Source: Clostridiaceae bacterium BRH_c20a (GTDB lineage: Bacteria; Bacillota; Peptococcia; Peptococcales; BICA1-8). Taken from it: a stretch of DNA of 64,000 nucleotides. The first letter of the stretch is position 1; each line of letters starts with the position of its first letter. Shown here one piece after another: positions 1 through 64,000 of the stretch. The stretch spans positions 1-64,000 of the forward strand of contig LADT01000088.1 of NCBI GenBank assembly GCA_000961765.1, in the 5' to 3' direction. The notes beneath the pieces were generated by a model, which was not told the origin of the DNA, did not search any database, and saw only the letters and a list, made by a program, of their open reading frames with translations. A program made the translations under genes and the position numbers.

Positions 1-104
1 CCGAGTTTCTCAATAGTTTTCTGTTTGACCTTGCCATCTTGTCTGTAACCCTGAACAAAAGAAAGATAGGGTTTGCCATTGCTCATACTTTTTTTTAGAT
101 ACAT
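1..104 (-). CDS. IS1634-type transposase, N-terminal part, runs off the left edge
   Basis: The first 34 codons are visible. They begin MYLKKSMSNGKPYLSF and continue with VQGYRQDGKVKQKTIEKLG, the conserved opening of IS1634-type (IS4 superfamily, DDE) transposases. The start at 104 is preceded by GGAGGTG at 112-118, seven bases upstream, so translation signals look intact. Whether the rest of the gene is complete lies outside the window. It marks the left end of a region rich in mobile-element remnants. Confidence 0.7.
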   Translation of the reverse strand, partial: MYLKKSMSNGKPYLSFVQGYRQDGKVKQKTIEKL

Positions 105-224
105 ATAAAAACACCTCCATTCCTTATTATACAATAATACACGACGATATACAACAATATAATGCATAAAGATTGACATAAAAAAACCCCTATTTTAAAG
201 GGTTCAGACGTGTTTTTTATGTGA

Positions 225-455
225 GCTTACTGCAGAACTAGGGAATTAGATATAAACTCATTTGAGTCAGGTTCTAAAAAAAGAATAATAATTGGTCACC
301 TTACACAAGAAGTTATAGATTTTTTAAATCTTAACATATTACCATGCAATATTGTTTTATGGGATGATAGATATAAATACATCGAGAAGCATAAGAATGA
401 TTTTTCTTCAGAAGAAGTCTTTTATAGGCACATTAAACAGATACATTCAATCTAA
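225..455 (+). pseudogene. Open frame without a start, 3' remnant of an unknown gene
   Basis: An open frame follows a TGA at about 222 and ends at TAA 453-455. It would encode roughly 76 residues, ending in EEVFYRHIKQIHSI. There is no ATG or ribosome-binding site near its 5' end, so at most this is the 3' piece of a gene cut by rearrangement. I do not recognise the family. The mix of charged and hydrophobic residues looks protein-like, but the evidence is thin. Confidence 0.3.
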
Positions 456-524
456 TACCTGTTGGAAGTTTAAATGAGTTGACTTTCGTTAATAATATTG
501 ATACGATTAACATAACATAATAGT

Positions 525-659
525 GACAGATTACTTGAGGGCAGAACGGGCAGCTGCCACGCCACTATCTTTGGTGGTCTTAAAAGAGATGTAGGGTTGC
601 CAACCTACCAAATAATCTGTCTGCGATCTGAAAAGGCCTCATTCACTTGGGGTCTTTTC
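525..659 (+). ncRNA. Candidate structured RNA with enclosing stem, three hairpins and a terminator
   Basis: A long-range stem (525-537 with 609-621; core GACAGATTA pairing with TAATCTGTC, then one C/A mismatch and three more pairs) encloses three local hairpins. These are 540-544/554-558 (GGCAG/CTGCC), 562-565/574-577 (CCAC/GTGG), and 591-598/602-608 (GGTT/AACC plus GTA/TAC with one bulged G). An 11-bp hairpin at 630-659 follows. The layout resembles a riboswitch aptamer plus expression platform, or a small RNA. No gene follows on the plus strand, and I cannot match it to a known family. The fold was built by eye and has not been tested for covariation. Confidence 0.45.
630..659 (+). terminator. 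Terminator-like hairpin ending the structured RNA
   Basis: Arms 630-640 and 649-659 pair over 11 positions (two are G-T) around an 8-base loop. The 3' arm ends in TTTTC and is followed by TCGTATTTTA. The U-tract is imperfect, so termination efficiency is uncertain. Confidence 0.45.
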
Positions 660-894
660 TCGTATTTTAGCGACTCATTTTTACACCCTCAACAGTATAC
701 TTATTTCCATAGTATTTATTTTCATAAGTATCATTTATCTTAACTTTACTTTAAAACCCTTCTGGTTATTGCCCCAAATCAATTTTAGGCATCTACTTAA
801 CTAGCATCACCTAGAGCTTTAATTTTTTGGCTGGTTACTATTCTGGATTTAATCCCTTACTATTTTATGTATTTCACACTTTTTTGAATTTTCA

Positions 895-1260
895 TTAATA
901 ATTATGTATATATCTCACAACTGCCATAAGATGTTTTTCATCATCAATAGTCTCACTCTTAAACCTATCCTGAAATAAATGGCCTACTCGATTATATTTT
1001 TTATTCAAAAAGGGCAAGCATAACTGGTATTAATTTTTTTCATTACACCGGCAATATTTTCTGTTTTAATTAATAAATGAACATGGTTATTCATTAAGCA
1101 ATATCCATACAGGTCAAAACTTCTTCTTTTTCTTTTCCCTAATGATACCTAATAGCTTCTCCCGATCCCTGTCATCTTTGAAAATTTCCCTTTTCTCATT
1201 CCCCCGAATCATTACATGATAAAAACCAGACTGACTTATTTGTCTACTTATCCTTGCCAT
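895..1260 (-). pseudogene. Degenerate RAYT (IS200-like Y1) transposase
   Basis: Reading the minus strand from ATG 1260 gives MARISRQISQSGFYHVMIRG and then NEKREIFKDD, the typical N-terminus of REP-associated tyrosine transposases. A frameshift near 1125 disrupts the frame. In another frame the HUH-type motif NNHVHLLIKTE is recognisable, followed after a further shift by VGHLFQDRFKSE and VRYIHNY, where a stop ends the match. The usual C-terminal part is missing. The gene is therefore dead, but its association with the adjacent REP-like palindromes is preserved. A second copy of its first ~30 codons lies at 11372-11465. Confidence 0.8.
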
Positions 1261-1295
1261 TCCTCGCCATTAGATCACCCCCCTAGAGTATTCTA

Positions 1296-1398
1296 TAATA
1301 TTTTCCTTATGTTGTGTCAAAGGACCGTCCCCAGACACATCTAATATTTTCCTTATGTTGTGTCAAAGGACCGTCCCCAGACACACTCCCCAGACACA
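1296..1398. repeat. Tandem 46-bp repeat carrying REP-like palindromes
   Basis: Two direct copies of a 46-bp unit (1296-1341 and 1342-1387) each contain an imperfect 27-bp palindrome (1313-1339, 1359-1385). Each palindrome runs from TGTGTC to GACACA around the core GGACCGTCC. A third partial copy of the right end follows to 1398. The same palindrome occurs at 11507-11533. In both places it lies just upstream of a RAYT start, the arrangement expected for REP sequences mobilised by Y1 transposases. Confidence 0.8.
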
Positions 1399-1409
1399 TC
1401 CTCCGATAA

Positions 1410-1523
1410 ACTGGAGAAGCTGTAGTTGAGGAGTTTAAACCCATTTTAAGCGGCATAAAGGTGGGAGACTCTAAAAGCCAGGTTATCCAGTCCTTCGGTG
1501 CGGACTATCAAGAGAACATTTAA
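1410..1523 (+). pseudogene. Short coding remnant, unknown family
   Basis: An open frame between TAA 1407-1409 and TAA 1521-1523 reads VVEEFKPILSGIKVGDSKSQ and continues VIQSFGADYQENI. The GIKVGDSKSQVIQ stretch resembles the repeat seen at the C-terminus of some secreted Firmicutes proteins of unknown function. There is no start codon or RBS, and the sequence lies between transposon debris. It is probably a C-terminal fragment. Confidence 0.25.
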
Positions 1524-1632
1524 TCAGTCTATTATTATCATTACTCCCAAACCACTTAAATTTCCACGCAAAACAAGAACCTTCCCATGATAGTCCACCA
1601 GCCTGATTGAAAATGGGCAAAAGGTTTGCGAT

Positions 1633-1908
1633 CTAACCTCCTAATATATATGCAAATATAGTAAGATCATTTTTATTATTCAACTTTATCTCTTTTATAT
1701 TATGATAAACTTTTTCATTGCATACGTAAGCAAATATATTTTTAATAAATCCTGTTTTAGAGTCAATCATTTCTTTCAAATTGTTATGGAAAAAAAATTC
1801 TATCAACTTTTTTTCAAATTCTTCACTACTTTCTACTTCAAATTTAATATTTTTATTTGTATATTCACTTTTAAATGGTATACATAATTTTATATTTACT
1901 TCCTTCAA
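1633..1908 (-). CDS. MoaD/ThiS-like ubiquitin-fold protein
   Basis: A small protein (91 residues from the TTG at 1908) ending in ...IFAYILGG. The terminal Gly-Gly is the activation and thiocarboxylation site of MoaD/ThiS-type sulfur carriers. GGAGGA lies six bases before the chosen TTG; an upstream TTG at 1923 overlaps that SD and is unlikely. It is the last gene after aldehyde:ferredoxin oxidoreductase, ferredoxin and an amidohydrolase. MoaD paralogues often accompany AOR genes and are thought to supply dithiolene sulfur for the tungstopterin. Sequence similarity is weak apart from length, fold-like pattern and the GG end. No terminator is evident downstream. Confidence 0.6.
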   Translation of the reverse strand: MKEVNIKLCIPFKSEYTNKNIKFEVESSEEFEKKLIEFFFHNNLKEMIDSKTGFIKNIFAYVCNEKVYHNIKEIKLNNKNDLTIFAYILGG

Positions 1909-2117
1909 AACTATTCCTCCCAAAGGTATTTTAGTTACAATTCATTTGTTCTCAAATAAATATTTATTACAATAAGATATTTTTATCTGTGACTACCAGT
2001 GTTAATACAAGACTTTAGTTTGAATAGAACTCCACCTTAAGCGAAGAAATGATATAATTATCAGAATATATATAATAGGCAAAGAACAGCCATTATTATC
2101 TATTACTGAAAACACCT

Positions 2118-3113
2118 TTAATATTGAATTTTAAATAATTGACAAGCATTTTTATATAATACTTTATCTCTCTGTTCCTGGTCTAGCCCTAGTTCTTCAA
2201 TTCTTGTTACTGGATCAGCTTCCAGCATATATAAGGGATAGTCCGTTCCTAATATGAGATTATCTATACCAATAACTTTTACTAGTAATTCTAAGGATTC
2301 TTTAGAGTGGGTTATAGTGTCAAAATAGACATTTTCCTTAACATATTCCAACGGACTTCTTTTACTATGTTTACTAGTCTTTTTCATAACCTTGAATCCG
2401 TGCTCTAATCTTCCCAGCTGGTAGGGTAAATATCCTCCAGCGTGGGACAACCCAATTTTTAGATTAGGAATTTTATCAAATATTCCACTAAGTATTAGGT
2501 TTGCTATTGCAGCTGTAGTACAAAAAGGATGTCCCAAGATTGGTCCTAAGTCATAATCTTCCATAAGAGGAATACTTCCAACCGCTAATGGGTGTATAAA
2601 AATGAAAATATCATTATTAGCAGCTTCTTCAAAAAAGGGGAAGAAATATGGGTCTGATAAATTTTTTTCGTTAACTTCACTTCCAATTTCAATAGAATTA
2701 AAATTTAATTCTTTTTTTACTCTTCTTAATTCTTTTACTGCTAAGTCTACATCCTGAAGTGGTACTGTTGCCATTCCAATGAAATCCTTATACTTATTAA
2801 CAGCAGAAAAAATTTCATTATTGCAGGTGTAAGCTACTTCATTAGCCACTTCTGCTGGCGCATAATAATAGAACAGTCTTGGTGAAACAGATAAAGCTTG
2901 ATATTTAATATTAGTATTATCCATATGTTCTAACCTAACTTGTGGATCAACAGCCGCCGGATTATAGGGATGTATAAAGCCACCATTAAATTTAATGAAT
3001 TTTGTACCATCATCTTTTTCTACAAAATCAGCTAAAAATCTTTTATCTCTTTTAATAAGATCCACAAAGCCCTGTGGTAATATATGTGCGTGTACATCAA
3101 TAGCCTTTTTCAT
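2118..3113 (-). CDS. Amidohydrolase of the ACMSD / resorcylate decarboxylase family (PF04909)
   Basis: 331 residues. The N-terminal AIDVHAHILP supplies the HxH metal site of the amidohydrolase TIM barrel. IFIHPLAVG (~residues 170-178) and GLSHAGGYLPY (~221-231) give further metal/catalytic histidines, and LGTDYPL (~288) the conserved aspartate. This family contains zinc-dependent non-oxidative decarboxylases of aromatic or semialdehyde acids and some hydrolases, so decarboxylation or C-C cleavage of an organic acid is plausible; the substrate is unknown. The start is supported by AGGAGGG upstream. The gene sits 82 bases after the ferredoxin gene in what looks like one AOR transcription unit. 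Confidence 0.75.
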   Translation of the reverse strand: MKKAIDVHAHILPQGFVDLIKRDKRFLADFVEKDDGTKFIKFNGGFIHPYNPAAVDPQVRLEHMDNTNIKYQALSVSPRLFYYYAPAEVANEVAYTCNNEIFSAVNKYKDFIGMATVPLQDVDLAVKELRRVKKELNFNSIEIGSEVNEKNLSDPYFFPFFEEAANNDIFIFIHPLAVGSIPLMEDYDLGPILGHPFCTTAAIANLILSGIFDKIPNLKIGLSHAGGYLPYQLGRLEHGFKVMKKTSKHSKRSPLEYVKENVYFDTITHSKESLELLVKVIGIDNLILGTDYPLYMLEADPVTRIEELGLDQEQRDKVLYKNACQLFKIQY

Positions 3114-3195
3114 GATATTCCCTCCTGTGTTAAATATAGATTTAAAACATATTACCTTATTAATGGGATACCAAATTAAAATAATATGTTAAACG

Positions 3196-3606
3196 CTATT
3201 TAAAGGTAATTGCTTTCATTGTACATACCTTAATACATTGTGGTTCTCCTCCACAAAGCTGGCATTTCATAGCCACATTATTTATTAAATCTTTAAATAC
3301 AGCATTTTGTGGACAAGCATCAACACACAGCCAACAACCAGTGCAATCTTCCTTATTTATCTCAAGTGAGCCTGTTTTCTCATTCTCATTTATTGCCTCA
3401 AAAGGACATGCTTCAATACAATATCTTTCTTCACATTGATCACATACAACGGGCTTATCATAAGCAATCAGCGCATTTGTTTTGACTCTTATATTTGATC
3501 TTTGGGGATTAATCTCATTTTTAGTGAAGTTCATTGAACAAATCTGTTCACACATTCTACAACCCGTACAAAGATCATCATTTACTACTATTTTCCCAAT
3601 AGCCAT
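3196..3606 (-). CDS. Polyferredoxin, AOR-associated electron carrier
   Basis: 136 residues packed with cysteines in the order CTGCRMCEQIC, CDQCEERYCIEACP, CTGCWLCVDACP and CQLCGGEPQCIKVC. This is the four-cluster pattern of the HycB/CooF/DmsB-type ferredoxin family. It is encoded 30 bases downstream of the aldehyde oxidoreductase and is the obvious electron acceptor for it, probably passing electrons to the general ferredoxin pool. There is no signal peptide or membrane segment, so it is cytoplasmic. A clear GAGGTGG precedes the ATG. Confidence 0.85.
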   Translation of the reverse strand: MAIGKIVVNDDLCTGCRMCEQICSMNFTKNEINPQRSNIRVKTNALIAYDKPVVCDQCEERYCIEACPFEAINENEKTGSLEINKEDCTGCWLCVDACPQNAVFKDLINNVAMKCQLCGGEPQCIKVCTMKAITFK

Positions 3607-3636
3607 ATTTCCACCTCTCCCATAGGATTTTAACTT

Positions 3637-5499
3637 TTAGAAAGATTTAGATAAATCACTTTCAAACTCTATGAAATCAAGGCCCAATTTTTCTAATGTA
3701 TCTCCTGTTGGAATACCACTATCTTTATCCCAACCTCTTATTTCATAATACTCATTCAACATTTTGTCTAAAATTTCTTGACCAATCACTTTGTCCTTAC
3801 CAGGACCAGCAGGTAATGGCTCATTTAATATTCTAGGTGGTAGAGTATCCTCCTTTCTTGTTACCCCTTGTTTTACATTATAGGCCCTTATGAGAGTTGC
3901 TATTCGATCAGACATTTTTTCAAGATCTTCATAAGTATAGTTCATTCCAGTAACCAAGTTAATTACTTCAGTTAATCCTTTTAATTTCATTTCAAATCCA
4001 AATCTTAAAGCGGCATCACATATTAAAGCTGAATGTACAACTTCTCTAAAGTCTTGTAATCTTTCAACTAAAGCGGCATTACCTTTCCAGCCGTAGTTAT
4101 CATAATAATTCTTAGATAATCCAGGAACTTCAGTTGGTTTTGCTCTTCTATGACATCCTCCTCTACTTGCTGTAGCATAAGCTAATCCCATGGCAAAGGC
4201 ACCCCTTGGATCATATGCTGCAAGTTCAAGACCTTTACTATGAATTGCAAATTTCTCTGTGCCTCTACCTATAATTTCTGATGCTTTTTTAACGCCTTGT
4301 GCTAAAATAGCTCCTATACCCTCTCTAAAGGCTATCTTTCTTAATAGCTCCATTTGTACGTCATCGTTTCCAAACCGTAAATCTAAACCATCTACTTCCT
4401 CTTTAGATAAAATGCCTCTTTCAAAACATTCCATAGCGAAGGCTACTGCTGAACCAGCTGACATTGTATCTAGTCCCAATTGGTCACATAATAAATTAGA
4501 TTTAGCTATGGTTTCTATTTCACCAACTCCACAATTTGAGCCTAAAAGACCTATTGTTTCATATTCAGGTCCTACAACCTTTGTTCCTTCATATTTACCT
4601 TTTTTTACTATACTATATTTAGCACACGGAACTTGGCAACCATAGCACGCCTTATCCCTTTCAACTATACGCTCTTTCATAGCAAAAGCATTAATATTAT
4701 CGATTTCTTCAAATGTCCCTGATTGAAAGTTACGTGTTGGTATAATCCCAAGGGCATTACTAGAAGTTGTAGTATAGCTAGTTCCATATCTTATGCGATT
4801 CTCCCCGAAAAATGAATTCCTAAACATTTCTGGAAGATCATTTACAACATATGAGAATAGTTTTTCCGGCTCAGCAACCTTAATTCCTTGTGTTCCTTTA
4901 ATAGCGATAGCCTTAATATTTTTTGCCCCTAAGGATGCTCCTGCACCAGCCCTACCTGCCTGATGATAAAAATCTGTAGAAACACATGCATAAGGGACTA
5001 GATTTTCGCCAGCAGGCCCTATTGTTATGACTCTAAATTTTTCTCCGAGTTCATCTAATAATGCTAATTCAGTATCATCAGAGTTCATACCCCAAATATG
5101 AGATGCATCCCTTATTTCAATCTTCTCATTGTAAATATATATATAGCTTGGCTTTTCCGCCTTTCCAACTACAGTTAATACATCATATCCAGCAAATTTT
5201 ATCTCAGCGGCAAAGTTACCTCCACAATAGGAATCATTAAAGATTCCAGTTAAAGGTGATTTTGTAATTATTACAAATTTTGAACCTGTAAAAAGTGCAC
5301 CGGTAAGAGGTCCTGTTGCCAAAATTACTGGATTTCTTTCATCAAAAGGATCAAGATTTAGATCATGGTCAAATAGCATTCTGGCTCCTAGCCCTCTACC
5401 TCCAAGATACTTTTTTGCTCTCTCTGGATTCAACGGTTCCGTTTTAAATTCATTCTTTGTAAGATCAATAGTTAGTGTTTTTCCCATATATCCGAACAT
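3637..5499 (-). CDS. aor: Tungsten-containing aldehyde:ferredoxin oxidoreductase
   Basis: About 620 residues, the usual AOR length. The N-terminal domain starts MFGYMGKTLTIDLT and carries the conserved GGRGLGARML segment. The iron-sulfur ligands are C285, C288 and C292 (CYGCQVPC), with C494 (ALICDAALRF) as the fourth; these fall almost at the positions known from Pyrococcus AOR. Members oxidise aldehydes to acids with ferredoxin as acceptor, or run in reverse. I start at the ATG at 5499 (SD GGAGGG eight bases upstream) rather than the TTG immediately before it. The TRAP transporter upstream and amidohydrolase downstream suggest an imported organic acid is processed through an aldehyde. The substrate cannot be read from sequence. 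Confidence 0.92.
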   Translation of the reverse strand: MFGYMGKTLTIDLTKNEFKTEPLNPERAKKYLGGRGLGARMLFDHDLNLDPFDERNPVILATGPLTGALFTGSKFVIITKSPLTGIFNDSYCGGNFAAEIKFAGYDVLTVVGKAEKPSYIYIYNEKIEIRDASHIWGMNSDDTELALLDELGEKFRVITIGPAGENLVPYACVSTDFYHQAGRAGAGASLGAKNIKAIAIKGTQGIKVAEPEKLFSYVVNDLPEMFRNSFFGENRIRYGTSYTTTSSNALGIIPTRNFQSGTFEEIDNINAFAMKERIVERDKACYGCQVPCAKYSIVKKGKYEGTKVVGPEYETIGLLGSNCGVGEIETIAKSNLLCDQLGLDTMSAGSAVAFAMECFERGILSKEEVDGLDLRFGNDDVQMELLRKIAFREGIGAILAQGVKKASEIIGRGTEKFAIHSKGLELAAYDPRGAFAMGLAYATASRGGCHRRAKPTEVPGLSKNYYDNYGWKGNAALVERLQDFREVVHSALICDAALRFGFEMKLKGLTEVINLVTGMNYTYEDLEKMSDRIATLIRAYNVKQGVTRKEDTLPPRILNEPLPAGPGKDKVIGQEILDKMLNEYYEIRGWDKDSGIPTGDTLEKLGLDFIEFESDLSKSF

Positions 5500-5532
5500 C
5501 AAATATACCCTCCTCGTAAGAAATATTTTGTA

Positions 5533-7398
5533 TTATGCGTTTGGTATATAATTGCTTTTCCTTATACTAACAAAAAAGTAATGGAATGCTGCAAGTGCCG
5601 CTAATGCTGCGAGGTTTAGCAATATATTTGGTATTAGCAAAGAAAATGCTATTACTATTAAAATAACTAATTCAAATGCTTTCAATCTCTTGAACCAGTA
5701 CCCATTTAGGACACCCGTTGCAACAGGTGTTGCAAACAGATACAGGATATAAATATAGACTGTTTCTAACATATTTCCCTGGGCTAACATCTGTGGAAAA
5801 TATGCAAATACAAAAGGAGCTACGTATAACATAGTTGAATATTTTAACCCAGCAATACCAGTTTTCATTGGGTCAGCATCCGCTATACTTGCCGCTGCAA
5901 AAGCTGATACACAAACAGGTGGTGTAACATTAGATAAACCTGCTGTCCAGAATGAGATAATATGAGCTACGAGGTAACTTACTCCCATACTCGTTAAAGC
6001 TGGTACAGCAACTAGTGAAACTACTATATAGGTACCTACCTGTGTAGCCCCCATACCAACTAATGTTGAAACAATGCTTATTAAAATTATCGCTATAAAT
6101 AAATTACCCTGTGAGAATGCTACTACTAAGGCCCCAAACTTAGTTCCTAGCCCTGCAAGAACAATAGCCGATAATACAAGGCCTAGTACACCTATAGTTG
6201 CTCCAACTGATAAATTATTTTTAGCGGCCGAAGCCAAAGCATCTGCAAACTTCTTAGGAGTTATCCTATTTTTAGGACTAAACCAACTTAGTGCTATTGC
6301 CAATAATATGGAATAAAAAGCTGCAAAGGGTGGGGAAAAGTGCATTAACAAAAGCACTAATATTGTAATAAGAGGTAGAAAGTAATACCATCCTTGTTTC
6401 AGAGTTTCCTTTGCAGGCGGAATATCTTCATCCGGACTAGCTTTTATGTCCATCTTCAAGGCCCGATGGTGCACAGACCAACCTACCCAGTAAAAATACA
6501 AAAGTGCTGGAACAGCGTTTATAGCTGCAACCTTAAGATAACTGGTTTCGGAGAATACAGCCAATAAAAATGCTCCCGCTCCCATAACAGGTGGAAGATA
6601 CTGTCCACCTGTAGAGGCAGCCGCTTCTATACCCCCAGCTTCTTCTGGTTTAAATCCTACCTTTTTCATCATTGGGATTGTGAATACACCTGTAGTTACA
6701 ACATTTGCAGCTGAACTTCCAGTAATTGAGCCAATCAGACCACTAGCTAAAATTGACATTTTAGCGGGTCCACCGACCCAATTTTTTGTAAGTGATTTAG
6801 CAAGTGTAATGAAAAATTCTCCACCACCTGAAACCTCTAAAACAGCCCCGAAAATTATAAAAGGTATTACATATGTAGCAAAGGTATCTGTAACAACTCC
6901 AAACATACCTTCCATAGTGCTATATGAAAATTCTATGATTCTAACGACTGAAAACCCTCTGGTTCTAAGTATTCCCGGTAGGAAAGGTCCAAAATATAGC
7001 TGTCCAAGAAAAACTGCAGATAATATTACTAGTACCCACCCCATTACCCTTTTAACTGCTGCAAGAAGTACAATTACACCAATGACACCAAATAGGGTAT
7101 CCAATATAGTGGGACTTGCAAATCGGTGAACAGCATAGGAGGGATATTGCATAATCCAATATCCAAAGGTAAGAATACTAAGTCCAATTAAGGATATATC
7201 TAAAATATTAACTTTCTTTGATTTCTTAGTACTACCATAGAGTATAAAACAAAGTATTGAGTTAAACATCAAATACATTCCTCTATGACTCTCGGTAGAA
7301 ACTAATCCAAAACCTGCTGTATAGAAATAAAATGCCCCCATTGCTACTGAAATCCAATAAAAAGCTTTAAGCCAGAATCCTTGCAGCACACGTTTCAT
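5533..7398 (-). CDS. TRAP transporter, fused 4TM/12TM permease (TAXI type)
   Basis: 621 residues, almost wholly hydrophobic. The protein fuses the small DctQ-like (four-helix) and large DctM-like (twelve-helix) subunits into one polypeptide, the form typical of TAXI-dependent TRAP systems. Recognisable segments are ILASGLIGSITGSSAANVVT (~residues 216-235) and GGQYLPPVMGAGAFL (~264-278) in the DctM part. It would use an ion gradient to import the ligand delivered by the binding protein encoded just upstream at 7491-8579. A 92-base gap with a small hairpin separates the two genes. AGAGGTG precedes the ATG. Confidence 0.92.
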   Translation of the reverse strand: MKRVLQGFWLKAFYWISVAMGAFYFYTAGFGLVSTESHRGMYLMFNSILCFILYGSTKKSKKVNILDISLIGLSILTFGYWIMQYPSYAVHRFASPTILDTLFGVIGVIVLLAAVKRVMGWVLVILSAVFLGQLYFGPFLPGILRTRGFSVVRIIEFSYSTMEGMFGVVTDTFATYVIPFIIFGAVLEVSGGGEFFITLAKSLTKNWVGGPAKMSILASGLIGSITGSSAANVVTTGVFTIPMMKKVGFKPEEAGGIEAAASTGGQYLPPVMGAGAFLLAVFSETSYLKVAAINAVPALLYFYWVGWSVHHRALKMDIKASPDEDIPPAKETLKQGWYYFLPLITILVLLLMHFSPPFAAFYSILLAIALSWFSPKNRITPKKFADALASAAKNNLSVGATIGVLGLVLSAIVLAGLGTKFGALVVAFSQGNLFIAIILISIVSTLVGMGATQVGTYIVVSLVAVPALTSMGVSYLVAHIISFWTAGLSNVTPPVCVSAFAAASIADADPMKTGIAGLKYSTMLYVAPFVFAYFPQMLAQGNMLETVYIYILYLFATPVATGVLNGYWFKRLKAFELVILIVIAFSLLIPNILLNLAALAALAAFHYFFVSIRKSNYIPNA

Positions 7399-7425
7399 AT
7401 TTCACCTCTTTTCTTAAAAATGAGA

Positions 7426-7450
7426 GGAGAAAGCCAAATTGGCTAACTCC
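7426..7450. repeat. Intercistronic inverted repeat between binding protein and permease
   Basis: GGAG/CTCC and AGCCAA/TTGGCT arms form a small hairpin in the gap between the TAXI binding-protein gene and the permease gene. There is no U-tract. Such hairpins commonly protect the 3' end of the highly expressed binding-protein message. Confidence 0.4.
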
Positions 7451-7490
7451 CCTATGCACTTTGTGTTTTTGTCAAATGAGAAGACCTAAT

Positions 7491-8579
7491 TTACTTGTTC
7501 TTGTCCACCCAGCCCTCATTACCATAATCATCAAAATTATATTTATTTACATTATCTTCGAAAAATTTTAAAGCTGCAGGATGAATTTTAACCCCTGAAT
7601 TTTTCATTATATCTAAACCAGGTCTTGTAAACTTCCATTGTCCATATCCATCTCCAAGCTTCTTATATACCTCAGGATCATATATAGTTGTTAAAACATC
7701 CTCTACTACATAATCCGGAACATCTTTGTGAGCAATTATAAAGAATGGTACAAATGGCACTCTAACTGGTTCCATTATCCCTTTATATGCTCCCGCAGGT
7801 ATCTTATCATCATAGTAGAAAGAATGAGCTGCAAGAAGTTTTCCCATTTCTTCATCAGTAAATGGAATTATTTTAACTCCTTGAGTCTCCGAAAGTTCAG
7901 AAATAGCACCTACTGGAATACCAGTTCCACCAACAGCTTCAAGCTGACCATCTGCTAGTGCACGACCTGCATCACTAAATTGTAAATATTCACGCTTAAC
8001 CTTATATCCTAAAGTGTCAATAATAACATCAGAATTATACTGGGCTCCCGAACCAGGTTGCCCCATAGCTATTGTCTTACCCTCTAGATCTTTTAAGCTA
8101 TTGATACCTTTGTTTTTAGTTAGTGTTACAAAATAGTGAGGTCCTGGCATATAATATGACACTATTCTAATATTATCAGTTTCTAGTCCTTTAAATTGCC
8201 CAACTCCATTAGCACCTTCCCAAGCATTTGAACCATGAGCCATTCCAAAATCTAATTCCCCTAACAGTATTCTCTTAACATTATCAGCTGAGGCTCCTGT
8301 TGCAATATTTGTTACATTTATGTAATCATACTTTTCGGAAACAATTGGAGCTAGTACGCCTGTAGCATAATAATATCCTCCACCTGCTGATGAGCTACCC
8401 CAAGAGATTTCTATTGGCTTTTTAACTTCACCTTTTGGCTCTTCTGCCTTAACTTCTTCTTTAGGCTTTTCCTGTGGAGCTGATTGACCCGAAGGTTGAC
8501 TACTACATCCGATGAATACACTTAAAACCATTAACATTGTTAACATTAATACCAACATCTTAGCTTTCTTACTAAACAC
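7491..8579 (-). CDS. TAXI-family TRAP transporter solute-binding lipoprotein
   Basis: About 362 residues from the GTG at 8579. A positively charged start (MFSKKAKM) is followed by a hydrophobic stretch and the lipobox FIGC with Cys25, so it should be an extracytoplasmic lipoprotein. A charged linker rich in E and K precedes the binding domain, which opens ISWGSSSAGGGYYYATGVL, typical of the TAXI (TRAP-associated extracytoplasmic immunogenic) family. The frame is open upstream to 8669, but the extra 30 residues would bury the signal peptide; GGGGGAG sits correctly for the GTG. It delivers an unknown organic acid to the 5533-7398 permease. Confidence 0.85.
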   Translation of the reverse strand: MFSKKAKMLVLMLTMLMVLSVFIGCSSQPSGQSAPQEKPKEEVKAEEPKGEVKKPIEISWGSSSAGGGYYYATGVLAPIVSEKYDYINVTNIATGASADNVKRILLGELDFGMAHGSNAWEGANGVGQFKGLETDNIRIVSYYMPGPHYFVTLTKNKGINSLKDLEGKTIAMGQPGSGAQYNSDVIIDTLGYKVKREYLQFSDAGRALADGQLEAVGGTGIPVGAISELSETQGVKIIPFTDEEMGKLLAAHSFYYDDKIPAGAYKGIMEPVRVPFVPFFIIAHKDVPDYVVEDVLTTIYDPEVYKKLGDGYGQWKFTRPGLDIMKNSGVKIHPAALKFFEDNVNKYNFDDYGNEGWVDKNK

Positions 8580-8669
8580 TTTGATCTCCCCCTTAATTTT
8601 AATTTTCCCCTTAGTAACTGGTTTTGCCGTCATTGAACTTCCCCTTAATCTTAATTCTTTTCTTTTCAC

Positions 8670-9212
8670 TCATTTTGTCTCCTCCATACAAACATTAGGC
8701 AGAAGAGCTGAAGAAGCTACTGCTTTTTTTACCTGGGTTTCTTCATCAAGGAAAATAGCATGTTTTGTTACCTCAGCTCCAGTTCCCGAAGTAGTAGGAA
8801 TCATAATTGTAGGTATTCCACGGTTGGGGACTTTCTCTCTACCGAAGTAATCGCGAACCTTTAAGGGATTAGTCAAAAGTGCAGAGGCCATTTTGGCAAC
8901 ATCCAGCACACTGCCTCCTCCCATACCAATAATTACATCTACTTTCATATTTTTAGCAACCTCAGCTACAGCTTCTGGTATATGGGTAGCTGGTTCCGGA
9001 GTATTTCTACCTTGAATGTTTACTTCTACCTCAATTGATTCTGCTTTTAATAAGGCTGCTACTTTTTCCACATATCCAGCTTTTTGGACATTAGGACCTG
9101 TCAACAATAATACTCGGCTAGCACCTAGTTTTTTAGCTTGCTTACCCACCTGATTTAATGTGTCCATTCCAAAAATAATTGATGGTGTAGTAAAGTTAAT
9201 ATATTGAAACAT
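8670..9212 (-). pseudogene. Truncated iron-containing alcohol dehydrogenase
   Basis: Starting at MFQYINFTTPSIIFG, the frame follows group III alcohol dehydrogenases for about 170 residues, including IGMGGGSVLDVAK (nucleotide binding) and IPTTSGTGAEVTKH. It then ends ...ALLPNVCMEETK. Normal members are about 385 residues long. The whole C-terminal helical domain with the iron ligands (one Asp, three His) is missing, so the product cannot bind metal as in the family. The last codons overlap the ribosome-binding site of a tiny downstream frame ahead of the TAXI gene, as expected for a deletion joining the two regions. The remaining half could still be translated; its RBS is good. Confidence 0.75.
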
Positions 9213-9430
9213 TGTTTTCTCTCCCTTGTAAAAATTATTTATCATTACTTGAATCCCAATATATTATTGTTTAGTTGTTCACTATTGCTCGATTTCTGCC
9301 AGAATACTTTATTCATAATATTCACTTTGTTGCTCACACAGTCACAGGAGACCAGTAAATAGTTGCGCTGCCTCATCATTTTTTTGCCTACTATTATGAA
9401 GGAAGCGGACAATATTTCTCAGGTTTTTTG

Positions 9431-10123
9431 TTAACCAAAAACATTTCGTTTAATATCGAGCAAATGCTTTCTAGTAAGCTTTTCTGCCAAAGTTGGGTTG
9501 CGTTCCCGAATAGAGTCAAGGATTTCCTTGTGTTCAACTTTAATCCTCCCGATACGACCTTCCTTTTGCAAACTTTTTACCTTCAACTTTCCCCATAGTT
9601 TCCCTAACCGCTCACTATTGATACTCTTTTCAAACTTATACAAGACTTCGTTGTTTGCTGCTTTAGCTATTGAAAGATGAAACTTACCATCCAGTTCCTC
9701 AAATTTGTAAATTTGGTTAAGATCAAGATTCTTTGCCTCCTCAATTATTCTAGCCATCTCCTCTATATCTTCAATGGTTGCACGTTGAGCGGCTAGATGT
9801 GAAAGCTTGGGTTCAATTATTAGCCGTGCCTCAAAAAGTTCTGTCGGACTTATGTTTCCCGCAAGTTCTTCTCCTAAGATATTATCAAATTGGTTTTGTT
9901 TACATACAAAGGTTCCCAGCCCTGTTCTAACCTCAATCAATCCTAAAATTTCCAGGGCTGTTAAAGACTCTCTCACTGTGGATCTACTAACGTTAAATTG
10001 AATGGAAAGCTCCCGCTCCGATGGCAGACGATCCCCAACCTTTAGTGTTCCTTCGCTTATAAGCTTTTTAATCTGTTCTGCAATCTGTATATACATTTTC
10101 TGATTTTTTATTGGCTTAAACAT
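9431..10123 (-). CDS. GntR-family regulator (FadR subfamily, FCD domain)
   Basis: 230 residues. The N-terminal winged helix contains LPSERELSIQFNVSRSTVRE (~residues 34-53) and EVRTGLGTFV. The C-terminal all-helical FCD ligand-binding domain has the usual metal-site aspartate/histidine pattern (ELDGKFHLSIAKAANN, EHKEILDSI and the final RKHL). Such proteins are mostly repressors responding to organic acids. It is encoded upstream of the truncated dehydrogenase and the TRAP/AOR genes on the same strand and is the likely local regulator. An imperfect operator-like dyad lies at 10149-10159, 26 bases before its start, suggesting autoregulation. Confidence 0.88.
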   Translation of the reverse strand: MFKPIKNQKMYIQIAEQIKKLISEGTLKVGDRLPSERELSIQFNVSRSTVRESLTALEILGLIEVRTGLGTFVCKQNQFDNILGEELAGNISPTELFEARLIIEPKLSHLAAQRATIEDIEEMARIIEEAKNLDLNQIYKFEELDGKFHLSIAKAANNEVLYKFEKSINSERLGKLWGKLKVKSLQKEGRIGRIKVEHKEILDSIRERNPTLAEKLTRKHLLDIKRNVFG

Positions 10124-10148
10124 TTTATTTCTCCCTATTAAATATTAG

Positions 10149-10159
10149 TGGCCTGACCA
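10149..10159. promoter_or_regulatory. Candidate GntR/FadR-type operator
   Basis: TGGCCTGACCA is an imperfect palindrome (TGG/CCA outer arms) of the kind bound by FadR-subfamily regulators, whose sites often read TGGTnnnACCA. It lies directly upstream of the GntR gene. A single weak site; I found no matching copy before the 9212 start. Confidence 0.3.
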
Positions 10160-10656
10160 CCAGGTAACCCTGCCTTAAATTCATTATAAGATAGTCATTG
10201 CACTTCTGTAAATTTACATATATTACAGTTTTTGGTATTTATTATTTCTTTGCTAGACTTTACTTCCATTTTCTACCTTATACTTTGCTTTTTGCTTTTA
10301 TAACTTGTTGCTCAAATTAGATATTAAAGCCCTTGCATGTTTAACAAGTAAAATGACCCTAGTCAAGGACATTTTAGAAAAGAGCCTTTGAAATAGAATA
10401 ATACCCTCATGCCACAAAATGGTATGAGGGTATTTATAAATCCTTTATATTTATGGGTTTCACCCAAAAAGAAACTACTAATTTCAGCTCAGAATTATAA
10501 TGTTTTGCACTAAAAAAGACAGAGTTCCTTGAACCCCATCTTTGCTCTTAATTATATATTCTTTTAAGTTATGAATTATAATTATATGATATTAAATATA
10601 AGGTTACTAGCCTTCTTATAACTTCAGCTTTGCTAATTAATGATAACGAATTTTTT
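10160..10656. other. About 500 bases without a recognisable gene
   Basis: AT-rich, apart from one strong terminator hairpin at 10400-10434. I see no open frame with a start and RBS, no tRNA and no repeat. Confidence 0.5.
10400..10434. terminator. Strong bidirectional terminator hairpin
   Basis: Two 15-base arms (AATACCCTCATGCCA and TGGTATGAGGGTATT, one G-T pair) around CAAAA. A and T runs on both sides make it usable in both directions. It separates the GntR/AOR module from the gene debris to its right. Confidence 0.7.
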
Positions 10657-10821
10657 TTATTTAAAATCTTTTGCAATTTGTTCTAGCTGTGCTAACTGAC
10701 TTTTAGTAAACTTAATGTTCTTTCTTATATCACTTACATTATCATCAACAATCAAATTTTCAATTTCCTTTTCTAACTGGTTATCAAATACTAAGTCGAC
10801 TACTCTAGAACCAAATCTGCT
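10657..10821 (-). pseudogene. C-terminal fragment of an unknown gene
   Basis: An open frame preceded directly by a TGA gives about 54 residues: SRFGSRVVDLVFDNQLEKEI, then a hydrophilic helix-forming tail ending LAQLEQIAKDFK and TAA. There is no start codon. The fragment looks like the C-terminus of a helical protein, but I do not recognise it. Confidence 0.35.
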
Positions 10822-10861
10822 TCACTACAATCTTGTTCTTGTTTTTAGATGTCGTAAATAT

Positions 10862-11074
10862 TTATTTTGGAACTTTGAGATAACTAACCCATATTATTCC
10901 ATTAACCGCAGCATATGCTGGTGTTCCATTAGCACCAGTATAATTAGCGAGTTCTGTTAATGTAAATTGCCTTTGTTCAATATAATTATTTGGTCCAGTA
11001 AGGTACTCCTCTAATTGTTGAGTTAGACCATTAAGCCAAAACAATTCATTCGAAATTAAATTAACATAGTACAT
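10862..11074 (-). pseudogene. Truncated cytochrome b5-like heme/steroid-binding domain protein
   Basis: 70 residues. From about residue 37, FTLTELANYTGANGTPAYAA followed by VNGIIWVS matches the start of the small cytochrome b5-like domain found in clostridial proteins (typically F-x-L-x-E-L-x-x-Y-x-G-x-x-G-x-P-A-Y-V-A-V-x-G-x-V-Y-D-V-S). The match breaks off after about 30 residues of a domain of roughly 70. The heme-ligand half is missing, so it is most likely a broken gene. AGGGG precedes the ATG. Confidence 0.5.
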
Positions 11075-11371
11075 CTTTTCCCCTGGGTTAGGGGTAGAAA
11101 AAAAGCCTTAGGATAATAATTAAGTCTATAAGCTATATGGGAAATTTGCCATGAAAAATTGTTTGTGTTCATTTTTAATACCCCCAATTCTTTTCTAATG
11201 TATCCTATGCTTAATAATCTGAAAAGCCATAAAATACTAAAGATTTTGCGCTGATATATAAAAATGCGCGAAAAAAGAGGAAGAATTACGATTTATTCTT
11301 CAGATCAAATTGATGCCATGGCGAAAGGATGAACTGTTATTGTACTATAGATCTTATCGTTAATATACTTA

Positions 11372-11465
11372 TCCTGTCATCTTTGAAAATTTCCCTTTTC
11401 TCATTCCCTCGCATCATTACATGATAAAAACCAAAGTGACTTATTTGTCTACTTGTCCTTGCCAT
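11372..11465 (-). pseudogene. N-terminal fragment of a RAYT transposase
   Basis: The minus strand from ATG 11465 reads MARTSRQISHFGFYHVMMRG and NEKREIFKDDR, nearly identical in DNA and protein to the first 31 codons of the decayed RAYT at 895-1260. Similarity stops abruptly at about 11372. It is followed on the upstream side by the same leader DNA and REP palindrome as the first copy. Confidence 0.75.
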
Positions 11466-11506
11466 TTAGATCACCCCCTAGAATATCTATAATATTTTCC
11501 TTATGT

Positions 11507-11533
11507 TGTGTCAAAGGACCGTCCCCAGACACA
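11507..11533. repeat. REP-like palindrome, third full copy
   Basis: Identical over 27 bases to the palindromes at 1313-1339 and 1359-1385, including the TGTGTC/GACACA ends and the GGACCGTCC core. It is preceded by the same AATATTTTCCTTATGT stretch. Confidence 0.8.
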
Positions 11534-11547
11534 CCCGAGCGAATCAA

Positions 11548-11573
11548 AAGACCTCACCAAAACGTGGGGTCTT
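11548..11573. terminator. Hairpin, terminator-like
   Basis: Arms AAGACCTCAC and GTGGGGTCTT (one G-T pair) around CAAAAC, followed by CTCATTTTA. Its arms resemble those of the 630-659 hairpin. No gene ends at it, so it may be left over from deleted DNA. Confidence 0.5.
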
Positions 11574-11582
11574 CTCATTTTA

Positions 11583-11609
11583 AGGAGGGCTTTCCCTCCT
11601 ATTTTATTT
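11583..11609 (+). terminator. Rho-independent terminator
   Basis: AGGAGGG-CTTT-CCCTCCT stem-loop followed by ATTTTATTT on the plus strand. It immediately follows another hairpin; the gene it once served is not visible. Confidence 0.55.
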
Positions 11610-11652
11610 GTGAGGTGAAAATTTGCGAGTGATAGAATAGACATTAAATTTA

Positions 11653-11739
11653 ATGTTGAATTTGGAAGAATTACAAAATCTCGTTCGTGAGATTGTGCGT
11701 GATGAAATTAGTAAGAATAGATTAGATTTACTAATTTAA
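11653..11739 (+). CDS. Possible 28-residue helical micro-protein or fragment
   Basis: ATG TTG ... TAA encodes MLNLEELQNLVREIVRDEIS followed by KNRLDLLI, an amphipathic helix such as begins many small DNA-binding proteins. No convincing Shine-Dalgarno precedes the ATG. It may be the N-terminus of a gene cut off by recombination. Low support. Confidence 0.2.
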   Translation: MLNLEELQNLVREIVRDEISKNRLDLLI

Positions 11740-11790
11740 GGAGTATTAACTCAAAGACAACTTTTCTATAATATTAATAATCTTAAAGTT

Positions 11791-12616
11791 TTATACGCTG
11801 TTTTCCCATAATAAATTATAGGCTCTAGGGAACCTATCTTTAATAACATTACTTCCCGGAACTACATCCTTGCAACGTACTAATAATATTTCCATTTGGG
11901 TTCCAACAGCTTGTTCTCTTCCTTGAAAGGCTGCAGCTGGTAGTAATCCCAACGGATTTGTAATTAAACTATTTCCCCCAGAATCTAGCCCAAAGGTATT
12001 AGCCACCATTACAAAAATACGATTTTCGCTGGCCCGTGTTCTTGCAAATGATTTTTGATGATTTATAGAAAAGTTAACAGGCCACGCAATTATATCCGCA
12101 CCCATTAGTGTTAAAGAACGAGCAACTTCAGGTAATAGCCCTTCATAGCCTAGCATTATAGCAATTCGGCCAATGGACGTTTCCCATACTATCATTTCTT
12201 CACCTGGTTTAAATTTCTTATTCTCCCTTTCATCTAGATGCACTTTACGATAAAACTGATAACTTCCGTCCGGACTAAATAAATATGCTCCTTTATAAAT
12301 ATGATCCACGTCAACTTGTGTACCAGCAGATATTATAAAAAGATCGTTTTCTTTGGCATTATTTATAAAACTCTCTATTAGCTGTTTTTCATTGCTCCAA
12401 TTCTCTAAACATGGTAAATCAGGAAATACCAATAGTTTTGTAGATTGTAGTGCCATGCTCTTGAATATACCCCGGAAAGACACATTCAGGCAATACAACT
12501 AAATCAACTTTACTCCCAGCCACACGATCAATCATCTGAAAAGCATTTTCAAGAGCCAAATCCGATTGATTGATATCAAAGGCTTCTAATTGTAAACATG
12601 CTACTTTGATGGTCAC
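11791..12616 (-). pseudogene. Frameshifted carbon-nitrogen hydrolase (nitrilase superfamily)
   Basis: The 5' part, from GTG 12616 (AGGAGG six bases upstream), carries VDLVVLPECVFPGY with the conserved glutamate and then runs into a stop near 12419. A second frame, open from 12498, continues the homology: FYRKVHLDERE with the catalytic lysine, and further conserved blocks to the end at 11791. The motif normally read as C-Y-E is LGYEGLLPE here, so the nucleophilic cysteine is glycine, a one-base TGC to GGC change. The gene is thus doubly inactivated. It is the last gene of the tct operon and may once have hydrolysed an amide or nitrile of the transported compound. Confidence 0.8.
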
Positions 12617-12646
12617 CTTTATCCTCCTATCATGACTCATTATAGC

Positions 12647-13105
12647 CTAAATAAGAAAACCTCGCGGAGTTGGTACCTTTAATAGAATGTTAAAAACTAT
12701 ATAAACTATAATTACCACAATAATTGTTAATATAAATGAATTTCGAATCTTCATAGCCATTCTAATACTAGTCTCATGTGATTGGAGACTTACACACATT
12801 ACCATTAAATAAATGGAAGTTACTGCGTAAAAGCCTATTGCTGAGATTGAAGATATATACAAAAAGCTAATTGCAACAATACTAATAACCCTCTTATAAT
12901 TAATTTTTTCAAGTTTTTCTATAACTTCAGCTTTTGAGAATATATTTTGCAAAAAAACCATTAATGATAATATGGCGATTCCAATAATTAAAATGTACGG
13001 AAAAACATTAGAAGGATAACTTAATTTATTCGTTTGGTATAAAAATACTGCACAAAGAACAAACATACCAACGCTCAAAAAAATATTAACAACACGATGA
13101 GTCAT
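12647..13105 (-). CDS. tctB: Tripartite tricarboxylate transporter, small membrane subunit TctB
   Basis: 152 residues with four predicted membrane helices and the usual short TctB layout: an N-terminal helix, FPYILIIGIAILSLMVFLQN, a charged loop, and two closely spaced C-terminal helices. Its start overlaps the end of tctA by 20 bases, so the two are translationally coupled. Together with TctA it forms the membrane part of a secondary transporter fed by the TctC binding protein at 14709-15701. Confidence 0.85.
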   Translation of the reverse strand: MTHRVVNIFLSVGMFVLCAVFLYQTNKLSYPSNVFPYILIIGIAILSLMVFLQNIFSKAEVIEKLEKINYKRVISIVAISFLYISSISAIGFYAVTSIYLMVMCVSLQSHETSIRMAMKIRNSFILTIIVVIIVYIVFNILLKVPTPRGFLI

Positions 13106-14633
13106 TTCTCTTTACCTCCGATTCAAAAATTTTCTTTTTCTTAAGGTAATCAAGAATTAGAGGCGAAAAAGCCGATAAAATACTTAATATTATTAAAATC
13201 AAACTTACAGGTCTTAAAAACAAAGTTTGTAATATTGAACCTTTGGCTTGTGCAATTACCAATGAAACTCCCAACGCATCCTCGGCAATAGGTCCTAGAA
13301 CCATTCCAAGAGCCATGGGCCCAGGGTCAATACCAGCCTTAGATAAAATATAAGCGATAGTACCAAATATGACCATTACAAAGACATCAAGCATACTGTT
13401 ATGCAGGGCATAAGCGCCAATACTAGATAACACTAAAATTACTGGTGCTACAAAATATAAAGGGACATTAAGGATATTTGCAACTAATTTAAGCATAAAG
13501 TAACCTACAGGCAACATTATTAAATTAGCAATGATTAAAGATGTTATAAAAGTATATGCCACATCTCCACTTTCAACTAAAAGTTTTGAACCGGGAATTA
13601 TTCCATGGGCAAGCAATCCTCCCATAATTACGGCAGCTGCGGGACAGCCTGGAATTCCTAATCCCATCATTGGAATCAATGCGCCTCCGATAACAGCATT
13701 ATTTGAAGATTCAGATGCCATTAGACCTTCAATTGCACCTTTTCCGTATTTTTCAGGGTTCTTATCCCATCTTTTAGCTTCATTATAGGCAATTATTGAA
13801 GCAACCGGTCCTCCTGCACCTGGTAGCATCCCTATGAATGTTCCCAATATTGAAGAACGAAGAAGTACTGATTTCCCTTTTTGAAGCATCTCTGATAATA
13901 AAGATTTCAATAAACTAGATGTTTGCTTGTATCTAGCAATATACTTTTCATCCCGTTCCATTAAAGTTAACATTTGGGAAAAAGCGAAGAACCCAATTAA
14001 AGCTGGAACTAATTGAATACCTTGCACTAACGGCCTATAACCAAAAGTAAAACGAGGCACCCCTGCGATTGGGTCAAGACCTATTGTTCCTAATAATAAA
14101 CCGAATAATCCCCCTAATAAACCTTTTACTACATTCCCCGTTGACATGGCACTAATTGTGGTTAATCCAAATATACAAAGCCAAAAATACTCTGGTTTTC
14201 CAAACTTTAAAGAAACTTGAGCTAAAGGTGCAAAAAGTGTTAGTAAAATTATTACCCCTATTATTCCACCTATGACAGAGGAGATTAAACTGGTCAGTAA
14301 AGCTTTATCAGCCTCACCATTTTTTGTCATTGGATAACCGTCCATAGTTGTAGCAATAGAGGAAGGAGTACCCGGAATATTTAATAAAATAGCTGCATTG
14401 GCACCCCCATAGATAGCACCACACCAGATTGCTCCTAACATTACAAGTCCGGATGCCGGTTCCATTATGAATGTAACAGGAACAAGTAAAGCTACAGCCA
14501 TGGTCGCAGTTAATCCAGGTAATGTACCAACAATAATTCCAGCGGTAACACCAAATGCCATCAGAAAAATGTGATAAGGGCTTAAGCTGTTAATAAAACC
14601 GGAAATTATAAGTTCAAAAATATTTTGTTCCAT
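13086..14633 (-). CDS. tctA: Tripartite tricarboxylate transporter, large permease TctA
   Basis: 515 residues, with about twelve membrane segments. The family hallmarks are present: GIIVGTLPGLTATMAVALL near residue 35, GAIYGGANAAILLNIPGTPS around 115, and IGMLPGAGGPVASIIAYNEA in the second half. It couples uptake to an ion gradient. Known TTT systems carry citrate, other carboxylates or aromatic and sulfonated acids, so the substrate must be judged from the neighbouring UxaA-type enzymes. AAGGAAGG precedes the ATG. Confidence 0.92.
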   Translation of the reverse strand: MEQNIFELIISGFINSLSPYHIFLMAFGVTAGIIVGTLPGLTATMAVALLVPVTFIMEPASGLVMLGAIWCGAIYGGANAAILLNIPGTPSSIATTMDGYPMTKNGEADKALLTSLISSVIGGIIGVIILLTLFAPLAQVSLKFGKPEYFWLCIFGLTTISAMSTGNVVKGLLGGLFGLLLGTIGLDPIAGVPRFTFGYRPLVQGIQLVPALIGFFAFSQMLTLMERDEKYIARYKQTSSLLKSLLSEMLQKGKSVLLRSSILGTFIGMLPGAGGPVASIIAYNEAKRWDKNPEKYGKGAIEGLMASESSNNAVIGGALIPMMGLGIPGCPAAAVIMGGLLAHGIIPGSKLLVESGDVAYTFITSLIIANLIMLPVGYFMLKLVANILNVPLYFVAPVILVLSSIGAYALHNSMLDVFVMVIFGTIAYILSKAGIDPGPMALGMVLGPIAEDALGVSLVIAQAKGSILQTLFLRPVSLILIILSILSAFSPLILDYLKKKKIFESEVKRNDSSCC

Positions 14634-14665
14634 GACCTACCTTCCTTTCGTTAAATTATAAGGAT

Positions 14666-14699
14666 GGGGAGTAAATGGTAAATATTACATTTACTCCCC
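14666..14699. repeat. Intercistronic hairpin between tctC and tctA
   Basis: A perfect 12-bp stem (GGGGAGTAAATG / CATTTACTCCCC) with a 10-base loop sits in the 75-base gap downstream of the binding-protein gene. The minus-strand transcript lacks a U-run after it, so it is more likely an mRNA-stabilising or partial-termination hairpin that raises TctC above TctAB than a full terminator. Confidence 0.6.
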
Positions 14700-14708
14700 A
14701 GTAATACT

Positions 14709-15701
14709 TTATTTATTATATTTTTCTATTAATTCTTTAGCTTCAGTATAATAGTTTGTAACAAACTCTTTTACTTCAGCACCTGTTTTCCAGTCTGTGC
14801 TAAACTTAGCATTTTTCATATCGTCTTGATACTCTTTCTTATCCCAAATATTTTTAAGTCCAGTCTCTAACTTTTGTAACACTTCAGGCGCTAATCCTTT
14901 TGGAGCCACATAAATTCTGCCAACAAAACTTTGAACATCGTACCCTTTTTCCTTAAATGTTGGTACATCAGGAACGAAATCATGTCTCCGGTCAAAAGTA
15001 ACACCTAAGATATTAAAGTTATCCTTTTCGGAAATAACAACACCTATATTGGCCATACCCGCATCAACATGTTTTCCAAGTATAGCGCTTAATAAATCCG
15101 AACCACCTTTAAGAGGTACTATAGACACCTCTATTCCAGCCTTTTCCATCAACATAAGTGTTGCAACATGGCCATCACCAAGTGCTCCTGGTACTCCAAC
15201 TGTTAATTTTTTAGGGTTTTCTTTAGCAGCTTGCACAAATTCCTCTACCGTAGTGTAATTACTTCCTTTAGGAGTAATTAGAATTTGTGGATCACTTGCA
15301 GTTTGACAAATATAATCAAAGCTATCGACATCAAAGTCTCCCGAACCACTAATTGATTGTAATAGATAGTTGGGTATGTTTACAGTTCCAATAGAATATC
15401 CATCAGTTTTTTCTTTAGCTATGTCGGAAGCACCAATAGCACCACCAGCACCAGGTTTATACACAAATGTAAAGTTATTGCCAAATTGTTCTTTAGCATG
15501 TTTATCCAGCATTCTTGTTAACATATCGCTTCCGCCACCTGGATCATAAGGAACAATCATATTTATTGGTCTCTCTGGGTAGTTTACTTCACTTTTTTTC
15601 TCAGGTGCAGGGGTATTAGATTGACCACAACCAGTTACTAATATCATTAATACAATTAGTAAAAAACTCGCAGATAAAATTGACTTTCTTCCTAATCTCA
15701 T
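14709..15701 (-). CDS. tctC: Tripartite tricarboxylate transporter binding lipoprotein TctC
   Basis: 330 residues. The signal peptide MRLGRKSILSASFLLIVL ends in a lipobox LVTGC (Cys25). The mature protein starts with the Bug/TctC pattern YPERPINMIVPYDPGGGSDM, in which PGGGSD binds the ligand carboxylate, and has GAGGAIGASDIAKEKTDGYS further on. It captures the substrate outside the membrane for TctAB. It lies 32 bases after the second UxaA-type gene pair, so transport and catabolism are one operon. Confidence 0.93.
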   Translation of the reverse strand: MRLGRKSILSASFLLIVLMILVTGCGQSNTPAPEKKSEVNYPERPINMIVPYDPGGGSDMLTRMLDKHAKEQFGNNFTFVYKPGAGGAIGASDIAKEKTDGYSIGTVNIPNYLLQSISGSGDFDVDSFDYICQTASDPQILITPKGSNYTTVEEFVQAAKENPKKLTVGVPGALGDGHVATLMLMEKAGIEVSIVPLKGGSDLLSAILGKHVDAGMANIGVVISEKDNFNILGVTFDRRHDFVPDVPTFKEKGYDVQSFVGRIYVAPKGLAPEVLQKLETGLKNIWDKKEYQDDMKNAKFSTDWKTGAEVKEFVTNYYTEAKELIEKYNK

Positions 15702-15733
15702 TATAGGACCTCCTCTAATAATAAATTTATCAT

Positions 15734-16906
15734 TTATGTGCTCATCCCAATACGGTGAATAGCAAAACCAGTATTGTGTTCCAATAGAAACTCAGACTTA
15801 GTTATTTTCCCCGAAGCAACTTCTATAACCTCTTTGAGAATAATTTCCCCTGCCTCTTCAATAGTTAAATCACCCTCTAATACATCACTAACATCTAAAT
15901 CAACTGTATCTTTCATATAATCAGCCGAATAGGGGTTACCGGTAACTTTAATTGTAGGCATAATTGGGTGAGAAATTGTATGTCCACCACCTGTTGAAAA
16001 CACAAGTAGTTGTGAACCACCCGCTCCAATTCCTGTAATGGATTCAGCTCCATGACCTGGAGTAGCCATTATGTAAACCCCCGGCTTATTCGGTGGTGTT
16101 TCTGCCCAATCAACTACATCTTGAATTGGGGCACTCCCGCTTTTCTTAGCGGCACCTAATGACTTTTCTTCTATTGTCGTTAGACCACCTGTGATATTAT
16201 CTGCAGTAGGATTAGCACCTCGGATGTCTTCACCCGTATCAAGAATGCGATTCTCAAAGTCCGCTATAACCTTCCAAATTTTATCAGATACATCCTGGTT
16301 TACTGCTCGTGATGCTAACCATTCTTCTGCACCCATAAGTTCAGTTAATTCGGCCAAAATTGACCGCCCACCTTGTTTAATTATAATATCGGAACAATGA
16401 CCTAAGGCAGGATTTGAGCTCAAACCTGAAGTAGTATCAGATGTCCCACAGTTTAACCCAAATAATAATTTGGAAATAGGCACCTCATCTCTTCTTCTAA
16501 GAGTAATTTTTCTAGCTATGTCCATTGCTAACCTAATAGCCTTTGTTGTTGATTCTAAAGTCCCCCCGCTGTTACGAATATTTACTATTTCTACAGGTTT
16601 ACCAGTTTTAGCAATTTCCTCCGCTATTTCTTCTGCGGTATTACCTTCTTCCTGAAAGTGGTCGAGAACTACGACCCCACCTATATTAGGATTTTTTGCA
16701 GTCCCTACTAGGGTTTTAAAAGTAAAACGTATATCTGATTTAGTCTGCGCACGTCCTAAAGGGTGAATAATTGGAATTGCCCCGTAAACTGAATTAGCAA
16801 CCCTCTCAGCTAAACCATTAGAATAAATTGTACTCGAAAGAATTAATAGATGGTTTCTTGTTCCAACAGTACCATCAGGATTAACATATCCCCAAAACTT
16901 ATCCAT
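15734..16906 (-). CDS. UxaA-type hydrolyase, large subunit (altronate dehydratase / SuyB-like), copy 2
   Basis: About 390 residues from ATG 16906 (GGAGGTG upstream). It begins FWGYVNPDGTVGTRNHLLIL, the start of the UxaA C-terminal/SuyB domain. It contains LLFGLNCGTSDTTSGLSSNP, the conserved Cys-Gly-x-Ser-Asp metal-site segment, and GHGAESITGIGAGGSQLLVF near residue 290. Enzymes of this family eliminate water (altronate, galactarate) or sulfite ((2R)-sulfolactate) from hydroxy acids using Fe2+. The separate SAF-domain partner is encoded immediately upstream. Which acid is used cannot be decided here. Confidence 0.8.
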   Translation of the reverse strand: MDKFWGYVNPDGTVGTRNHLLILSSTIYSNGLAERVANSVYGAIPIIHPLGRAQTKSDIRFTFKTLVGTAKNPNIGGVVVLDHFQEEGNTAEEIAEEIAKTGKPVEIVNIRNSGGTLESTTKAIRLAMDIARKITLRRRDEVPISKLLFGLNCGTSDTTSGLSSNPALGHCSDIIIKQGGRSILAELTELMGAEEWLASRAVNQDVSDKIWKVIADFENRILDTGEDIRGANPTADNITGGLTTIEEKSLGAAKKSGSAPIQDVVDWAETPPNKPGVYIMATPGHGAESITGIGAGGSQLLVFSTGGGHTISHPIMPTIKVTGNPYSADYMKDTVDLDVSDVLEGDLTIEEAGEIILKEVIEVASGKITKSEFLLEHNTGFAIHRIGMST

Positions 16907-16911
16907 GAAAA

Positions 16912-17217
16912 TCACCTCCTTTTCGTTAAATCTCCACGCCCACGAGTACTTTCAACATTATGAATATGAACATGTTCACCTACTGAAATATCAGTAATAG
17001 CAATACCAATAGCGAGCCCATATTTTAAAATTTTTTCTCCTTTTAAAATAGGCTTTATTGCTACCTTATGACCATATAAAATGTTATCTTTCAATTCAAT
17101 AAATTTGGAATTATCGCCGACATTAACTTCAACAGTTGCACCTTTCTCAAGCCCCTTTTGAAGAATAGTTGCGACATTATCGCTACCGCTAACAACAAAA
17201 ATATTTTTCTTAGCCAA
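16912..17217 (-). CDS. UxaA-type hydrolyase, small SAF-domain subunit, copy 2
   Basis: 101 residues forming a single SAF domain. The conserved end VGEHVHIHNVESTRG carries the histidines that contribute to the metal site. In one-piece altronate dehydratases this domain is fused to the large domain; here it is a separate polypeptide as in SuyA. Its stop TGA lies within the Shine-Dalgarno of the large-subunit gene, so the two are translationally coupled. The C-terminus (ESTRGRGDLTKRR) is longer than in copy 1. Confidence 0.8.
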   Translation of the reverse strand: MAKKNIFVVSGSDNVATILQKGLEKGATVEVNVGDNSKFIELKDNILYGHKVAIKPILKGEKILKYGLAIGIAITDISVGEHVHIHNVESTRGRGDLTKRR

Positions 17218-17297
17218 AGGGTCATCTCCTTTCTGGTTTTTTCAACTAAAATAATATAGTTTTTAAACCACCTCCAAAAAGAACTTTCTTAAAATAA

Positions 17298-18458
17298 CTA
17301 AATAGATTCCCCAATTCTACTAACTGACATTTCAACATTTTTTAATATTTCATTTTTAGTCATTTGTCCATTTATAACAGAATTTAGTATTGCAAGTATT
17401 TGATTACGAGCCCACTCTAAATCCGAAGATCCTACCATAACTTCACTAACATCCACATCAATATCAGATTTCATAAACTTGACCGTATTTCTATTGCCAG
17501 AAACCTTAATTATAGGAACTATTGGAAACCCAATAGGATTTGAACGCCCAGTTGAAAAAAGTATTAAACTTGCTCCACCCGCCGCAATGGCAGTTAAATT
17601 TTCAACAGCAGCTGCAGGTGCATCCATTAGGAACAGCCCGTTACCTTTGGGGCTTTCACCATATGATAAAAGTCCTTCTATAATTCTAGTTCCGCCTTTT
17701 CTAATTGCACCAAGTGCCTTATCTTCTATAGTTGAAAGCCCTCCCTTAATATTATCCATAGTAGGGTTGTTTTTTAAAAAATCTAAGCCTTGTGTTTTTG
17801 CAATATTTATATATTTTTCAGTACATTTTTTAATTTCTTGAGCGACTTCTTCGCTTCTAGCTCTACGCATCAGAATATGTTCAGCACCAATCCATTCCGT
17901 AGGCTCTGACATTATTACAGTTCCTTCGTTATCAACTAACCAATCGGAAACTAGTCCTACAGCTGGATTAGAAGAAATACCTGAAGTTGCATCTGAACCA
18001 CCACATTCAACACCAAGTACTAATTCATTAAAACCAATTGGTTCCCGCTGCTGGGCAGATATTTTAAAAATAAGTTCTTGTCCAATTCTGAGCCCTTTTT
18101 CAAGGACACCGATAAATCCCCCATCTTCCTGAAGTGTAAGTATCTCTACAGGCTTACCTGATTTGGCTATACCATCGGCAATTTCCTTTGCCGAATTAGG
18201 TTCTAAGCTGATTACTAAACAAGCTCCAACATTTGGATTGCTTCCTAAGCCGACGACAGTCCTCCGATGCAAAATAAAATCTTCACCTATTTGTCCTCGT
18301 CCATATCCAGGACAAATAGCAACTGCACCATTAAGTAAAGATTCTAAACTTCTTACCACAGGATTAGAATTATCCATTACAGCAATAATACCCAAATAAT
18401 TGCGTATACCAACTTGATCGTCTGTACGCCTATACCCCATTAATACGTTATTTTTCAA
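17298..18458 (-). CDS. UxaA-type hydrolyase, large subunit, copy 1
   Basis: About 386 residues from a TTG at 18458 (GGGGG eight bases upstream); an open extension to 18506 would overlap the small-subunit gene and adds unrelated residues. Hallmarks are YRRTDDQVGIRNYLGIIAVM, LVLGVECGGSDATSGISSNP and ENLTAIAAGGASLILFSTGR. It is paralogous to the 15734-16906 product, with the same motif order but clearly diverged sequence, so the two pairs probably act on different or successive substrates. The SAF-domain partner (18475-18741) ends 16 bases upstream. Confidence 0.8.
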   Translation of the reverse strand: MKNNVLMGYRRTDDQVGIRNYLGIIAVMDNSNPVVRSLESLLNGAVAICPGYGRGQIGEDFILHRRTVVGLGSNPNVGACLVISLEPNSAKEIADGIAKSGKPVEILTLQEDGGFIGVLEKGLRIGQELIFKISAQQREPIGFNELVLGVECGGSDATSGISSNPAVGLVSDWLVDNEGTVIMSEPTEWIGAEHILMRRARSEEVAQEIKKCTEKYINIAKTQGLDFLKNNPTMDNIKGGLSTIEDKALGAIRKGGTRIIEGLLSYGESPKGNGLFLMDAPAAAVENLTAIAAGGASLILFSTGRSNPIGFPIVPIIKVSGNRNTVKFMKSDIDVDVSEVMVGSSDLEWARNQILAILNSVINGQMTKNEILKNVEMSVSRIGESI

Positions 18459-18474
18459 TTTTCTTACCCCCGGT

Positions 18475-18741
18475 TCATCTACTACAAATATTATGGATAT
18501 GTACATGACTCCCGACTTCTATATCTGTTACTGCTAAACCTATAACTTCACCATATTTTAGAATTGGTTGGCCTTTAGGTATTTTCTTTATAGCAATCTT
18601 ATGTGCCAATTCAATATTGTTTAAACTAGTAACTCTTACTTGCTCATCTAACCCCTTTATCATAATTAATTCGTCTTCTTTGACATCATCTAATACAACA
18701 GCAACATTATCATTTTTTTCTAGAAGTAGAGCCTTTTTCAC
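18475..18741 (-). CDS. UxaA-type hydrolyase, small SAF-domain subunit, copy 1
   Basis: 88 residues, one SAF domain ending EVGSHVHIHNICSR with the conserved H-x-H-x-H. The sequence ILKYGEVIGLAVTDIEVG parallels ILKYGLAIGIAITDISVG in copy 2, showing the pairs arose by duplication. It is the first enzyme gene after the GntR regulator (33-base gap) and the partner of the 17298-18458 product. Confidence 0.8.
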   Translation of the reverse strand: MKKALLLEKNDNVAVVLDDVKEDELIMIKGLDEQVRVTSLNNIELAHKIAIKKIPKGQPILKYGEVIGLAVTDIEVGSHVHIHNICSR

Positions 18742-18774
18742 TGAATTACCTCCAAACTCAACAGATAGCTAATT

Positions 18775-19440
18775 TTACTTAAGTTCATCCTCCATATTTA
18801 TATATTGATCAGCTATTTTCCAGGCCTCCATTATATGTTCTGTAATTGCTTTTTCAGCAATGTTTGGATCTTTTGTTATTAGAGCTCTTATTAATTGGGA
18901 GTGCTTGATTAAAGTCCCTTCGACCGTATCAAACACCATTACAACAGATCCTAACATTTTTAACTGCAAATCTAGATTTTGCCAAAGATCAATTAAACGT
19001 TTATGATCAGACTTCACAATGACAAACCGATGAATTTCTAATGTATTTGGAACTGCGATACTTTGGTTTAGGCTACCTTTTAATTCCGCAATATTATTTA
19101 GACATTTGTTCAAATATGCTATATCTTCTTCTGAAAAATTAGGAACAGCCAGTTTAGCGGCAAACCCTTCAATAAGACTTCTCAGAGAATATATTTCATA
19201 TAAATCTTTTTTAGTTAGCGTAGTAACAAAAATATTTCCATTTTCACTTCTAGTTAGAAAACCTTCATTTTCTAAAATAACCAAAGCTTCTCTCACTGGT
19301 CCACGGCTAGTTCCGAACTTTCGCGCAATCTCGGATTCAACTATATGGTCACCGGGCTTAAATTTTCCTTTAATAAAATCTTTTCTTAATATATTTAGAA
19401 TCTGTTCCTTCAAGCTTGGAGAACGCTCAACTTTTGACAT
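18775..19440 (-). CDS. GntR-family regulator (FCD type) of the uxaA/tct operon
   Basis: 221 residues. The winged helix includes KPGDHIVESEIARKFGTSRG and PVREALVILENEGFL. The helical FCD domain has YEIYSLRSLIEGFAAKLA and a later EIHRFV. It heads the operon of hydrolyases and transporter on the same strand, so it probably controls that operon and itself. An exact 27-bp palindrome lies 75-102 bases upstream of its start (19516-19542). GGGGTAATG precedes the ATG. Confidence 0.87.
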   Translation of the reverse strand: MSKVERSPSLKEQILNILRKDFIKGKFKPGDHIVESEIARKFGTSRGPVREALVILENEGFLTRSENGNIFVTTLTKKDLYEIYSLRSLIEGFAAKLAVPNFSEEDIAYLNKCLNNIAELKGSLNQSIAVPNTLEIHRFVIVKSDHKRLIDLWQNLDLQLKMLGSVVMVFDTVEGTLIKHSQLIRALITKDPNIAEKAITEHIMEAWKIADQYINMEDELK

Positions 19441-19515
19441 GTCATTACCCCTTTCATAAGAAATAGTATCCTATACAAGTATATTTAGCTAATGCCAAAT
19501 TTAATTAATATTGAG

Positions 19516-19542
19516 GTTAACGGTTAACTGTTAACCGTTAAC
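19516..19542. promoter_or_regulatory. Perfect 27-bp palindrome built of four GTTAAC words
   Basis: Four GTTAAC hexamers at a strict 7-base period, with spacers G, T and C, make an exact dyad about the central T (19529). It lies upstream of the GntR gene and is not followed by a U-tract, so an operator for a dimer or tetramer of a regulator is more likely than a terminator. Confidence 0.5.
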
Positions 19543-19718
19543 TCCGCCATTCTTTATTTCTCTTATTTTTTCATTTTTCTGATTTTAGATTTGAATAACA
19601 TTGACCTTTACATAAAAGTTTTTTTATTACATAACAAAAAAAACTAAATTAGACCAAATGCCAAACGCCTACAACGGACTTTAATCCGCTAATTTGCCAC
19701 TTAGATAGTTTCACTATA

Positions 19719-19756
19719 AAAGCCCCTCAGTTTTTTAGAAAAAACTGAGGGGCTTT
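19719..19756. terminator. Strong terminator after the cooF-cooS unit
   Basis: Two 18-base arms from AAAGCCCCTCAG with T/A runs are perfectly complementary around two bases. On the minus strand the hairpin ends in a U-rich stretch about 125 bases after the cooS stop. It can also work on the other strand. Confidence 0.75.
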
Positions 19757-19879
19757 CTTTAAATTCTTTAATGAATACTAGCAAGTTCTTCTACGATGAT
19801 AAAGGTTTATCAGCCTTCTAATAACTTCAGCTTTATTTATATCCTATCCTGCTATCTTCACTTTAAATCTTCGTAAGAT

Positions 19880-21781
19880 TTAAATCCCTAATTTTTCTCT
19901 CTTTGCCATAATATGAGCTTCAATTTGTTCTGCAGCTTTTACCATATCCTGCTCAACATTAACCTTACCTCCAACTAAACCTTCTATATCTTCAGTGAGA
20001 ATTTTTGTTACAGTAGGTCCTCCTACTACAGGGGGTATAGGTCCAAGATGAGTTAATAAGCCGAAAGATAAAGCAAAGACTCCATCTGCAACAGCTTTTT
20101 GCTCTAAATACTCCGGAGCAGAAGCTGCTACCGGCAGCTGACTTGGATCTACACCTAAAGCATTAGCTATAGCTGCAACAGCCATCGTGATTCTACCAAT
20201 ATCTATACATGAACCAAAGTTTAATACTGGTGGTACTTGTAATACTTTACATACTTCTTGTAATTTAGGACCAGCATATTTAATTGCATCTAATGTTTGT
20301 AATCCCTCAATCTGTGCACCACTAGATACGCAGCCAGAAGTAATAACTAAAATATCCTTTTTCAATAATTCTTTTATTAATGTTAAAGAAGCAGAGTCAT
20401 GTCCATTGCGGTTATTCGTACATCCAACTACGGCTGTAATACCCTTAATGCTTCCACTTTTTATTACATCTAACAATGGATCTAAGCTTCCACCTAATAC
20501 TCCTAATAGGGACTCAATTCCCACACCGGCAATGATTTCTGATTTATATCTTGGAATTTGCACCGCATTTACAGTACCACGCTTTTTATAAGTTTCTATA
20601 GCCATCTCCACTAGCTCTTTTGCCTGTTCATAAACCTTCTCAGGTACATAATCTAAATTTGTATCTACACCATCCATTCTTAAAACGTGGGATACTGATA
20701 CCAGCTGAGTGTGGAACTTATCAGCGGCTAATTTTAGGCCTGGAATTGAACAGTTTAAATCCATCATAACCAAATCTACTGCTCCGGTAGCCACCATTAA
20801 TTCTTGGGTTAACCAATTCCCTAACTGTCCGGCAAAGCCTTTACCTACTGTATTCATTCTTTGTAATAACTCCTGGCCTGTATCCATAGAGCCATAAAGC
20901 TTAATACCTGTAGCCCCTGCTTCCTTAGCTAAACGGTTAAGTTCTTCATCCTCAGCGATTACATTTAAAACAGCCACTGCTACATATGGTACGTGACCAT
21001 GAGCTACAATATTGACTGTATCAGGGTCTAGTGTGCCCAAATCTGCCTCTGCTTTACCAATACCTGGGTTACCTAAAAGGATATCTTGGATAATAGTAGT
21101 ACCAATTAAACCCATATAGCCTGTAGCAATCGATAAGCGCATAGTAGTTAATAATAGACTTACAGGGTTTGTATTAATATTACTCATAGTCATGGTCATT
21201 GCATCTCTTAACTCAGATAGTGGACCACCAGGAATAATGCCTAGATCCTTCCAAATTGCAATTCTTGATTTTGGTGCAAAAGCCTCTACTAATTTAAGAG
21301 GTTCTCTTGTCTCTTTTCTTAACTCATGCAGCATGGCATCTGCTACATTGATTGCTAAAGCTTTAGTATCTTTATTGGTATCTATGCCCAGAGCAGCAGC
21401 TAACTCTTTTAGCTTTCCTTCTTCTCTAATTTCATAAGGGGTTTTTCCTAGAGCAGTTGCTCTTAAGGTATCAATAGCTTCTTCAAATTGATGACAGTAT
21501 GCAGATAATCCATGACACTCCAAACGCAATAAATTTCTAGCTACTATAGTGTCTGCACTGGCACCACAAATAGCCCTTGGTGATTTAGGGGTAATTCTAC
21601 ATGGACCATGGGAGCATAGCTGACAGCATACCCCTTCAGTACCAAATTTACATTGAGGCTGTTGATCCTCATAACGGTCAAAGGTAGTATTTATTCCTAA
21701 TTCTTGTGCCCTACTATGCATTTCCTGTATTGAAGCATGGCTTGAAGTACAAGTATTACAATCTAAATTGCATTTTGTCAT
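19880..21781 (-). CDS. cooS: CooS-family (Ni-CODH-like) protein with altered C-cluster site
   Basis: 633 residues, full CODH length. D- and B-cluster cysteines are all present: C44, C52, C53, C56, C61 and C72 (segment QPQCKFG to AICGA). Of the C-cluster ligands, H261, C344, C454, C484 and C525 are conserved, as is the lysine K562. The cysteine of the canonical CCTGNE motif is replaced: GSMDTGQE puts Asp300 there. The histidine ladder of true CODHs is also gone (Tyr, Gln, Glu and Asp at the aligned positions 95-104). An extra N-terminal C4/C8/C11 cluster is seen. The acsA product in this window keeps all these residues. It is co-encoded with a CooF-like ferredoxin and an FAD oxidoreductase. 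Family certain; CO oxidation doubtful. Confidence 0.88.
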   Translation of the reverse strand: MTKCNLDCNTCTSSHASIQEMHSRAQELGINTTFDRYEDQQPQCKFGTEGVCCQLCSHGPCRITPKSPRAICGASADTIVARNLLRLECHGLSAYCHQFEEAIDTLRATALGKTPYEIREEGKLKELAAALGIDTNKDTKALAINVADAMLHELRKETREPLKLVEAFAPKSRIAIWKDLGIIPGGPLSELRDAMTMTMSNINTNPVSLLLTTMRLSIATGYMGLIGTTIIQDILLGNPGIGKAEADLGTLDPDTVNIVAHGHVPYVAVAVLNVIAEDEELNRLAKEAGATGIKLYGSMDTGQELLQRMNTVGKGFAGQLGNWLTQELMVATGAVDLVMMDLNCSIPGLKLAADKFHTQLVSVSHVLRMDGVDTNLDYVPEKVYEQAKELVEMAIETYKKRGTVNAVQIPRYKSEIIAGVGIESLLGVLGGSLDPLLDVIKSGSIKGITAVVGCTNNRNGHDSASLTLIKELLKKDILVITSGCVSSGAQIEGLQTLDAIKYAGPKLQEVCKVLQVPPVLNFGSCIDIGRITMAVAAIANALGVDPSQLPVAASAPEYLEQKAVADGVFALSFGLLTHLGPIPPVVGGPTVTKILTEDIEGLVGGKVNVEQDMVKAAEQIEAHIMAKREKLGI

Positions 21782-21808
21782 TAGAATATTCCTCCTTTTA
21801 CTAATTTT

Positions 21809-23074
21809 CTAAAAATTTACAAGCTGTCTAGCATAGTTATATCTACTTGATAATAAGACTTCTTTAACTTTATCAGCCTTTTTATTAGAACGGATAAATC
21901 CGGCAACTACTCCTGCATTTGATATATCGCCTAAGAAAATCATCCCAACGGGGATATTATCTTTCAATACGATTTTCCGATATACACCCTGCTCTTCATT
22001 ATGATAAGTTAATATTTCATATTCATCCTCATTAGTCGGATTTACAATTCCAACTGAAATGAATGGAACTTCTCTAAATTCAGAGGTGTTTTGCATGCTT
22101 ACCTGGTTAATAAACTTTTTACTCATTCCAGCCATGTTCCAACCGGCATATTTCCCTTGAATGACTGCATTAGGCCAGATAGGGCTAAGACTCTGATTGT
22201 CTGTTACTGCATCTCTAGTTTCTGCAACATCGCCCGCGGCATAAATATCCGGTATATTGGTATTCATAAATTCACCCACAACTATTCCTCTGTTAATAGT
22301 TAGTCCGGAATCTTTAATAAGGTCGATATTCGGTTTCGTGCCAGCTGCAAAGACTACCATATCACAGTGAACCATTGAACCATCTTCTAAAATTACACCT
22401 TTTAAGTCCTTGGCTCCAAAAAACCTAAGTACTTTAGAGTTTGGGACTATTTCGTTAACACCTACTCCCAGTTCGAGATTAATGCCAGCTTTTCGCAAAC
22501 CACTTCGAATCAAAGCGGCTGCAGTATGATCAAGCTGCATGCTTAATATCCTAGATGCCTTTTCAATAACAACCACTTCTTTATTATTGTTTCTGAGAGC
22601 AAAGGCTAGCTCTAAGCCTATAAATCCTCCGCCTACAATTACAACTTTGTTTTTATTCTGCATTTCTTTAATAATTTCTTCTGCATCAGAAAGACTATTT
22701 AAGGTAAAGACCGGGGCTTTATCAATACCCTTTATCGGCGGGATAAAGGGTTTACTGCCGGTAGCAATGAGAAGCTTATCATAATGGATGCTGCTTCCAT
22801 CCTCTAAAAAAATCATCTTATTTTCAGAATTAATACCAACAACATTTGATTGATATAAGGTTTTTATATTATTGCTTGAATAAAAGCCGGGGTCTCTAAT
22901 AAATAATTGTTCTTTGGATATTCCCCCGGAAACATAGTCCGGTAACAAACAGCGGGAATAGACATCATCTTTTTCCCTGGAAATAACCAGTATATCCGAA
23001 GTTTTATCTAATTTTCTAATTTCCTGAGCAGCTGTTATTCCAGCTGCACTATTGCCAATTATGACATAATTCAT
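21809..23074 (-). CDS. FAD-dependent NAD(P)H oxidoreductase (NROR/FNOR type)
   Basis: 421 residues of the class-I pyridine nucleotide-disulfide oxidoreductase fold. The FAD site is YVIIGNSAAGITAAQEI at the N-terminus, the NAD(P) site VVIVGGGFIGLELAFAL near residue 147, and the second FAD motif IYAAGDVAETRD near 272. A C-terminal dimerisation domain follows. No redox-active CxxC is visible, as in rubredoxin/ferredoxin reductases. Gene sets cooF-FNOR-cooS are known from other anaerobes, where this enzyme is thought to link CODH-derived electrons to NAD(P)+. Here it could equally deliver electrons to the atypical CooS. There is a 27-base gap to cooS, so one operon. Confidence 0.85.
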   Translation of the reverse strand: MNYVIIGNSAAGITAAQEIRKLDKTSDILVISREKDDVYSRCLLPDYVSGGISKEQLFIRDPGFYSSNNIKTLYQSNVVGINSENKMIFLEDGSSIHYDKLLIATGSKPFIPPIKGIDKAPVFTLNSLSDAEEIIKEMQNKNKVVIVGGGFIGLELAFALRNNNKEVVVIEKASRILSMQLDHTAAALIRSGLRKAGINLELGVGVNEIVPNSKVLRFFGAKDLKGVILEDGSMVHCDMVVFAAGTKPNIDLIKDSGLTINRGIVVGEFMNTNIPDIYAAGDVAETRDAVTDNQSLSPIWPNAVIQGKYAGWNMAGMSKKFINQVSMQNTSEFREVPFISVGIVNPTNEDEYEILTYHNEEQGVYRKIVLKDNIPVGMIFLGDISNAGVVAGFIRSNKKADKVKEVLLSSRYNYARQLVNF

Positions 23075-23090
23075 ACTTTTCCCCCCTGTT

Positions 23091-23573
23091 TTAAACTAAT
23101 AGAGCAGCCATTTTCTTTTTGTGCTTAGCAAAATCATCTTCATTCATAAAAACAATAGCACCATTTGGACATGCTTCAACACAGGCAGGAGATTTTCTGT
23201 CCTTACAAAGATCACATTTTACTGCTACTTTTTGCGAACCCTTTTTTTTGGGGGTAATCACACCAAAGGGACAAGCCATTATACACATCCAGCATCCTAC
23301 ACATTTTTGTAGATTACCTTCGTTACTAACCGCTCCAGTTTCTAAGTCTTTTTGCATAGCCCCACTCATACATGCGTTTACACAAGCCGGCTCTTCGCAG
23401 TGATGACAAACAAGTGGAATAGGCCTTCCATATACTGCCTCAACGCTAATTCGGCCAGGCTCTTTTTGTGATGCGACTGAATAGAATTGTGATTCTTCAT
23501 GGGCTAAGGTACATGCAACTACACAGTTCAAACAGCCAGAACATTTATCTTCTAAGATAAATATTTTCCTCAA
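23091..23573 (-). CDS. cooF: CooF-like four-cluster ferredoxin
   Basis: About 160 residues from the TTG at 23573, which has GGAGG eight bases upstream. The frame is open to 23642, but the added residues are not family-like. Cysteine blocks are CSGCLNCVVAC, CHHCEEPACVNAC, CVGCWMCIMACP and CDLCKDRKSPACVEACP, the four-cluster layout of CooF/HycB proteins. It is the first gene of the cooF-FNOR-cooS unit and should carry electrons between the FAD enzyme and the CooS protein. The CRP/FNR-type dyad at 23655-23670 lies about 80 bases before its start. Confidence 0.88.
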   Translation of the reverse strand: MRKIFILEDKCSGCLNCVVACTLAHEESQFYSVASQKEPGRISVEAVYGRPIPLVCHHCEEPACVNACMSGAMQKDLETGAVSNEGNLQKCVGCWMCIMACPFGVITPKKKGSQKVAVKCDLCKDRKSPACVEACPNGAIVFMNEDDFAKHKKKMAALLV

Positions 23574-23654
23574 CTCCTTTCCCTCCTTTATGAATATTTT
23601 TAATTTACAAACAATTGCGTTAGTTATAGAATGCCATAACAAATTACTTTACTC

Positions 23655-23670
23655 CGTGACATAAATCACA
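23655..23670 (-). promoter_or_regulatory. CRP/FNR-family operator upstream of cooF
   Basis: The minus strand reads TGTGATTTATGTCACG, fitting the TGTGA-N6-TCACA consensus in 9 of 10 fixed positions. A TATAAC (23623-23628) would place a start site about 45 bases from its centre, near the class-II activator position. The regulator (CooA-, HcpR- or CRP-like) is not encoded in the window. Confidence 0.5.
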
Positions 23671-23814
23671 TAATACCGATTAATTTACTTGGTAATAAAT
23701 TACTGAGAAATATTCAAATATGGCATTATGGGATATATAAAAGGTGAGGAAAGAAACAAGCGAATATCTCCCCTATCAAGTCATAAAAATATTTAGAAAG
23801 CAAAGATAAAAAAA

Positions 23815-23840
23815 GGAACCTCCTTTGGTATGCAGGTCCC
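23815..23840 (-). terminator. Terminator of the trp operon
   Basis: Minus-strand GGGACCT / AGGTTCC stem (one G-T) with a 12-base loop, followed by seven or more U residues, about 80 bases after the lysE-type stop. It closes the trp transcription unit. Confidence 0.65.
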
Positions 23841-23920
23841 GTGTCTTCTAAACTACTTCTGTTATGTTATAGCCACGTGGCATGTGGCAAATGATGATTT
23901 GGTGTCCGCCTTCCGTTTCC

Positions 23921-24562
23921 TTATCCAGCTAAAAATCTAATCCCTGAATATATAAAATAAATTGCTAGAATACCTAAGAAGCCTCCACATATCATTAAAA
24001 TTAAGCCATAAAACTTCTGTGTAATAAATCTTTTGCCTGAAGTAACAGCATAAGCAACAAGTGCATACCAAATAAAGTCAGCACTAATATGACCTAAGAA
24101 AAAGGCGGTTAAACCAATTATCCCCTTTTCATAGGCTACTACCAGATAACCCAAACCGATAGTAGCCCACCACAATATCCAGTATGGATTAGAAAGGCTA
24201 GTCAAAACACCGATAACCTCCGGTTGAAATTTTTGGGTAGTCCCTGCAGCTGCTAATTCCAGGTTCAATCGTTGCAAGCCGGCATCTTTAATAATCCCCC
24301 ATGCCATCCATATTAAGAATAGACCCCCTACTAAAGCAATTACGGACTTAACATAACTTATCAACAATATTTGCCCAAGGCCCATAATTAAACCTATAAC
24401 AAGCAGTAATTCCAGTAGAATGTGCCCGATAATCATCCTTGGTCCTGCACTAAAACCCCGGTGATAACTTTCATTAATAGTTGCCGTCAACATTGGTCCC
24501 GGCATCATAGCTCCTGAAAAACCCATCAACATTGCAGAAAAAAACAGTGTAAATAACCCCAT
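23921..24562 (-). CDS. LysE/RhtB-family amino-acid exporter, last gene of the trp operon
   Basis: 213 residues with six membrane helices. The N-terminal SGAMMPGPMLTATINESYHR matches the conserved PGP loop of LysE-type exporters. It starts 17 bases after trpF, and no terminator lies between, so it is transcribed from the Trp T-box promoter. Family members export amino acids and related compounds. The context suggests tryptophan, anthranilate or another indole-pathway metabolite, but the substrate is not shown by sequence. Confidence 0.8.
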   Translation of the reverse strand: MGLFTLFFSAMLMGFSGAMMPGPMLTATINESYHRGFSAGPRMIIGHILLELLLVIGLIMGLGQILLISYVKSVIALVGGLFLIWMAWGIIKDAGLQRLNLELAAAGTTQKFQPEVIGVLTSLSNPYWILWWATIGLGYLVVAYEKGIIGLTAFFLGHISADFIWYALVAYAVTSGKRFITQKFYGLILMICGGFLGILAIYFIYSGIRFLAG

Positions 24563-24579
24563 ACTACCATCCTCCCCAA

Positions 24580-25257
24580 CTATTCTATCGATTGAACATT
24601 CTTCATGAATCTGTCAATTTTTACCTGTTCCTTATAGCCTGGTCTCTTCTCAATACCTGTCAAAACATCAACTGCATAGGGCCGGTTCTTATTAATTATT
24701 GAAAGGATATTGGCTGGGTTTAGACCACCCGCCAATATAACCGGCAAAGAACTCTCATGTTGGATGATTCGAAACGTTGGCAAGTCAACCATAACTCCTG
24801 TCCCGCCGGGCTTAGATATGGTATAGGAATCCACCAGTATAGCCGATATTCCAGTTTTGGCAAGCTCCCTGGCAGCCATAGTAGGATCTGCAATTTCAAA
24901 ATCACAAATTCCGCTATCATCTATACGCAAAGCTTTAATTGTTTTAATTCCTCGTAAATTCAGCTGATGAGCTAATTCTTTTACTTCTTGCAGAGTTTCT
25001 TTATAATGAAGCTGTACGACGTTAGGGCAAGTTTTCTTCACTAGCGCCAAGATTTTTTCGACTGATCCACCTGTGACCACACAAGTGCTTACAAAAGGTG
25101 GAACCTGTTGAATAAGTTTCTTAGCTTCGGCCATAGTTAGGTTCCAGGGTACAGGTATGGGATAATCCACCACAAAACCTACCATATGCACTCCGGCTTG
25201 CACACACAAATCTACATCTTTCCGATTCATTAATCCACACATCTTAACTCGAGTCAT
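24580..25257 (-). CDS. trpF: Phosphoribosylanthranilate isomerase
   Basis: About 225 residues from ATG 25257, which sits behind GGAGG and only one base after the trpC stop; an upstream in-frame start at 25275 would overlap trpC. RVKMCGLMNRKDVDLCVQAG holds the K-x-C-G catalytic cysteine, and AGGLNPANI near the end is the phosphate-binding loop of this (beta/alpha)8 enzyme. The catalytic aspartate is within ILVDSYTISKPGGTG. It performs the third committed step of tryptophan synthesis, Amadori rearrangement of PRA. Confidence 0.9.
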   Translation of the reverse strand: MTRVKMCGLMNRKDVDLCVQAGVHMVGFVVDYPIPVPWNLTMAEAKKLIQQVPPFVSTCVVTGGSVEKILALVKKTCPNVVQLHYKETLQEVKELAHQLNLRGIKTIKALRIDDSGICDFEIADPTMAARELAKTGISAILVDSYTISKPGGTGVMVDLPTFRIIQHESSLPVILAGGLNPANILSIINKNRPYAVDVLTGIEKRPGYKEQVKIDRFMKNVQSIE

Positions 25258-25258
25258 G

Positions 25259-25990
25259 TTACCTCCAAGGGTCACTTAGCCTATAGTACATTTCCACTGG
25301 GTCCTGAGCTCGAAGAATAGCGGTACCTACTAACACCCCATGAGCGCCTGCCTCTATTGCACGCAGCACATCCATAGGGGAAGCAATAGAACTTTCGCTC
25401 AGCACTAAAACACCTGGACGCACTAAACCGGCTAGCTTTTCAGTGGTATTTACGTTTCCGTCATCCATTTCCCATTCAACTATGTTACGGTTGTTAATGC
25501 CTAAGAATGTTAATTTTAACTCATTAACAGTAATAACTTCCGCTTCGTTATGGGTTTCCACCAAAGGTTCCAAACCCAGCACCAACGCCTCTTCAGTAAG
25601 TTTAAACAGTTGTTCTTTTTCTAGTATAGACGCAATCAACAATACACCACTAGCTCCTATATCCACACTCTCAAGTAATTGTTCCCGAGTGGTGATAAAA
25701 TCCTTACGCAATATTGGAATCGAGGCAGCCTGTGCGATTTGGGACAACAATTCCGGTGAGCCTCCAAAATGTTCTGATTCCGTCACAACCGAAATGACAG
25801 GGGCACCTGCTTTTGCCAAACTCCTCGCTATTGCAACGGGATCTCTCCCCATAAGCAGGTCACCTTCCCCCGGAGACTTGCTCTTGATGTCGGGGATGAC
25901 GGGGACCTTGCCGGAACGGTGTTGATTCCACAGTGCTGTAGTACATTTGGTGCAGGATGTTAGTAGATTACCCGTTTTTACCTGTTTCAT
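25259..25990 (-). CDS. trpC: Indole-3-glycerol-phosphate synthase
   Basis: 243 residues. VPVIPDIKSKSPGEGDLL carries the first catalytic lysine, ILRKDFI the second, and LGINNRNIVEWEMD and VLSESSIASPMDV the substrate-binding loops; GVLVGTAILRA ends the barrel. The N-terminal arm before the first beta strand is short (about 30 residues instead of 45-50) and contains an unusual C-x-x-C, CTKC. Otherwise the enzyme looks complete. It is packed between trpD and trpF with one base on each side. Confidence 0.88.
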   Translation of the reverse strand: MKQVKTGNLLTSCTKCTTALWNQHRSGKVPVIPDIKSKSPGEGDLLMGRDPVAIARSLAKAGAPVISVVTESEHFGGSPELLSQIAQAASIPILRKDFITTREQLLESVDIGASGVLLIASILEKEQLFKLTEEALVLGLEPLVETHNEAEVITVNELKLTFLGINNRNIVEWEMDDGNVNTTEKLAGLVRPGVLVLSESSIASPMDVLRAIEAGAHGVLVGTAILRAQDPVEMYYRLSDPWR

Positions 25991-25991
25991 A

Positions 25992-27023
25992 TTAAATCAC
26001 CAATCTGTAGTCATTTGAAGCAGTAATGAGCAGATTGAGTTTATTATGTGCTTCTCCACTATCAATAATTTCACCTGCCAGTTTTATCCCTTCTGAAAAA
26101 GAATTTGCTTTTTCGCCTATCATCAAGGCACCGGCGGCATTAAGGATCACAGCTTGACGGCGGGGGCCTTTGTCCTTGCCTGTGAAAACATCCTTGATCA
26201 TGGTGGCATTTTCTTCAGGAGTTCCTGTTGAGATTTCAGCAAGGGTACAACGGGACAAACCAAAATCCTCAGGAGCAATTTCATAGCTGGTTAGGGCTCC
26301 ATTACTCAGTTCAATAATTTTGGTTTTGCCCAAGAGGGATATTTCATCCAAGCCGTCTTGACCATGGACAAATAAAGCCCTCTTATAGCCTAAAGACGCA
26401 GCAACTTGGGAAACTGTATCCAATAGCTCCGGCTTATAAACCCCTAGAACGTGCTTAGTAGCATTAGAAGGGTTAATTAGTGGTCCAATAATAGTATAAA
26501 AGATGGTCTTGATACCCAAATCTTTCTCTGGTGGAAGTACCTTACCCATTACCGGATGGAACAAAGGTGCATAAAGAAATGCAATGCCTATATCTTCAAT
26601 AAGTTTCTCGACACCTTTGGGACTTTGATTAATTTCTACACCCAAGGCTTCCAAAACATCAGCGCTGCCGGAAAGGCTGGATATGGACCGGCTTCCGTGT
26701 TTAGCCACTGGAATACCGGCAGCAGCTGCAACAAAGGCTACTGCAGTAGAGATATTAAAGGTGCTCAGTCCTCCACCGGTACCACAGGTATCCATGAGTT
26801 CGCCAGTTACCTGAGGGAAGATTTTAATACAATTATCACGCATAGCTTGAGCAATAGCCGAAATTTCTGTCAATGTTGGACCTTTCATTAAAAGGGCTAC
26901 CTGAAAACCTGCAATCTGAACATCACTTAGCTGGTCATTTTTAATTGCAACAATCAAGCTATAAGCCTCTTTTGCAGTTAAGTCTTCTTTTGCAGTCAGT
27001 TTTTGTAAAACATTTTTAATCAT
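25992..27023 (-). CDS. trpD: Anthranilate phosphoribosyltransferase
   Basis: 343 residues. The PRPP site is DTCGTGGGLSTFNISTAVAF (~residues 79-98), followed by AKHGSRSISSLSGSADVLEA, a slightly altered version of the usual HGNRSVSSKSGSADVLEA. The second GT-fold domain follows with the conserved HG(Q)DGLDEISL. It adds phosphoribose to anthranilate. No anthranilate synthase (trpE/G) gene lies in the window, so anthranilate must come from elsewhere in the genome or from outside. Confidence 0.93.
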   Translation of the reverse strand: MIKNVLQKLTAKEDLTAKEAYSLIVAIKNDQLSDVQIAGFQVALLMKGPTLTEISAIAQAMRDNCIKIFPQVTGELMDTCGTGGGLSTFNISTAVAFVAAAAGIPVAKHGSRSISSLSGSADVLEALGVEINQSPKGVEKLIEDIGIAFLYAPLFHPVMGKVLPPEKDLGIKTIFYTIIGPLINPSNATKHVLGVYKPELLDTVSQVAASLGYKRALFVHGQDGLDEISLLGKTKIIELSNGALTSYEIAPEDFGLSRCTLAEISTGTPEENATMIKDVFTGKDKGPRRQAVILNAAGALMIGEKANSFSEGIKLAGEIIDSGEAHNKLNLLITASNDYRLVI

Positions 27024-27081
27024 CTGAAATCTCTCCTTTTATATTGGTATTTTTAACTCTCGTCCCAAACTTAATTTGTAC

Positions 27082-27852
27082 TTATTTAATTGCATTCTTC
27101 ATCATACGCACATATTCCACAACATGGGGTACACAGTCCATACCGTATTGCTCCACAATTTTTACAATTGCGCTTCCCACTATCACGCCGTCAGAAAACT
27201 GAACCATTTTTGCTGCTTGTTCAGGTGTAGAGATACCAAAACCAATTGCGCACGGAATGTCCTTAACCTCTTTCACAAGTTTTATCATTTCCTTCACATC
27301 GGTATTAATTTCTTGCCGCACACCGGTCACTCCCAAGGATGATACACAGTAAATAAATCCCTGAGCATCCCTGGCAATCATACTGATGCGATTATTGGAT
27401 GTTGGAGCAATCATTGAGATTAATTTAACTCCATATTTTAAGCAGCAAGGCATAAGTTCGTCCTTTTCTTCATATGGCAAGTCAGGGACAATTATCCCAT
27501 CAATTCCAATTTCTTGACAATTTTTCATAAATCTATCAGTGCCATAAGTAAAGATTGGATTCACATAAGTCATAAAAGCCATAGGGACATTGCATGACTT
27601 TCGGATGCGTCCCATCATGCTAAATATTTTATCTGTCGTTACTCCACCCGAAAGAGCACGATTATCCGCCTCCTGAATCACCTGCCCTTCTGCAACCGGA
27701 TCAGAAAACGGGATGCCTACCTCGATTAAGTCTGCACCAGCATCTGCCATCGCAAGCACCAATTGCTCAGTTATTTCTATCGAAGGATCACCCGCAGTGA
27801 TAAATGGAATAAAGGCTTTGCCGTTGGTAAACACCTGCTCTAACTTATTCAT
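27082..27852 (-). CDS. trpA: Tryptophan synthase alpha chain
   Basis: 256 residues. The two catalytic acids are recognisable in [16 protein letters not shown] (Glu ~41, Asp ~52). The phosphate-binding [10 protein letters not shown] and [14 protein letters not shown] close the TIM barrel. It cleaves indole-glycerol phosphate and channels indole to TrpB. Its start overlaps the last codons of trpB by eight bases. A 58-base gap separates it from trpD. Confidence 0.94.
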
Positions 27853-29029
27853 AGATTTGTACCCCCCTGTGGCGTGCTATGGCAGCAACATCTTTATCGC
27901 CTCTACCGGAAAGACAGATTACTATTGTTTGATCTTGGCTCATTTTGGGCGCAATTTTTTTTGCATATGCGACTGCGTGGGCGCTCTCGATTGCAGGAAT
28001 AATTCCCTCGGTATGTGAGAGGTATTCGAAGGCCTCCACAGCTTCATCATCGGTAACCGGTACATATTCTGCTCTTCCCATATCATGAAGGTTAGCATGC
28101 TCAGGCCCTACTCCCGGATAGTCAAGTCCCGCTGAAATGGAATAGACCGGGGCAATCTGACCGTACTGGTCTTGACAGAAGTAGGACTTCATACCATGAA
28201 AAATGCCTACCGTTCCAGTGGCCATTGTTGCTGCAGTTTTTGCTGTATCAACACCATAACCAGCCGCCTCGCAGCCAATGAGGCGGACCTTTGTATCTTC
28301 GATAAAATCATAAAATAACCCCATTGCATTACTACCTCCTCCAACGCAAGCAAGTAGAACATCGGGAAGTCTGCCTTCTTTTTCCAACATCTGCTGTTTG
28401 ACTTCACGTCCAATTATACTTTGAAAATCACGGACAATACTTGGGAAAGGGTGTGGACCCATTACAGACCCAAGAACATAGTGGGTATCTTTGACACGCT
28501 GTGTCCATTCACGCATAGTTTCGTTTACTGCATCTTTCAGTGTTTGAGTGCCACTGGTCACCGTATGCACCTTTGCGCCTAGCAGCTCCATGCGAAAAAC
28601 ATTGAGTCTCTGACGGTCGGTGTCCTCCTTGCCCATGTATATCTCACATTTCATTCCCATAAGTGCAGCGGCAGTTGCTGTGGCAACACCATGCTGTCCT
28701 GCGCCAGTCTCTGCTATTACCCGGTTTTTACCCATCCGTTTGGCGAGAAGCACCTGCCCCAGCACGTTGTTGATTTTATGGGATCCTGTATGATTGAGGT
28801 CCTCACGTTTAAGATAAATCTTAGCTCCGCTTAGGTCTTTCGTCATCTTTTGAGCAAAATAGAGTAACGATGGTCGCCCAGCATAATTATTTAGCAAGTC
28901 GTCTAGTTCCGCAATAAATTCCGGATCATTCTTAAAGCGATCATACGCCTCTTCAAGTTCAATAACAGCATTCATCAGCGTCTCGGGAATATATTGCCCA
29001 CCGTGGATTCCAAACCTTCCTTTCGCCAT
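27845..29029 (-). CDS. trpB: Tryptophan synthase beta chain
   Basis: About 394 residues. The PLP lysine is in [14 protein letters not shown] (~residue 87), and GGGSNAMG near 230 binds the cofactor phosphate. The final [11 protein letters not shown] is typical of TrpB1. Although the frame is open to 29143, that part is the T-box leader; the ATG at 29029 has AGGAGG six bases upstream. It is the first gene of a trpB-A-D-C-F order, which is unusual compared with trpEGDCFBA. Confidence 0.95.
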
Positions 29030-29065
29030 GTTCATCCTCCTTTTTAATAATATTGAGCAAATAAA

Positions 29066-29101
29066 AAAGCCTTCATCCCTAAAAATAGGGACAAAAGCTT
29101 T
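29066..29101 (-). terminator. T-box attenuator
   Basis: 16-base arms (29066-29081 and 29086-29101) pair completely with three G-T pairs around a loop of four, followed by a U-run (complement of AAAAAA near 29063). It overlaps the antiterminator half, as expected for a class I T-box. Confidence 0.85.
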
Positions 29102-29315
29102 AAACTTCTGCGGTACCACCCAAATTGACGATAAATCGCCCACTCGTTTTGTATACTATCATATACATCCCACTGATAACGGACAGGATCCCCGTAAGCG
29201 CCTACTTTCTCTCAATTTCGGGCTTCCCTCACAAGTCCATTCAGAATCATCTTTGTAACCGCATTCTCACCAGCTAGCGGCTCTCTGAGTACAACTAATC
29301 ATTCTTACTCCTCTT
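29066..29315 (-). promoter_or_regulatory. Tryptophan-specific T-box leader
   Basis: The minus strand contains the antiterminator signature TGGGTGGTACCGCAG (complement of 29108-29122). It also shows a stem I beginning AGAGAGCCGCTAGCTGGTGA, and a specifier loop reading GAA TGG ACT with UGG at 29239-29237, matching tRNA-Trp. The terminator helix follows at 29066-29101. Uncharged tRNA-Trp should stabilise the antiterminator and turn on trpBADCF-lysE. Confidence 0.93.
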
Positions 29316-29342
29316 GATCATAGGTTTATGATATTAAATAAA

Positions 29343-29371
29343 ATGTTATCACTAGAAGTTAACTTTGTCAA
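29343..29371 (-). promoter_or_regulatory. Promoter of the trp operon
   Basis: Minus-strand TTGACA (29371-29366), 17-base spacer, TAACAT (29348-29343): a near-consensus sigma-A promoter just upstream of the T-box leader. Confidence 0.75.
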
Positions 29372-29518
29372 CTACAATTAAATAAAAGACGAACCATATT
29401 TATTTAATCTTCAATTGTCTAGGCTTCAAATATAAGGTTATCTTAGGGAAAGGAATATTAAAAAGTGGCATAGACTTAGCTTTTTCCCGGTTTTACAGTT
29501 TATTACTTTCTTGATATT

Positions 29519-31507
29519 TTATAATCTCCCTTTTATGATTTCCTCAAGTATTGAAGGGTCGGCAAGGGTACTTGTATCTCCAATATTATCCAGCTCTCCA
29601 GCCGCTATTTTCCTTAATATTCTTCTCATAATTTTACCACTTCTAGTCTTAGGCATTCCTGATACAAACTGTAATTTATCCGGTGTGGCAATTGGACCAA
29701 TTTCATGTCTTACATGGAAAACGAGTGCTCTTTTAAGATTATCTGTTGGCCCATGATTATTTTTGAGAGTAACATACACATACAACCCTTCACCTTTTAC
29801 ATCATGGGGGAACCCAACAACTGCAGCTTCTGCAACAGCGTCATGTTTGACTAGCGCGGATTCGATTTCCGCTGTTCCAAGTCTGTGTCCTGAAACTTTA
29901 ACAACGTCGTCAATTCTTCCGGTTATCCAGAAATCACCTTCATTGTCGATCATTGCGCCATCGCCGGTAAAATATTTTCCAGGAAACCTGGTGAAATATG
30001 TCTCCCTTACTCTTTCATTCTCTGGGTCTCCATAAGTTCCTCTTAGCATTCCCGGCCAGGGTTTTTCAATGACAAGATAGCCACTTTCATTAACTTCCGC
30101 CGGTGTTCCATCCTCTTTTAATACCGAAGCCACCACACCCGGGAAGGGTTTGCAGGCAGAGCCTGGTTTTAACCGCATGGCACCCGGTAATGGGGTAATC
30201 ATGATTCCACCTGTCTCCGTCTGCCACCAAGTATCTACGATCGGAAGCTTTGAACCACCGGCATGGGTGTGGAACCACATCCATGCTTCAGGATTGATTG
30301 GTTCACCTACAGAACCTAAAAGCCTTAAAGAAGACAGATTATAATTCTGAACCCATTTTTCACCCTCCTTTATCAAGGATCGAATTGCTGTAGGTGCTGT
30401 ATACAGTATGTTTGCTCCATGTTTTTCAATAATATGCCAAAACTTTCCGGGATTTGGATATGTCGGAATACCCTCAAACATAAGACTAGTCGCACCATTG
30501 CTAAGAGGACCGTATACAACATAGCTATGCCCAGTAATCCACCCGATATCGGCAGTGCAGAAATGGATATCTTTCTCTCTGTAGTCAAAAATCCATTTAT
30601 ATGTCAAATGTGCATAGACTAAAAAACCACCTGTTGTGTGCAGGACACCTTTCGGCTTTCCGGTGGATCCCGATGTATAAAGGATAAAAAGCGGATCCTC
30701 GGCATCCATCCATTCGGGTTCACAATAGTTTTCAATGGCCGTATCATTAATTTCGTCGCTCCACCATGTGTCTTTTCCGGATTTTATGTTGATATTCAAG
30801 GCGGCATCCGGTCTAGTCTTTACCACAATCACTTTTCGTATACTTGGGCATGAATAGATGGCCTCATCGGCATTCGCCTTAAGATGTATCGTTTTTTCTC
30901 CCCTTATTGTGCAATCGGCGGTAATCAGGAGCTTAGCTTCCGAGTCCTGGATTCTATCCTTTAATGCATTGGCGCTGAACCCCGCGAATACCACACTATG
31001 AACCGCTCCAATTCTTGCACATGCCAGCATGGAAATAGTCAATTCAGGAATCATGGGGAGATAAATTGTAACCATGTCTCCTTTTTTAATCCCATATTTT
31101 TTCAAAACATTAGCAAACCTATTTACCATGTAGTATAACTGCTGGTATGTATAGGTTTTGCTGGTGATTTCCGAGTCCGACTCGCATAATAATGCTGCCT
31201 TGTTTCTGCGTGGAGAGACAATATGCCTGTCAAGACAATTGTAAGATACGTTAAGCTTTCCGCCAATAAACCATTTTACAAAAGGTTTATTAAAGTCATA
31301 CTCAAGCACTTGATCCCATTTTTTAAACCAGGAGATATCACTTTCTGCAACGCCGGCCCAAAACTCCTCAGGATCTTCAACAGATTTCTTGTAAATGCTG
31401 TTGTATTCTTCGATACTTCGAATATGGGCTTTTTCACTAAATTCTTTAGATGGTTCGAATATTCTGTTTTCCTTAATCGTGGATTTAATGTTTACTTTTC
31501 CGGACAT
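29519..31507 (-). CDS. acs: Acetyl-CoA synthetase (AMP-forming)
   Basis: About 662 residues. The adenylate-forming signature is YTSGSTGKPKGVLHT (~residue 265), with GRIDDVVKVSGHRLGTAEIE (~520) at the hinge and KTRSGKIMRR carrying the lysine that is acetylated and catalyses adenylation near the C-terminus. VVFAGFSANALKDR matches acetate-specific members. It activates acetate to acetyl-CoA with ATP to AMP. I start at ATG 31507 (MSGKVNIKS); the 19 upstream codons to 31564 are not family-like. It is monocistronic and divergent from the MFS gene. In an acetogen or syntroph it could serve acetate assimilation. Confidence 0.95.
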   Translation of the reverse strand: MSGKVNIKSTIKENRIFEPSKEFSEKAHIRSIEEYNSIYKKSVEDPEEFWAGVAESDISWFKKWDQVLEYDFNKPFVKWFIGGKLNVSYNCLDRHIVSPRRNKAALLCESDSEITSKTYTYQQLYYMVNRFANVLKKYGIKKGDMVTIYLPMIPELTISMLACARIGAVHSVVFAGFSANALKDRIQDSEAKLLITADCTIRGEKTIHLKANADEAIYSCPSIRKVIVVKTRPDAALNINIKSGKDTWWSDEINDTAIENYCEPEWMDAEDPLFILYTSGSTGKPKGVLHTTGGFLVYAHLTYKWIFDYREKDIHFCTADIGWITGHSYVVYGPLSNGATSLMFEGIPTYPNPGKFWHIIEKHGANILYTAPTAIRSLIKEGEKWVQNYNLSSLRLLGSVGEPINPEAWMWFHTHAGGSKLPIVDTWWQTETGGIMITPLPGAMRLKPGSACKPFPGVVASVLKEDGTPAEVNESGYLVIEKPWPGMLRGTYGDPENERVRETYFTRFPGKYFTGDGAMIDNEGDFWITGRIDDVVKVSGHRLGTAEIESALVKHDAVAEAAVVGFPHDVKGEGLYVYVTLKNNHGPTDNLKRALVFHVRHEIGPIATPDKLQFVSGMPKTRSGKIMRRILRKIAAGELDNIGDTSTLADPSILEEIIKGRL

Positions 31508-31780
31508 TCTCCAACCCCCTATGATAATAGTACCGTAATAGAAACTGTTTCCCACATATAGCATTATGAATATTCTGTAAGATTGTGAATATTACAAATA
31601 TTATTTAAATATTCGCCTTTAGTATATATATTACCTGCAAGGAAAATTACAAATTTTATCGAAAAAACAAGACAACAGGTTTAGCTAGAATAAACTATAT
31701 GCTTAATTCCTTTTTCCTTTACTCTTTTTAATGTTATAATTTACTATATACTAAGATTTTTTTAAAAAAGGTGATTACTT
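31508..31780. other. Divergent promoter region between acs and the MFS gene
   Basis: AT-rich. At 31563-31613 there is a cluster of AATATT words in both orientations (GAATATTC, TGAATATTAC, AAATATT, AAATATTC) that could be regulator sites. A -10-like TATAAT sits at 31735-31740 before the plus-strand gene. Confidence 0.35.
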
Positions 31781-32968
31781 TTGGAAGCCATAACTGAAAC
31801 ACGATCAACAGGTGATTCTACAAAACTTATCGCAGTTTCCCTGGGCCATTTTATTAATGACTTTTATATGGAAATGCTCCCTCCTATTTTATTTTTATTT
31901 ACAGCCTCTCTTTCCTTAACTCTTACCCAGCAAGGTCTTATTGCTACCGTAATTACAAGCAGCGGCTCTTTTCTACAGCCTCTTATTGGTTTTTTCGTAG
32001 ATAAAAAAGGAAAGTCGTGGCTCCTTATTGTTTCAGTAATCTGGATAGCTTTCTGGATTAGTATCTCAGGGTTAATAAATAACTACTTTTTACTTTTGTT
32101 TATTGTAGGTCTGGGTTCAGTTGCCTCAGCCTTATATCATCCTTTAGGTTCTGCTTCTGCCGCTAAACTAGATAATAATTCCCGGGGCAAAAATTTGGCT
32201 ATTTTTATGGCTATAGGTGGTTTTGCTGGGTCACTCCCCCCCATTATTGTACTACCACTAGTACTAAAATACGGGTTAAATACGCTTGTGCTTTTTATAT
32301 TTCCCGGATTAATTATTGCTGGTTTAATGTATGCACTTAAATTACAACATTTAGAATTTGATAATAATATTCCTGAAAAAACCGCACAAGAAAATCCAAC
32401 CCTCAGTATATTTAACTATAAATGGGTAGCTGTTTTAGTTTTCTTTGCAACTAATAAAGTGTTAGTCCGTAGATCACTTATAACTTTTGGTGCTCAAATT
32501 TTGCTGCTTAAAAGTGTAGATTTAAAAACCGCCGGAATTTTATTGTCACTATATATGTTTTTAAATTCTGCCGGAACTATTTTAGGTGGATATTTCAATG
32601 ATCGTGTCGGAAGTAAAAAAGTAATGATAATCTTCAATCTATTAACTACCCTCAGCATACTAATGATTAACTTCAGTTCAAATCTGATAATTATTGTTAC
32701 AGCATTTATCATAGCAGGACTTAGCCTAAGCGGTCCTAATACATCAAATATCCTTTTAGCCCAAAGCTTTCTTCCCCGTAATGTCACTATGGCAACAGGG
32801 TTAATTATGGGCTTTGCCGGCGGCATCGGTGGCATGGGCATTTTTGTATTTGGCATGCTATCAGATATATTTGGCTTACTATTGGCCTGCAAGCTTTTAT
32901 TAATTCCACTTGTTACGGTTAATATTTTGTCAATTCTTCTACCTGCTGCTGGGGAAGTCCCGAATTAA
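31781..32968 (+). CDS. MFS transporter, fosmidomycin-resistance (Fsr) type
   Basis: 395 residues with twelve predicted helices; the only convincing plus-strand gene of the window. LGHFINDFYMEMLPPILFLF near the N-terminus resembles the Fsr signature, and GYFNDRVGSKKVMIIF is the second-half MFS loop. ASALYHPLGSASAAKL parallels the conserved loop of Fsr homologues. Members export drugs or metabolites by proton antiport; the substrate is unknown. The start is TTG at 31781, with AAAAAGGTG seven bases upstream. Its neighbour acs is transcribed divergently. Confidence 0.8.
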   Translation: MEAITETRSTGDSTKLIAVSLGHFINDFYMEMLPPILFLFTASLSLTLTQQGLIATVITSSGSFLQPLIGFFVDKKGKSWLLIVSVIWIAFWISISGLINNYFLLLFIVGLGSVASALYHPLGSASAAKLDNNSRGKNLAIFMAIGGFAGSLPPIIVLPLVLKYGLNTLVLFIFPGLIIAGLMYALKLQHLEFDNNIPEKTAQENPTLSIFNYKWVAVLVFFATNKVLVRRSLITFGAQILLLKSVDLKTAGILLSLYMFLNSAGTILGGYFNDRVGSKKVMIIFNLLTTLSILMINFSSNLIIIVTAFIIAGLSLSGPNTSNILLAQSFLPRNVTMATGLIMGFAGGIGGMGIFVFGMLSDIFGLLLACKLLLIPLVTVNILSILLPAAGEVPN

Positions 32969-32992
32969 TATCACCCCAACCAAAGTCCTATA

Positions 32993-34468
32993 TCAGGTAC
33001 CGCAAAAGGTTCGGTAAGGAAGGGTTGATTGCTTAGGCAGTGTGGAGTAATCAGCCTGTTCGGAGGAATGGGCGTAGGGCTTAGAAAGAACATCAAGAAG
33101 CCGCTCCATCACGCTGTAGTCTCCTTGTTTCACTGCCGCTTCAAGTGCGGCTTCTACCCGGTGGTTACGAGGGATTAGCGCAGGATTGGAATTCTGCATT
33201 AACTGATGGGAGGAGGCTTTCTGTTCCTGCTGCCTGCCGAGTCTCGCCTGCCACAGCTCATGCCACTGAGCAAATTCGATGGAATCAAACAGGGGAGTAT
33301 TCTCTCCCGTATCAAAAGTTAATGCGCGGAAGGTATTGGTATAGTCCGCACTATACTTCTCCATCATACTGAGGAGGCCTTCAATAAGGGCTTCATCCTC
33401 TATCTCTTCGTTAAAAATCCCTAGTTTGGCCCTCATTCCCTCGAGCCAATTACTGTGATTCAACTCAGTAAAATTTGAAATCACGTCCTGAGCAAGTTTA
33501 ACAGCCTGTTCAACATTCTCGTGTAACAGCGGCAATAAGGTTTCAGCAAATCGCGCGAGATTCCACCCAGCAATATGCGGCTGATTGGCATAGGCATAGC
33601 GTCCATGAATGTCAATGGAACTAAATACCGTTGCCGGGTCATAGGCATCCATGAATGCGCACGGACCATAATCAATGGTTTCTCCACTAAGGGTCATGTT
33701 GTCGGTGTTCATCACCCCGTGAATAAAGCCAACCAGTTGCCATTTGGCAATCAGCATGGCCTGAACCTTAACTACTTCCTGAAGTAGGAAAAGATAGTGG
33801 TTCTCAATAGCTTCAACGTCTGGAAAATGTCGATGCAAGGCATAATCAGCAAGGACTCGGAGATCCTCAAGAGTTCCCCATTTTGACACGTATTCAAAGG
33901 TGCCGACTCTCAGATGACTGGCAGCCACGCGGGTCAGAACTGCTCCAGGCTGGTCGGTTTCTCGGATTACTGACTCACCGGTTGTCACCACCGCTAGGCT
34001 GCGAGTAGTAGCAATACCAAGTCCGTGCATTGCTTCGCTGATGATGTATTCTCGGAGCATGGGTCCCAGTGCCGCTCGGCCATCGCCCCCTCGGGAGTAT
34101 GGTGTTCTGCCTGAACCCTTGAGTTGAATATCAAACCTCTCACCCTGGGGAGTGATTTGCTCACCAAGCAGCATAGCCCGTCCGTCTCCTAACATCGTAA
34201 AATGCCCGAATTGATGCCCCGCATAAGCTTGAGCAAGGGGCAAAGCACCTTCAGGAATCCGGTTGCCTGCAAGCACCGCTACACCATCTTTACTTTGCAG
34301 CGCCTGGACGTTCAACCCCAGAGATGTTGCCAACGGATAATTTAAAATGATCAACTTCGGTGATCGTACAGGAATTGGGTTAAGTCTGGAAAAAAATTTT
34401 TCCGGCAGCCGGGCATAACTGTTGTCTAAGTTCCATCCAGTTTCTATTATTACTTTTTCCTTTGCCAT
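32993..34468 (-). CDS. selO: Protein adenylyltransferase SelO (YdiU/UPF0061)
   Basis: About 491 residues from ATG 34468, with AGGAGA upstream. Pseudokinase-family motifs are [40 protein letters not shown] and [20 protein letters not shown], the inverted ATP site and catalytic D-x-x-N region. The protein ends FCGT, keeping the C-terminal cysteine that replaces selenocysteine in bacterial members. SelO transfers AMP from ATP to Ser/Thr/Tyr of redox proteins. It stands alone: the converging MFS gene ends 24 bases away. Confidence 0.92.
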
Positions 34469-34785
34469 CGTATCTCCTTTTCTTCCTTGATCAACATAGG
34501 CCATATGCTATTTAAGTTTCTACTTTTGCCAATTTTTTATACCCTTTCCACACTTTTTATTAGGAGTCCTTTATTTTATATATCAATATTTTTACGCAAA
34601 AAAAATAAAACCTGTATGGTTTTCTGCAAATCTATCTATAACATTATCTAATGTCATTATACATATATTTTGAATAGTGCCGACTAAAGGTTTATAAGCA
34701 GCAGTAGATACTTGAATATAGGAATTCCAAAATTGAATATCTAATAAGAACTAAATGTTTCAAGCATCTTCCTGCCGCATCATAA
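34469..34785. other. 317 bases, no gene seen
   Basis: AT-rich gap between selO and the end of the acs operon. It contains a weak AAACC/GGTTT hairpin near 34611-34624 after an A-run, but no convincing terminator or open frame. Confidence 0.4.
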
Positions 34786-36357
34786 TTATGCTTTTGTATT
34801 ATGGTTCGGACCTTGATTATCAGGTTGGGGGTTTTTTATTCCCAAACGCTTAGCTGAGTGATCAAGACCAAGGAAGAAATTGTACCAAGACGAGGTTTGG
34901 TAAAAATTCCAGTTTGCCGGTGGAATACAGTAGCTTCCTAATTGTTCCTCTTCTCCATGCTTTTTCAAGCGGGCGTATGCTTTAACCCAAACACATTGTT
35001 TCTCATTTGGAAAAGCTTCGCACCAGCCTTCATAACTTCCGCCACATGCTCCATTTCTCTGGTTTTTAGGGCATTGTGACATCGGGCAAAGATAAGCAAG
35101 GTCAAGAAGAGCACAGTCTCCACAATCTTTACAGTCATTGCTAATTACTTTTATGATATGCTCTAATCCATGAGCTTTATTATCTTTACGCATTTTATAG
35201 ATGCTTTGCATTAGCGGAAAAAACGGCTTCCCTGGCTCAAATGCAAGAGCGTGAGCCATTCTCATCATTGAATATGCCATTGATACAGGTGCATCTAAAG
35301 GACGTCCTTTACGGTTCACAGGCTTATCTGTATTTAAACCGGTAGTTGGGTCTTTTTCAAAATAATAAAACCCGTTATCTTGTGGATAATCAAATTCAGA
35401 AATCAACTCCTGCCAGTTCTTGCTCAACTCTTCGCCTTTTTCGATAATATATTCTACCTGCTCATATTTAATACCGTGCCCACCTATATGAACTCCTGCA
35501 AAACCCATGCCTTTCATAAAAGCATACATTTTGGCTGCCCGTAATAACCGTGCTCCCACACCTTTATCTTCGGCAGTACGCTCTTTATCAATCTCAGCAA
35601 GTAGTTTATTTGGAACAACACAACCAGGAATTTGATTTCCATTCATTACTCTTGCTGCACCAAAAGGAAGAATGTAAATATTCCCAACGACCGGAATATC
35701 AATATTATTTATTTTCAAGAACTGTAATACCTCATGGAACTTACGAGCATCATAGCCTAATTGGGTAACAATAAACTGTGCTCCATTTTTAATTTTTTTC
35801 TTTAATTTATAATATTGAATTACCAATTCTGCTTCAGTTGCTTTAAAAGGAGATACTGCTGCTCCTGGATAAAAATCACTATTTTGATTATAAGAAGGAC
35901 CTTTTGGACCTTGTATTTCGAGTCCCTTATTCATTTCTCTAATTAGATCCAGTGAATGAGTAGGATCTAAATCAAAAACCGGTTTGGGTCTGCCCTGATA
36001 TCCAGTAACAGGATAATCACCTGTCATCACAAGTAAGTTTCTAACCCCGGCCCTATCTAAGCTGTATAACTGACTTTCCATTTGGTTGCGGTTTTTATCT
36101 TTACAAGTAAAATGCACCAAAGGTTCAATACCCATTTTGAGTATTTCTACACCAAGGTAATCCGCGAGAATAGCAGGATTTCCCCCTGGATTATCAGTAA
36201 TTGTTACTGCATGGACTTTGCCACCTTTTGCAGCAGACTCTGCTTGAGCAAGAGCAGTTTCCTGTGCCTTTTCCCTTGCCCCCCTGCCAGGGACTACTTC
36301 CCAGGTTACTGACATGGTATCTTTGTCCAATAAGGAATCCTTAAATTTGTTTTCCAA
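34786..36357 (-). CDS. metF: Methylene-THF reductase, MetF-MetV fusion
   Basis: 523 residues. The first ~310 form a MetF barrel: WEVVPGRGAREK with the N-terminal glutamate, HAVTITDNPGGNPA, and LLVMTGDYP, the typical flavin/folate loop. The C-terminal ~180 residues match the MetV-type zinc/iron domain, with C-x-x-C-x-x-C (CKDCGDC), LCPMSQCPKNQRNGACGGS and CEAFPNEKQC. In Moorella MetV and MetF are separate subunits that associate with Hdr/Mvh-type proteins; here they are one chain. It makes methyl-THF for AcsE, encoded just upstream. No HdrA/MvhD genes are in the window, so the electron donor is unknown. Confidence 0.88.
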   Translation of the reverse strand: MENKFKDSLLDKDTMSVTWEVVPGRGAREKAQETALAQAESAAKGGKVHAVTITDNPGGNPAILADYLGVEILKMGIEPLVHFTCKDKNRNQMESQLYSLDRAGVRNLLVMTGDYPVTGYQGRPKPVFDLDPTHSLDLIREMNKGLEIQGPKGPSYNQNSDFYPGAAVSPFKATEAELVIQYYKLKKKIKNGAQFIVTQLGYDARKFHEVLQFLKINNIDIPVVGNIYILPFGAARVMNGNQIPGCVVPNKLLAEIDKERTAEDKGVGARLLRAAKMYAFMKGMGFAGVHIGGHGIKYEQVEYIIEKGEELSKNWQELISEFDYPQDNGFYYFEKDPTTGLNTDKPVNRKGRPLDAPVSMAYSMMRMAHALAFEPGKPFFPLMQSIYKMRKDNKAHGLEHIIKVISNDCKDCGDCALLDLAYLCPMSQCPKNQRNGACGGSYEGWCEAFPNEKQCVWVKAYARLKKHGEEEQLGSYCIPPANWNFYQTSSWYNFFLGLDHSAKRLGIKNPQPDNQGPNHNTKA

Positions 36358-36401
36358 TTATAGTCACCTCCAAATAAGGGATATGTCACTTTTATATAAG
36401 T

Positions 36402-36521
36402 AATGGGGACACACCATACTGGAGGTTAGAGGTTGGAGGTTAGATTCTGTAATACTTCGAAGCATTATCTCAAATCCAACTTCCAACTTCTAACCTCTAA
36501 AATAGGATGTCTCCAATTTAT
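36402..36521. repeat. Imperfect hairpin repeat between acsE and metF
   Basis: It opens with AATGGGGACACACCATAC, exactly as at 42615-42632, and ends ATGTCTCCAATTTAT. In between, 25-base arms 36422-36446 and 36473-36497, made of GAGGTTAGA-like words, are complementary at 22 positions plus two G-T pairs. The inner words are unlike those of the 42615 copy, so the frame is shared but the stem content is not. Confidence 0.75.
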
Positions 36522-37325
<804 letters not shown>

Positions 37326-37379
37326 TTAATATGAACGGGAACACACCCGCTAAAGTTTAAGATATTCTCTATCACAATC

Positions 37380-37595
37380 GACTATAGACAACCCTGAAAT
37401 ACCGAACTGCCATCATTGCGAGCTTGGCACTTAATTAAAGACAAAGGTAAACGAAGCATTCCCGTCATCTTTGAGCGATAGCGAAGGATCTTGCGTAATG
37501 AGGAATCTTAAGATCCTTCGGTCGTTCCTCCCTCAGGATGACACAGCTACTATCAATAGCTTTCATATAGCAATGACAGAAAATTTTCTATAGTC
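37380..37595. repeat. MITE-like palindromic element between acsD and acsE
   Basis: A 216-base segment bounded by a 9-bp inverted repeat (GACTATAGA at 37380-37388, TCTATAGTC at 37587-37595). Inside is TCATTGC (37413-37419) / GCAATGA (37570-37576), and a central hairpin GTCATC...GAAGGATCTT / AAGATCCTTC...GATGAC (37464-37542). Wording such as CCTGAGGGAGGAACGACCGA on the minus strand is typical of non-coding palindromic repeats scattered in Firmicutes genomes. No open frame. Confidence 0.7.
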
Positions 37596-37608
37596 TATCA
37601 GCCATTTT

Positions 37609-38580
37609 TTAGTACTTATTGCTTTCCATCAACTCAGCAATATTTTTCTGTGCAAGCTTAACTGCCTGTGGATGACGCATTAATAGTATATCAGCTCCTG
37701 TTTGAATAAGTGTAGCAGCTGTCATAGCTTCCCAAAGCGGACCACGGAAACTCTGTTCTCCCCAGCTCTGGAATTCTTCACCTTCAGAATATGCCTCTTT
37801 TGCACGCCAAGCTTCATAACCAACAGTACAAACCATTGGCATGGAAAGCATTTTATCACCCTGAAGAGCACCCATTCTTACCCGTTCCATAATTGAATAT
37901 GCATATTCAATACCATATCCTAGACCACCAATCATGGGGTCAATAACTATTTTATCTAATGGCAGACCCATTTCATTGATAAGAATATTCAATTGCTTAC
38001 AAATATTGATATCAAGAGGTGATAAAGCAATAAGCGTATGCTTATGAACCATGCAAGCAGCAGCAAGAGATTTATAGTTTTCTTGTTCTGCGTTGGCTAT
38101 CATTAGGTTTTCACCAGCACATTCTTCAGCAATTTTAGTTAATACCTCGTTATCTTTTTCCTCTTCACCACAACCTTTAACAATAAGAGGTACACCTACT
38201 GCTTTTAAAATTGCTTTAACCGTTTCAGTACATTCTTCTGGAGTTTTATTAGCTCCATCAGGGTCTGCACCATTTAATACAATATAGATAACATCTGCCT
38301 TATATTCTTCCACACATTTTTTAGCCCAGGCAGTAGGATCATTATATACGTCTTTAAACATTTCTTTTAAGGGTGCTGGCCAATTAGGCTCAACATCAGT
38401 TACTTCCATGGCGATGATAGGCTTATTGGGAACTTCCCCTTCAAAATGAAGATAAGGAAGGGTTGTCTGCCCACCTACTTTTATTACATGGCTGCGAGTA
38501 CCTCCTTTTTCAGAAGTTGCACCCAATACCACTTCATTTACTTTGGACGAATAGCGTTCCTTTACAACCGCAAAAGCCAT
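37609..38580 (-). CDS. acsD: Corrinoid iron-sulfur protein, small subunit
   Basis: 323 residues of the CdhD/AcsD family. [20 protein letters not shown] starts the protein, [20 protein letters not shown]-like C-terminal sequence lies near residue 280, and [18 protein letters not shown] near 218 is conserved. With AcsC it binds the corrinoid that shuttles methyl groups from AcsE to acetyl-CoA synthase. There is a 15-base gap from the cooC-like gene upstream. Confidence 0.95.
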
Positions 38581-38595
38581 ATTAACACTCCTCTC

Positions 38596-39348
38596 CTATA
38601 TACCTGCTTTAATAAGAATTTCTTTAGCAGCATTTACTGCGACATTATTATCAGGTAAGTCAAACAAAGCCTTTCCTTCCTCATCAAACGTTGCTATTGA
38701 TTCGTCATAAGGCACATCACCAATTAGCTCGATACCGGTAGCGGTAATTTCATCTGCTAAATTAACTAGTGATTCAGTCTTGGTCTTAGTAACAATAAGC
38801 AGTTCTTCTTTGACAGCAGAGCCTAAACTTCGGACTAATTCATGAACTCTGCCCGCAGAACGAATACCTCGTGCTGAAGCATCGCTTATTACAAATAACC
38901 AATCAACATGGGGTATAGTCTTGCGACTAATATGTTCTAAGCCGGCTTCATTATCCACTACTACATAGTCATAACCATTACTCAAACGTTCAAGGTATTT
39001 GCGAAGCAAGTCATTAGGGTAACAGTAGCATCCTGCACCTTGAGGGTTACCCATTACTAATAAATCAAGCTTTTTGGATTCAACAAGAGACTGTTGAAGC
39101 TTATATTCAATAAATACTTCTTTACTCATACCCACAGGCACACTTTTAGGATCTTTAGTTTGCTCTAAAAGTTCACTGATAGTTGTTTTGACTTCCATAC
39201 CCAATACTTCACTCAAGTTAGCATTAGGGTCAGCATCAACAGCTAAAACAGTACCCATTTTATTTTGGATCAGATATTTAATTATTAAGGAAGCAAAAGT
39301 CGTTTTACCTGTTCCACCTTTCCCCGCAACTGCAATATATTTTGGCAT
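38596..39348 (-). CDS. cooC: CooC/AcsF-type nickel-insertion ATPase, second copy
   Basis: 250 residues from ATG 39348, with GGAG 12 bases before it; a GTG at 39357 is possible. It has the deviant P-loop AVAGKGGTGKTTFASLI of MinD/CooC ATPases and AGCYCYPNDLLRKY, the Cys-x-Cys metal site of CooC. It differs from the first copy (46984-47745) mainly outside these motifs. In acs operons one such protein is proposed to activate CODH and the other ACS. It sits between RACo and acsD. Confidence 0.88.
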   Translation of the reverse strand: MPKYIAVAGKGGTGKTTFASLIIKYLIQNKMGTVLAVDADPNANLSEVLGMEVKTTISELLEQTKDPKSVPVGMSKEVFIEYKLQQSLVESKKLDLLVMGNPQGAGCYCYPNDLLRKYLERLSNGYDYVVVDNEAGLEHISRKTIPHVDWLFVISDASARGIRSAGRVHELVRSLGSAVKEELLIVTKTKTESLVNLADEITATGIELIGDVPYDESIATFDEEGKALFDLPDNNVAVNAAKEILIKAGI

Positions 39349-39353
39349 AAATG

Positions 39354-41240
39354 TCACTCCTTTGTTATCAATGAAGGAAATAGGGTCAAATCTGTGTGAG
39401 GAATAAATGTTGCTGAAACAAATTCCTCCATAAAAGTATTGCCTACAGAAAGCTCTAAATATGTCATTTTTTTGCTTAACTCAATTGACTGGTGATAAGC
39501 GTTGGTAGAAAGCAGTACTGCTTGAGCACCCTTTACTGATGTATTACCTACAAACTGATATTTAGTTCTGTCGAGGTCTGGCAGCAATCCAATTTTTATC
39601 GAATCATCTAAATTGAGGTAATTACCAAAGCCACCTGCAATTAGCACTTTATCGATTAACCCCATTTCCAATGCAACAAGATCTAACATGGAACGTATGC
39701 CTGCAAATATGGCACCTTTAGCCCGCAGCAGATTTTTTATATCGCTTTCCGTAATTATAATGTCTTTATTAATTCCGCTCTCTTTGGCCCAGACCAGTAC
39801 AAATTCCGGACCATCGTCACCTTGGCGCAACCTATCCGTTGGAATATCAGTCTGAAACTTGCCAGTGCGGTCAATGATCCCCGAGGAATGAAGTTTACTC
39901 AGACCATCAATTAAGCCTGACCCACAGATTCCAACCGCTTTATCATTCTCTATAGTCTCAAAACTGACTTCAAAGTTTTGATCGATCTGAATTCGTTCAA
40001 TTGCACCTCGCATAGCCCGCATTCCAAAGGTAATTCCTCCCCCTTCAAATGCAGGGCCGGCTGAACAAGCACAACTGACGAGCCACTCCTTATTGCCAAG
40101 TACCATTTCACCGTTTGTTCCTATATCAATAAATAATGTTAATTCTTCAGACTTTTCAATTCCTACGGCTAAAGCACCTGCAACAATATCCCCGCCAACA
40201 TAGCTGGCTATGGATGGAATATTAACTACCCAACCTTCGCCATAAAGGGGTAACCCCATATCTTTAATTTTCACAGCTGGAAATTGGGCGGCAGTCGGTA
40301 TATATGGTTCAAGTCTAATATATTTTGGATCCAACGCCAGTAGCAGATGAGTCATAGTTGTATTACCTGCACAGACCGCAATTTTAACAAAATCGCTATG
40401 AATAGAAGGATGATTTTTAGATATCTCACTTATTAACTCATTTATTGAGTTTAGCACTGCCTGCTGCAGTTCCTTTAACCCATCGTTCTCTTCATCGGCA
40501 TGAATCATCCGAGAAATAACATCATCTCCGTATTTAGCTTGTTTGTTATAAGTGCCTCTTTTATCGATAATTTTTCCGTTTAAAAGGTCAATTAGAAAAA
40601 CTACAACAGTTGTTGTTCCGATATCTATGGCCAATCCATAAAGTGGTTCTTCACTTTTACCGGGGAGAATATCGATAATTTCCCCACAGCCATTAATGTG
40701 TGCTACATCAACGCTAACGTTCCAATTGCCATCACGCAAAGCATGAGCCAATTTTCTGAGAACAGGCAGTGATACCTTTATATCACTACAGTTAACATGT
40801 TTTGTAAGTTCAATCATCAGCCGATTTAAATCTGTAGCATTTTCCGTCAACGTTGGCTCAGGTACTGTTACTTCATATCTTTTCACAAGTGGATTAAACT
40901 CGTAACCCGCTAGTATATCAAGCTTTTCTTCAGCTAAAACATTTTCACTTTGAATTAAAACCTTATGCTTAGTTAGTTTTGATTCTTGCGGTATTTCCAC
41001 TTCAATATCAGATAAAACTATAGCCTGACAGGCAGGTAACTTACCTGTTTTGCATAAAATTGTGTCGTCCTTGAGTAGATAATCCCCTTTCAACACCCGT
41101 ACCAAACATTTGCCACAAGTACCCTTACCCCCGCAAGTTGCGTTTAGCTGTAGTCCTGCTTTATTGGCAGCCTGCAGTATTGTAGTCTGAGCTTCTACTT
41201 CAACAACGACATTGTCCGGTTGAAAAAGGACCTTAATCAT
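39354..41240 (-). CDS. Reductive activator of corrinoid protein (RACo, ASKHA ATPase)
   Basis: 628 residues. The N-terminal [2Fe-2S] domain has C36, C42 and C45 (TCGGKGTCGKC) with further cysteines at 63 and 71. The large C-terminal DUF4445/ASKHA domain contains LAIDIGTTTVVVFLIDLL (ATP phosphate loop), SRMIHADEEN, CAGNTTMTHLLL and LFIDIGTNGEMVLG. It uses ATP to re-reduce inactive Co(II) corrinoid in AcsCD back to Co(I). Location between acsC and acsD/cooC agrees with that job. Confidence 0.92.
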   Translation of the reverse strand: MIKVLFQPDNVVVEVEAQTTILQAANKAGLQLNATCGGKGTCGKCLVRVLKGDYLLKDDTILCKTGKLPACQAIVLSDIEVEIPQESKLTKHKVLIQSENVLAEEKLDILAGYEFNPLVKRYEVTVPEPTLTENATDLNRLMIELTKHVNCSDIKVSLPVLRKLAHALRDGNWNVSVDVAHINGCGEIIDILPGKSEEPLYGLAIDIGTTTVVVFLIDLLNGKIIDKRGTYNKQAKYGDDVISRMIHADEENDGLKELQQAVLNSINELISEISKNHPSIHSDFVKIAVCAGNTTMTHLLLALDPKYIRLEPYIPTAAQFPAVKIKDMGLPLYGEGWVVNIPSIASYVGGDIVAGALAVGIEKSEELTLFIDIGTNGEMVLGNKEWLVSCACSAGPAFEGGGITFGMRAMRGAIERIQIDQNFEVSFETIENDKAVGICGSGLIDGLSKLHSSGIIDRTGKFQTDIPTDRLRQGDDGPEFVLVWAKESGINKDIIITESDIKNLLRAKGAIFAGIRSMLDLVALEMGLIDKVLIAGGFGNYLNLDDSIKIGLLPDLDRTKYQFVGNTSVKGAQAVLLSTNAYHQSIELSKKMTYLELSVGNTFMEEFVSATFIPHTDLTLFPSLITKE

Positions 41241-41253
41241 GTCTCGTCAACTC

Positions 41254-42591
41254 CTATTTGCCGTAACGGCTTTTTGCGAAGGCAGGAATCCCAGCAGCTT
41301 CCCGTGGACCAACTATAACCTTCCATCCTGATTTTTCCTCAAGTTTTCCACTTAATACAGCAACGTAACCCGGCAAAATAATTTCCCGGTGATTTACTTT
41401 ATCAGCAATACCAACAGAATTGATTACTTCAGCAATTTTTTCTGCAGAGTATTTACCTGCAGCCCAAGCAGTCAATACAGAAGTACCATCTGTGGCAACA
41501 GGAATAATATATGCTGGAACCTTACTGCCTTCAACCTCACCCTCAACACTGAAATAAGTTAGTGAGAAGTTAGTTGTCAGATACACTGGGGAATCTGCTG
41601 TAACCTTTCCAACCTCATATATTTTACTTTCAACCTGAATTGGTTTTTGTGGGTCGGTGTACAGGTTTTGTCTCCAGGTTAAGAGAGGAAGTATAAAATG
41701 CTTAGCACTAGTCTTCACCACAACCATGCTAGCATACTTCGATATATAAACCTGTGCCTGAATCATCTCTTCCATAGGATCTTCTGCAGTTGTAAAAGCA
41801 ACTGTAGGATAACCAAATGGGCGGTATTTCTTTTTAATTGTTGCTCTGCGCAATTGTGTTAAATCAGCAAGAACTTGTGCTGTACCCCTTGCGCCGCTAT
41901 CTAATACAAGGTCCTTATGACCTAAAGCAATAACCTTTTCAGCTAAATCAGAAAGTTTGAAAATGTCTTCTGCTTTTATACCTAGAGGAACATTATATTT
42001 CTTCGCAAGCTCGGTCATATCATTGTAATTACTTTCAGTTGCAGCATAAAGAAGAGGGTTTCTACCAGTACAAACTTCAAGAGCTTGGGCTGCTGCCGCT
42101 GGATCTTCAGTAATTAAAACAAGGGCCAGCTTTGTTCCTGCAGCAACTTTTTCAACTGCCTGCTTAAACTGAGCAGCATCACCAGTTTGTTTGACTGCAA
42201 CCATATCTACCTCATATTGAAGTCCAACACGGCTAAATTCTAATCCATTAATCTCCATGATTTTTTGAGTAAGTTCTGCTTCATTTAGGCTGTCCTCCAC
42301 CTCAAAAGCAATACCTGTTGGGTGAAAAAAGGTTTTGTCATGGCGGAAAATAACTGTTTCGTCTCCTAGTTCTACAATTTTTTCACCTGCACCAATTTTA
42401 ACCAGCTTAATTGGTGGTGCTGATGCTGAGCCTAATGCTTCTTTTGCAGCATCACTGACGTAAGGACATGTATCTAGGGAAGCTTTTCCCGCAGCAAGAC
42501 TCATAGCAAAAGCCAAACAGGTTGGTGGCCCACATTCTCCACAGTTTTTCTTTGGAAGAAGTTTATAGATCTCAAGACCTGTCAATGCCAT
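41254..42591 (-). CDS. acsC: Corrinoid iron-sulfur protein, large subunit
   Basis: 445 residues. The N-terminal [4Fe-4S] domain is KKNCGECGPPTC...DTCPY with C17, C20, C25 and C42. The central barrel carries HPTGIAFEVEDSL and DLVLDSGARGTAQVL, and the C-terminal domain with DGTSVLTAWAAGKYSAEKIA binds the corrinoid. It accepts the methyl group from AcsE and donates it to AcsB. A 161-base gap with a hairpin repeat separates it from acsB, unlike the tight spacing elsewhere. Confidence 0.96.
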   Translation of the reverse strand: MALTGLEIYKLLPKKNCGECGPPTCLAFAMSLAAGKASLDTCPYVSDAAKEALGSASAPPIKLVKIGAGEKIVELGDETVIFRHDKTFFHPTGIAFEVEDSLNEAELTQKIMEINGLEFSRVGLQYEVDMVAVKQTGDAAQFKQAVEKVAAGTKLALVLITEDPAAAAQALEVCTGRNPLLYAATESNYNDMTELAKKYNVPLGIKAEDIFKLSDLAEKVIALGHKDLVLDSGARGTAQVLADLTQLRRATIKKKYRPFGYPTVAFTTAEDPMEEMIQAQVYISKYASMVVVKTSAKHFILPLLTWRQNLYTDPQKPIQVESKIYEVGKVTADSPVYLTTNFSLTYFSVEGEVEGSKVPAYIIPVATDGTSVLTAWAAGKYSAEKIAEVINSVGIADKVNHREIILPGYVAVLSGKLEEKSGWKVIVGPREAAGIPAFAKSRYGK

Positions 42592-42614
42592 TTATACCAA
42601 ACTCCTTTCTAATG

Positions 42615-42720
42615 AATGGGGACACACCATACATGAGGCATGATGCGAAGCAACAGGCAAGATTGTCTCCTGCCTCTCGCTTCTTGATTCCTGCCTCATG
42701 AACAATGTCCCCAATTAATA
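42615..42720. repeat. Imperfect hairpin repeat between acsB and acsC
   Basis: It begins with the same AATGGGGACACACCATAC as the 36402 element and ends AATGTCCCCAATTAATA, pairing GGGGACA with TGTCCCC. The inner stem uses other words: ATGAGGCA/TGCCTCAT, GAAGC/GCTTC and AGGCA/TGCCT. There is no coding potential. Confidence 0.75.
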
Positions 42721-42752
42721 TTTAAATTTTTTGTGCTTAATAGTAGTAAATT

Positions 42753-44936
42753 TTAGAATATTGGATCCATTGTCAATGCCGGGTGACCTTGTTCTTCGAG
42801 GAATGGCATTATTTCATCAACGGAGGTACCGATTGTTTCATCAGCAATCTTATCAATAAAGTTTTCTCCTAAACCTTCTTCTATGCTGCGGGCTACAAAA
42901 TCTTCACGCAAGAACTCTTTAAGTTCTTTGGGCATCCAGATGATACGCCCAATACCACCGTCAGCAGGGATAAATTTTTGGCTTACAGTGTATAAACGGC
43001 CTATACCCATAAATCCTGGCGTCTGCACACCGCCACCTACCATACCTGCTAATGTGGAGAAGGACATACCCACCGGCGTCATACCACTGTGTTCCCGGGT
43101 GGTAAGCATGATACCATTTGCTTCAGGAACTAAGGCCATAATTGCTTCGAAACAGCCACAAGAGGTCATTGGTCTATCCATCATTGTGTACAGATTAACT
43201 TCTTCAAGGCTGCGGTTTGATGCCTGGTAATAATATTCATTGACATTTTTCCACATACCCCGATATTCATCTATAGCCTCACCTTTCATAATAGGCTGAT
43301 TGGGACCAGTCGGGTTAATCTCAAAAGAAGCTCTAGAATCCAGCCAGCTGACCGCACCGCACAAGCCTACCCGTTGTGGTGTAACTATACATACGTGGTT
43401 TGGTGCAAAGGACTGACATAACAGACAGGAATAGAAGGTATCTACAGCCTCATCAGTTAAACCACGCAAACGTGCATCCCTTGCTCCATATTTATCACGG
43501 GCCACTTGAAGCATTTCATCTACTTTGGCCTGGTCAGTGTAAATTGTTACTTGTACCCGGTCAACAATAGCTGGAAATTCACTCTTTAATTTGGCAATTA
43601 AGAGTTCACCGTAATGCTTTAGTTTAAATCCTTTACTAACAGCTTCCTTGCTGACACGAAGCCATGCCAGGTCACGCTGAGCTACGTGCCATAAACCTTC
43701 ACCATAGTTAACAAAATAGTGAACTCGGCGTTCTAGCACACCCTCAAAATCCTCTTGCATCTTTCTCCCGTAAATATCTATCATTAAACCAAAGGGTAAT
43801 TGACTTCCCTCACTTATATCATCAATATCAGGACCAATAACTTCTATTTTGCCATCTTGGATTTGATCTGCATCAACCATCCGTACTAATTCAAAGGCAG
43901 TAGTCTTGCTGCCGCCCATCTCTAGATAGGTGTCACCTTTACGGATAGTTTCACCTTCAAAGGCAGGTCCATGATTGATAGGAATATCAATCTCAATATT
44001 GGTAAGTTTGATGCCTCTTAATTCCAGAGCCAGCTGTACAATCTTATCGTAATCAGGCTCTGATATATACCAATCTTTTATTTGTTCATCTTCAGCAAGA
44101 GGTTGGTCAGTGATAGTTGGGAAGCCTAAGAACATACATCCCATTTCGGCAGCTGTCTTTACAGTATCCCGTTCACCTAAGTGAAGAACAAATGCCAGCA
44201 CCCTGCGTCTCTGATAATCTCTGTGTTCCTCCCGTAAGCCAGGTGCTATACCACCAAAGGCCATACTAGCCCGTAATGCATAATTGGCAGCATGAACTAC
44301 CTGTGTGAAATTACCTAATGGAAAAGCAATGTAGTCAATACCCAATTTAACATTTGTTTCTAATAATTGCTCAATGATTTCGTCGGAAAGGAAGATCATC
44401 ATACCCTTACCCATGAGGTCATCCACAATTTTCTTCGCTGCTTGTGAATCTTTTGCACGCCCTAATATTACAGCAACACCGGGAATGGTCCAGTCAACCA
44501 TTTTAATTCCGTATTTACGTACAACAGGGTCACCTAAGAATCCAGTCCATGGTGCAACATGGGGATTGGGATTTTTTACATATCTTAAGGCTTCAATAAT
44601 CTCTGCTGCATAAAGAGTAGCTTCGCCTGCTAGGAGTACATTTTCTAAGGTTAGCTTTGATTTTAACTGACCTCTCATTTTATTCAGTATTGGTTGAAGG
44701 TCTTTAAGGGTTTTAACCTCTTCACCACTTAACGAACGAATGACAGGTAAAAAATATGCAGTATCAGGATATTCAACCTTTTGTTCAGGACCATATTTTT
44801 TAATAGCTTGAGTTAAAAGAATCTCAGCATAACTTGTAGCAGTTATTGCCCCTTCATAAGCATGTTTAAAAAGTTTTTTTGGCTCTTTACCAGGCTCAAT
44901 TATACCTTCATAAATTTGATCGAAATTAATCGTCAT
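42753..44936 (-). CDS. acsB: Acetyl-CoA synthase (A-cluster subunit)
   Basis: 727 residues, close to the 729 of Moorella AcsB. A-cluster ligands are in SCLLCQSFAPNHVC and RVGLCGAV (four cysteines for the cubane) and in the CGC motif at 593-595 that holds the distal nickel. The N-terminal Rossmann-like domain, which contacts CODH, and the ferredoxin-like middle domain are present. It joins CO, methyl and CoA to acetyl-CoA at a Ni-Ni-Fe4S4 site. An 18-base gap from acsA. Confidence 0.97.
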   Translation of the reverse strand: MTINFDQIYEGIIEPGKEPKKLFKHAYEGAITATSYAEILLTQAIKKYGPEQKVEYPDTAYFLPVIRSLSGEEVKTLKDLQPILNKMRGQLKSKLTLENVLLAGEATLYAAEIIEALRYVKNPNPHVAPWTGFLGDPVVRKYGIKMVDWTIPGVAVILGRAKDSQAAKKIVDDLMGKGMMIFLSDEIIEQLLETNVKLGIDYIAFPLGNFTQVVHAANYALRASMAFGGIAPGLREEHRDYQRRRVLAFVLHLGERDTVKTAAEMGCMFLGFPTITDQPLAEDEQIKDWYISEPDYDKIVQLALELRGIKLTNIEIDIPINHGPAFEGETIRKGDTYLEMGGSKTTAFELVRMVDADQIQDGKIEVIGPDIDDISEGSQLPFGLMIDIYGRKMQEDFEGVLERRVHYFVNYGEGLWHVAQRDLAWLRVSKEAVSKGFKLKHYGELLIAKLKSEFPAIVDRVQVTIYTDQAKVDEMLQVARDKYGARDARLRGLTDEAVDTFYSCLLCQSFAPNHVCIVTPQRVGLCGAVSWLDSRASFEINPTGPNQPIMKGEAIDEYRGMWKNVNEYYYQASNRSLEEVNLYTMMDRPMTSCGCFEAIMALVPEANGIMLTTREHSGMTPVGMSFSTLAGMVGGGVQTPGFMGIGRLYTVSQKFIPADGGIGRIIWMPKELKEFLREDFVARSIEEGLGENFIDKIADETIGTSVDEIMPFLEEQGHPALTMDPIF

Positions 44937-44954
44937 ATTTCATCCCTCCTTCTC

Positions 44955-46970
44955 TTAGTAGTTTTGGCAGAGGGCTGTATTGAATTTTTCTGCCGTTTGT
45001 TTATGCACGCCCAACTTCCAAGTACGATATTCTAATGCATCAAGTATCTTTTTGGCAGAAATTTCTGGGTCAAGCTCAAACATGAAGTATCCGCCATAAA
45101 CATCAGATGCAATTTGAGTTGCAATACTATAAAATAATTCACTGCCTTCTAGTGGAGGCATTGAACCAACGTGAACAGGAACACCTAAGGTAACAAACCA
45201 GGAGCCGATTGCTACTGCTTTACCGCTCATAGCTTCCGGTGCTGAAGCAACAAAAGGAACTTTTGGTGTATCTACCCCAAGGTCTTTGGCCATAGCAACT
45301 AATATGTCAGAAGCCCGAGTATTATCTACACATGATCCCATGAAGAAGGCCGGTGGCAGCTGACCTGTCATACCTGATTTCTCTTCTAATGTTTTTATGA
45401 AGGATTTAAGCCCTTCTCCTGCATATTCTTCTAGAGCTTCCGGATTTAAGAAGCCATGCTTGGCAAAAGCCTGGGCAGAACACCCGGTTGCTAAAACAAA
45501 TACATCGTTTTTCAGCATTTCTTTCAAGATGCCAATGTGACTTTCATCTTGTGGCCTTTTGATATTATTACATCCGGCAAAAAGGACTACACCTTTTATC
45601 TGTCCAGATTGTATTGCATCGTTTAAAACTCGGATTGGGTTATCAGGATTAACAGAAGCAAATAAATCTGTTAGGGCCTCATAGCTGAATCCGGCGACAA
45701 CCTTGTGTTTAACATCGGGAATTTGAATCGTCTGACCATTACGATTTTTATAGGATTCAATCCCTAGACGAATAATTTGTTTGGCTTGTTCTAGTGCAGT
45801 TTCTATTTCAAATGGTATATGATAAGAACCAGGAATTTTTGCAATGTTCGAGGTAGTAATTATTTTAGTATGGTAACATTCTGCAACTTGTTTTATTCCA
45901 GGCATAATGCATTGCACGTCTACCACAACTGCATCCATTGCACCGGTAACAATTGCTAGCTCCGTGGAAGCAAAGGAGGTTGCTAAAGGTATACCTTTAC
46001 GCATCAATACTTCATTACCAGTACAGCACATACCAACAATATTAAGTCCTTGAGCGCCTGCAGCCTTAGCTTCAGCTTCCATCTCTTCTGCTGCTTCTAC
46101 AACCTTTTCACTTAAAAGCGGATTATGACCATGAACAGCTATGTTAATCTTATTGGCATCTAGAACACCTAAGTTTGCTTCAGTAACAACAGGCTTGGGT
46201 GTTCCAAAAAGTACATCTGAAAGGTCTGATGCAAGATGCATTCCAGCATAATCTGTAAGGGACACTTTCAAAGCATTAAAAATAATATTAACAGGATCAT
46301 CATCATTACCAATATGAGCTTCTGCTAATAAATCAGCAATCTCAACTAAATTACCTGCCGGCATGACGTTACATTCATTATATTTGTCTAAACGTTCCTG
46401 ATTTAATGTGCTTTTAATCCATAAATTTTCCCCAAATCCAGGAAGACGGGAAAAATCTTCTAATGCTTTTACGGAAACTTCTTTAACTAGGGTCATGTCA
46501 TCTTTTCCTTCGGTTGCTAACCCTATCATTTTGGCAACTCGCCGTAATTTATCTGGGTCTGTCACCTTATAGTCAGGAGCTTTGCCTTCTGATAATTGCA
46601 TTAAGGCATGGGCAATGTGACGGGCATGTTCATTGTGTGAAGCTGCACCTGTAAGTATAAGAGTACCTACCCCTCTGGCAACAATAGTCCATGCAGAAGC
46701 TCCGCAGATACCCTTACTATTTAGATCATCGGTCTTTAAACGGCAAGGACCCATTATACAAAATCTACAACAAAGTCCTTTGTAACCAAATTGACATTGT
46801 GGCTGCATTTCCGTAAAGCGATCAAAAGCTGTTTTGACCCCATCATTTTCAGCCTTAATTATTAATTCAAGGGCTGCTGGGTCTATTGTTCGTTTGTTAC
46901 TTTTTGGTTCTTTGACGCGCACTGCATCAGATGGTTTTGCAGTGTGGCTTAAGTCCCTAAACCTTGGCAT
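44955..46970 (-). CDS. acsA: CO dehydrogenase subunit of CODH/ACS
   Basis: 671 residues. The B/D-cluster block is QPQCQFGYKGLCCRFC...GPCRL...GICGA. C-cluster ligands are all recognisable: VHGHNP, GMCCTGNE, VVDVQC, LFAGCNN, LATGCSA and FMGSCVD. The lysine in EAMSGKAVAIG and the histidine ladder ASHNEHARHIAH are also present. It reduces CO2 to CO and channels it to AcsB. Compared with it, the CooS homologue at 19880-21781 is clearly altered at the active site. Confidence 0.97.
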   Translation of the reverse strand: MPRFRDLSHTAKPSDAVRVKEPKSNKRTIDPAALELIIKAENDGVKTAFDRFTEMQPQCQFGYKGLCCRFCIMGPCRLKTDDLNSKGICGASAWTIVARGVGTLILTGAASHNEHARHIAHALMQLSEGKAPDYKVTDPDKLRRVAKMIGLATEGKDDMTLVKEVSVKALEDFSRLPGFGENLWIKSTLNQERLDKYNECNVMPAGNLVEIADLLAEAHIGNDDDPVNIIFNALKVSLTDYAGMHLASDLSDVLFGTPKPVVTEANLGVLDANKINIAVHGHNPLLSEKVVEAAEEMEAEAKAAGAQGLNIVGMCCTGNEVLMRKGIPLATSFASTELAIVTGAMDAVVVDVQCIMPGIKQVAECYHTKIITTSNIAKIPGSYHIPFEIETALEQAKQIIRLGIESYKNRNGQTIQIPDVKHKVVAGFSYEALTDLFASVNPDNPIRVLNDAIQSGQIKGVVLFAGCNNIKRPQDESHIGILKEMLKNDVFVLATGCSAQAFAKHGFLNPEALEEYAGEGLKSFIKTLEEKSGMTGQLPPAFFMGSCVDNTRASDILVAMAKDLGVDTPKVPFVASAPEAMSGKAVAIGSWFVTLGVPVHVGSMPPLEGSELFYSIATQIASDVYGGYFMFELDPEISAKKILDALEYRTWKLGVHKQTAEKFNTALCQNY

Positions 46971-46983
46971 ACACTTACCTCCT

Positions 46984-47745
46984 TTAATTAATTGCCTGAT
47001 ATTTTAAGAGCTCTTGGTATATATTTTCAATTCCCGCATTAAATACAGGAACATCATCAACACTTTTACCCATTGCCATATCCAAAACTTCTTCTGAAAA
47101 CGGAATACTTCCTATTAGCTTTTCACCTTCAAGATTAGATTTTAGGAATTGGATTTCTTCTTCCTTGCGGATTTTGTTAGCTACGAAAAATATACTTTTT
47201 ACACCAATTTCTCTAGCTAATTTTGCGATAACTTTAGCTGTAGCTACACTTACCTTTGATGGCTCAGTAACTATAAGCATTACATCTACACCTTTGGCAG
47301 TTCCCCGTGTAAGATGCTCAATACCTGCCCCCATATCCAAAAGTACTACGTCTTCACTTGTAACAATCAAGGATTTTAATAATGCATTTAAAAATGTATT
47401 TTCTCTGCAATAGCAAGCTGATCCACCTTTTTTAACTGCACCCATTTTAAGAAGACGGATGTTTCCGTGTTTTATAGAATACTTTTCCAACACGTCATCG
47501 ACCTTTGGATTAAGAGAGTAGTAAGCTCCATCACCTCCTAGTTTTTCATCTATCAATTCCTTCATCTCAACAATTGGTGGTAAAGCTAGGATTTTATCTT
47601 CAGGAAGACCTAACACATTACCTAAACTAATATCTGGATCGGCATCAACGGCAAATACATTGAAATCCTGAGCAAAGCGCTTTACGATAGCAGCTGATAA
47701 AGTGGTCTTTCCCACACCGCCCTTGCCAGAAATAGCTATTTTCAC
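46984..47745 (-). CDS. cooC: CooC-type CODH maturation ATPase
   Basis: 253 residues starting GTG AAA ATA (MKIAISGKGGVGKTT...), the deviant Walker A of the MinD/CooC family. DADPDISLGNVLG follows at about 39. GGSACYCRENTFLNAL (~108-123) gives the Cys-x-Cys nickel site. VVLLDMGAGIEHLTRGTAKG is the switch II region. It inserts nickel into the C-cluster of AcsA using ATP. As first gene of the acs operon it has AGGGTGAG upstream and a 335-base leader region. Confidence 0.92.
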   Translation of the reverse strand: MKIAISGKGGVGKTTLSAAIVKRFAQDFNVFAVDADPDISLGNVLGLPEDKILALPPIVEMKELIDEKLGGDGAYYSLNPKVDDVLEKYSIKHGNIRLLKMGAVKKGGSACYCRENTFLNALLKSLIVTSEDVVLLDMGAGIEHLTRGTAKGVDVMLIVTEPSKVSVATAKVIAKLAREIGVKSIFFVANKIRKEEEIQFLKSNLEGEKLIGSIPFSEEVLDMAMGKSVDDVPVFNAGIENIYQELLKYQAIN

Positions 47746-48080
47746 AGGTGCTCACCCTTTCAATTTTTTTCGGATATATTCCCCATTCAATCATATAAAT
47801 CCTTTTTATCCAAACTATAAATTTTACTTTGTTAATTGTTTAAAATATTTTTACTTATTAGAATAGTTGGCAATTATCAGAAAATACTTCACATGTAATA
47901 TTTATTCTACATACTTTCTACTTTTCCTTCAAATTTTATTTATTAATAAAATAAAATCTGAATTTAACCAATAAACTAAATTTATTGTTTAAGGTATTCC
48001 TAAAGAAATTTTACTTTATATCTAAAAAATTTGCAATTTAATAGAATATTCTTTATTATTTGATATCTTTTAGATTTAAA
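47746..48080. other. Promoter region of the acs operon, no gene seen
   Basis: Very AT-rich (runs of A and T). It must contain the promoter for cooC-acsABC and the terminator region of the converging reads, but I found no clear -35/-10 pair or operator by eye. Confidence 0.4.
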
Positions 48081-48431
48081 TTAAAAAGCATCCTTAATAA
48101 TTTCTATTTCTAATTCATTCCCTTGCTGCCATACAATTCCAATAACGTCAAATCGACAGTACATATGATAAAGATTGTTTTTCATAAGATAAAACTCGGC
48201 AACCTGTCGTAATTTTCTTTGCTTTTTAGTATTAACTGTCTCTTGAGGTAGTCCATATTTTCCATTACTTTTAGACCTTACTTCAATAAAGACTAAAGTA
48301 TCTTGATCTATTGCGATAAGATCTATCTCCCCTAATTTACACCTAAAATTCTGGACTAATATTTTATAGCCTAAGCTCATAATTTTTTTTAAAGCCATTG
48401 CCTCGCCTCTAATACCTAAATCTTTAGTCAT
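48081..48431 (-). CDS. YraN family (UPF0102) putative endonuclease
   Basis: 116 residues from ATG 48431. The nuclease-like core is KLGEIDLIAIDQDTLVFIEV followed by RSKSNGKYG, where E, D and E-x-(K/R) form the usual restriction-endonuclease-fold triad; the last basic residue is Arg. GIRGEAMALKKIMSLGYKIL begins the domain. Members are often found close to rnhB; here the nuo operon separates them. The biological role is not firmly established. Confidence 0.85.
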   Translation of the reverse strand: MTKDLGIRGEAMALKKIMSLGYKILVQNFRCKLGEIDLIAIDQDTLVFIEVRSKSNGKYGLPQETVNTKKQRKLRQVAEFYLMKNNLYHMYCRFDVIGIVWQQGNELEIEIIKDAF

Positions 48432-48569
48432 ATTCAATACTTCCTCTAATTTTATTTAAAAATAGCCTGCTAATATACACTTAACTTTTAGTATAGATTA
48501 AAGTAATTACTAAATAAAGCGCCTTTTCCCATCTATACTAATTATAAGATTTCTTAATAATTAAGTAAA

Positions 48570-48606
48570 AAAGTATGACTTGCACCATAGGTACAAGTCA
48601 TACTTT
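48570..48606. terminator. Terminator of the nuo operon
   Basis: AAAGTATGACTTG / CAAGTCATACTTT arms (13 bp, plus ACC/GGT after a mismatch), with the loop ATA, 20 bases after the nuoN stop. An A/T run on the left side gives a U-tract on the minus strand. Confidence 0.75.
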
Positions 48607-48626
48607 GACACAAGCAAAGCTATCAT

Positions 48627-50057
48627 TTAAAAGAACGTTTTTGCAACTTGAGTTGCTAAGTTGGTTAAAGGTGTAGGGTAAATACCCAAGAATAATGTGA
48701 TAAGTGTAATAGCTAAGAGGGTAATCTGGATCGGTAAATTTACTTTTATTTGGCTATCCTCATGGGGATCTTTAAAATACATAGCCTTTGCTACAAGTAA
48801 ATAATAATAAACCGAAACCATACTCATACCCAAAGCTACAAATACTAACCAGACATAGCCCTGTTCCATAATAGCTCTAAATAGTTGGAACTTACCGACA
48901 AAGCCCGCCAAAGGAGGTATACCAGCTAGTGATAAAAGACTGGCTAGCATTACTGCAGCTAGAAAGGGTGAACGTTTCCATAGACCGTTGTAGTCCTGGA
49001 CTTCATCGCCGCCTCCTGCCTGTGAAAAAGCTATTATTACACCAAAAGCACCCATATTACAAAAGACATAAATCATAGCATAAAATAATGCTGCCGACAC
49101 ACCAACTGTAGAAAATGCAATCAGTCCTAGAAGGATATATCCAGCTTGAGCAACACCTGAGAAGGCTAGCATTCTTTTAATATTTTTCTGGGGTATTGCG
49201 ACAAAGTTACCTAATACTATTGTCAGAACTGTTAAGACGACTATTATCGGCATCCACAACTCCTGATTTCCAGGTAATGCGTGCATAAATACCCGGAGGA
49301 GTACTCCAAAAGCAGCCCCTTTAGATGCCACTGATAATAAGGCAGTAACAGGAGTCGGGGCACCTTCATACACATCAGGTGTCCACATATGAAAGGGAAC
49401 TGCTGAGATTTTAAACCCAAAACCACTAATCAGAAATATGATACCCAGTACTAAAATTGGTGCTGTTTCACCTTGAGCAATATATTCCATTACTCCATTA
49501 ATACTGGTAGTTTTTGCTGCACCATAAACCAAGGTTAAGCCATAAAGGAGTACACCAGATGATAAGGCACTTAATAAAAGATATTTAATAGCTGCCTCAC
49601 TGGCACGGAATATATTTTTGCCAAAGCCTACTAGGATTATGAAGGAAATCGTCATTAGCTCTAGTGCTACATAAAGGGTAATAAAATCACCGGCGGAAAC
49701 CAGAGTTATCATCCCTAAGGTAGCAAAGACAACGAAAAAACAAAACTCCCCTAAAAATCCTGTAATGAATTTTTCCACATATTCTACGCCCAATATTATA
49801 GCCATTATTGATGATAATACAATAAGAATTTTCATGAATGAGCCAAAAGGATCAACAATATACATACCATTAAACAATGTTCCTTGAGCATCAATCATAA
49901 AATATAGAACTACTAGAACGCCGATTAACCCAAAGACTGTAAAATAAGCTAATCCTTTTTTCTGGTCTTTGGGAACTAGGAGGGAAATAATCATTACTAA
50001 CAAACCTAACCCGGCAACTAACATTTCAGGTATTATTAACGAAAAATTAATAGCCAT
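48627..50057 (-). CDS. nuoN: Complex I subunit NuoN (antiporter-like)
   Basis: 476 residues with about fourteen membrane helices, a Mrp-antiporter-type proton channel. YVALELMTISFIILVGFGKN carries the TM5 glutamate. FKISAVPFHMWTPDVYEGAP and TPVTALLSVASKGAAFGVLL carry the key lysines of the family. It is the last gene of the nuo operon, overlapping nuoM by one base. Confidence 0.95.
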   Translation of the reverse strand: MAINFSLIIPEMLVAGLGLLVMIISLLVPKDQKKGLAYFTVFGLIGVLVVLYFMIDAQGTLFNGMYIVDPFGSFMKILIVLSSIMAIILGVEYVEKFITGFLGEFCFFVVFATLGMITLVSAGDFITLYVALELMTISFIILVGFGKNIFRASEAAIKYLLLSALSSGVLLYGLTLVYGAAKTTSINGVMEYIAQGETAPILVLGIIFLISGFGFKISAVPFHMWTPDVYEGAPTPVTALLSVASKGAAFGVLLRVFMHALPGNQELWMPIIVVLTVLTIVLGNFVAIPQKNIKRMLAFSGVAQAGYILLGLIAFSTVGVSAALFYAMIYVFCNMGAFGVIIAFSQAGGGDEVQDYNGLWKRSPFLAAVMLASLLSLAGIPPLAGFVGKFQLFRAIMEQGYVWLVFVALGMSMVSVYYYLLVAKAMYFKDPHEDSQIKVNLPIQITLLAITLITLFLGIYPTPLTNLATQVAKTFF

Positions 50058-51544
50058 TAAAACATCCCCCCTACCTTAGGTGTTGTTAAATATTGCTGGA
50101 CAAAAGGATCTACTCCGTTATTAATCAGTTCCATTAATAATGAGGGGAAGAAACCAAGGAATAATAATACACCACATAATATTACGATAGGCACTAATTC
50201 AATTCCTCGAACATCTTCGAGCCCATCCCATTTAGGATTTCTAGGTCCAAAAAATACATTCTGCACAACTCTTAATACATAGACTGCAGTTATCACTATA
50301 CCAGATATAGCAAGAATAGTTAGTACGGGATATACCCTAAAGGATCCAACAAATATGGCAAATTCCGCTACGAAATTTACTAAGCCCGGTAGTCCTAATG
50401 ATGCTAAGCCGGCAATAACGAAACCAGCTGCAATTCTTGGCATTTGGTGAGCCAGACCTCCAAAATCTGCAATCATCCTAGTATGAGCTTTATTATAGAC
50501 ATTACCTACTAAAGCAAAGAATAGTGCTGTCATAATACCATGGGCAAACATTTGGGCTACTGCACCACTGATACTTAAAGTATTTAAAGATGCAACTCCT
50601 AACAATACATAACCCATGTGACTAACACTGGAATATCCGATAACAAACTTCAAATCTTTCTGGGCCATAGCTACCATAGCACCATATACTACGTTAACTA
50701 TACAAAGAATAGCTATCACCGGAGCCCAAAACTTTGCGCCTTCCGGGAAGATAAAAATGCCTGCTCGAATCAAACCGTAACCACCCAACTTCATCAAAAC
50801 ACCTGCATGCAGCATACTAACTGCAGTTGGTGCTGCTACGTGACCATCTGGTGACCATGTGTGCAATGGCCACATCGGAACTAAAAAGCCAAAGCCGACC
50901 ATTAGTAAGAGGAAGGCAAACTTTTGGAAACCAATATCATAGGTTTGTTGAGTTAGTGTCTGAATATCAAAGGTTCCTAATCCTGTATAGAGGTAAACAG
51001 CGATTATCACGATTAGAGCAAAGGCGCTACCAACTAACAGATAAATAGTCAATTTCATTGCAGAGTATTCTTTATTGGTACTCCCCCAAACCCCTATTAG
51101 GATATACATGGGGATTACAGCAATTTCAAAGAACAGGTAGAAGAAAAATAGATCGGTTGTTAAGAATACCCCAAATACTCCTGCAACAAGGGCTAATAAG
51201 AAAATAAAAAATTCTTTCACCCTTTTTTCAAGTCCCCAGGAAGCAAAAACCCCGGTAAAAATTACTATGGCAGTTAAAAGGACTAAAGGTAAGCTTATAC
51301 CATCTACCCCTAAACCATAAGCAACTCCTAACTCATCAATCCAGGGGATATGTTCAACAAACTGCAAGCCGCCTATGGATTGATCATAGTAAGCATAAGC
51401 AATCAAGGATAAAATGACTGTTAGACCAGTGGCTAATGCTGCCACAATTTTTATTACTTTATCCTCTTTCTGAGGAATAAATAGGATTATTAATACGCCA
51501 AGTACCGGTGCCAATAATATGCTTGAAAGTATTGGAAAACTCAT
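50057..51544 (-). CDS. nuoM: Complex I subunit NuoM (antiporter-like)
   Basis: 495 residues, fourteen helices. LFFFYLFFEIAVIPMYILIG holds the TM5 glutamate, FLVPMWPLHTWSPDGHVAAP and TAVSMLHAGVLMKLGGYGLI the conserved lysine region, and GYSSVSHMGYVLLG the next block. It forms one proton-pumping module of the membrane arm. The start overlaps the nuoL stop by four bases. Confidence 0.95.
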   Translation of the reverse strand: MSFPILSSILLAPVLGVLIILFIPQKEDKVIKIVAALATGLTVILSLIAYAYYDQSIGGLQFVEHIPWIDELGVAYGLGVDGISLPLVLLTAIVIFTGVFASWGLEKRVKEFFIFLLALVAGVFGVFLTTDLFFFYLFFEIAVIPMYILIGVWGSTNKEYSAMKLTIYLLVGSAFALIVIIAVYLYTGLGTFDIQTLTQQTYDIGFQKFAFLLLMVGFGFLVPMWPLHTWSPDGHVAAPTAVSMLHAGVLMKLGGYGLIRAGIFIFPEGAKFWAPVIAILCIVNVVYGAMVAMAQKDLKFVIGYSSVSHMGYVLLGVASLNTLSISGAVAQMFAHGIMTALFFALVGNVYNKAHTRMIADFGGLAHQMPRIAAGFVIAGLASLGLPGLVNFVAEFAIFVGSFRVYPVLTILAISGIVITAVYVLRVVQNVFFGPRNPKWDGLEDVRGIELVPIVILCGVLLFLGFFPSLLMELINNGVDPFVQQYLTTPKVGGMF

Positions 51545-53427
51545 TGTACACCTCCTACCACAGGTCCAGCCAGAAATAAGACTATTACAACAACTGCTGC
51601 AAATATAACTAGACCATATGTTTGCAAGCTGCCAGTATGAATATACCGTCCTTTAGCACCAGTTGTACGAATGAGCCAAGCAATACCATGGGCTATACCG
51701 TCAACAATATTCCGGTCACACCAGTTAAGTAATGCCGAAATACTCAATACAACTTTATTAAAAAACCACTGGTAAATCTCATCAATATACCACTTGTTAT
51801 ATAAAAACTTGTACAGAGGAGCAAATTGATTGGCAATTTTTTCTGCCGAGATGGCTTTTTTGATATAAACCAGCCAAGCCAAAAAGATACCAGCTGCAGC
51901 AATCAATGTGGAAGAACCCATAATCAAATAGTCAGGATGTGGATGATGGGGTTCACCAAAATATACATAGTAAGCAAAACCGTGCTCAAGGAAAGGAGCA
52001 CCTATCAATCCGCCAAATATTGAGAATACAGCTAAAATCATAAGCGGAATAGTCATAGTTAGTGGCGATTCATGGGCATGGTAATCACTGCGCTTTTCAC
52101 CAAAAAAAGCCAGGAAAATTAACCTAAACATATAAAAAGCTGTCAAAAATGCTGTAATAGAAGCCAGTACATATAAAAATGTAAACCCATTTGTCTTGGC
52201 AACTAGTAATATCTCATCCTTACTCCAGAACCCTGCAAAGGGTGGAATCCCTGCAATAGCCAGTCCTCCAATTACCATGGTGGTACCGGTTATTTTCATT
52301 TTTTTAAATACTCCGCCCATCTCAAAAATGTCCTGCTTATGCAGAGCATGAATAACACTACCAGCACATAAGAACATTAAAGCTTTAAAGAAGGCATGGG
52401 TAGTTAGATGAAACATACCAGCAGTTAAGCTGCCAAGACCAATAGCCATAACCATATATCCTAACTGACTTAAAGTTGAAAAAGCCAAAATTCTTTTAAA
52501 ATCCCGTTGAGTAATCGCTATAGTTGCTGCAAAAAATGCCGTAAAGCCACCAAGATAAGCAATGAATGTTATGGTTGCAGATGCACTTGCAAAAAGGACA
52601 AAGCCCCGGGCCAATAAAAATACGCCGGCCGCAACCATCGTTGCAGCATGGATTAAAGCACTAACGGGGGTTGGACCTTCCATGGCATCTGGCAGCCAGA
52701 CATGTAAAGGAAACTGACCTGATTTACCTATAGGCCCAATAAACACTAATATTCCCGCTAAAGTTAAAAATGCTAAATCTGTGGAAGCACTTATTCCTTC
52801 CGCCAGTTCTAGGAAATTAAAGGTCCCAAAATACAAGAAGAGAATAATAACCCCTATCATAAAACCAAAGTCAGCTACCCTATTAGTTATAAAGGCTTTT
52901 TTATTAGCTTGAGCTGCAGAATCCTTGTAAAAGTAAAAACCAATTAGCAGATAAGAACTCAAACCAACCAATTCCCAAAAAACAAACATCTGAAAGTAGT
53001 TATTAGCAATAACCAATCCCAGCATGGAAAAAACGAAAAGAGCTAAATATGAAAAGAATCTCGAAAACCCTGGGTCTCCATGCATATAACCAACGGAGTA
53101 AATCATGATTAATAAAGATATAAAGGTTACAACAAAAAGCATGCCGGCAGTCAGGGGATCAATTAAAGCACCCATTTCAATATATAGACCGTTTATATTC
53201 AACCAGGGTACCGCTATCTCTACCGGAGTATTCATTGTAATCTCATGACCAGTTAAGATAACCCGCAGAATATCAAAAGTTAGGATAAAGGAAACCACCA
53301 TGCTGAAAATAGCAGTTAAAGCACTTAAGAGTTGAAACCTCTTAAACAAAAAGGTAATTAATATAAAGGCTAATAAAGGAGCTAGGGGCACCAGCCAAAT
53401 ATATTTAATTCCGATACTTTCGATCAT
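51541..53427 (-). CDS. nuoL: Complex I subunit NuoL (distal antiporter-like)
   Basis: 628 residues. The core has MFVFWELVGLSSYLLIGFYF (TM5 Glu) and GPIGKSGQFPLHVWLPDAME followed by GPTPVSALIHAATMV, the most conserved NuoL stretch. The C-terminal part includes the lateral helix region and final transmembrane anchor (YGLVIFAAVVVIVLFL), with GEKRSDYHAHESP before it. It is the end of the proton-pumping arm. Confidence 0.96.
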   Translation of the reverse strand: MIESIGIKYIWLVPLAPLLAFILITFLFKRFQLLSALTAIFSMVVSFILTFDILRVILTGHEITMNTPVEIAVPWLNINGLYIEMGALIDPLTAGMLFVVTFISLLIMIYSVGYMHGDPGFSRFFSYLALFVFSMLGLVIANNYFQMFVFWELVGLSSYLLIGFYFYKDSAAQANKKAFITNRVADFGFMIGVIILFLYFGTFNFLELAEGISASTDLAFLTLAGILVFIGPIGKSGQFPLHVWLPDAMEGPTPVSALIHAATMVAAGVFLLARGFVLFASASATITFIAYLGGFTAFFAATIAITQRDFKRILAFSTLSQLGYMVMAIGLGSLTAGMFHLTTHAFFKALMFLCAGSVIHALHKQDIFEMGGVFKKMKITGTTMVIGGLAIAGIPPFAGFWSKDEILLVAKTNGFTFLYVLASITAFLTAFYMFRLIFLAFFGEKRSDYHAHESPLTMTIPLMILAVFSIFGGLIGAPFLEHGFAYYVYFGEPHHPHPDYLIMGSSTLIAAAGIFLAWLVYIKKAISAEKIANQFAPLYKFLYNKWYIDEIYQWFFNKVVLSISALLNWCDRNIVDGIAHGIAWLIRTTGAKGRYIHTGSLQTYGLVIFAAVVVIVLFLAGPVVGGVQ

Positions 53428-53440
53428 AATTTATCACCCC

Positions 53441-53749
53441 TTACCATTTGAGCCAATCCAAATTCTCAACATCAACTGAAGAACGGTCACGGTAAATGGC
53501 AATTAATATAGCCAACCCAACGGCTATTTCACAAGCTGCCACAACAATTACGAATATAGCAAATATTTGACCGGTTAAATCTCCAGGAGTTAAAAATTTA
53601 GTAAAGGCTACTAGATTTATGTTTACTGCATTCAACATTAGTTCGATACAAATCAATATTGCAATAGCATTCTTTTTAGATAATGCCCCATATAATCCAA
53701 TACAAAACAAGATGGCACTCAACAATAAATAATGGTTTAAGGTAATCAT
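53441..53749 (-). CDS. nuoK: Complex I subunit NuoK
   Basis: 102 residues, three helices. [20 protein letters not shown] contains the membrane glutamate essential for proton transfer (IELMLN), and a second glutamate lies in [18 protein letters not shown]. The start overlaps the end of nuoJ by four bases. Confidence 0.95.
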
Positions 53750-54255
53750 TTAGTGTTTTTCACCTCTCTTGCGATAACAATTGCACCTACCATTGCTACA
53801 GTAAGTAAAATTGCTGCTAACTCAAAGGGAATAACATAATCACTAAACAATAGTTCCGCTATATCCCCCATTGTATTTTCTGATAAAGCAGCAGTCCCCA
53901 TCTCCCAAGGAGTTTTGATTATATAGTTTGATAAGACGCCGAAGAAGGCAGTTACTACTATTGCTGCAGTATATTTATATTTCCCAAAAGTATTTGTATC
54001 AGCCATACGACCGTCACCGCGAGTAATCAGCATAATACCGAATACTATCAGGATAGAAACCGCTCCAGCATAGACCAGGACTTGAACTGCAGCTAGAAAA
54101 TCAGCATTTAATGTTAAATAAAGGCCTGCAATACCAAGAAAAGTCAGAATCAGAGCCAAAGCACTATGCACAATATTGTTTAAAAAGACAACAGCTAAGG
54201 CTGAGCCCAGAGTAACAAAGGCTATTAACCAGAAAGCTAATATGTTTAATTCCAT
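53746..54255 (-). CDS. nuoJ: Complex I subunit NuoJ
   Basis: 169 residues with five membrane helices. The signature [20 protein letters not shown], which has the pi-bulge helix, is present near residue 57. A longer loop follows ([18 protein letters not shown]), then two more helices. It overlaps nuoI by one base and nuoK by four. Confidence 0.94.
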
Positions 54256-54707
54256 TATTTTTCCTCCTTACGTGCTGCTTCAGTTGCTTTTTCCGGTTGA
54301 GCATAAATTGAAGCAGATGCAGAAAGGTTCTGATTTTTAAATAAATCTAGTTTTACTTCTTCTTTATGATAAGTGGCAGTTTCAAACTCTCTAGTAAATC
54401 TTAAACATTTTTTAGGGCACGCCTCTACACATAAACCGCAAAACAAACAGTATGATTGATTAAGCTCATATGATGCCAGCTGTTTTTTGTTTTCTTCATT
54501 TTTTTCTGTAGTTAATTTAATGGCAGAATTAGGGCAAGCCTTTTCACATAAGCTGCAAGCAATACATTCATTAACATCTAGTTGAAACCCCCCCCTCCAG
54601 CGAGCAGCCAATTGGGGTTTCTCTTCAGGATATTTTTCGGTAAGTCTTTTCCTAAAGACATTTCTTCCAGTTACACTTAATCCTTTTAGTAAACCTTTAC
54701 CGTACAT
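54255..54707 (-). CDS. nuoI: Complex I subunit NuoI (two [4Fe-4S])
   Basis: 150 residues. Two ferredoxin motifs, CIACSLCEKACP and CLFCGLCVEACP, bind clusters N6a and N6b. The N-terminal VFRKRLTEKYPEEKPQLAAR and GGFQLDVNECIAC are as usual. In the absence of NuoEFG, these clusters are the likely entry for electrons from ferredoxin or an unknown donor. The C-terminal tail (ASASIYAQPEKATEAARKEE) is charged and variable. Confidence 0.95.
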   Translation of the reverse strand: MYGKGLLKGLSVTGRNVFRKRLTEKYPEEKPQLAARWRGGFQLDVNECIACSLCEKACPNSAIKLTTEKNEENKKQLASYELNQSYCLFCGLCVEACPKKCLRFTREFETATYHKEEVKLDLFKNQNLSASASIYAQPEKATEAARKEEK

Positions 54708-54710
54708 TTA

Positions 54711-55760
54711 TTACCACCCCAATCCGTTGTAGTAGATGTATACACCGATACCAGTAATAAAGACATTTGCTAAAGAAAGGGGGACTAAAAACTTCCAGCC
54801 AAAATTCATCAATTGGTCAACCCTAATCCGTGGGAATGTCCAACGAATCCAGATAAAGAAAGAAAATAGCAAATGGGTTTTAATAAAAAACCAGACCCAA
54901 CTAGGTAAGAATGGACCCTGCCAGCCACCTAGAAAAACAGTAACTCCGATAGCTGAAACAATAAATAAATTACAATACTCAGCTAAAAAGAATAATGCCC
55001 ATTTCATTCCGGAGTATTCGGTATAAATACCTGCAGTTAATTCTGACTCCCCTTCTGGTAAATCAAAAGGAGCTCTATTAGTTTCTGCTGTTGCAGCAAT
55101 AATAAAGATTAAAAAGGCAATTGGCTGTAAGAAAACAAACCAGACCTTAGATTGAGCTTCTACAATACCTTGCAATTGCAGTGTCCCTGTTATTAGAACA
55201 ACTCCCAGCAAAGAAAACACCAAAGGTATCTCATAGCTGACCATTTGAGCTACAGCCCGCATTGCACCAAGGAGAGAGTACTTATTGTTAGACCCCCATC
55301 CACCCATGAAAATAGGTATGGTTGACAAGGAGGTAACGGCAATTAAATAAAAGATTCCTAAGTCTAAATCAATTGCTGCCATTCCCTCACCAAAGGGTAC
55401 AACAGCCAAGGCTAAGACAGTAGGCACAAAGATAAATACAGGTGCTAATAAATGCACTGCTTTATCAGCCCCACAGGGAACTATATCTTCCTTTGTCAAA
55501 AGCTTAATAGCATCAGCTACTGTTTGGAACCAGCCATTTGGGCCTAATCTGTTGGGCCCGGGACGGTACTGAATGTATCCCGCCAGCTTTCTTTCCCATA
55601 AAACATAAAACAATGCAGCCAAGGTGCAAACTCCCAGTATGGCAACAAGATAAACTGTACCCATACCCATCTCTACCCAAACAGGTGTAAAGCCCAAAGC
55701 AGCAAGGGTTTCTCTGATAAATTGAGCAATATAAACAAAGATTTTATTAAAAAACTCCAT
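54711..55760 (-). CDS. nuoH: Complex I subunit NuoH
   Basis: 349 residues, eight helices. WERKLAGYIQYRPGPNRLGP forms the start of the quinone-pocket loop, AETNRAPFDLPEGESELTAG the conserved acidic loop, and IRWTFPRIRVDQLMNFGWKF the C-terminal block. It links the quinone site to the proton channels. It lies 21 bases after nuoD and three before nuoI. Confidence 0.96.
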   Translation of the reverse strand: MEFFNKIFVYIAQFIRETLAALGFTPVWVEMGMGTVYLVAILGVCTLAALFYVLWERKLAGYIQYRPGPNRLGPNGWFQTVADAIKLLTKEDIVPCGADKAVHLLAPVFIFVPTVLALAVVPFGEGMAAIDLDLGIFYLIAVTSLSTIPIFMGGWGSNNKYSLLGAMRAVAQMVSYEIPLVFSLLGVVLITGTLQLQGIVEAQSKVWFVFLQPIAFLIFIIAATAETNRAPFDLPEGESELTAGIYTEYSGMKWALFFLAEYCNLFIVSAIGVTVFLGGWQGPFLPSWVWFFIKTHLLFSFFIWIRWTFPRIRVDQLMNFGWKFLVPLSLANVFITGIGVYIYYNGLGW

Positions 55761-55781
55761 GGTTATATCTCCTTTCTCACC

Positions 55782-56876
55782 TTAGGCATCAACTTCACCT
55801 AATACGAAATCAAAACTAGCTAAAATAGCTATAATATCCGCTATTTTATGGCCTATAAATATTTCATCAAAAATCGAAATATTATTAAAAGACGGCCTTC
55901 TGAAATGAACCCTGGAAGGTTTTGGAGTACCGTCACTGACAACATAACAGCCCAATACCCCTTTGGGGTTTTCTGTTTGGTGATAAACATCTCCTATAGG
56001 TGGTTTGATTAGTTTTGGAACTTTAGCCATAACAGGGCCATCGGGAAGCTCTTTATATGCCTGCTGAATAATTTTGAAGCTTTCTTCAACTTCTTTCATT
56101 CTAACCACATAGCGGTCATAACAATCACCGATTTCGCCAACAGGAACTTCAAAATCAAAGCGGTTATAAATACCATATGGATTAGTTTTCCTAATATCAT
56201 GCTTAACTCCGCAAGCCCTTAAATTAGGACCGGTCAAGCCATAACTCTTAGCTTTTTCAGCAGTGATAGTGCCAACATTCTTAGTTCTGGCGATAAAAAT
56301 TTCATTATCATCAATTAACCTGTGATAATCTTCTATAAATCTTGGAAATTCAACAATAAATTTATCTAGCTCCGGCTTAAAATCAGAATGGATATCATGG
56401 GCTAGTCCACCAATACGCATGTAATTAAAGGTCATTCGGGAACCACTTAAATGAGCCATCATGTCTAATATTTTTTCCCTTTCAATAAAGGGATAAAATA
56501 CAGCGGAAATTGCCCCTAAATCCATAATGTAAATACCGATGCCTACCATATGGCTGGCAATACGCATAAGTTCTGCTAGCATTACTCTAATATATTCAGC
56601 TCGTTCAGGTATTTCTATATTCATCATTTTTTCCATTGTTTGAACATAAACAAGGTTATTATTAATACCTGCCAGATAGTCAAGTCTATCAGTATAAGGA
56701 ATAACCTGAGGATATGTCCTATCCTCTAAAATCTTTTCTATACCGCGATGCAAATAGCCTACATGGGTTTTACTTCCCACACAGGTTTCACCATCTAATT
56801 CCAGGACCACACGCAGCACCCCGTGGGTACTAGGATGCTGAGGTCCAAGGTTTAATGTATACGTTTGTGTCTTCAC
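55782..56876 (-). CDS. nuoD: Complex I subunit NuoD (49 kDa)
   Basis: 364 residues, with NuoD not fused to NuoC. LNLGPQHPSTHGVLRVVLEL carries the quinone-site histidine. YTDRLDYLAGINNNLVYVQT, RAEYIRVMLAELMRIASHMV and the final ASFDFVLGEVDA match the family. It descends from NiFe-hydrogenase large subunits, with the metal cysteines lost as expected. It forms the quinone-reduction site with NuoB. Confidence 0.96.
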   Translation of the reverse strand: MKTQTYTLNLGPQHPSTHGVLRVVLELDGETCVGSKTHVGYLHRGIEKILEDRTYPQVIPYTDRLDYLAGINNNLVYVQTMEKMMNIEIPERAEYIRVMLAELMRIASHMVGIGIYIMDLGAISAVFYPFIEREKILDMMAHLSGSRMTFNYMRIGGLAHDIHSDFKPELDKFIVEFPRFIEDYHRLIDDNEIFIARTKNVGTITAEKAKSYGLTGPNLRACGVKHDIRKTNPYGIYNRFDFEVPVGEIGDCYDRYVVRMKEVEESFKIIQQAYKELPDGPVMAKVPKLIKPPIGDVYHQTENPKGVLGCYVVSDGTPKPSRVHFRRPSFNNISIFDEIFIGHKIADIIAILASFDFVLGEVDA

Positions 56877-56900
56877 TATTGTAACACCTCAACTCCCCTA

Positions 56901-57344
56901 TTACTTACGACCACTTTTAGAGACAAAATCTTTCCTCAAAGGGTGACCTTCGAAACCTTCCCAGGTTAAAATACGTTCCAGGTTTGGATGATTTATAAAG
57001 GTAATTCCCATTAAATCATAAACTTCCCGTTCTAACCAATCGGCTGTTGCCCATAAACTTGTTAGAGAGGTAACCTGAGGATTGTCATGAGTCAGCTTGA
57101 CCTTTACGATCAAGTGATCAGGATCATCAAAACTATACAACTGGTATACTACTTCAAAATAATCCTTATAGTCAGCACTAGAAATATCCGCTAAAAAATT
57201 TAGTCCTTCAGCTTTTAAAAATTCTAAAACTTCTAGCGAATTATCAGCATTTGCATATACCTCATAAGATTTTTCGGCATTTATTACTACTTTATCACCA
57301 AATTTTCCAGTTAACATTTCTTGATAATTTATTTTATTTTCCAT
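56901..57344 (-). CDS. nuoC: Complex I subunit NuoC (30 kDa)
   Basis: 147 residues. The conserved block [20 protein letters not shown] followed by [18 protein letters not shown] ends the protein. The N-terminal ~40 residues are variable. It overlaps nuoB by 11 bases and precedes nuoD by 24. Confidence 0.94.
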
Positions 57345-57855
57345 ATTTTTTAAACCTCACCTTAGCCGGAGAATTTACCTTCTCTTTCAACTGAAGCATC
57401 CCGTGAATTAAGGCTTCGGGACGGGGAGGGCAACCAGGTATATATATATCTACCGGTACAATATCATCAGCTCCGGGAACAACTGCATAAGAATCCACAA
57501 AGGGACCACCACTTATAGCGCAGTTGCCCATAGCAATAACCCACCGAGGTTCAGCAATTTGATGATACAATCTCTCCACAGAAGGTCTCATTTTTTCAGT
57601 TATGGTACCTGCAATTATCATCACATCAGCCTGCCGAGGTGAATTTCTAAATACCTCATAACCAAATCGCGAAATATCAAATCTAGCCTGAGTTGTACAA
57701 ATCATCTCAATAGCACAGCAAGCCAAACCAAACTGAAATGGCCATAAGGACCAACTTCTAGCCCAATTAAACAATTTGTCTAAAGAAGTTAAGAGTATAC
57801 CTTTTTCTTCAAGCTCTTCTTGCGTCATGTAGCCATTTTCATTGTCTATTGCCAT
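57334..57855 (-). CDS. nuoB: Complex I subunit NuoB (N2 cluster)
   Basis: 173 residues. N2 cluster ligands are the adjacent cysteines of [20 protein letters not shown], one in [11 protein letters not shown], and one in [20 protein letters not shown]. It passes electrons from NuoI to quinone. It overlaps nuoA by ten bases. Confidence 0.96.
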
Positions 57856-58202
57856 TCTAAAGCACCTTCCTTCCAGGCATACCAGAAACCTATAATTAAA
57901 ATAATAAAGAAAATAAACATCTCAATGATAGCAAACAGGCCTAAGCTTTGGAATTTGACTGCAAATGGATACAAAAATATTGTTTCGATATCGAAAATCA
58001 AAAATACCAGTGCATACAAGAAATAACTGGTTTTAAATTGTACCCAAGCAGTACCTTGAGTTTCCATCCCACACTCATAAGTTTCCAATTTTGCAGGATA
58101 TGGACGATGGGATTGTAAAAACCTAGATAAGATAATGGTAAATGCTCCAAAAGCCATAGCCCCTAAAAAAAGAATACCTACGATAGAGTATTGAGTAAGC
58201 AT
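57846..58202 (-). CDS. nuoA: Complex I subunit NuoA
   Basis: 118 residues, three helices. [20 protein letters not shown] is the conserved loop, with the cysteine near the quinone channel, and [20 protein letters not shown] the second helix with conserved Asp and Glu. It is the first nuo gene; AGGGGGG precedes the ATG. Only 45 bases separate it from rnhB, so the operon promoter may lie inside or before rnhB. Confidence 0.95.
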
Positions 58203-58247
58203 CTCTACCCCCCTTTCTTAAATAAAAGTTTGTTACTTTTTTCTCAT

Positions 58248-59039
58248 TTAAATACATTTTGCCCCCAAAAATCTTATTGGAGCAAAAGTTTTACGGTGAA
58301 TAGGACAAGGACCTATGCTTTGTAAAGCTTGTATATGTTGGTTCGTGCCATAACCCTTATTAATAGCAAAAAGATACCCTGGATATAAATAATCATAAGT
58401 ATCCATAATTTTATCTCTATAAACTTTAGCTAAAATTGATGCCGCAGCAATTGAGGCACTCAGACTATCACCTTTTATAATACCCAATTGGGGTATGTTT
58501 AGTAAAGGGTTTTTTTGACCATCAACTAGAGCATACTCGGGCAATGACCCTAGTGAACCCACAGCCAAAAGCATAGCATGTCTAGTAGCCTCTAAGATAT
58601 TCAACACATCTATAGTTGTAGCATCAACAACACCTACCGCCCAGGCTATGGCCTGAGCCTTAATCTCTTCAGCAATTAGTTCCCGTGTATTTTTATTAAT
58701 CTTCTTGGAGTCATTTAATCCCTCAATACTACAATAAGGGGGCAAAATAACAGCACCAGCAACTACAGGACCTGCCAACGGACCTCTCCCGGCTTCATCA
58801 ATTCCTACTATATATTTGAAGTTTTGTTGATAAAGCTCTGCTTCAAAATCCCACAGCTTTAGCAATCTCTGTTTTTCCGCCGACTTTTTAGTTAAAACCA
58901 ACTGGTACTTTTGTACTAAGTTTTGTATTGATTTTCTTTTATCATTATACAATAAATTTAGATAACTTTGTTGTTCTTTTTCATCCAGAGAACTTAAAAA
59001 ACCCTTTATTTCCCTAATTGAATGCTTATCAGGTAACAT
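58248..59039 (-). CDS. rnhB: Ribonuclease HII
   Basis: 263 residues. The catalytic core starts YIVGIDEAGRGPLAGPVVAG (Asp-Glu pair); the third acid is in EYALVDGQKNPL (~residue 173) and the fourth in the later AKVYRD segment. About 75 N-terminal residues form the helical extension common in Firmicutes RNase HII. It removes ribonucleotides and RNA primers from DNA. AGGAG precedes the ATG. It belongs to the rplS-lepB-rbgA-rnhB neighbourhood. Confidence 0.95.
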   Translation of the reverse strand: MLPDKHSIREIKGFLSSLDEKEQQSYLNLLYNDKRKSIQNLVQKYQLVLTKKSAEKQRLLKLWDFEAELYQQNFKYIVGIDEAGRGPLAGPVVAGAVILPPYCSIEGLNDSKKINKNTRELIAEEIKAQAIAWAVGVVDATTIDVLNILEATRHAMLLAVGSLGSLPEYALVDGQKNPLLNIPQLGIIKGDSLSASIAAASILAKVYRDKIMDTYDYLYPGYLFAINKGYGTNQHIQALQSIGPCPIHRKTFAPIRFLGAKCI

Positions 59040-59195
59040 GGAATACTCCTATAATTAATTGTTAAAATACTTTCCATGTAATCTATTCTCCTTTTTTACC
59101 GGAATTCCTCTTAGTAGTTTTCTACTATTTAATAATTAAAAAAAATTAATGCTAAATTATGAAAAGAACTCCATTTTCGTAAATTCAATTCTATT

Positions 59196-60053
59196 CTAGG
59201 GCTTTTCTAAACTAATTCGCCCAATATGTCCATTTCGAAATTCATTAATTATTATGTAGGCAATTTTAGCGTAATCAATTCTTTTACCAGAAAGTATACA
59301 GCCCCTATTGTACGCCATTTTTTCCATTATACCAATGGGTTCATTCTGTAAATCATCGTTATTAAGTTTATATCTATTGCAAAGCAGCAGGGGATATTGA
59401 ACTGCTAAAAATCTAATAAGCTTGAGCGCCCCTTCCTCAATATTAAAAATATCATCATTTACTGCACCGGTTACCGCTAACCTAAATCCCACTTCAGGAT
59501 CTTCAAACTTGGGCCATAATATACCTGGTGTATCCAATAATTCAATATCATGATCTAATCTAATCCACTGCTTACCACGGGTAACTCCCGGTTTATTACC
59601 AGTTTTAGCGGCTTTTTTCCCAACTATATTATTAATAAACGTGCTTTTACCTACATTGGGTATACCTACAACCATACTTCTAGCCACTTGACTTTTAATA
59701 CCTTTTAAGGCTCGTTTTTCTCTCTTTTCTGCTGTTAATGTAAGTACGGCTTCTTTTAATGCATTTAAAATATTAGTTTTAAGAATTGTTGCATTGAATT
59801 TTAAAGCTTTATACTGGTTTAATTTATTAAAATATTGAAGCCAGCTCTGAGTAATATTTTCATCTGATAAATCTTCTTTATTTAAAATAATTAGCCGAGG
59901 TTTGTTAGCTACTATTTCATCAATCAAGGGATTTCTACTGCTTTGAGGTATCCTGGCATCTACTATTTCTATGACAACATCTACCAACTTTAACTGTTCC
60001 TGAATTAACCGTCGTGTTTTAGCCATATGACCGGGAAACCATTGTACGTGCAC
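59196..60053 (-). CDS. ylqF: Ribosome biogenesis GTPase YlqF/RbgA
   Basis: 285 residues. It is a circularly permuted GTPase: the G4 motif LNKEDL comes first, then G1 GIPNVGKSTFINN, a G2-like GVTRGKQW, and G3 LLDTPGILWP. MHVQWFPGHMAKTRRLI opens the protein as in B. subtilis RbgA, which acts late in 50S assembly. The start is GTG at 60053, overlapping the lepB stop in TAGTG. Confidence 0.95.
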   Translation of the reverse strand: MHVQWFPGHMAKTRRLIQEQLKLVDVVIEIVDARIPQSSRNPLIDEIVANKPRLIILNKEDLSDENITQSWLQYFNKLNQYKALKFNATILKTNILNALKEAVLTLTAEKREKRALKGIKSQVARSMVVGIPNVGKSTFINNIVGKKAAKTGNKPGVTRGKQWIRLDHDIELLDTPGILWPKFEDPEVGFRLAVTGAVNDDIFNIEEGALKLIRFLAVQYPLLLCNRYKLNNDDLQNEPIGIMEKMAYNRGCILSGKRIDYAKIAYIIINEFRNGHIGRISLEKP

Positions 60054-60577
60054 TAATTAACCCTCCCCATTCTTGATACAGGCCAATAAATAACCTGGGC
60101 CTTACCTATCAATAAATCATCCAGGACAAATCCCCAAACCCTACTATCACTACTATTATTACGGTTGTCTCCCATCATAAAGTATCGATCTTGCGGGACC
60201 TCAATAGGTCCAAAATCACTAGTTTTTATACCCTGTGGTAGATATGGTTCCTCAATTAATTTATCATTTATGTACAACTTATTATCTATCACCTGAATTT
60301 TCTCTCCTGGCAACCCGATCAGTCTTTTTACATAATCTTTTTTAGTTTCTAGTGGATACTTAAATACTACAACATCTCCCCTTTGGGGTTCCTGTAGCCA
60401 GTAAGAAAAGCGAGTAACAATTATCCTGTCATTAATAAGCAAAGCAGGTTCCATAGAGCGGGAAGGAATCCAAAAAAACTGAAAGAGAAAAGCCCGAATA
60501 ATAAGGGCTAAAATAATTGCAATAACAACAGATTCAAGAATTTCCCTGATATTTAAGGACATACTTTTTTCTGTCAC
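60053..60577 (-). CDS. lepB: Signal peptidase I
   Basis: 174 residues. One N-terminal membrane anchor (VVIAIILALIIRAFLFQFFW) is followed by IPSRSMEPALL with the catalytic Ser, YVKRLIGLPGEKIQV with the catalytic Lys, and YFMMGDNRNNSSDSRVWGFV. It cleaves secretory signal peptides on the outer face of the membrane. GGAGGGG precedes the ATG. Repeat-rich DNA lies between it and rplS. Confidence 0.95.
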   Translation of the reverse strand: MTEKSMSLNIREILESVVIAIILALIIRAFLFQFFWIPSRSMEPALLINDRIIVTRFSYWLQEPQRGDVVVFKYPLETKKDYVKRLIGLPGEKIQVIDNKLYINDKLIEEPYLPQGIKTSDFGPIEVPQDRYFMMGDNRNNSSDSRVWGFVLDDLLIGKAQVIYWPVSRMGRVN

Positions 60578-60620
60578 GTAATTCCCCTCCTTTTAAGATC
60601 GAGGTTAAGGTTTCGCTTCG

Positions 60621-60882
60621 CATTGCTTCGCATTGCTTCGCATTGCTTCGCAAGGTTAAGGTTCCGCTTCGCTAGGTTAAGGTTCCGCTTCGCTAGGTTA
60701 AGGTTCCGCTTCGCTAGGTTAAGGTTGAGAAAAGATTTATAATACGATTACGTATTAACTACACTTTATCCTTTTCCTTTTCCTTTTCCTTTTCCTTTTT
60801 CTTTTTCTTTTTCTTAGCCTTAGCCTTAGCCTTAACCTTAACCTCAGCCTTAACCTTAACCTCAGCCTCAGCCTTAGCCTTG
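60621..60882. repeat. Cluster of short tandem repeats between lepB and rplS
   Basis: Left part: three exact CATTGCTTCG copies (60621-60650), then three exact 21-base units AGGTTAAGGTTCCGCTTCGCT (60653-60715) plus a partial fourth. Right part: a run of CTTTTC units (about 60769-60812), then AGCCTT/AACCTT/CAGCCT hexamers (60814-60882). The AAGGTT words on the left are complementary to AACCTT on the right, so the whole could fold as a loose hairpin. No protein is encoded. Confidence 0.85.
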
Positions 60883-60903
60883 ATTTTTAGGTAACGTCAA
60901 AAA

Positions 60904-60925
60904 AAGGACTGAATAATCAGTCCTT
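60904..60925 (-). terminator. rplS terminator
   Basis: AAGGACTGA / TCAGTCCTT stem with a 4-base loop and a run of seven U on the minus strand. It overlaps the rplS stop codon, so rplS transcription should end here before the repeats. Confidence 0.8.
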
Positions 60926-61277
60926 AAGATCTTACTTGGCGCAAATCTTTAATTCTAGCAGCTTTACCGGACCTTTCACGCAAGTAATATAATTTAGCTC
61001 TCCTTACACGTCCTCTGCGTAAAACGGTAATTTTATCAATACGGGGCGAGTGAACTGGAAAACAACGTTCTACTGCAACACCATAAGCTACACGACGAAC
61101 AGTAAAAGTTTCACTTAAACTTGAACCACGGCGTTTTATCACAACACCTTCAAAAGCCTGAATACGTTCTCTTGTACCTTCCACAACCTTCACATCAACA
61201 CGAACAGTATCACCAGGTTTAAAATCGGGTAATTCTTTCTTTAGTTGTTCAGCTTCAATTGTTCTAATGATATCCAT
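60924..61277 (-). CDS. rplS: Ribosomal protein bL19
   Basis: 117 residues. [20 protein letters not shown] followed by [20 protein letters not shown], and the end [20 protein letters not shown], are unmistakable L19. It lies at the 30S/50S interface. AGGAGGGA precedes the ATG. A palindromic repeat and 172 bases separate it from the RNA methyltransferase upstream. Confidence 0.98.
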
Positions 61278-61322
61278 GGGAATTTCCCTCCTTCCTCTAT
61301 GGACGTTCTTATCTTACCATTA

Positions 61323-61399
61323 CAAGAAGCAAGATGCAGGAGACAGGAAGCAGGATAAAAGCCGTTCTTGCTTCTTGAATTAAGATAGCGGACCGTCCG
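61323..61399. repeat. Inverted repeat upstream of rplS
   Basis: CAAGAAGCAAG (61323-61333) and CTTGCTTCTTG (61367-61377) form an 11-bp stem whose loop contains related words (CAGGAGACAGGAAGCAGG). Just beyond it, CGGACCGTCCG (61389-61399) is a perfect palindrome sharing GGACCGTCC with the REP elements at 1.3 and 11.5 kb. Confidence 0.6.
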
Positions 61400-61449
61400 T
61401 TTTCAACACCGTTGGAAATTATATCATAAATATTTGCATTATACAAGAC

Positions 61450-62019
61450 CTACCACCATTTTTCCCCACTTAGTCTATCCAAAATGATTGCCACAGCGCT
61501 TCTGACTGAAAGATGATTATATTCACCAGCACCCATAATTGGGTATAAACGATAGTCAGCCTTTTCAATAACTTCTTTAGCTAACCCCCAGCCGGTACCA
61601 AATATAAGAAGAAAATTACAGTCTTTATTATTTGCAATTTCCTCTCTCAGGTCAAAATAGCTAGTAGAATCAGAATAAACTCTAGCATCAGTAACAATAG
61701 ACTTAATTTGCTGTGGATAATATTTCTTAATATCCTCTTCTACAGCTTCGATGTTTTTCTTTATTAAAACCTTTTCTAGCGCAGTTTTTCGGTCTGGGTT
61801 GTATACACTACCATAACCTTCCTGCCAATATTGCAATATTTCATTGGCTATTTCTGCTTGTGTTTCCAAAGGGTGAATAATATAATATTTTTCTATTCCA
61901 TACGTTGCAGTTGTCCTGGCAATGTCATGAATATCCAAATTAGTAATTGATGTAGTAATTACTTCCATATTTTTATTATATACAGGAAAATGCACTAATC
62001 CGATAAAAATTTTACCCAT
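61450..62019 (-). CDS. SPOUT-type RNA methyltransferase (PF09936 family)
   Basis: About 189 residues. The start IFIGLVHFPVYNKNMEVITT and the core FLLIFGTGWGLAKEVIEKAD followed by YRLYPIMGAGEYNHLSVRSA contain the G-T-G-x-G and N-H-L-S-V-R-S-A segments that form the SAM-binding knot. It is commonly encoded beside trmD, and here the reading frames overlap by eight bases. The RNA target is unknown. Confidence 0.85.
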   Translation of the reverse strand: MGKIFIGLVHFPVYNKNMEVITTSITNLDIHDIARTTATYGIEKYYIIHPLETQAEIANEILQYWQEGYGSVYNPDRKTALEKVLIKKNIEAVEEDIKKYYPQQIKSIVTDARVYSDSTSYFDLREEIANNKDCNFLLIFGTGWGLAKEVIEKADYRLYPIMGAGEYNHLSVRSAVAIILDRLSGEKWW

Positions 62020-62755
62020 CAATTTGTTCCTCTATTTCTATTTCTCTTATGAGATTTCTATCTTCCTCACTTAAATTGTACGTTGATAATAAATCAGGTC
62101 TTCTTATTAAAGTTCGCCTTAAGGACTCTTTATAACGCCACTGTTTAATATGTTCATGATTCCCAGACAATAAAACCTCCGGAACCTCAATATTTCTAAA
62201 ATCCCTTGGTCGAGTATAATGGGGATACTCAATAAGTCCTTGATAAAAGGAGTCCTCTTCAAAGGATTGGCTTTCTTTGATAACACCAGGTATTAAACGG
62301 GCTATAGAATCTATCATAACCAAAGCAGGCAATTCTCCTCCGGTCAATACATAATCTCCTATGGAGTATTCTTCAGTAGCAAAAGCTCTAATCCGTTCAT
62401 CAAAGCCCTCATAGTGTCCGCAAATAAATACTAATTTACTCTTTTTAGCTAGTAATTTAGCATGTTCCTGTTTATATACCTTACCTTGAGGAGATAATAG
62501 GATAATTTCTTGATCTGGGTCACCCATAGTTATATTTGCCTCTAAAGCTGTGATAATAGGCTCAGGTTTTAGAACCATGCCTGCTCCTCCACCAAAAGGA
62601 TAATCATCAACGGAATTGTGTTTATTCTGAGCATAATCTCGAAAGTTTATGAGGGAAATATTTAATAATCCTTTCTGTCTTGCTTTATATAAAATACTGG
62701 CATTTAAAGGGCTTTCAAACATCTCAGGGAAAATAGTTAAAACCTTAATATCCAA
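62012..62755 (-). CDS. trmD: tRNA (guanine37-N1)-methyltransferase
   Basis: About 247 residues starting from TTG 62755 (DIKVLTIFPEMFESPLNASI), with AGGTGG six bases upstream; a TTG at 62770 overlaps rimM. FGGGAGMVLKPEPI, FICGHYEGFDERI and YSIGDYVLTGGELPALVMID make up the SAM-binding trefoil knot. It methylates G37 next to the anticodon and so prevents +1 frameshifts. Operon: khpA-ylqD-rimM-trmD. Confidence 0.96.
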   Translation of the reverse strand: MDIKVLTIFPEMFESPLNASILYKARQKGLLNISLINFRDYAQNKHNSVDDYPFGGGAGMVLKPEPIITALEANITMGDPDQEIILLSPQGKVYKQEHAKLLAKKSKLVFICGHYEGFDERIRAFATEEYSIGDYVLTGGELPALVMIDSIARLIPGVIKESQSFEEDSFYQGLIEYPHYTRPRDFRNIEVPEVLLSGNHEHIKQWRYKESLRRTLIRRPDLLSTYNLSEEDRNLIREIEIEEQIDG

Positions 62756-62766
62756 TATACCCCACC

Positions 62767-63261
62767 TCAATCCACCAATCCTTCTGGTAAACTGACAAAC
62801 ATTTTCTTTTCATCTAAGTCAATCCCTAAAACTATTGATTTTAGGGCTGGAATTAAAATTTCCTTTTCATTATCTTTAACTACGTAAACATCATTACTGC
62901 CTGTCTGGATAACATTTTGAATTTTTCCAAGAAATATTCCTTTTTCATATACCTCTATACCAATTATTTGAAATATAAAATAATGGTTTTCCGGCAATTT
63001 TACCAACTGCTCTTCTTCAATACATATGTAAATATTACGCAGCTTTTCAGCAGATGACATATCTGGAACTTCCTTAAAGCTAAGAATAACGGTATTTTTA
63101 TGGTTGCGAACACTGGATATATGCATTTTAATATCCCCGTCAGGCATTATTAAATAAACATATTTCAATTTCTTAAACCGTTCAGGATCATCTGTTAGAG
63201 GAAAAACCTTAAGTTCCCCTTTATTACCAAATGTACTCATAATTTGACCAACTTTAATCAT
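62767..63261 (-). CDS. rimM: 16S rRNA-processing protein RimM
   Basis: About 164 residues from the ATG at 63261; an ATG at 63276 is also possible. IKVGQIMSTFGNKGELKVFP is the RimM N-domain, and FQIIGIEVYEKGIFLGKIQN followed by VIQTGSNDVYVVKDNEKEIL the PRC-barrel C-domain, with the characteristic T-G-x-N-D-V-Y. It assists 30S assembly at the S19 site. The 183-base leader before it holds the word-repeat region. Confidence 0.93.
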   Translation of the reverse strand: MIKVGQIMSTFGNKGELKVFPLTDDPERFKKLKYVYLIMPDGDIKMHISSVRNHKNTVILSFKEVPDMSSAEKLRNIYICIEEEQLVKLPENHYFIFQIIGIEVYEKGIFLGKIQNVIQTGSNDVYVVKDNEKEILIPALKSIVLGIDLDEKKMFVSLPEGLVD

Positions 63262-63279
63262 TAAAACCAACCCCATTGT

Positions 63280-63399
63280 TAAAATTAGTGGCTAGTGGCT
63301 AGTTGTTAGTGCCTGGTGACTAGTTATTATCGTGCCCAGTGACCAGTACTCGGTGCTCAGGAAAACTTGGATATTATTAGTGTTAAGACATTCCTGAGC
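63280..63399. repeat. Word-like repeats between ylqD and rimM
   Basis: Tandem variants of TAGTGGC / CTAGTTGTTAGTG / CTGGTGACTAGT are followed by inverted forms (CCAGTGACCAG). A second inverted repeat GCTCAGGAA (63355-63363) / TTCCTGAGC (63391-63399) follows. No open frame. Confidence 0.6.
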
Positions 63400-63444
63400 C
63401 ACACACAGACATGCAGTAAAACCTTAGTAATAACCCTTTAATAA

Positions 63445-63852
63445 TCAGCTTCTTATCTCCATCACTACTCCATCTTTAAGTACGATTTCAACCCTGTTTA
63501 GACCATCAAAATTATCACCAACTTTTATTTCCATAGGACCATCAACTGTACCCTGGGTTATCTCTTCATTCAAATTAAGCTTGCTGATAATTTTTAAGCG
63601 TTCCAATAGTTGTTGTTTATATGAAGTAAGCTTTTCTTTTTCTGTATCTATCTGCTGTTTTATTTGATTTATTTGAGGATGTCCTTTTAAGGTTAATTCA
63701 GTTATAGTTTTTCTTGTTTGTTTATCAAAATTTTCCATATCAGTTTCGACTTTTTTTAAAGCTTCCTGGACTTCTATGGCAGCTTTTTTCTGGAAGTTTT
63801 CAGTTACTACCTGTTTAACAACTATAGTTCTCATTACATTTATTTTCTCCAT
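63445..63852 (-). CDS. ylqD: YlqD family protein
   Basis: 135 residues. It begins MEKINVMRTIVVKQVVTENF. The middle (about residues 20-90) is a long charged coiled coil (QEALKKVETDMENF, QINQIKQQIDTEKEKL), and the end GPMEIKVGDNFDGL with VEIVLKDGVVMEIR is a small beta domain, the YlqD pattern. Its function is not known. The position between khpA and rimM is conserved in Firmicutes. AGGAGAGAG precedes the ATG. Confidence 0.9.
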   Translation of the reverse strand: MEKINVMRTIVVKQVVTENFQKKAAIEVQEALKKVETDMENFDKQTRKTITELTLKGHPQINQIKQQIDTEKEKLTSYKQQLLERLKIISKLNLNEEITQGTVDGPMEIKVGDNFDGLNRVEIVLKDGVVMEIRS

Positions 63853-63900
63853 TTATACTCTCTCCTACTAAAAAAGATTAACACTCAATCACTTAGGAAA

Positions 63901-63923
63901 AATAGGGGCTATTAGCCCCTATT
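63901..63923 (-). terminator. Terminator at the end of khpA
   Basis: AATAGGGGCTA / TAGCCCCTATT, a perfect 11-bp palindrome. On the minus strand it follows the khpA stop and runs into UUUUUCC. Read-through could still supply ylqD-rimM-trmD. Confidence 0.7.
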
Positions 63924-64000
63924 ATTGTATAATCTCAACAACTACTTTTTTGCCTTCTCGCGTTGCAGCAGCTTTAACTACCGTACGGATAGCCTTAGCT
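63922..64000 (-). CDS. khpA: KH-domain RNA-binding protein KhpA (YlqC), C-terminal end
   Basis: The last 25 codons are visible: AKAIRTVVKAAATREGKKVV followed by VEIIQ and TAA. This is the C-terminal helix and strand of the KhpA/YlqC KH domain, with the KAIRTVVKAAA stretch nearly invariant. It normally lies between rpsP and ylqD, as here. The gene enters from the right edge. Confidence 0.85.
   Translation of the reverse strand, partial: AKAIRTVVKAAATREGKKVVVEIIQ

Follow-up and report, generated by a model that had tools for sequence, protein, structure and literature searches.

A CODH-like protein of clade D with aspartate at a C-cluster cysteine position in Clostridiaceae bacterium BRH_c20a: active-site residues, operon and an operator in common with hcp

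CooS-V (CODH-V) of Carboxydothermus hydrogenoformans (7B7Q; group D-1 of Inoue) is a Ni-free protein on the scaffold of the carbon monoxide dehydrogenases (CODHs). It holds an Fe/S/O hybrid cluster, shows no CO activity and reduces hydroxylamine slowly (kcat 0.13 s-1, kcat/KM 20 M-1 s-1), reduction of NO not having been detected above background. In the C295A and C295E variants of CODH-II, Ni and CO oxidation are reported to be lost, and a slight activity as hydroxylamine reductase to appear (PMC9311411; for C295E also PMC6344411). The native role of the clade D CODH-like proteins has been stated to be unknown (PMC13056359, 2026), and genome surveys have either counted these proteins as CODHs or dropped them.

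The window analysed here, a stretch of 64,000 nucleotides of contig LADT01000088.1, contains a clade D gene of this kind, in which the first C-cluster cysteine is replaced by aspartate. The features discussed below are the following; codon coordinates were obtained by ORF arithmetic, and the operator is predicted from sequence.

19880..21781, minus strand: cooS-like gene for a 633-aa protein with an Asp-type active site; D-3 branch of clade D
20102..20104, minus strand: codon of Glu560 (LEQKA), equivalent to CooS-V Glu556 and to the HCP glutamate ligand
20882..20884, minus strand: codon of Asp300 (GSMDTGQE), equivalent to CODH-II Cys295 and CooS-V Glu295
20984..20986, minus strand: codon of Tyr266, a position with an aromatic residue in every acid-type clade D protein and in hardly any of the Cys type
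20993..20995, minus strand: codon of His263, cluster histidine ligand, equivalent to CooS-V His259
21809..23074, minus strand: FNOR, an FAD/NAD(P)H oxidoreductase of 421 aa with Pyr_redox_2 and Rubredoxin_C domains, second gene of the putative operon
23091..23573, minus strand: CooF-like multi-4Fe-4S ferredoxin (fdx), first gene of the putative operon
23655..23670, minus strand: CRP/HcpR-type operator TGTGATTTATGTCACG, 81 bp upstream of the fdx start

Active-site residues and operon

The reading frame of the cooS-like gene is intact and begins with ATG. Family profile scores make its product a member of the prismane/CODH family (762.6 bits with TIGR01702, CO_DH_cata, cutoff 478; 502.5 bits with PF03063), and the HCP family cutoff is not reached (45.1 bits with TIGR01703, cutoff 360.8). 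The closest solved structure by sequence is CooS-V (E 5e-165, about 43% identity by BLAST), which is also the best match in fold, the predicted model of the protein (pLDDT 90) comparing with it at TM 0.96 and rmsd 1.6. Residues 1-10 of the model form a disordered tail (pLDDT < 50); Cys4, Cys8 and Cys11, an N-terminal motif already pointed out in an earlier note made from the sequence alone, are present in the alignment and lie inside or beside this tail.

Residues were assigned by aligning the protein with CooS-V (7b7q) and about 90 relatives. The alignment confirms the main claim of the earlier note, that Asp300 replaces the first C-cluster cysteine, and likewise the presence of Lys562 and of all the cysteines of the B-cluster (C53, C56, C61, C72) and D-cluster (C44, C52). 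Among the remaining C-cluster ligands that had been named, C344, C454, C484 and C525 stand, but His261 must be replaced by His263, the second histidine of an HGH motif, which aligns with the CooS-V ligand. Glu560, which was missing from that residue list, aligns with a hybrid-cluster ligand of CooS-V. When the protein is compared with the set of a catalytic Ni,Fe-CODH, i.e. five C-cluster cysteines and a histidine, Asp300 stands for Cys1, while the other four cysteines and His263 are present; of the acid-base pair His93/Lys563, the histidine is replaced by Tyr95 and the lysine is present as Lys562. The D-cluster is of type II (C44-x7-C52), with Gly47 at the position of CooS-V Cys41.

The note had also regarded the lack of a histidine proton ladder as a mark of this protein. 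The residues it gave (Tyr95, Gln98, Glu101 and Asp104) are indeed those found; however, because tyrosine occupies the first ladder position in most of clade D, the missing ladder is not special to the protein, with the exception of Gln98. This residue is specific to its Asp subclade and to one further Asp-type protein (L024); the remaining D-3 and D-1 proteins of the comparison keep histidine there.

The protein thus shares with CooS-V the fold, an acid in place of the first C-cluster cysteine, equivalents of His259, Cys338, Cys449, Cys480, Cys521, Glu556 and Lys558, a tyrosine for the acid-base histidine, and an aromatic residue 266, whereas it differs in having Asp rather than Glu, and a type II D-cluster with an N-terminal cysteine motif rather than a type III D-cluster. 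The judgement that a standard NiFe4S4 cluster is unlikely holds, as the nearest solved structure is Ni-free and its other hybrid-cluster ligands are shared. With Hcp of classes I-III, whose partner is Hcr, the protein has in common the kind of ligand set (His, an acid, Cys ligands and Glu at the EQK motif) and, as proposed below, a reductase function fed by NAD(P)H, but it has a CODH-type architecture with D-cluster cysteines, scores far below the HCP cutoffs, and is encoded with FNOR and a CooF-like ferredoxin. The C295D and C295E variants of CODH-II also combine the CODH scaffold with an acid at the equivalent ligand position; they are, however, laboratory mutants of a clade F enzyme without the EQK-motif glutamate, while here the acid is natural and occurs together with an aromatic residue 266.

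The gene belongs to a putative operon fdx-FNOR-cooS, with inter-ORF gaps of 16 and 27 bp. For the ferredoxin, the likely start is the TTG at 23573, behind AAAGGAG, rather than position 23642, which was assigned mechanically. The pairing with a CooF-like ferredoxin and an NAD(P)H enzyme, which had been noticed before, is real and largely conserved: the two partners adjoin cooS in most of the 25 relatives examined, although they are absent at L024, L028 and several others. The gene order is cooS-fdx-FNOR in most relatives, as opposed to fdx-FNOR-cooS in this genome. The Asp-type genes of L006, L007, L008 and L028 have genes of Crp/Fnr-type regulators as immediate neighbours. Elsewhere in the window (15734-18741), inspection by eye showed two tandem pairs, each of a gene for a ~400-aa enzyme and a gene for a ~90-100-aa partner, which adjoin an apparent tripartite transporter; this is perhaps a sugar-acid catabolic locus.

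Placement, origins of the aspartate and the coupled residue 266

An alignment and tree of the CODH clades had been suggested in the earlier note as a check. In the trees, the protein groups with proteins matching group D-3 (Inoue et al. 2019), apart from the Glu-type D-1/CooS-V proteins. It has the type II D-cluster, the N-terminal three-cysteine motif, the Tyr/Lys pair and the FNOR and CooF neighbours of D-3, whose members are about 53-68% identical to it. In contrast, Cys300 (24 of 24 Cys-type D-3 rows compared), nearly always Leu266, and His98 are found in that group where the present protein has Asp, Tyr and Gln; the D-3 protein of Carboxydocella thermautotrophica is an example of the Cys type. 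A Chloroflexi MAG carries a D-3 gene with a stop near 6889 (L027:6001-7392), possibly a pseudogene or an assembly error.

Only six sequences with Asp at position 300 were found: the present one, three that are 76-79% identical to it (L006-L008), one from an Actinomycetota MAG (L028, 60%) and one from a Bacillota MAG (L024, 55%). Because the aspartate occurs in five other genomes with the remaining active-site set conserved, chance or a sequencing error does not account for it. A decaying gene or sequencing artefact was likewise rejected, considering the intact frame and the retention of Asp at 76-79% identity. A search of about 945 genomes (the classes of L006 and L024 and the phyla of L028 and L021) yielded no further Asp-type protein and a few extra Cys-type D-3 proteins. 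The main texts of three CODH surveys say nothing of Asp in the place of the first C-cluster cysteine.

Three changes to Asp were needed in 200 of 200 bootstrap trees, but a single Asp clade was not rejected by the AU test (p 0.27), and when L024 was joined to the clade of the present protein (p 0.55) the likelihood was slightly higher with the two held together. Asp therefore appears to have arisen one to three times and, in the best tree, which has four acid changes in total (Asp and Glu), separately from Glu.

All clade D positions were scanned for the separation of acid-type from Cys-type sequences. After position 300 itself, the best separator was position 266, three residues past the histidine ligand, which is aromatic in 36 of 36 acid-type sequences (Glu-type, 14 Phe and 16 Trp; Asp-type, four Tyr, one Phe and one Trp) and in one of 66 Cys-type sequences, a count that includes eight duplicate records. 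A joint change at the two positions is seen in each of the three independent pairs with good support, such as L028 (Asp, Phe) and its sister L021 (Cys, Leu); it should be noted that, with only three or four independent pairs, a sign test of this coupling cannot reach significance. The main text of the CooS-V paper was found to say nothing of an aromatic residue. The one exception among the Cys-type sequences, with the aromatic Phe at 266, is the D-3 protein of L023, and in that locus (L023:5221-8589) a class III hcp lies directly upstream of the D-3 gene on the same strand.

An operator in common with hcp

The operator before fdx deviates by one mismatch from TGTGA-N6-TCACA and fits the HcpR consensus (wTGTGAnnnnnnTCACAw) and not the CooA-type operator TGTCGGCnnGCCGACA. 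Its core TGTGATTTATGTCAC, the first 15 bases of TGTGATTTATGTCACG, has exactly two copies in the 4.51-Mb genome, one before the fdx-FNOR-cooS operon and one about 62 bp before a class III hcp on contig C76, the chance expectation for the shared 15-bp core being about 0.02 per genome. This hcp is followed by a gene for a FrdX-like ferredoxin; together with a divergently encoded small NIR_SIR/4Fe-4S protein, the locus (L120:7177-10282) has the look of a typical hcp-frdX neighbourhood. To the extent covered by the literature searched, no description of a regulatory link between the D-3 operon and hcp was found.

Similar sites occur in relatives. When upstream regions delimited by approximate gene starts were scanned, CRP-type sites with no more than one mismatch were present before 18 of 28 D-3 operons (0.27 expected) and before 10 of the 16 hcp genes of D-3 genomes (0.22 expected), as against two of 22 genes of the CooS-V type; in the set examined, D-1 genes are thus mostly without the operator that the present operon has. 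Since this operon and operator are also found with D-3 proteins of the Cys type, the regulatory argument covers the whole D-3 branch, and for the same reason the operator alone does not explain the change to Asp. No such operator was found before hcp in the three closest Asp genomes (G428-G430), one of whose hcp loci has an HcpR2-type GTAAC site instead. No match to hcp was obtained from G431 and G432, to which L024 and L028 belong; either the Asp-type protein could stand in for hcp there, or these MAGs could be incomplete.

Perfect TGTGA-N6-TCACA palindromes number only three in the genome (contigs C8, C46 and C71), about 50-60 bp from genes of an HPP-family protein, a hemerythrin-domain protein and a PilJ-MCP protein, which may complete a small stress regulon. 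A further one-mismatch operator, on contig C14, was set aside as a chance match because it lies inside a short ORF. A transcriptome of Desulfovibrio desulfuricans lists an effect of NO on cooS, hcpR1 and an HPP gene, among others, the values for cooS and the HPP gene being positive.

Among the genome's four Crp/Fnr proteins that score above cutoff, an R-E-T-x-x-R recognition helix of the CRP type is confined to that of contig C54 (L143); judging from its sequence, this protein is likely to be the regulator of the operon. The Crp/Fnr proteins adjacent to the Asp-type genes matched no NCBIfam subfamily above cutoff, and those of L006-L008 have N-terminal cysteines. The TGTGA-N6-TCACA site is common to several Crp/Fnr regulators, including CRP/Fnr types that do not sense NO.

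Proposed function

Taken together, two features of the Ni-free relative that are kept here and the operator in common with hcp favour a reductase acting on nitrogen oxides or comparable small molecules over a CO enzyme. The specific proposal, which we hold to be probable although with some reserve, is that of a reductase of small N/O oxidants with a Ni-free hybrid-type cluster, supplied from NAD(P)H by way of FNOR and ferredoxin and regulated together with hcp in an HcpR-like manner. A homodimer of CODH fold would hold, by means of Asp300, Glu560, His263 and the four remaining cysteines, an Fe/S/O cluster of the hybrid type in place of the NiFe4S4 C-cluster. Electrons would pass from NAD(P)H to FNOR, the CooF-like ferredoxin, the D- and B-clusters and finally the active site, there to reduce a small oxidant containing N or O. 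The operon would be switched on together with the class III hcp by a Crp/Fnr-family (HcpR-like) regulator. From the work on CooS-V and on the C295A/E variants, we infer that Ni is not bound, that the cluster is of the Fe/S/O kind and that a small oxidant is reduced at the expense of NAD(P)H.

Because of the link to hcp, NO or hydroxylamine would be the most likely oxidants, and the idea of the earlier note that a small nitrogen-oxygen species might be the substrate of such a reductase gains support from the control site. However, as CooS-V is a poor hydroxylamine reductase and does not reduce NO above background, the true substrate may be another. It also counts against the proposal that Asp is shorter than Glu, so that the same iron may be out of reach.

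It is conceivable, but improbable, that the protein is still a Ni,Fe-CODH in which Asp300 ligates the unique iron in place of Cys, and that the CooF-FNOR operon takes electrons from CO to NAD(P)+. The CODH scaffold with Lys562 and four C-cluster cysteines is kept, and CooF/FNOR gene clusters with other CODHs have been proposed to serve CO oxidation; moreover, Geobacter sulfurreducens is reported to grow on CO, and a crystal structure of CODH-II C295D exists (7zx3). Against this, the C295A/E variants were reported to be Ni-deficient and CO-inactive, tyrosine takes the place of the acid-base histidine, Glu560 and the aromatic residue 266 are as in CooS-V, and the operator is of the hcp rather than the CooA type. 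Equally improbable, in our opinion, is a low-turnover redox-sensing or regulatory protein that is not an enzyme: such a role has been proposed for clades C and D (PMC13056359) and would suit the very slow turnover of CooS-V with hydroxylamine, but the co-encoded ferredoxin and NAD(P)H reductase speak for a sustained supply of electrons. More doubtful still is the reading in which the operator belongs to a general Fnr-like anaerobic or redox regulator and says nothing about nitrogen oxides, the substrate being something else. A Crp2 protein that is the orthologue of B. subtilis Fnr can be responsible for CRP-like sites in front of hcp, and the regulators of L006-L008 would suit such a reading with their N-terminal cysteines and lack of a subfamily match, but the presence of only three perfect palindromes in the genome suggests a small dedicated regulon.

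If the preferred reading, a reductase with a hybrid-type cluster, is extended to the relatives, the CODH scaffold would have given rise to hybrid-cluster reductases more than once, with the Asp type arising inside the FNOR-linked D-3 branch independently of the Glu-type CooS-V, and the whole of D-3, Cys- and Asp-type alike, would belong to nitrosative-stress defence and the hcp regulon and not to CO metabolism; this wider view is put forward tentatively, as something slightly short of an even chance. The operator in common with hcp offers a regulatory lead on the clade D CODH-like proteins, and an acid at 300 together with an aromatic residue at 266 provides a sequence test for recognising CODH look-alikes in which CO oxidation is improbable. 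Cys, Asp and Glu at this position form a natural series for studying how NiFe and Fe/S/O clusters are built. The genome studied here carries acsA and both kinds of acid-type look-alike, the second being a Glu-type CooS-V homologue on contig C85 (L003) with the motif GCIETGQE and a type III D-cluster.
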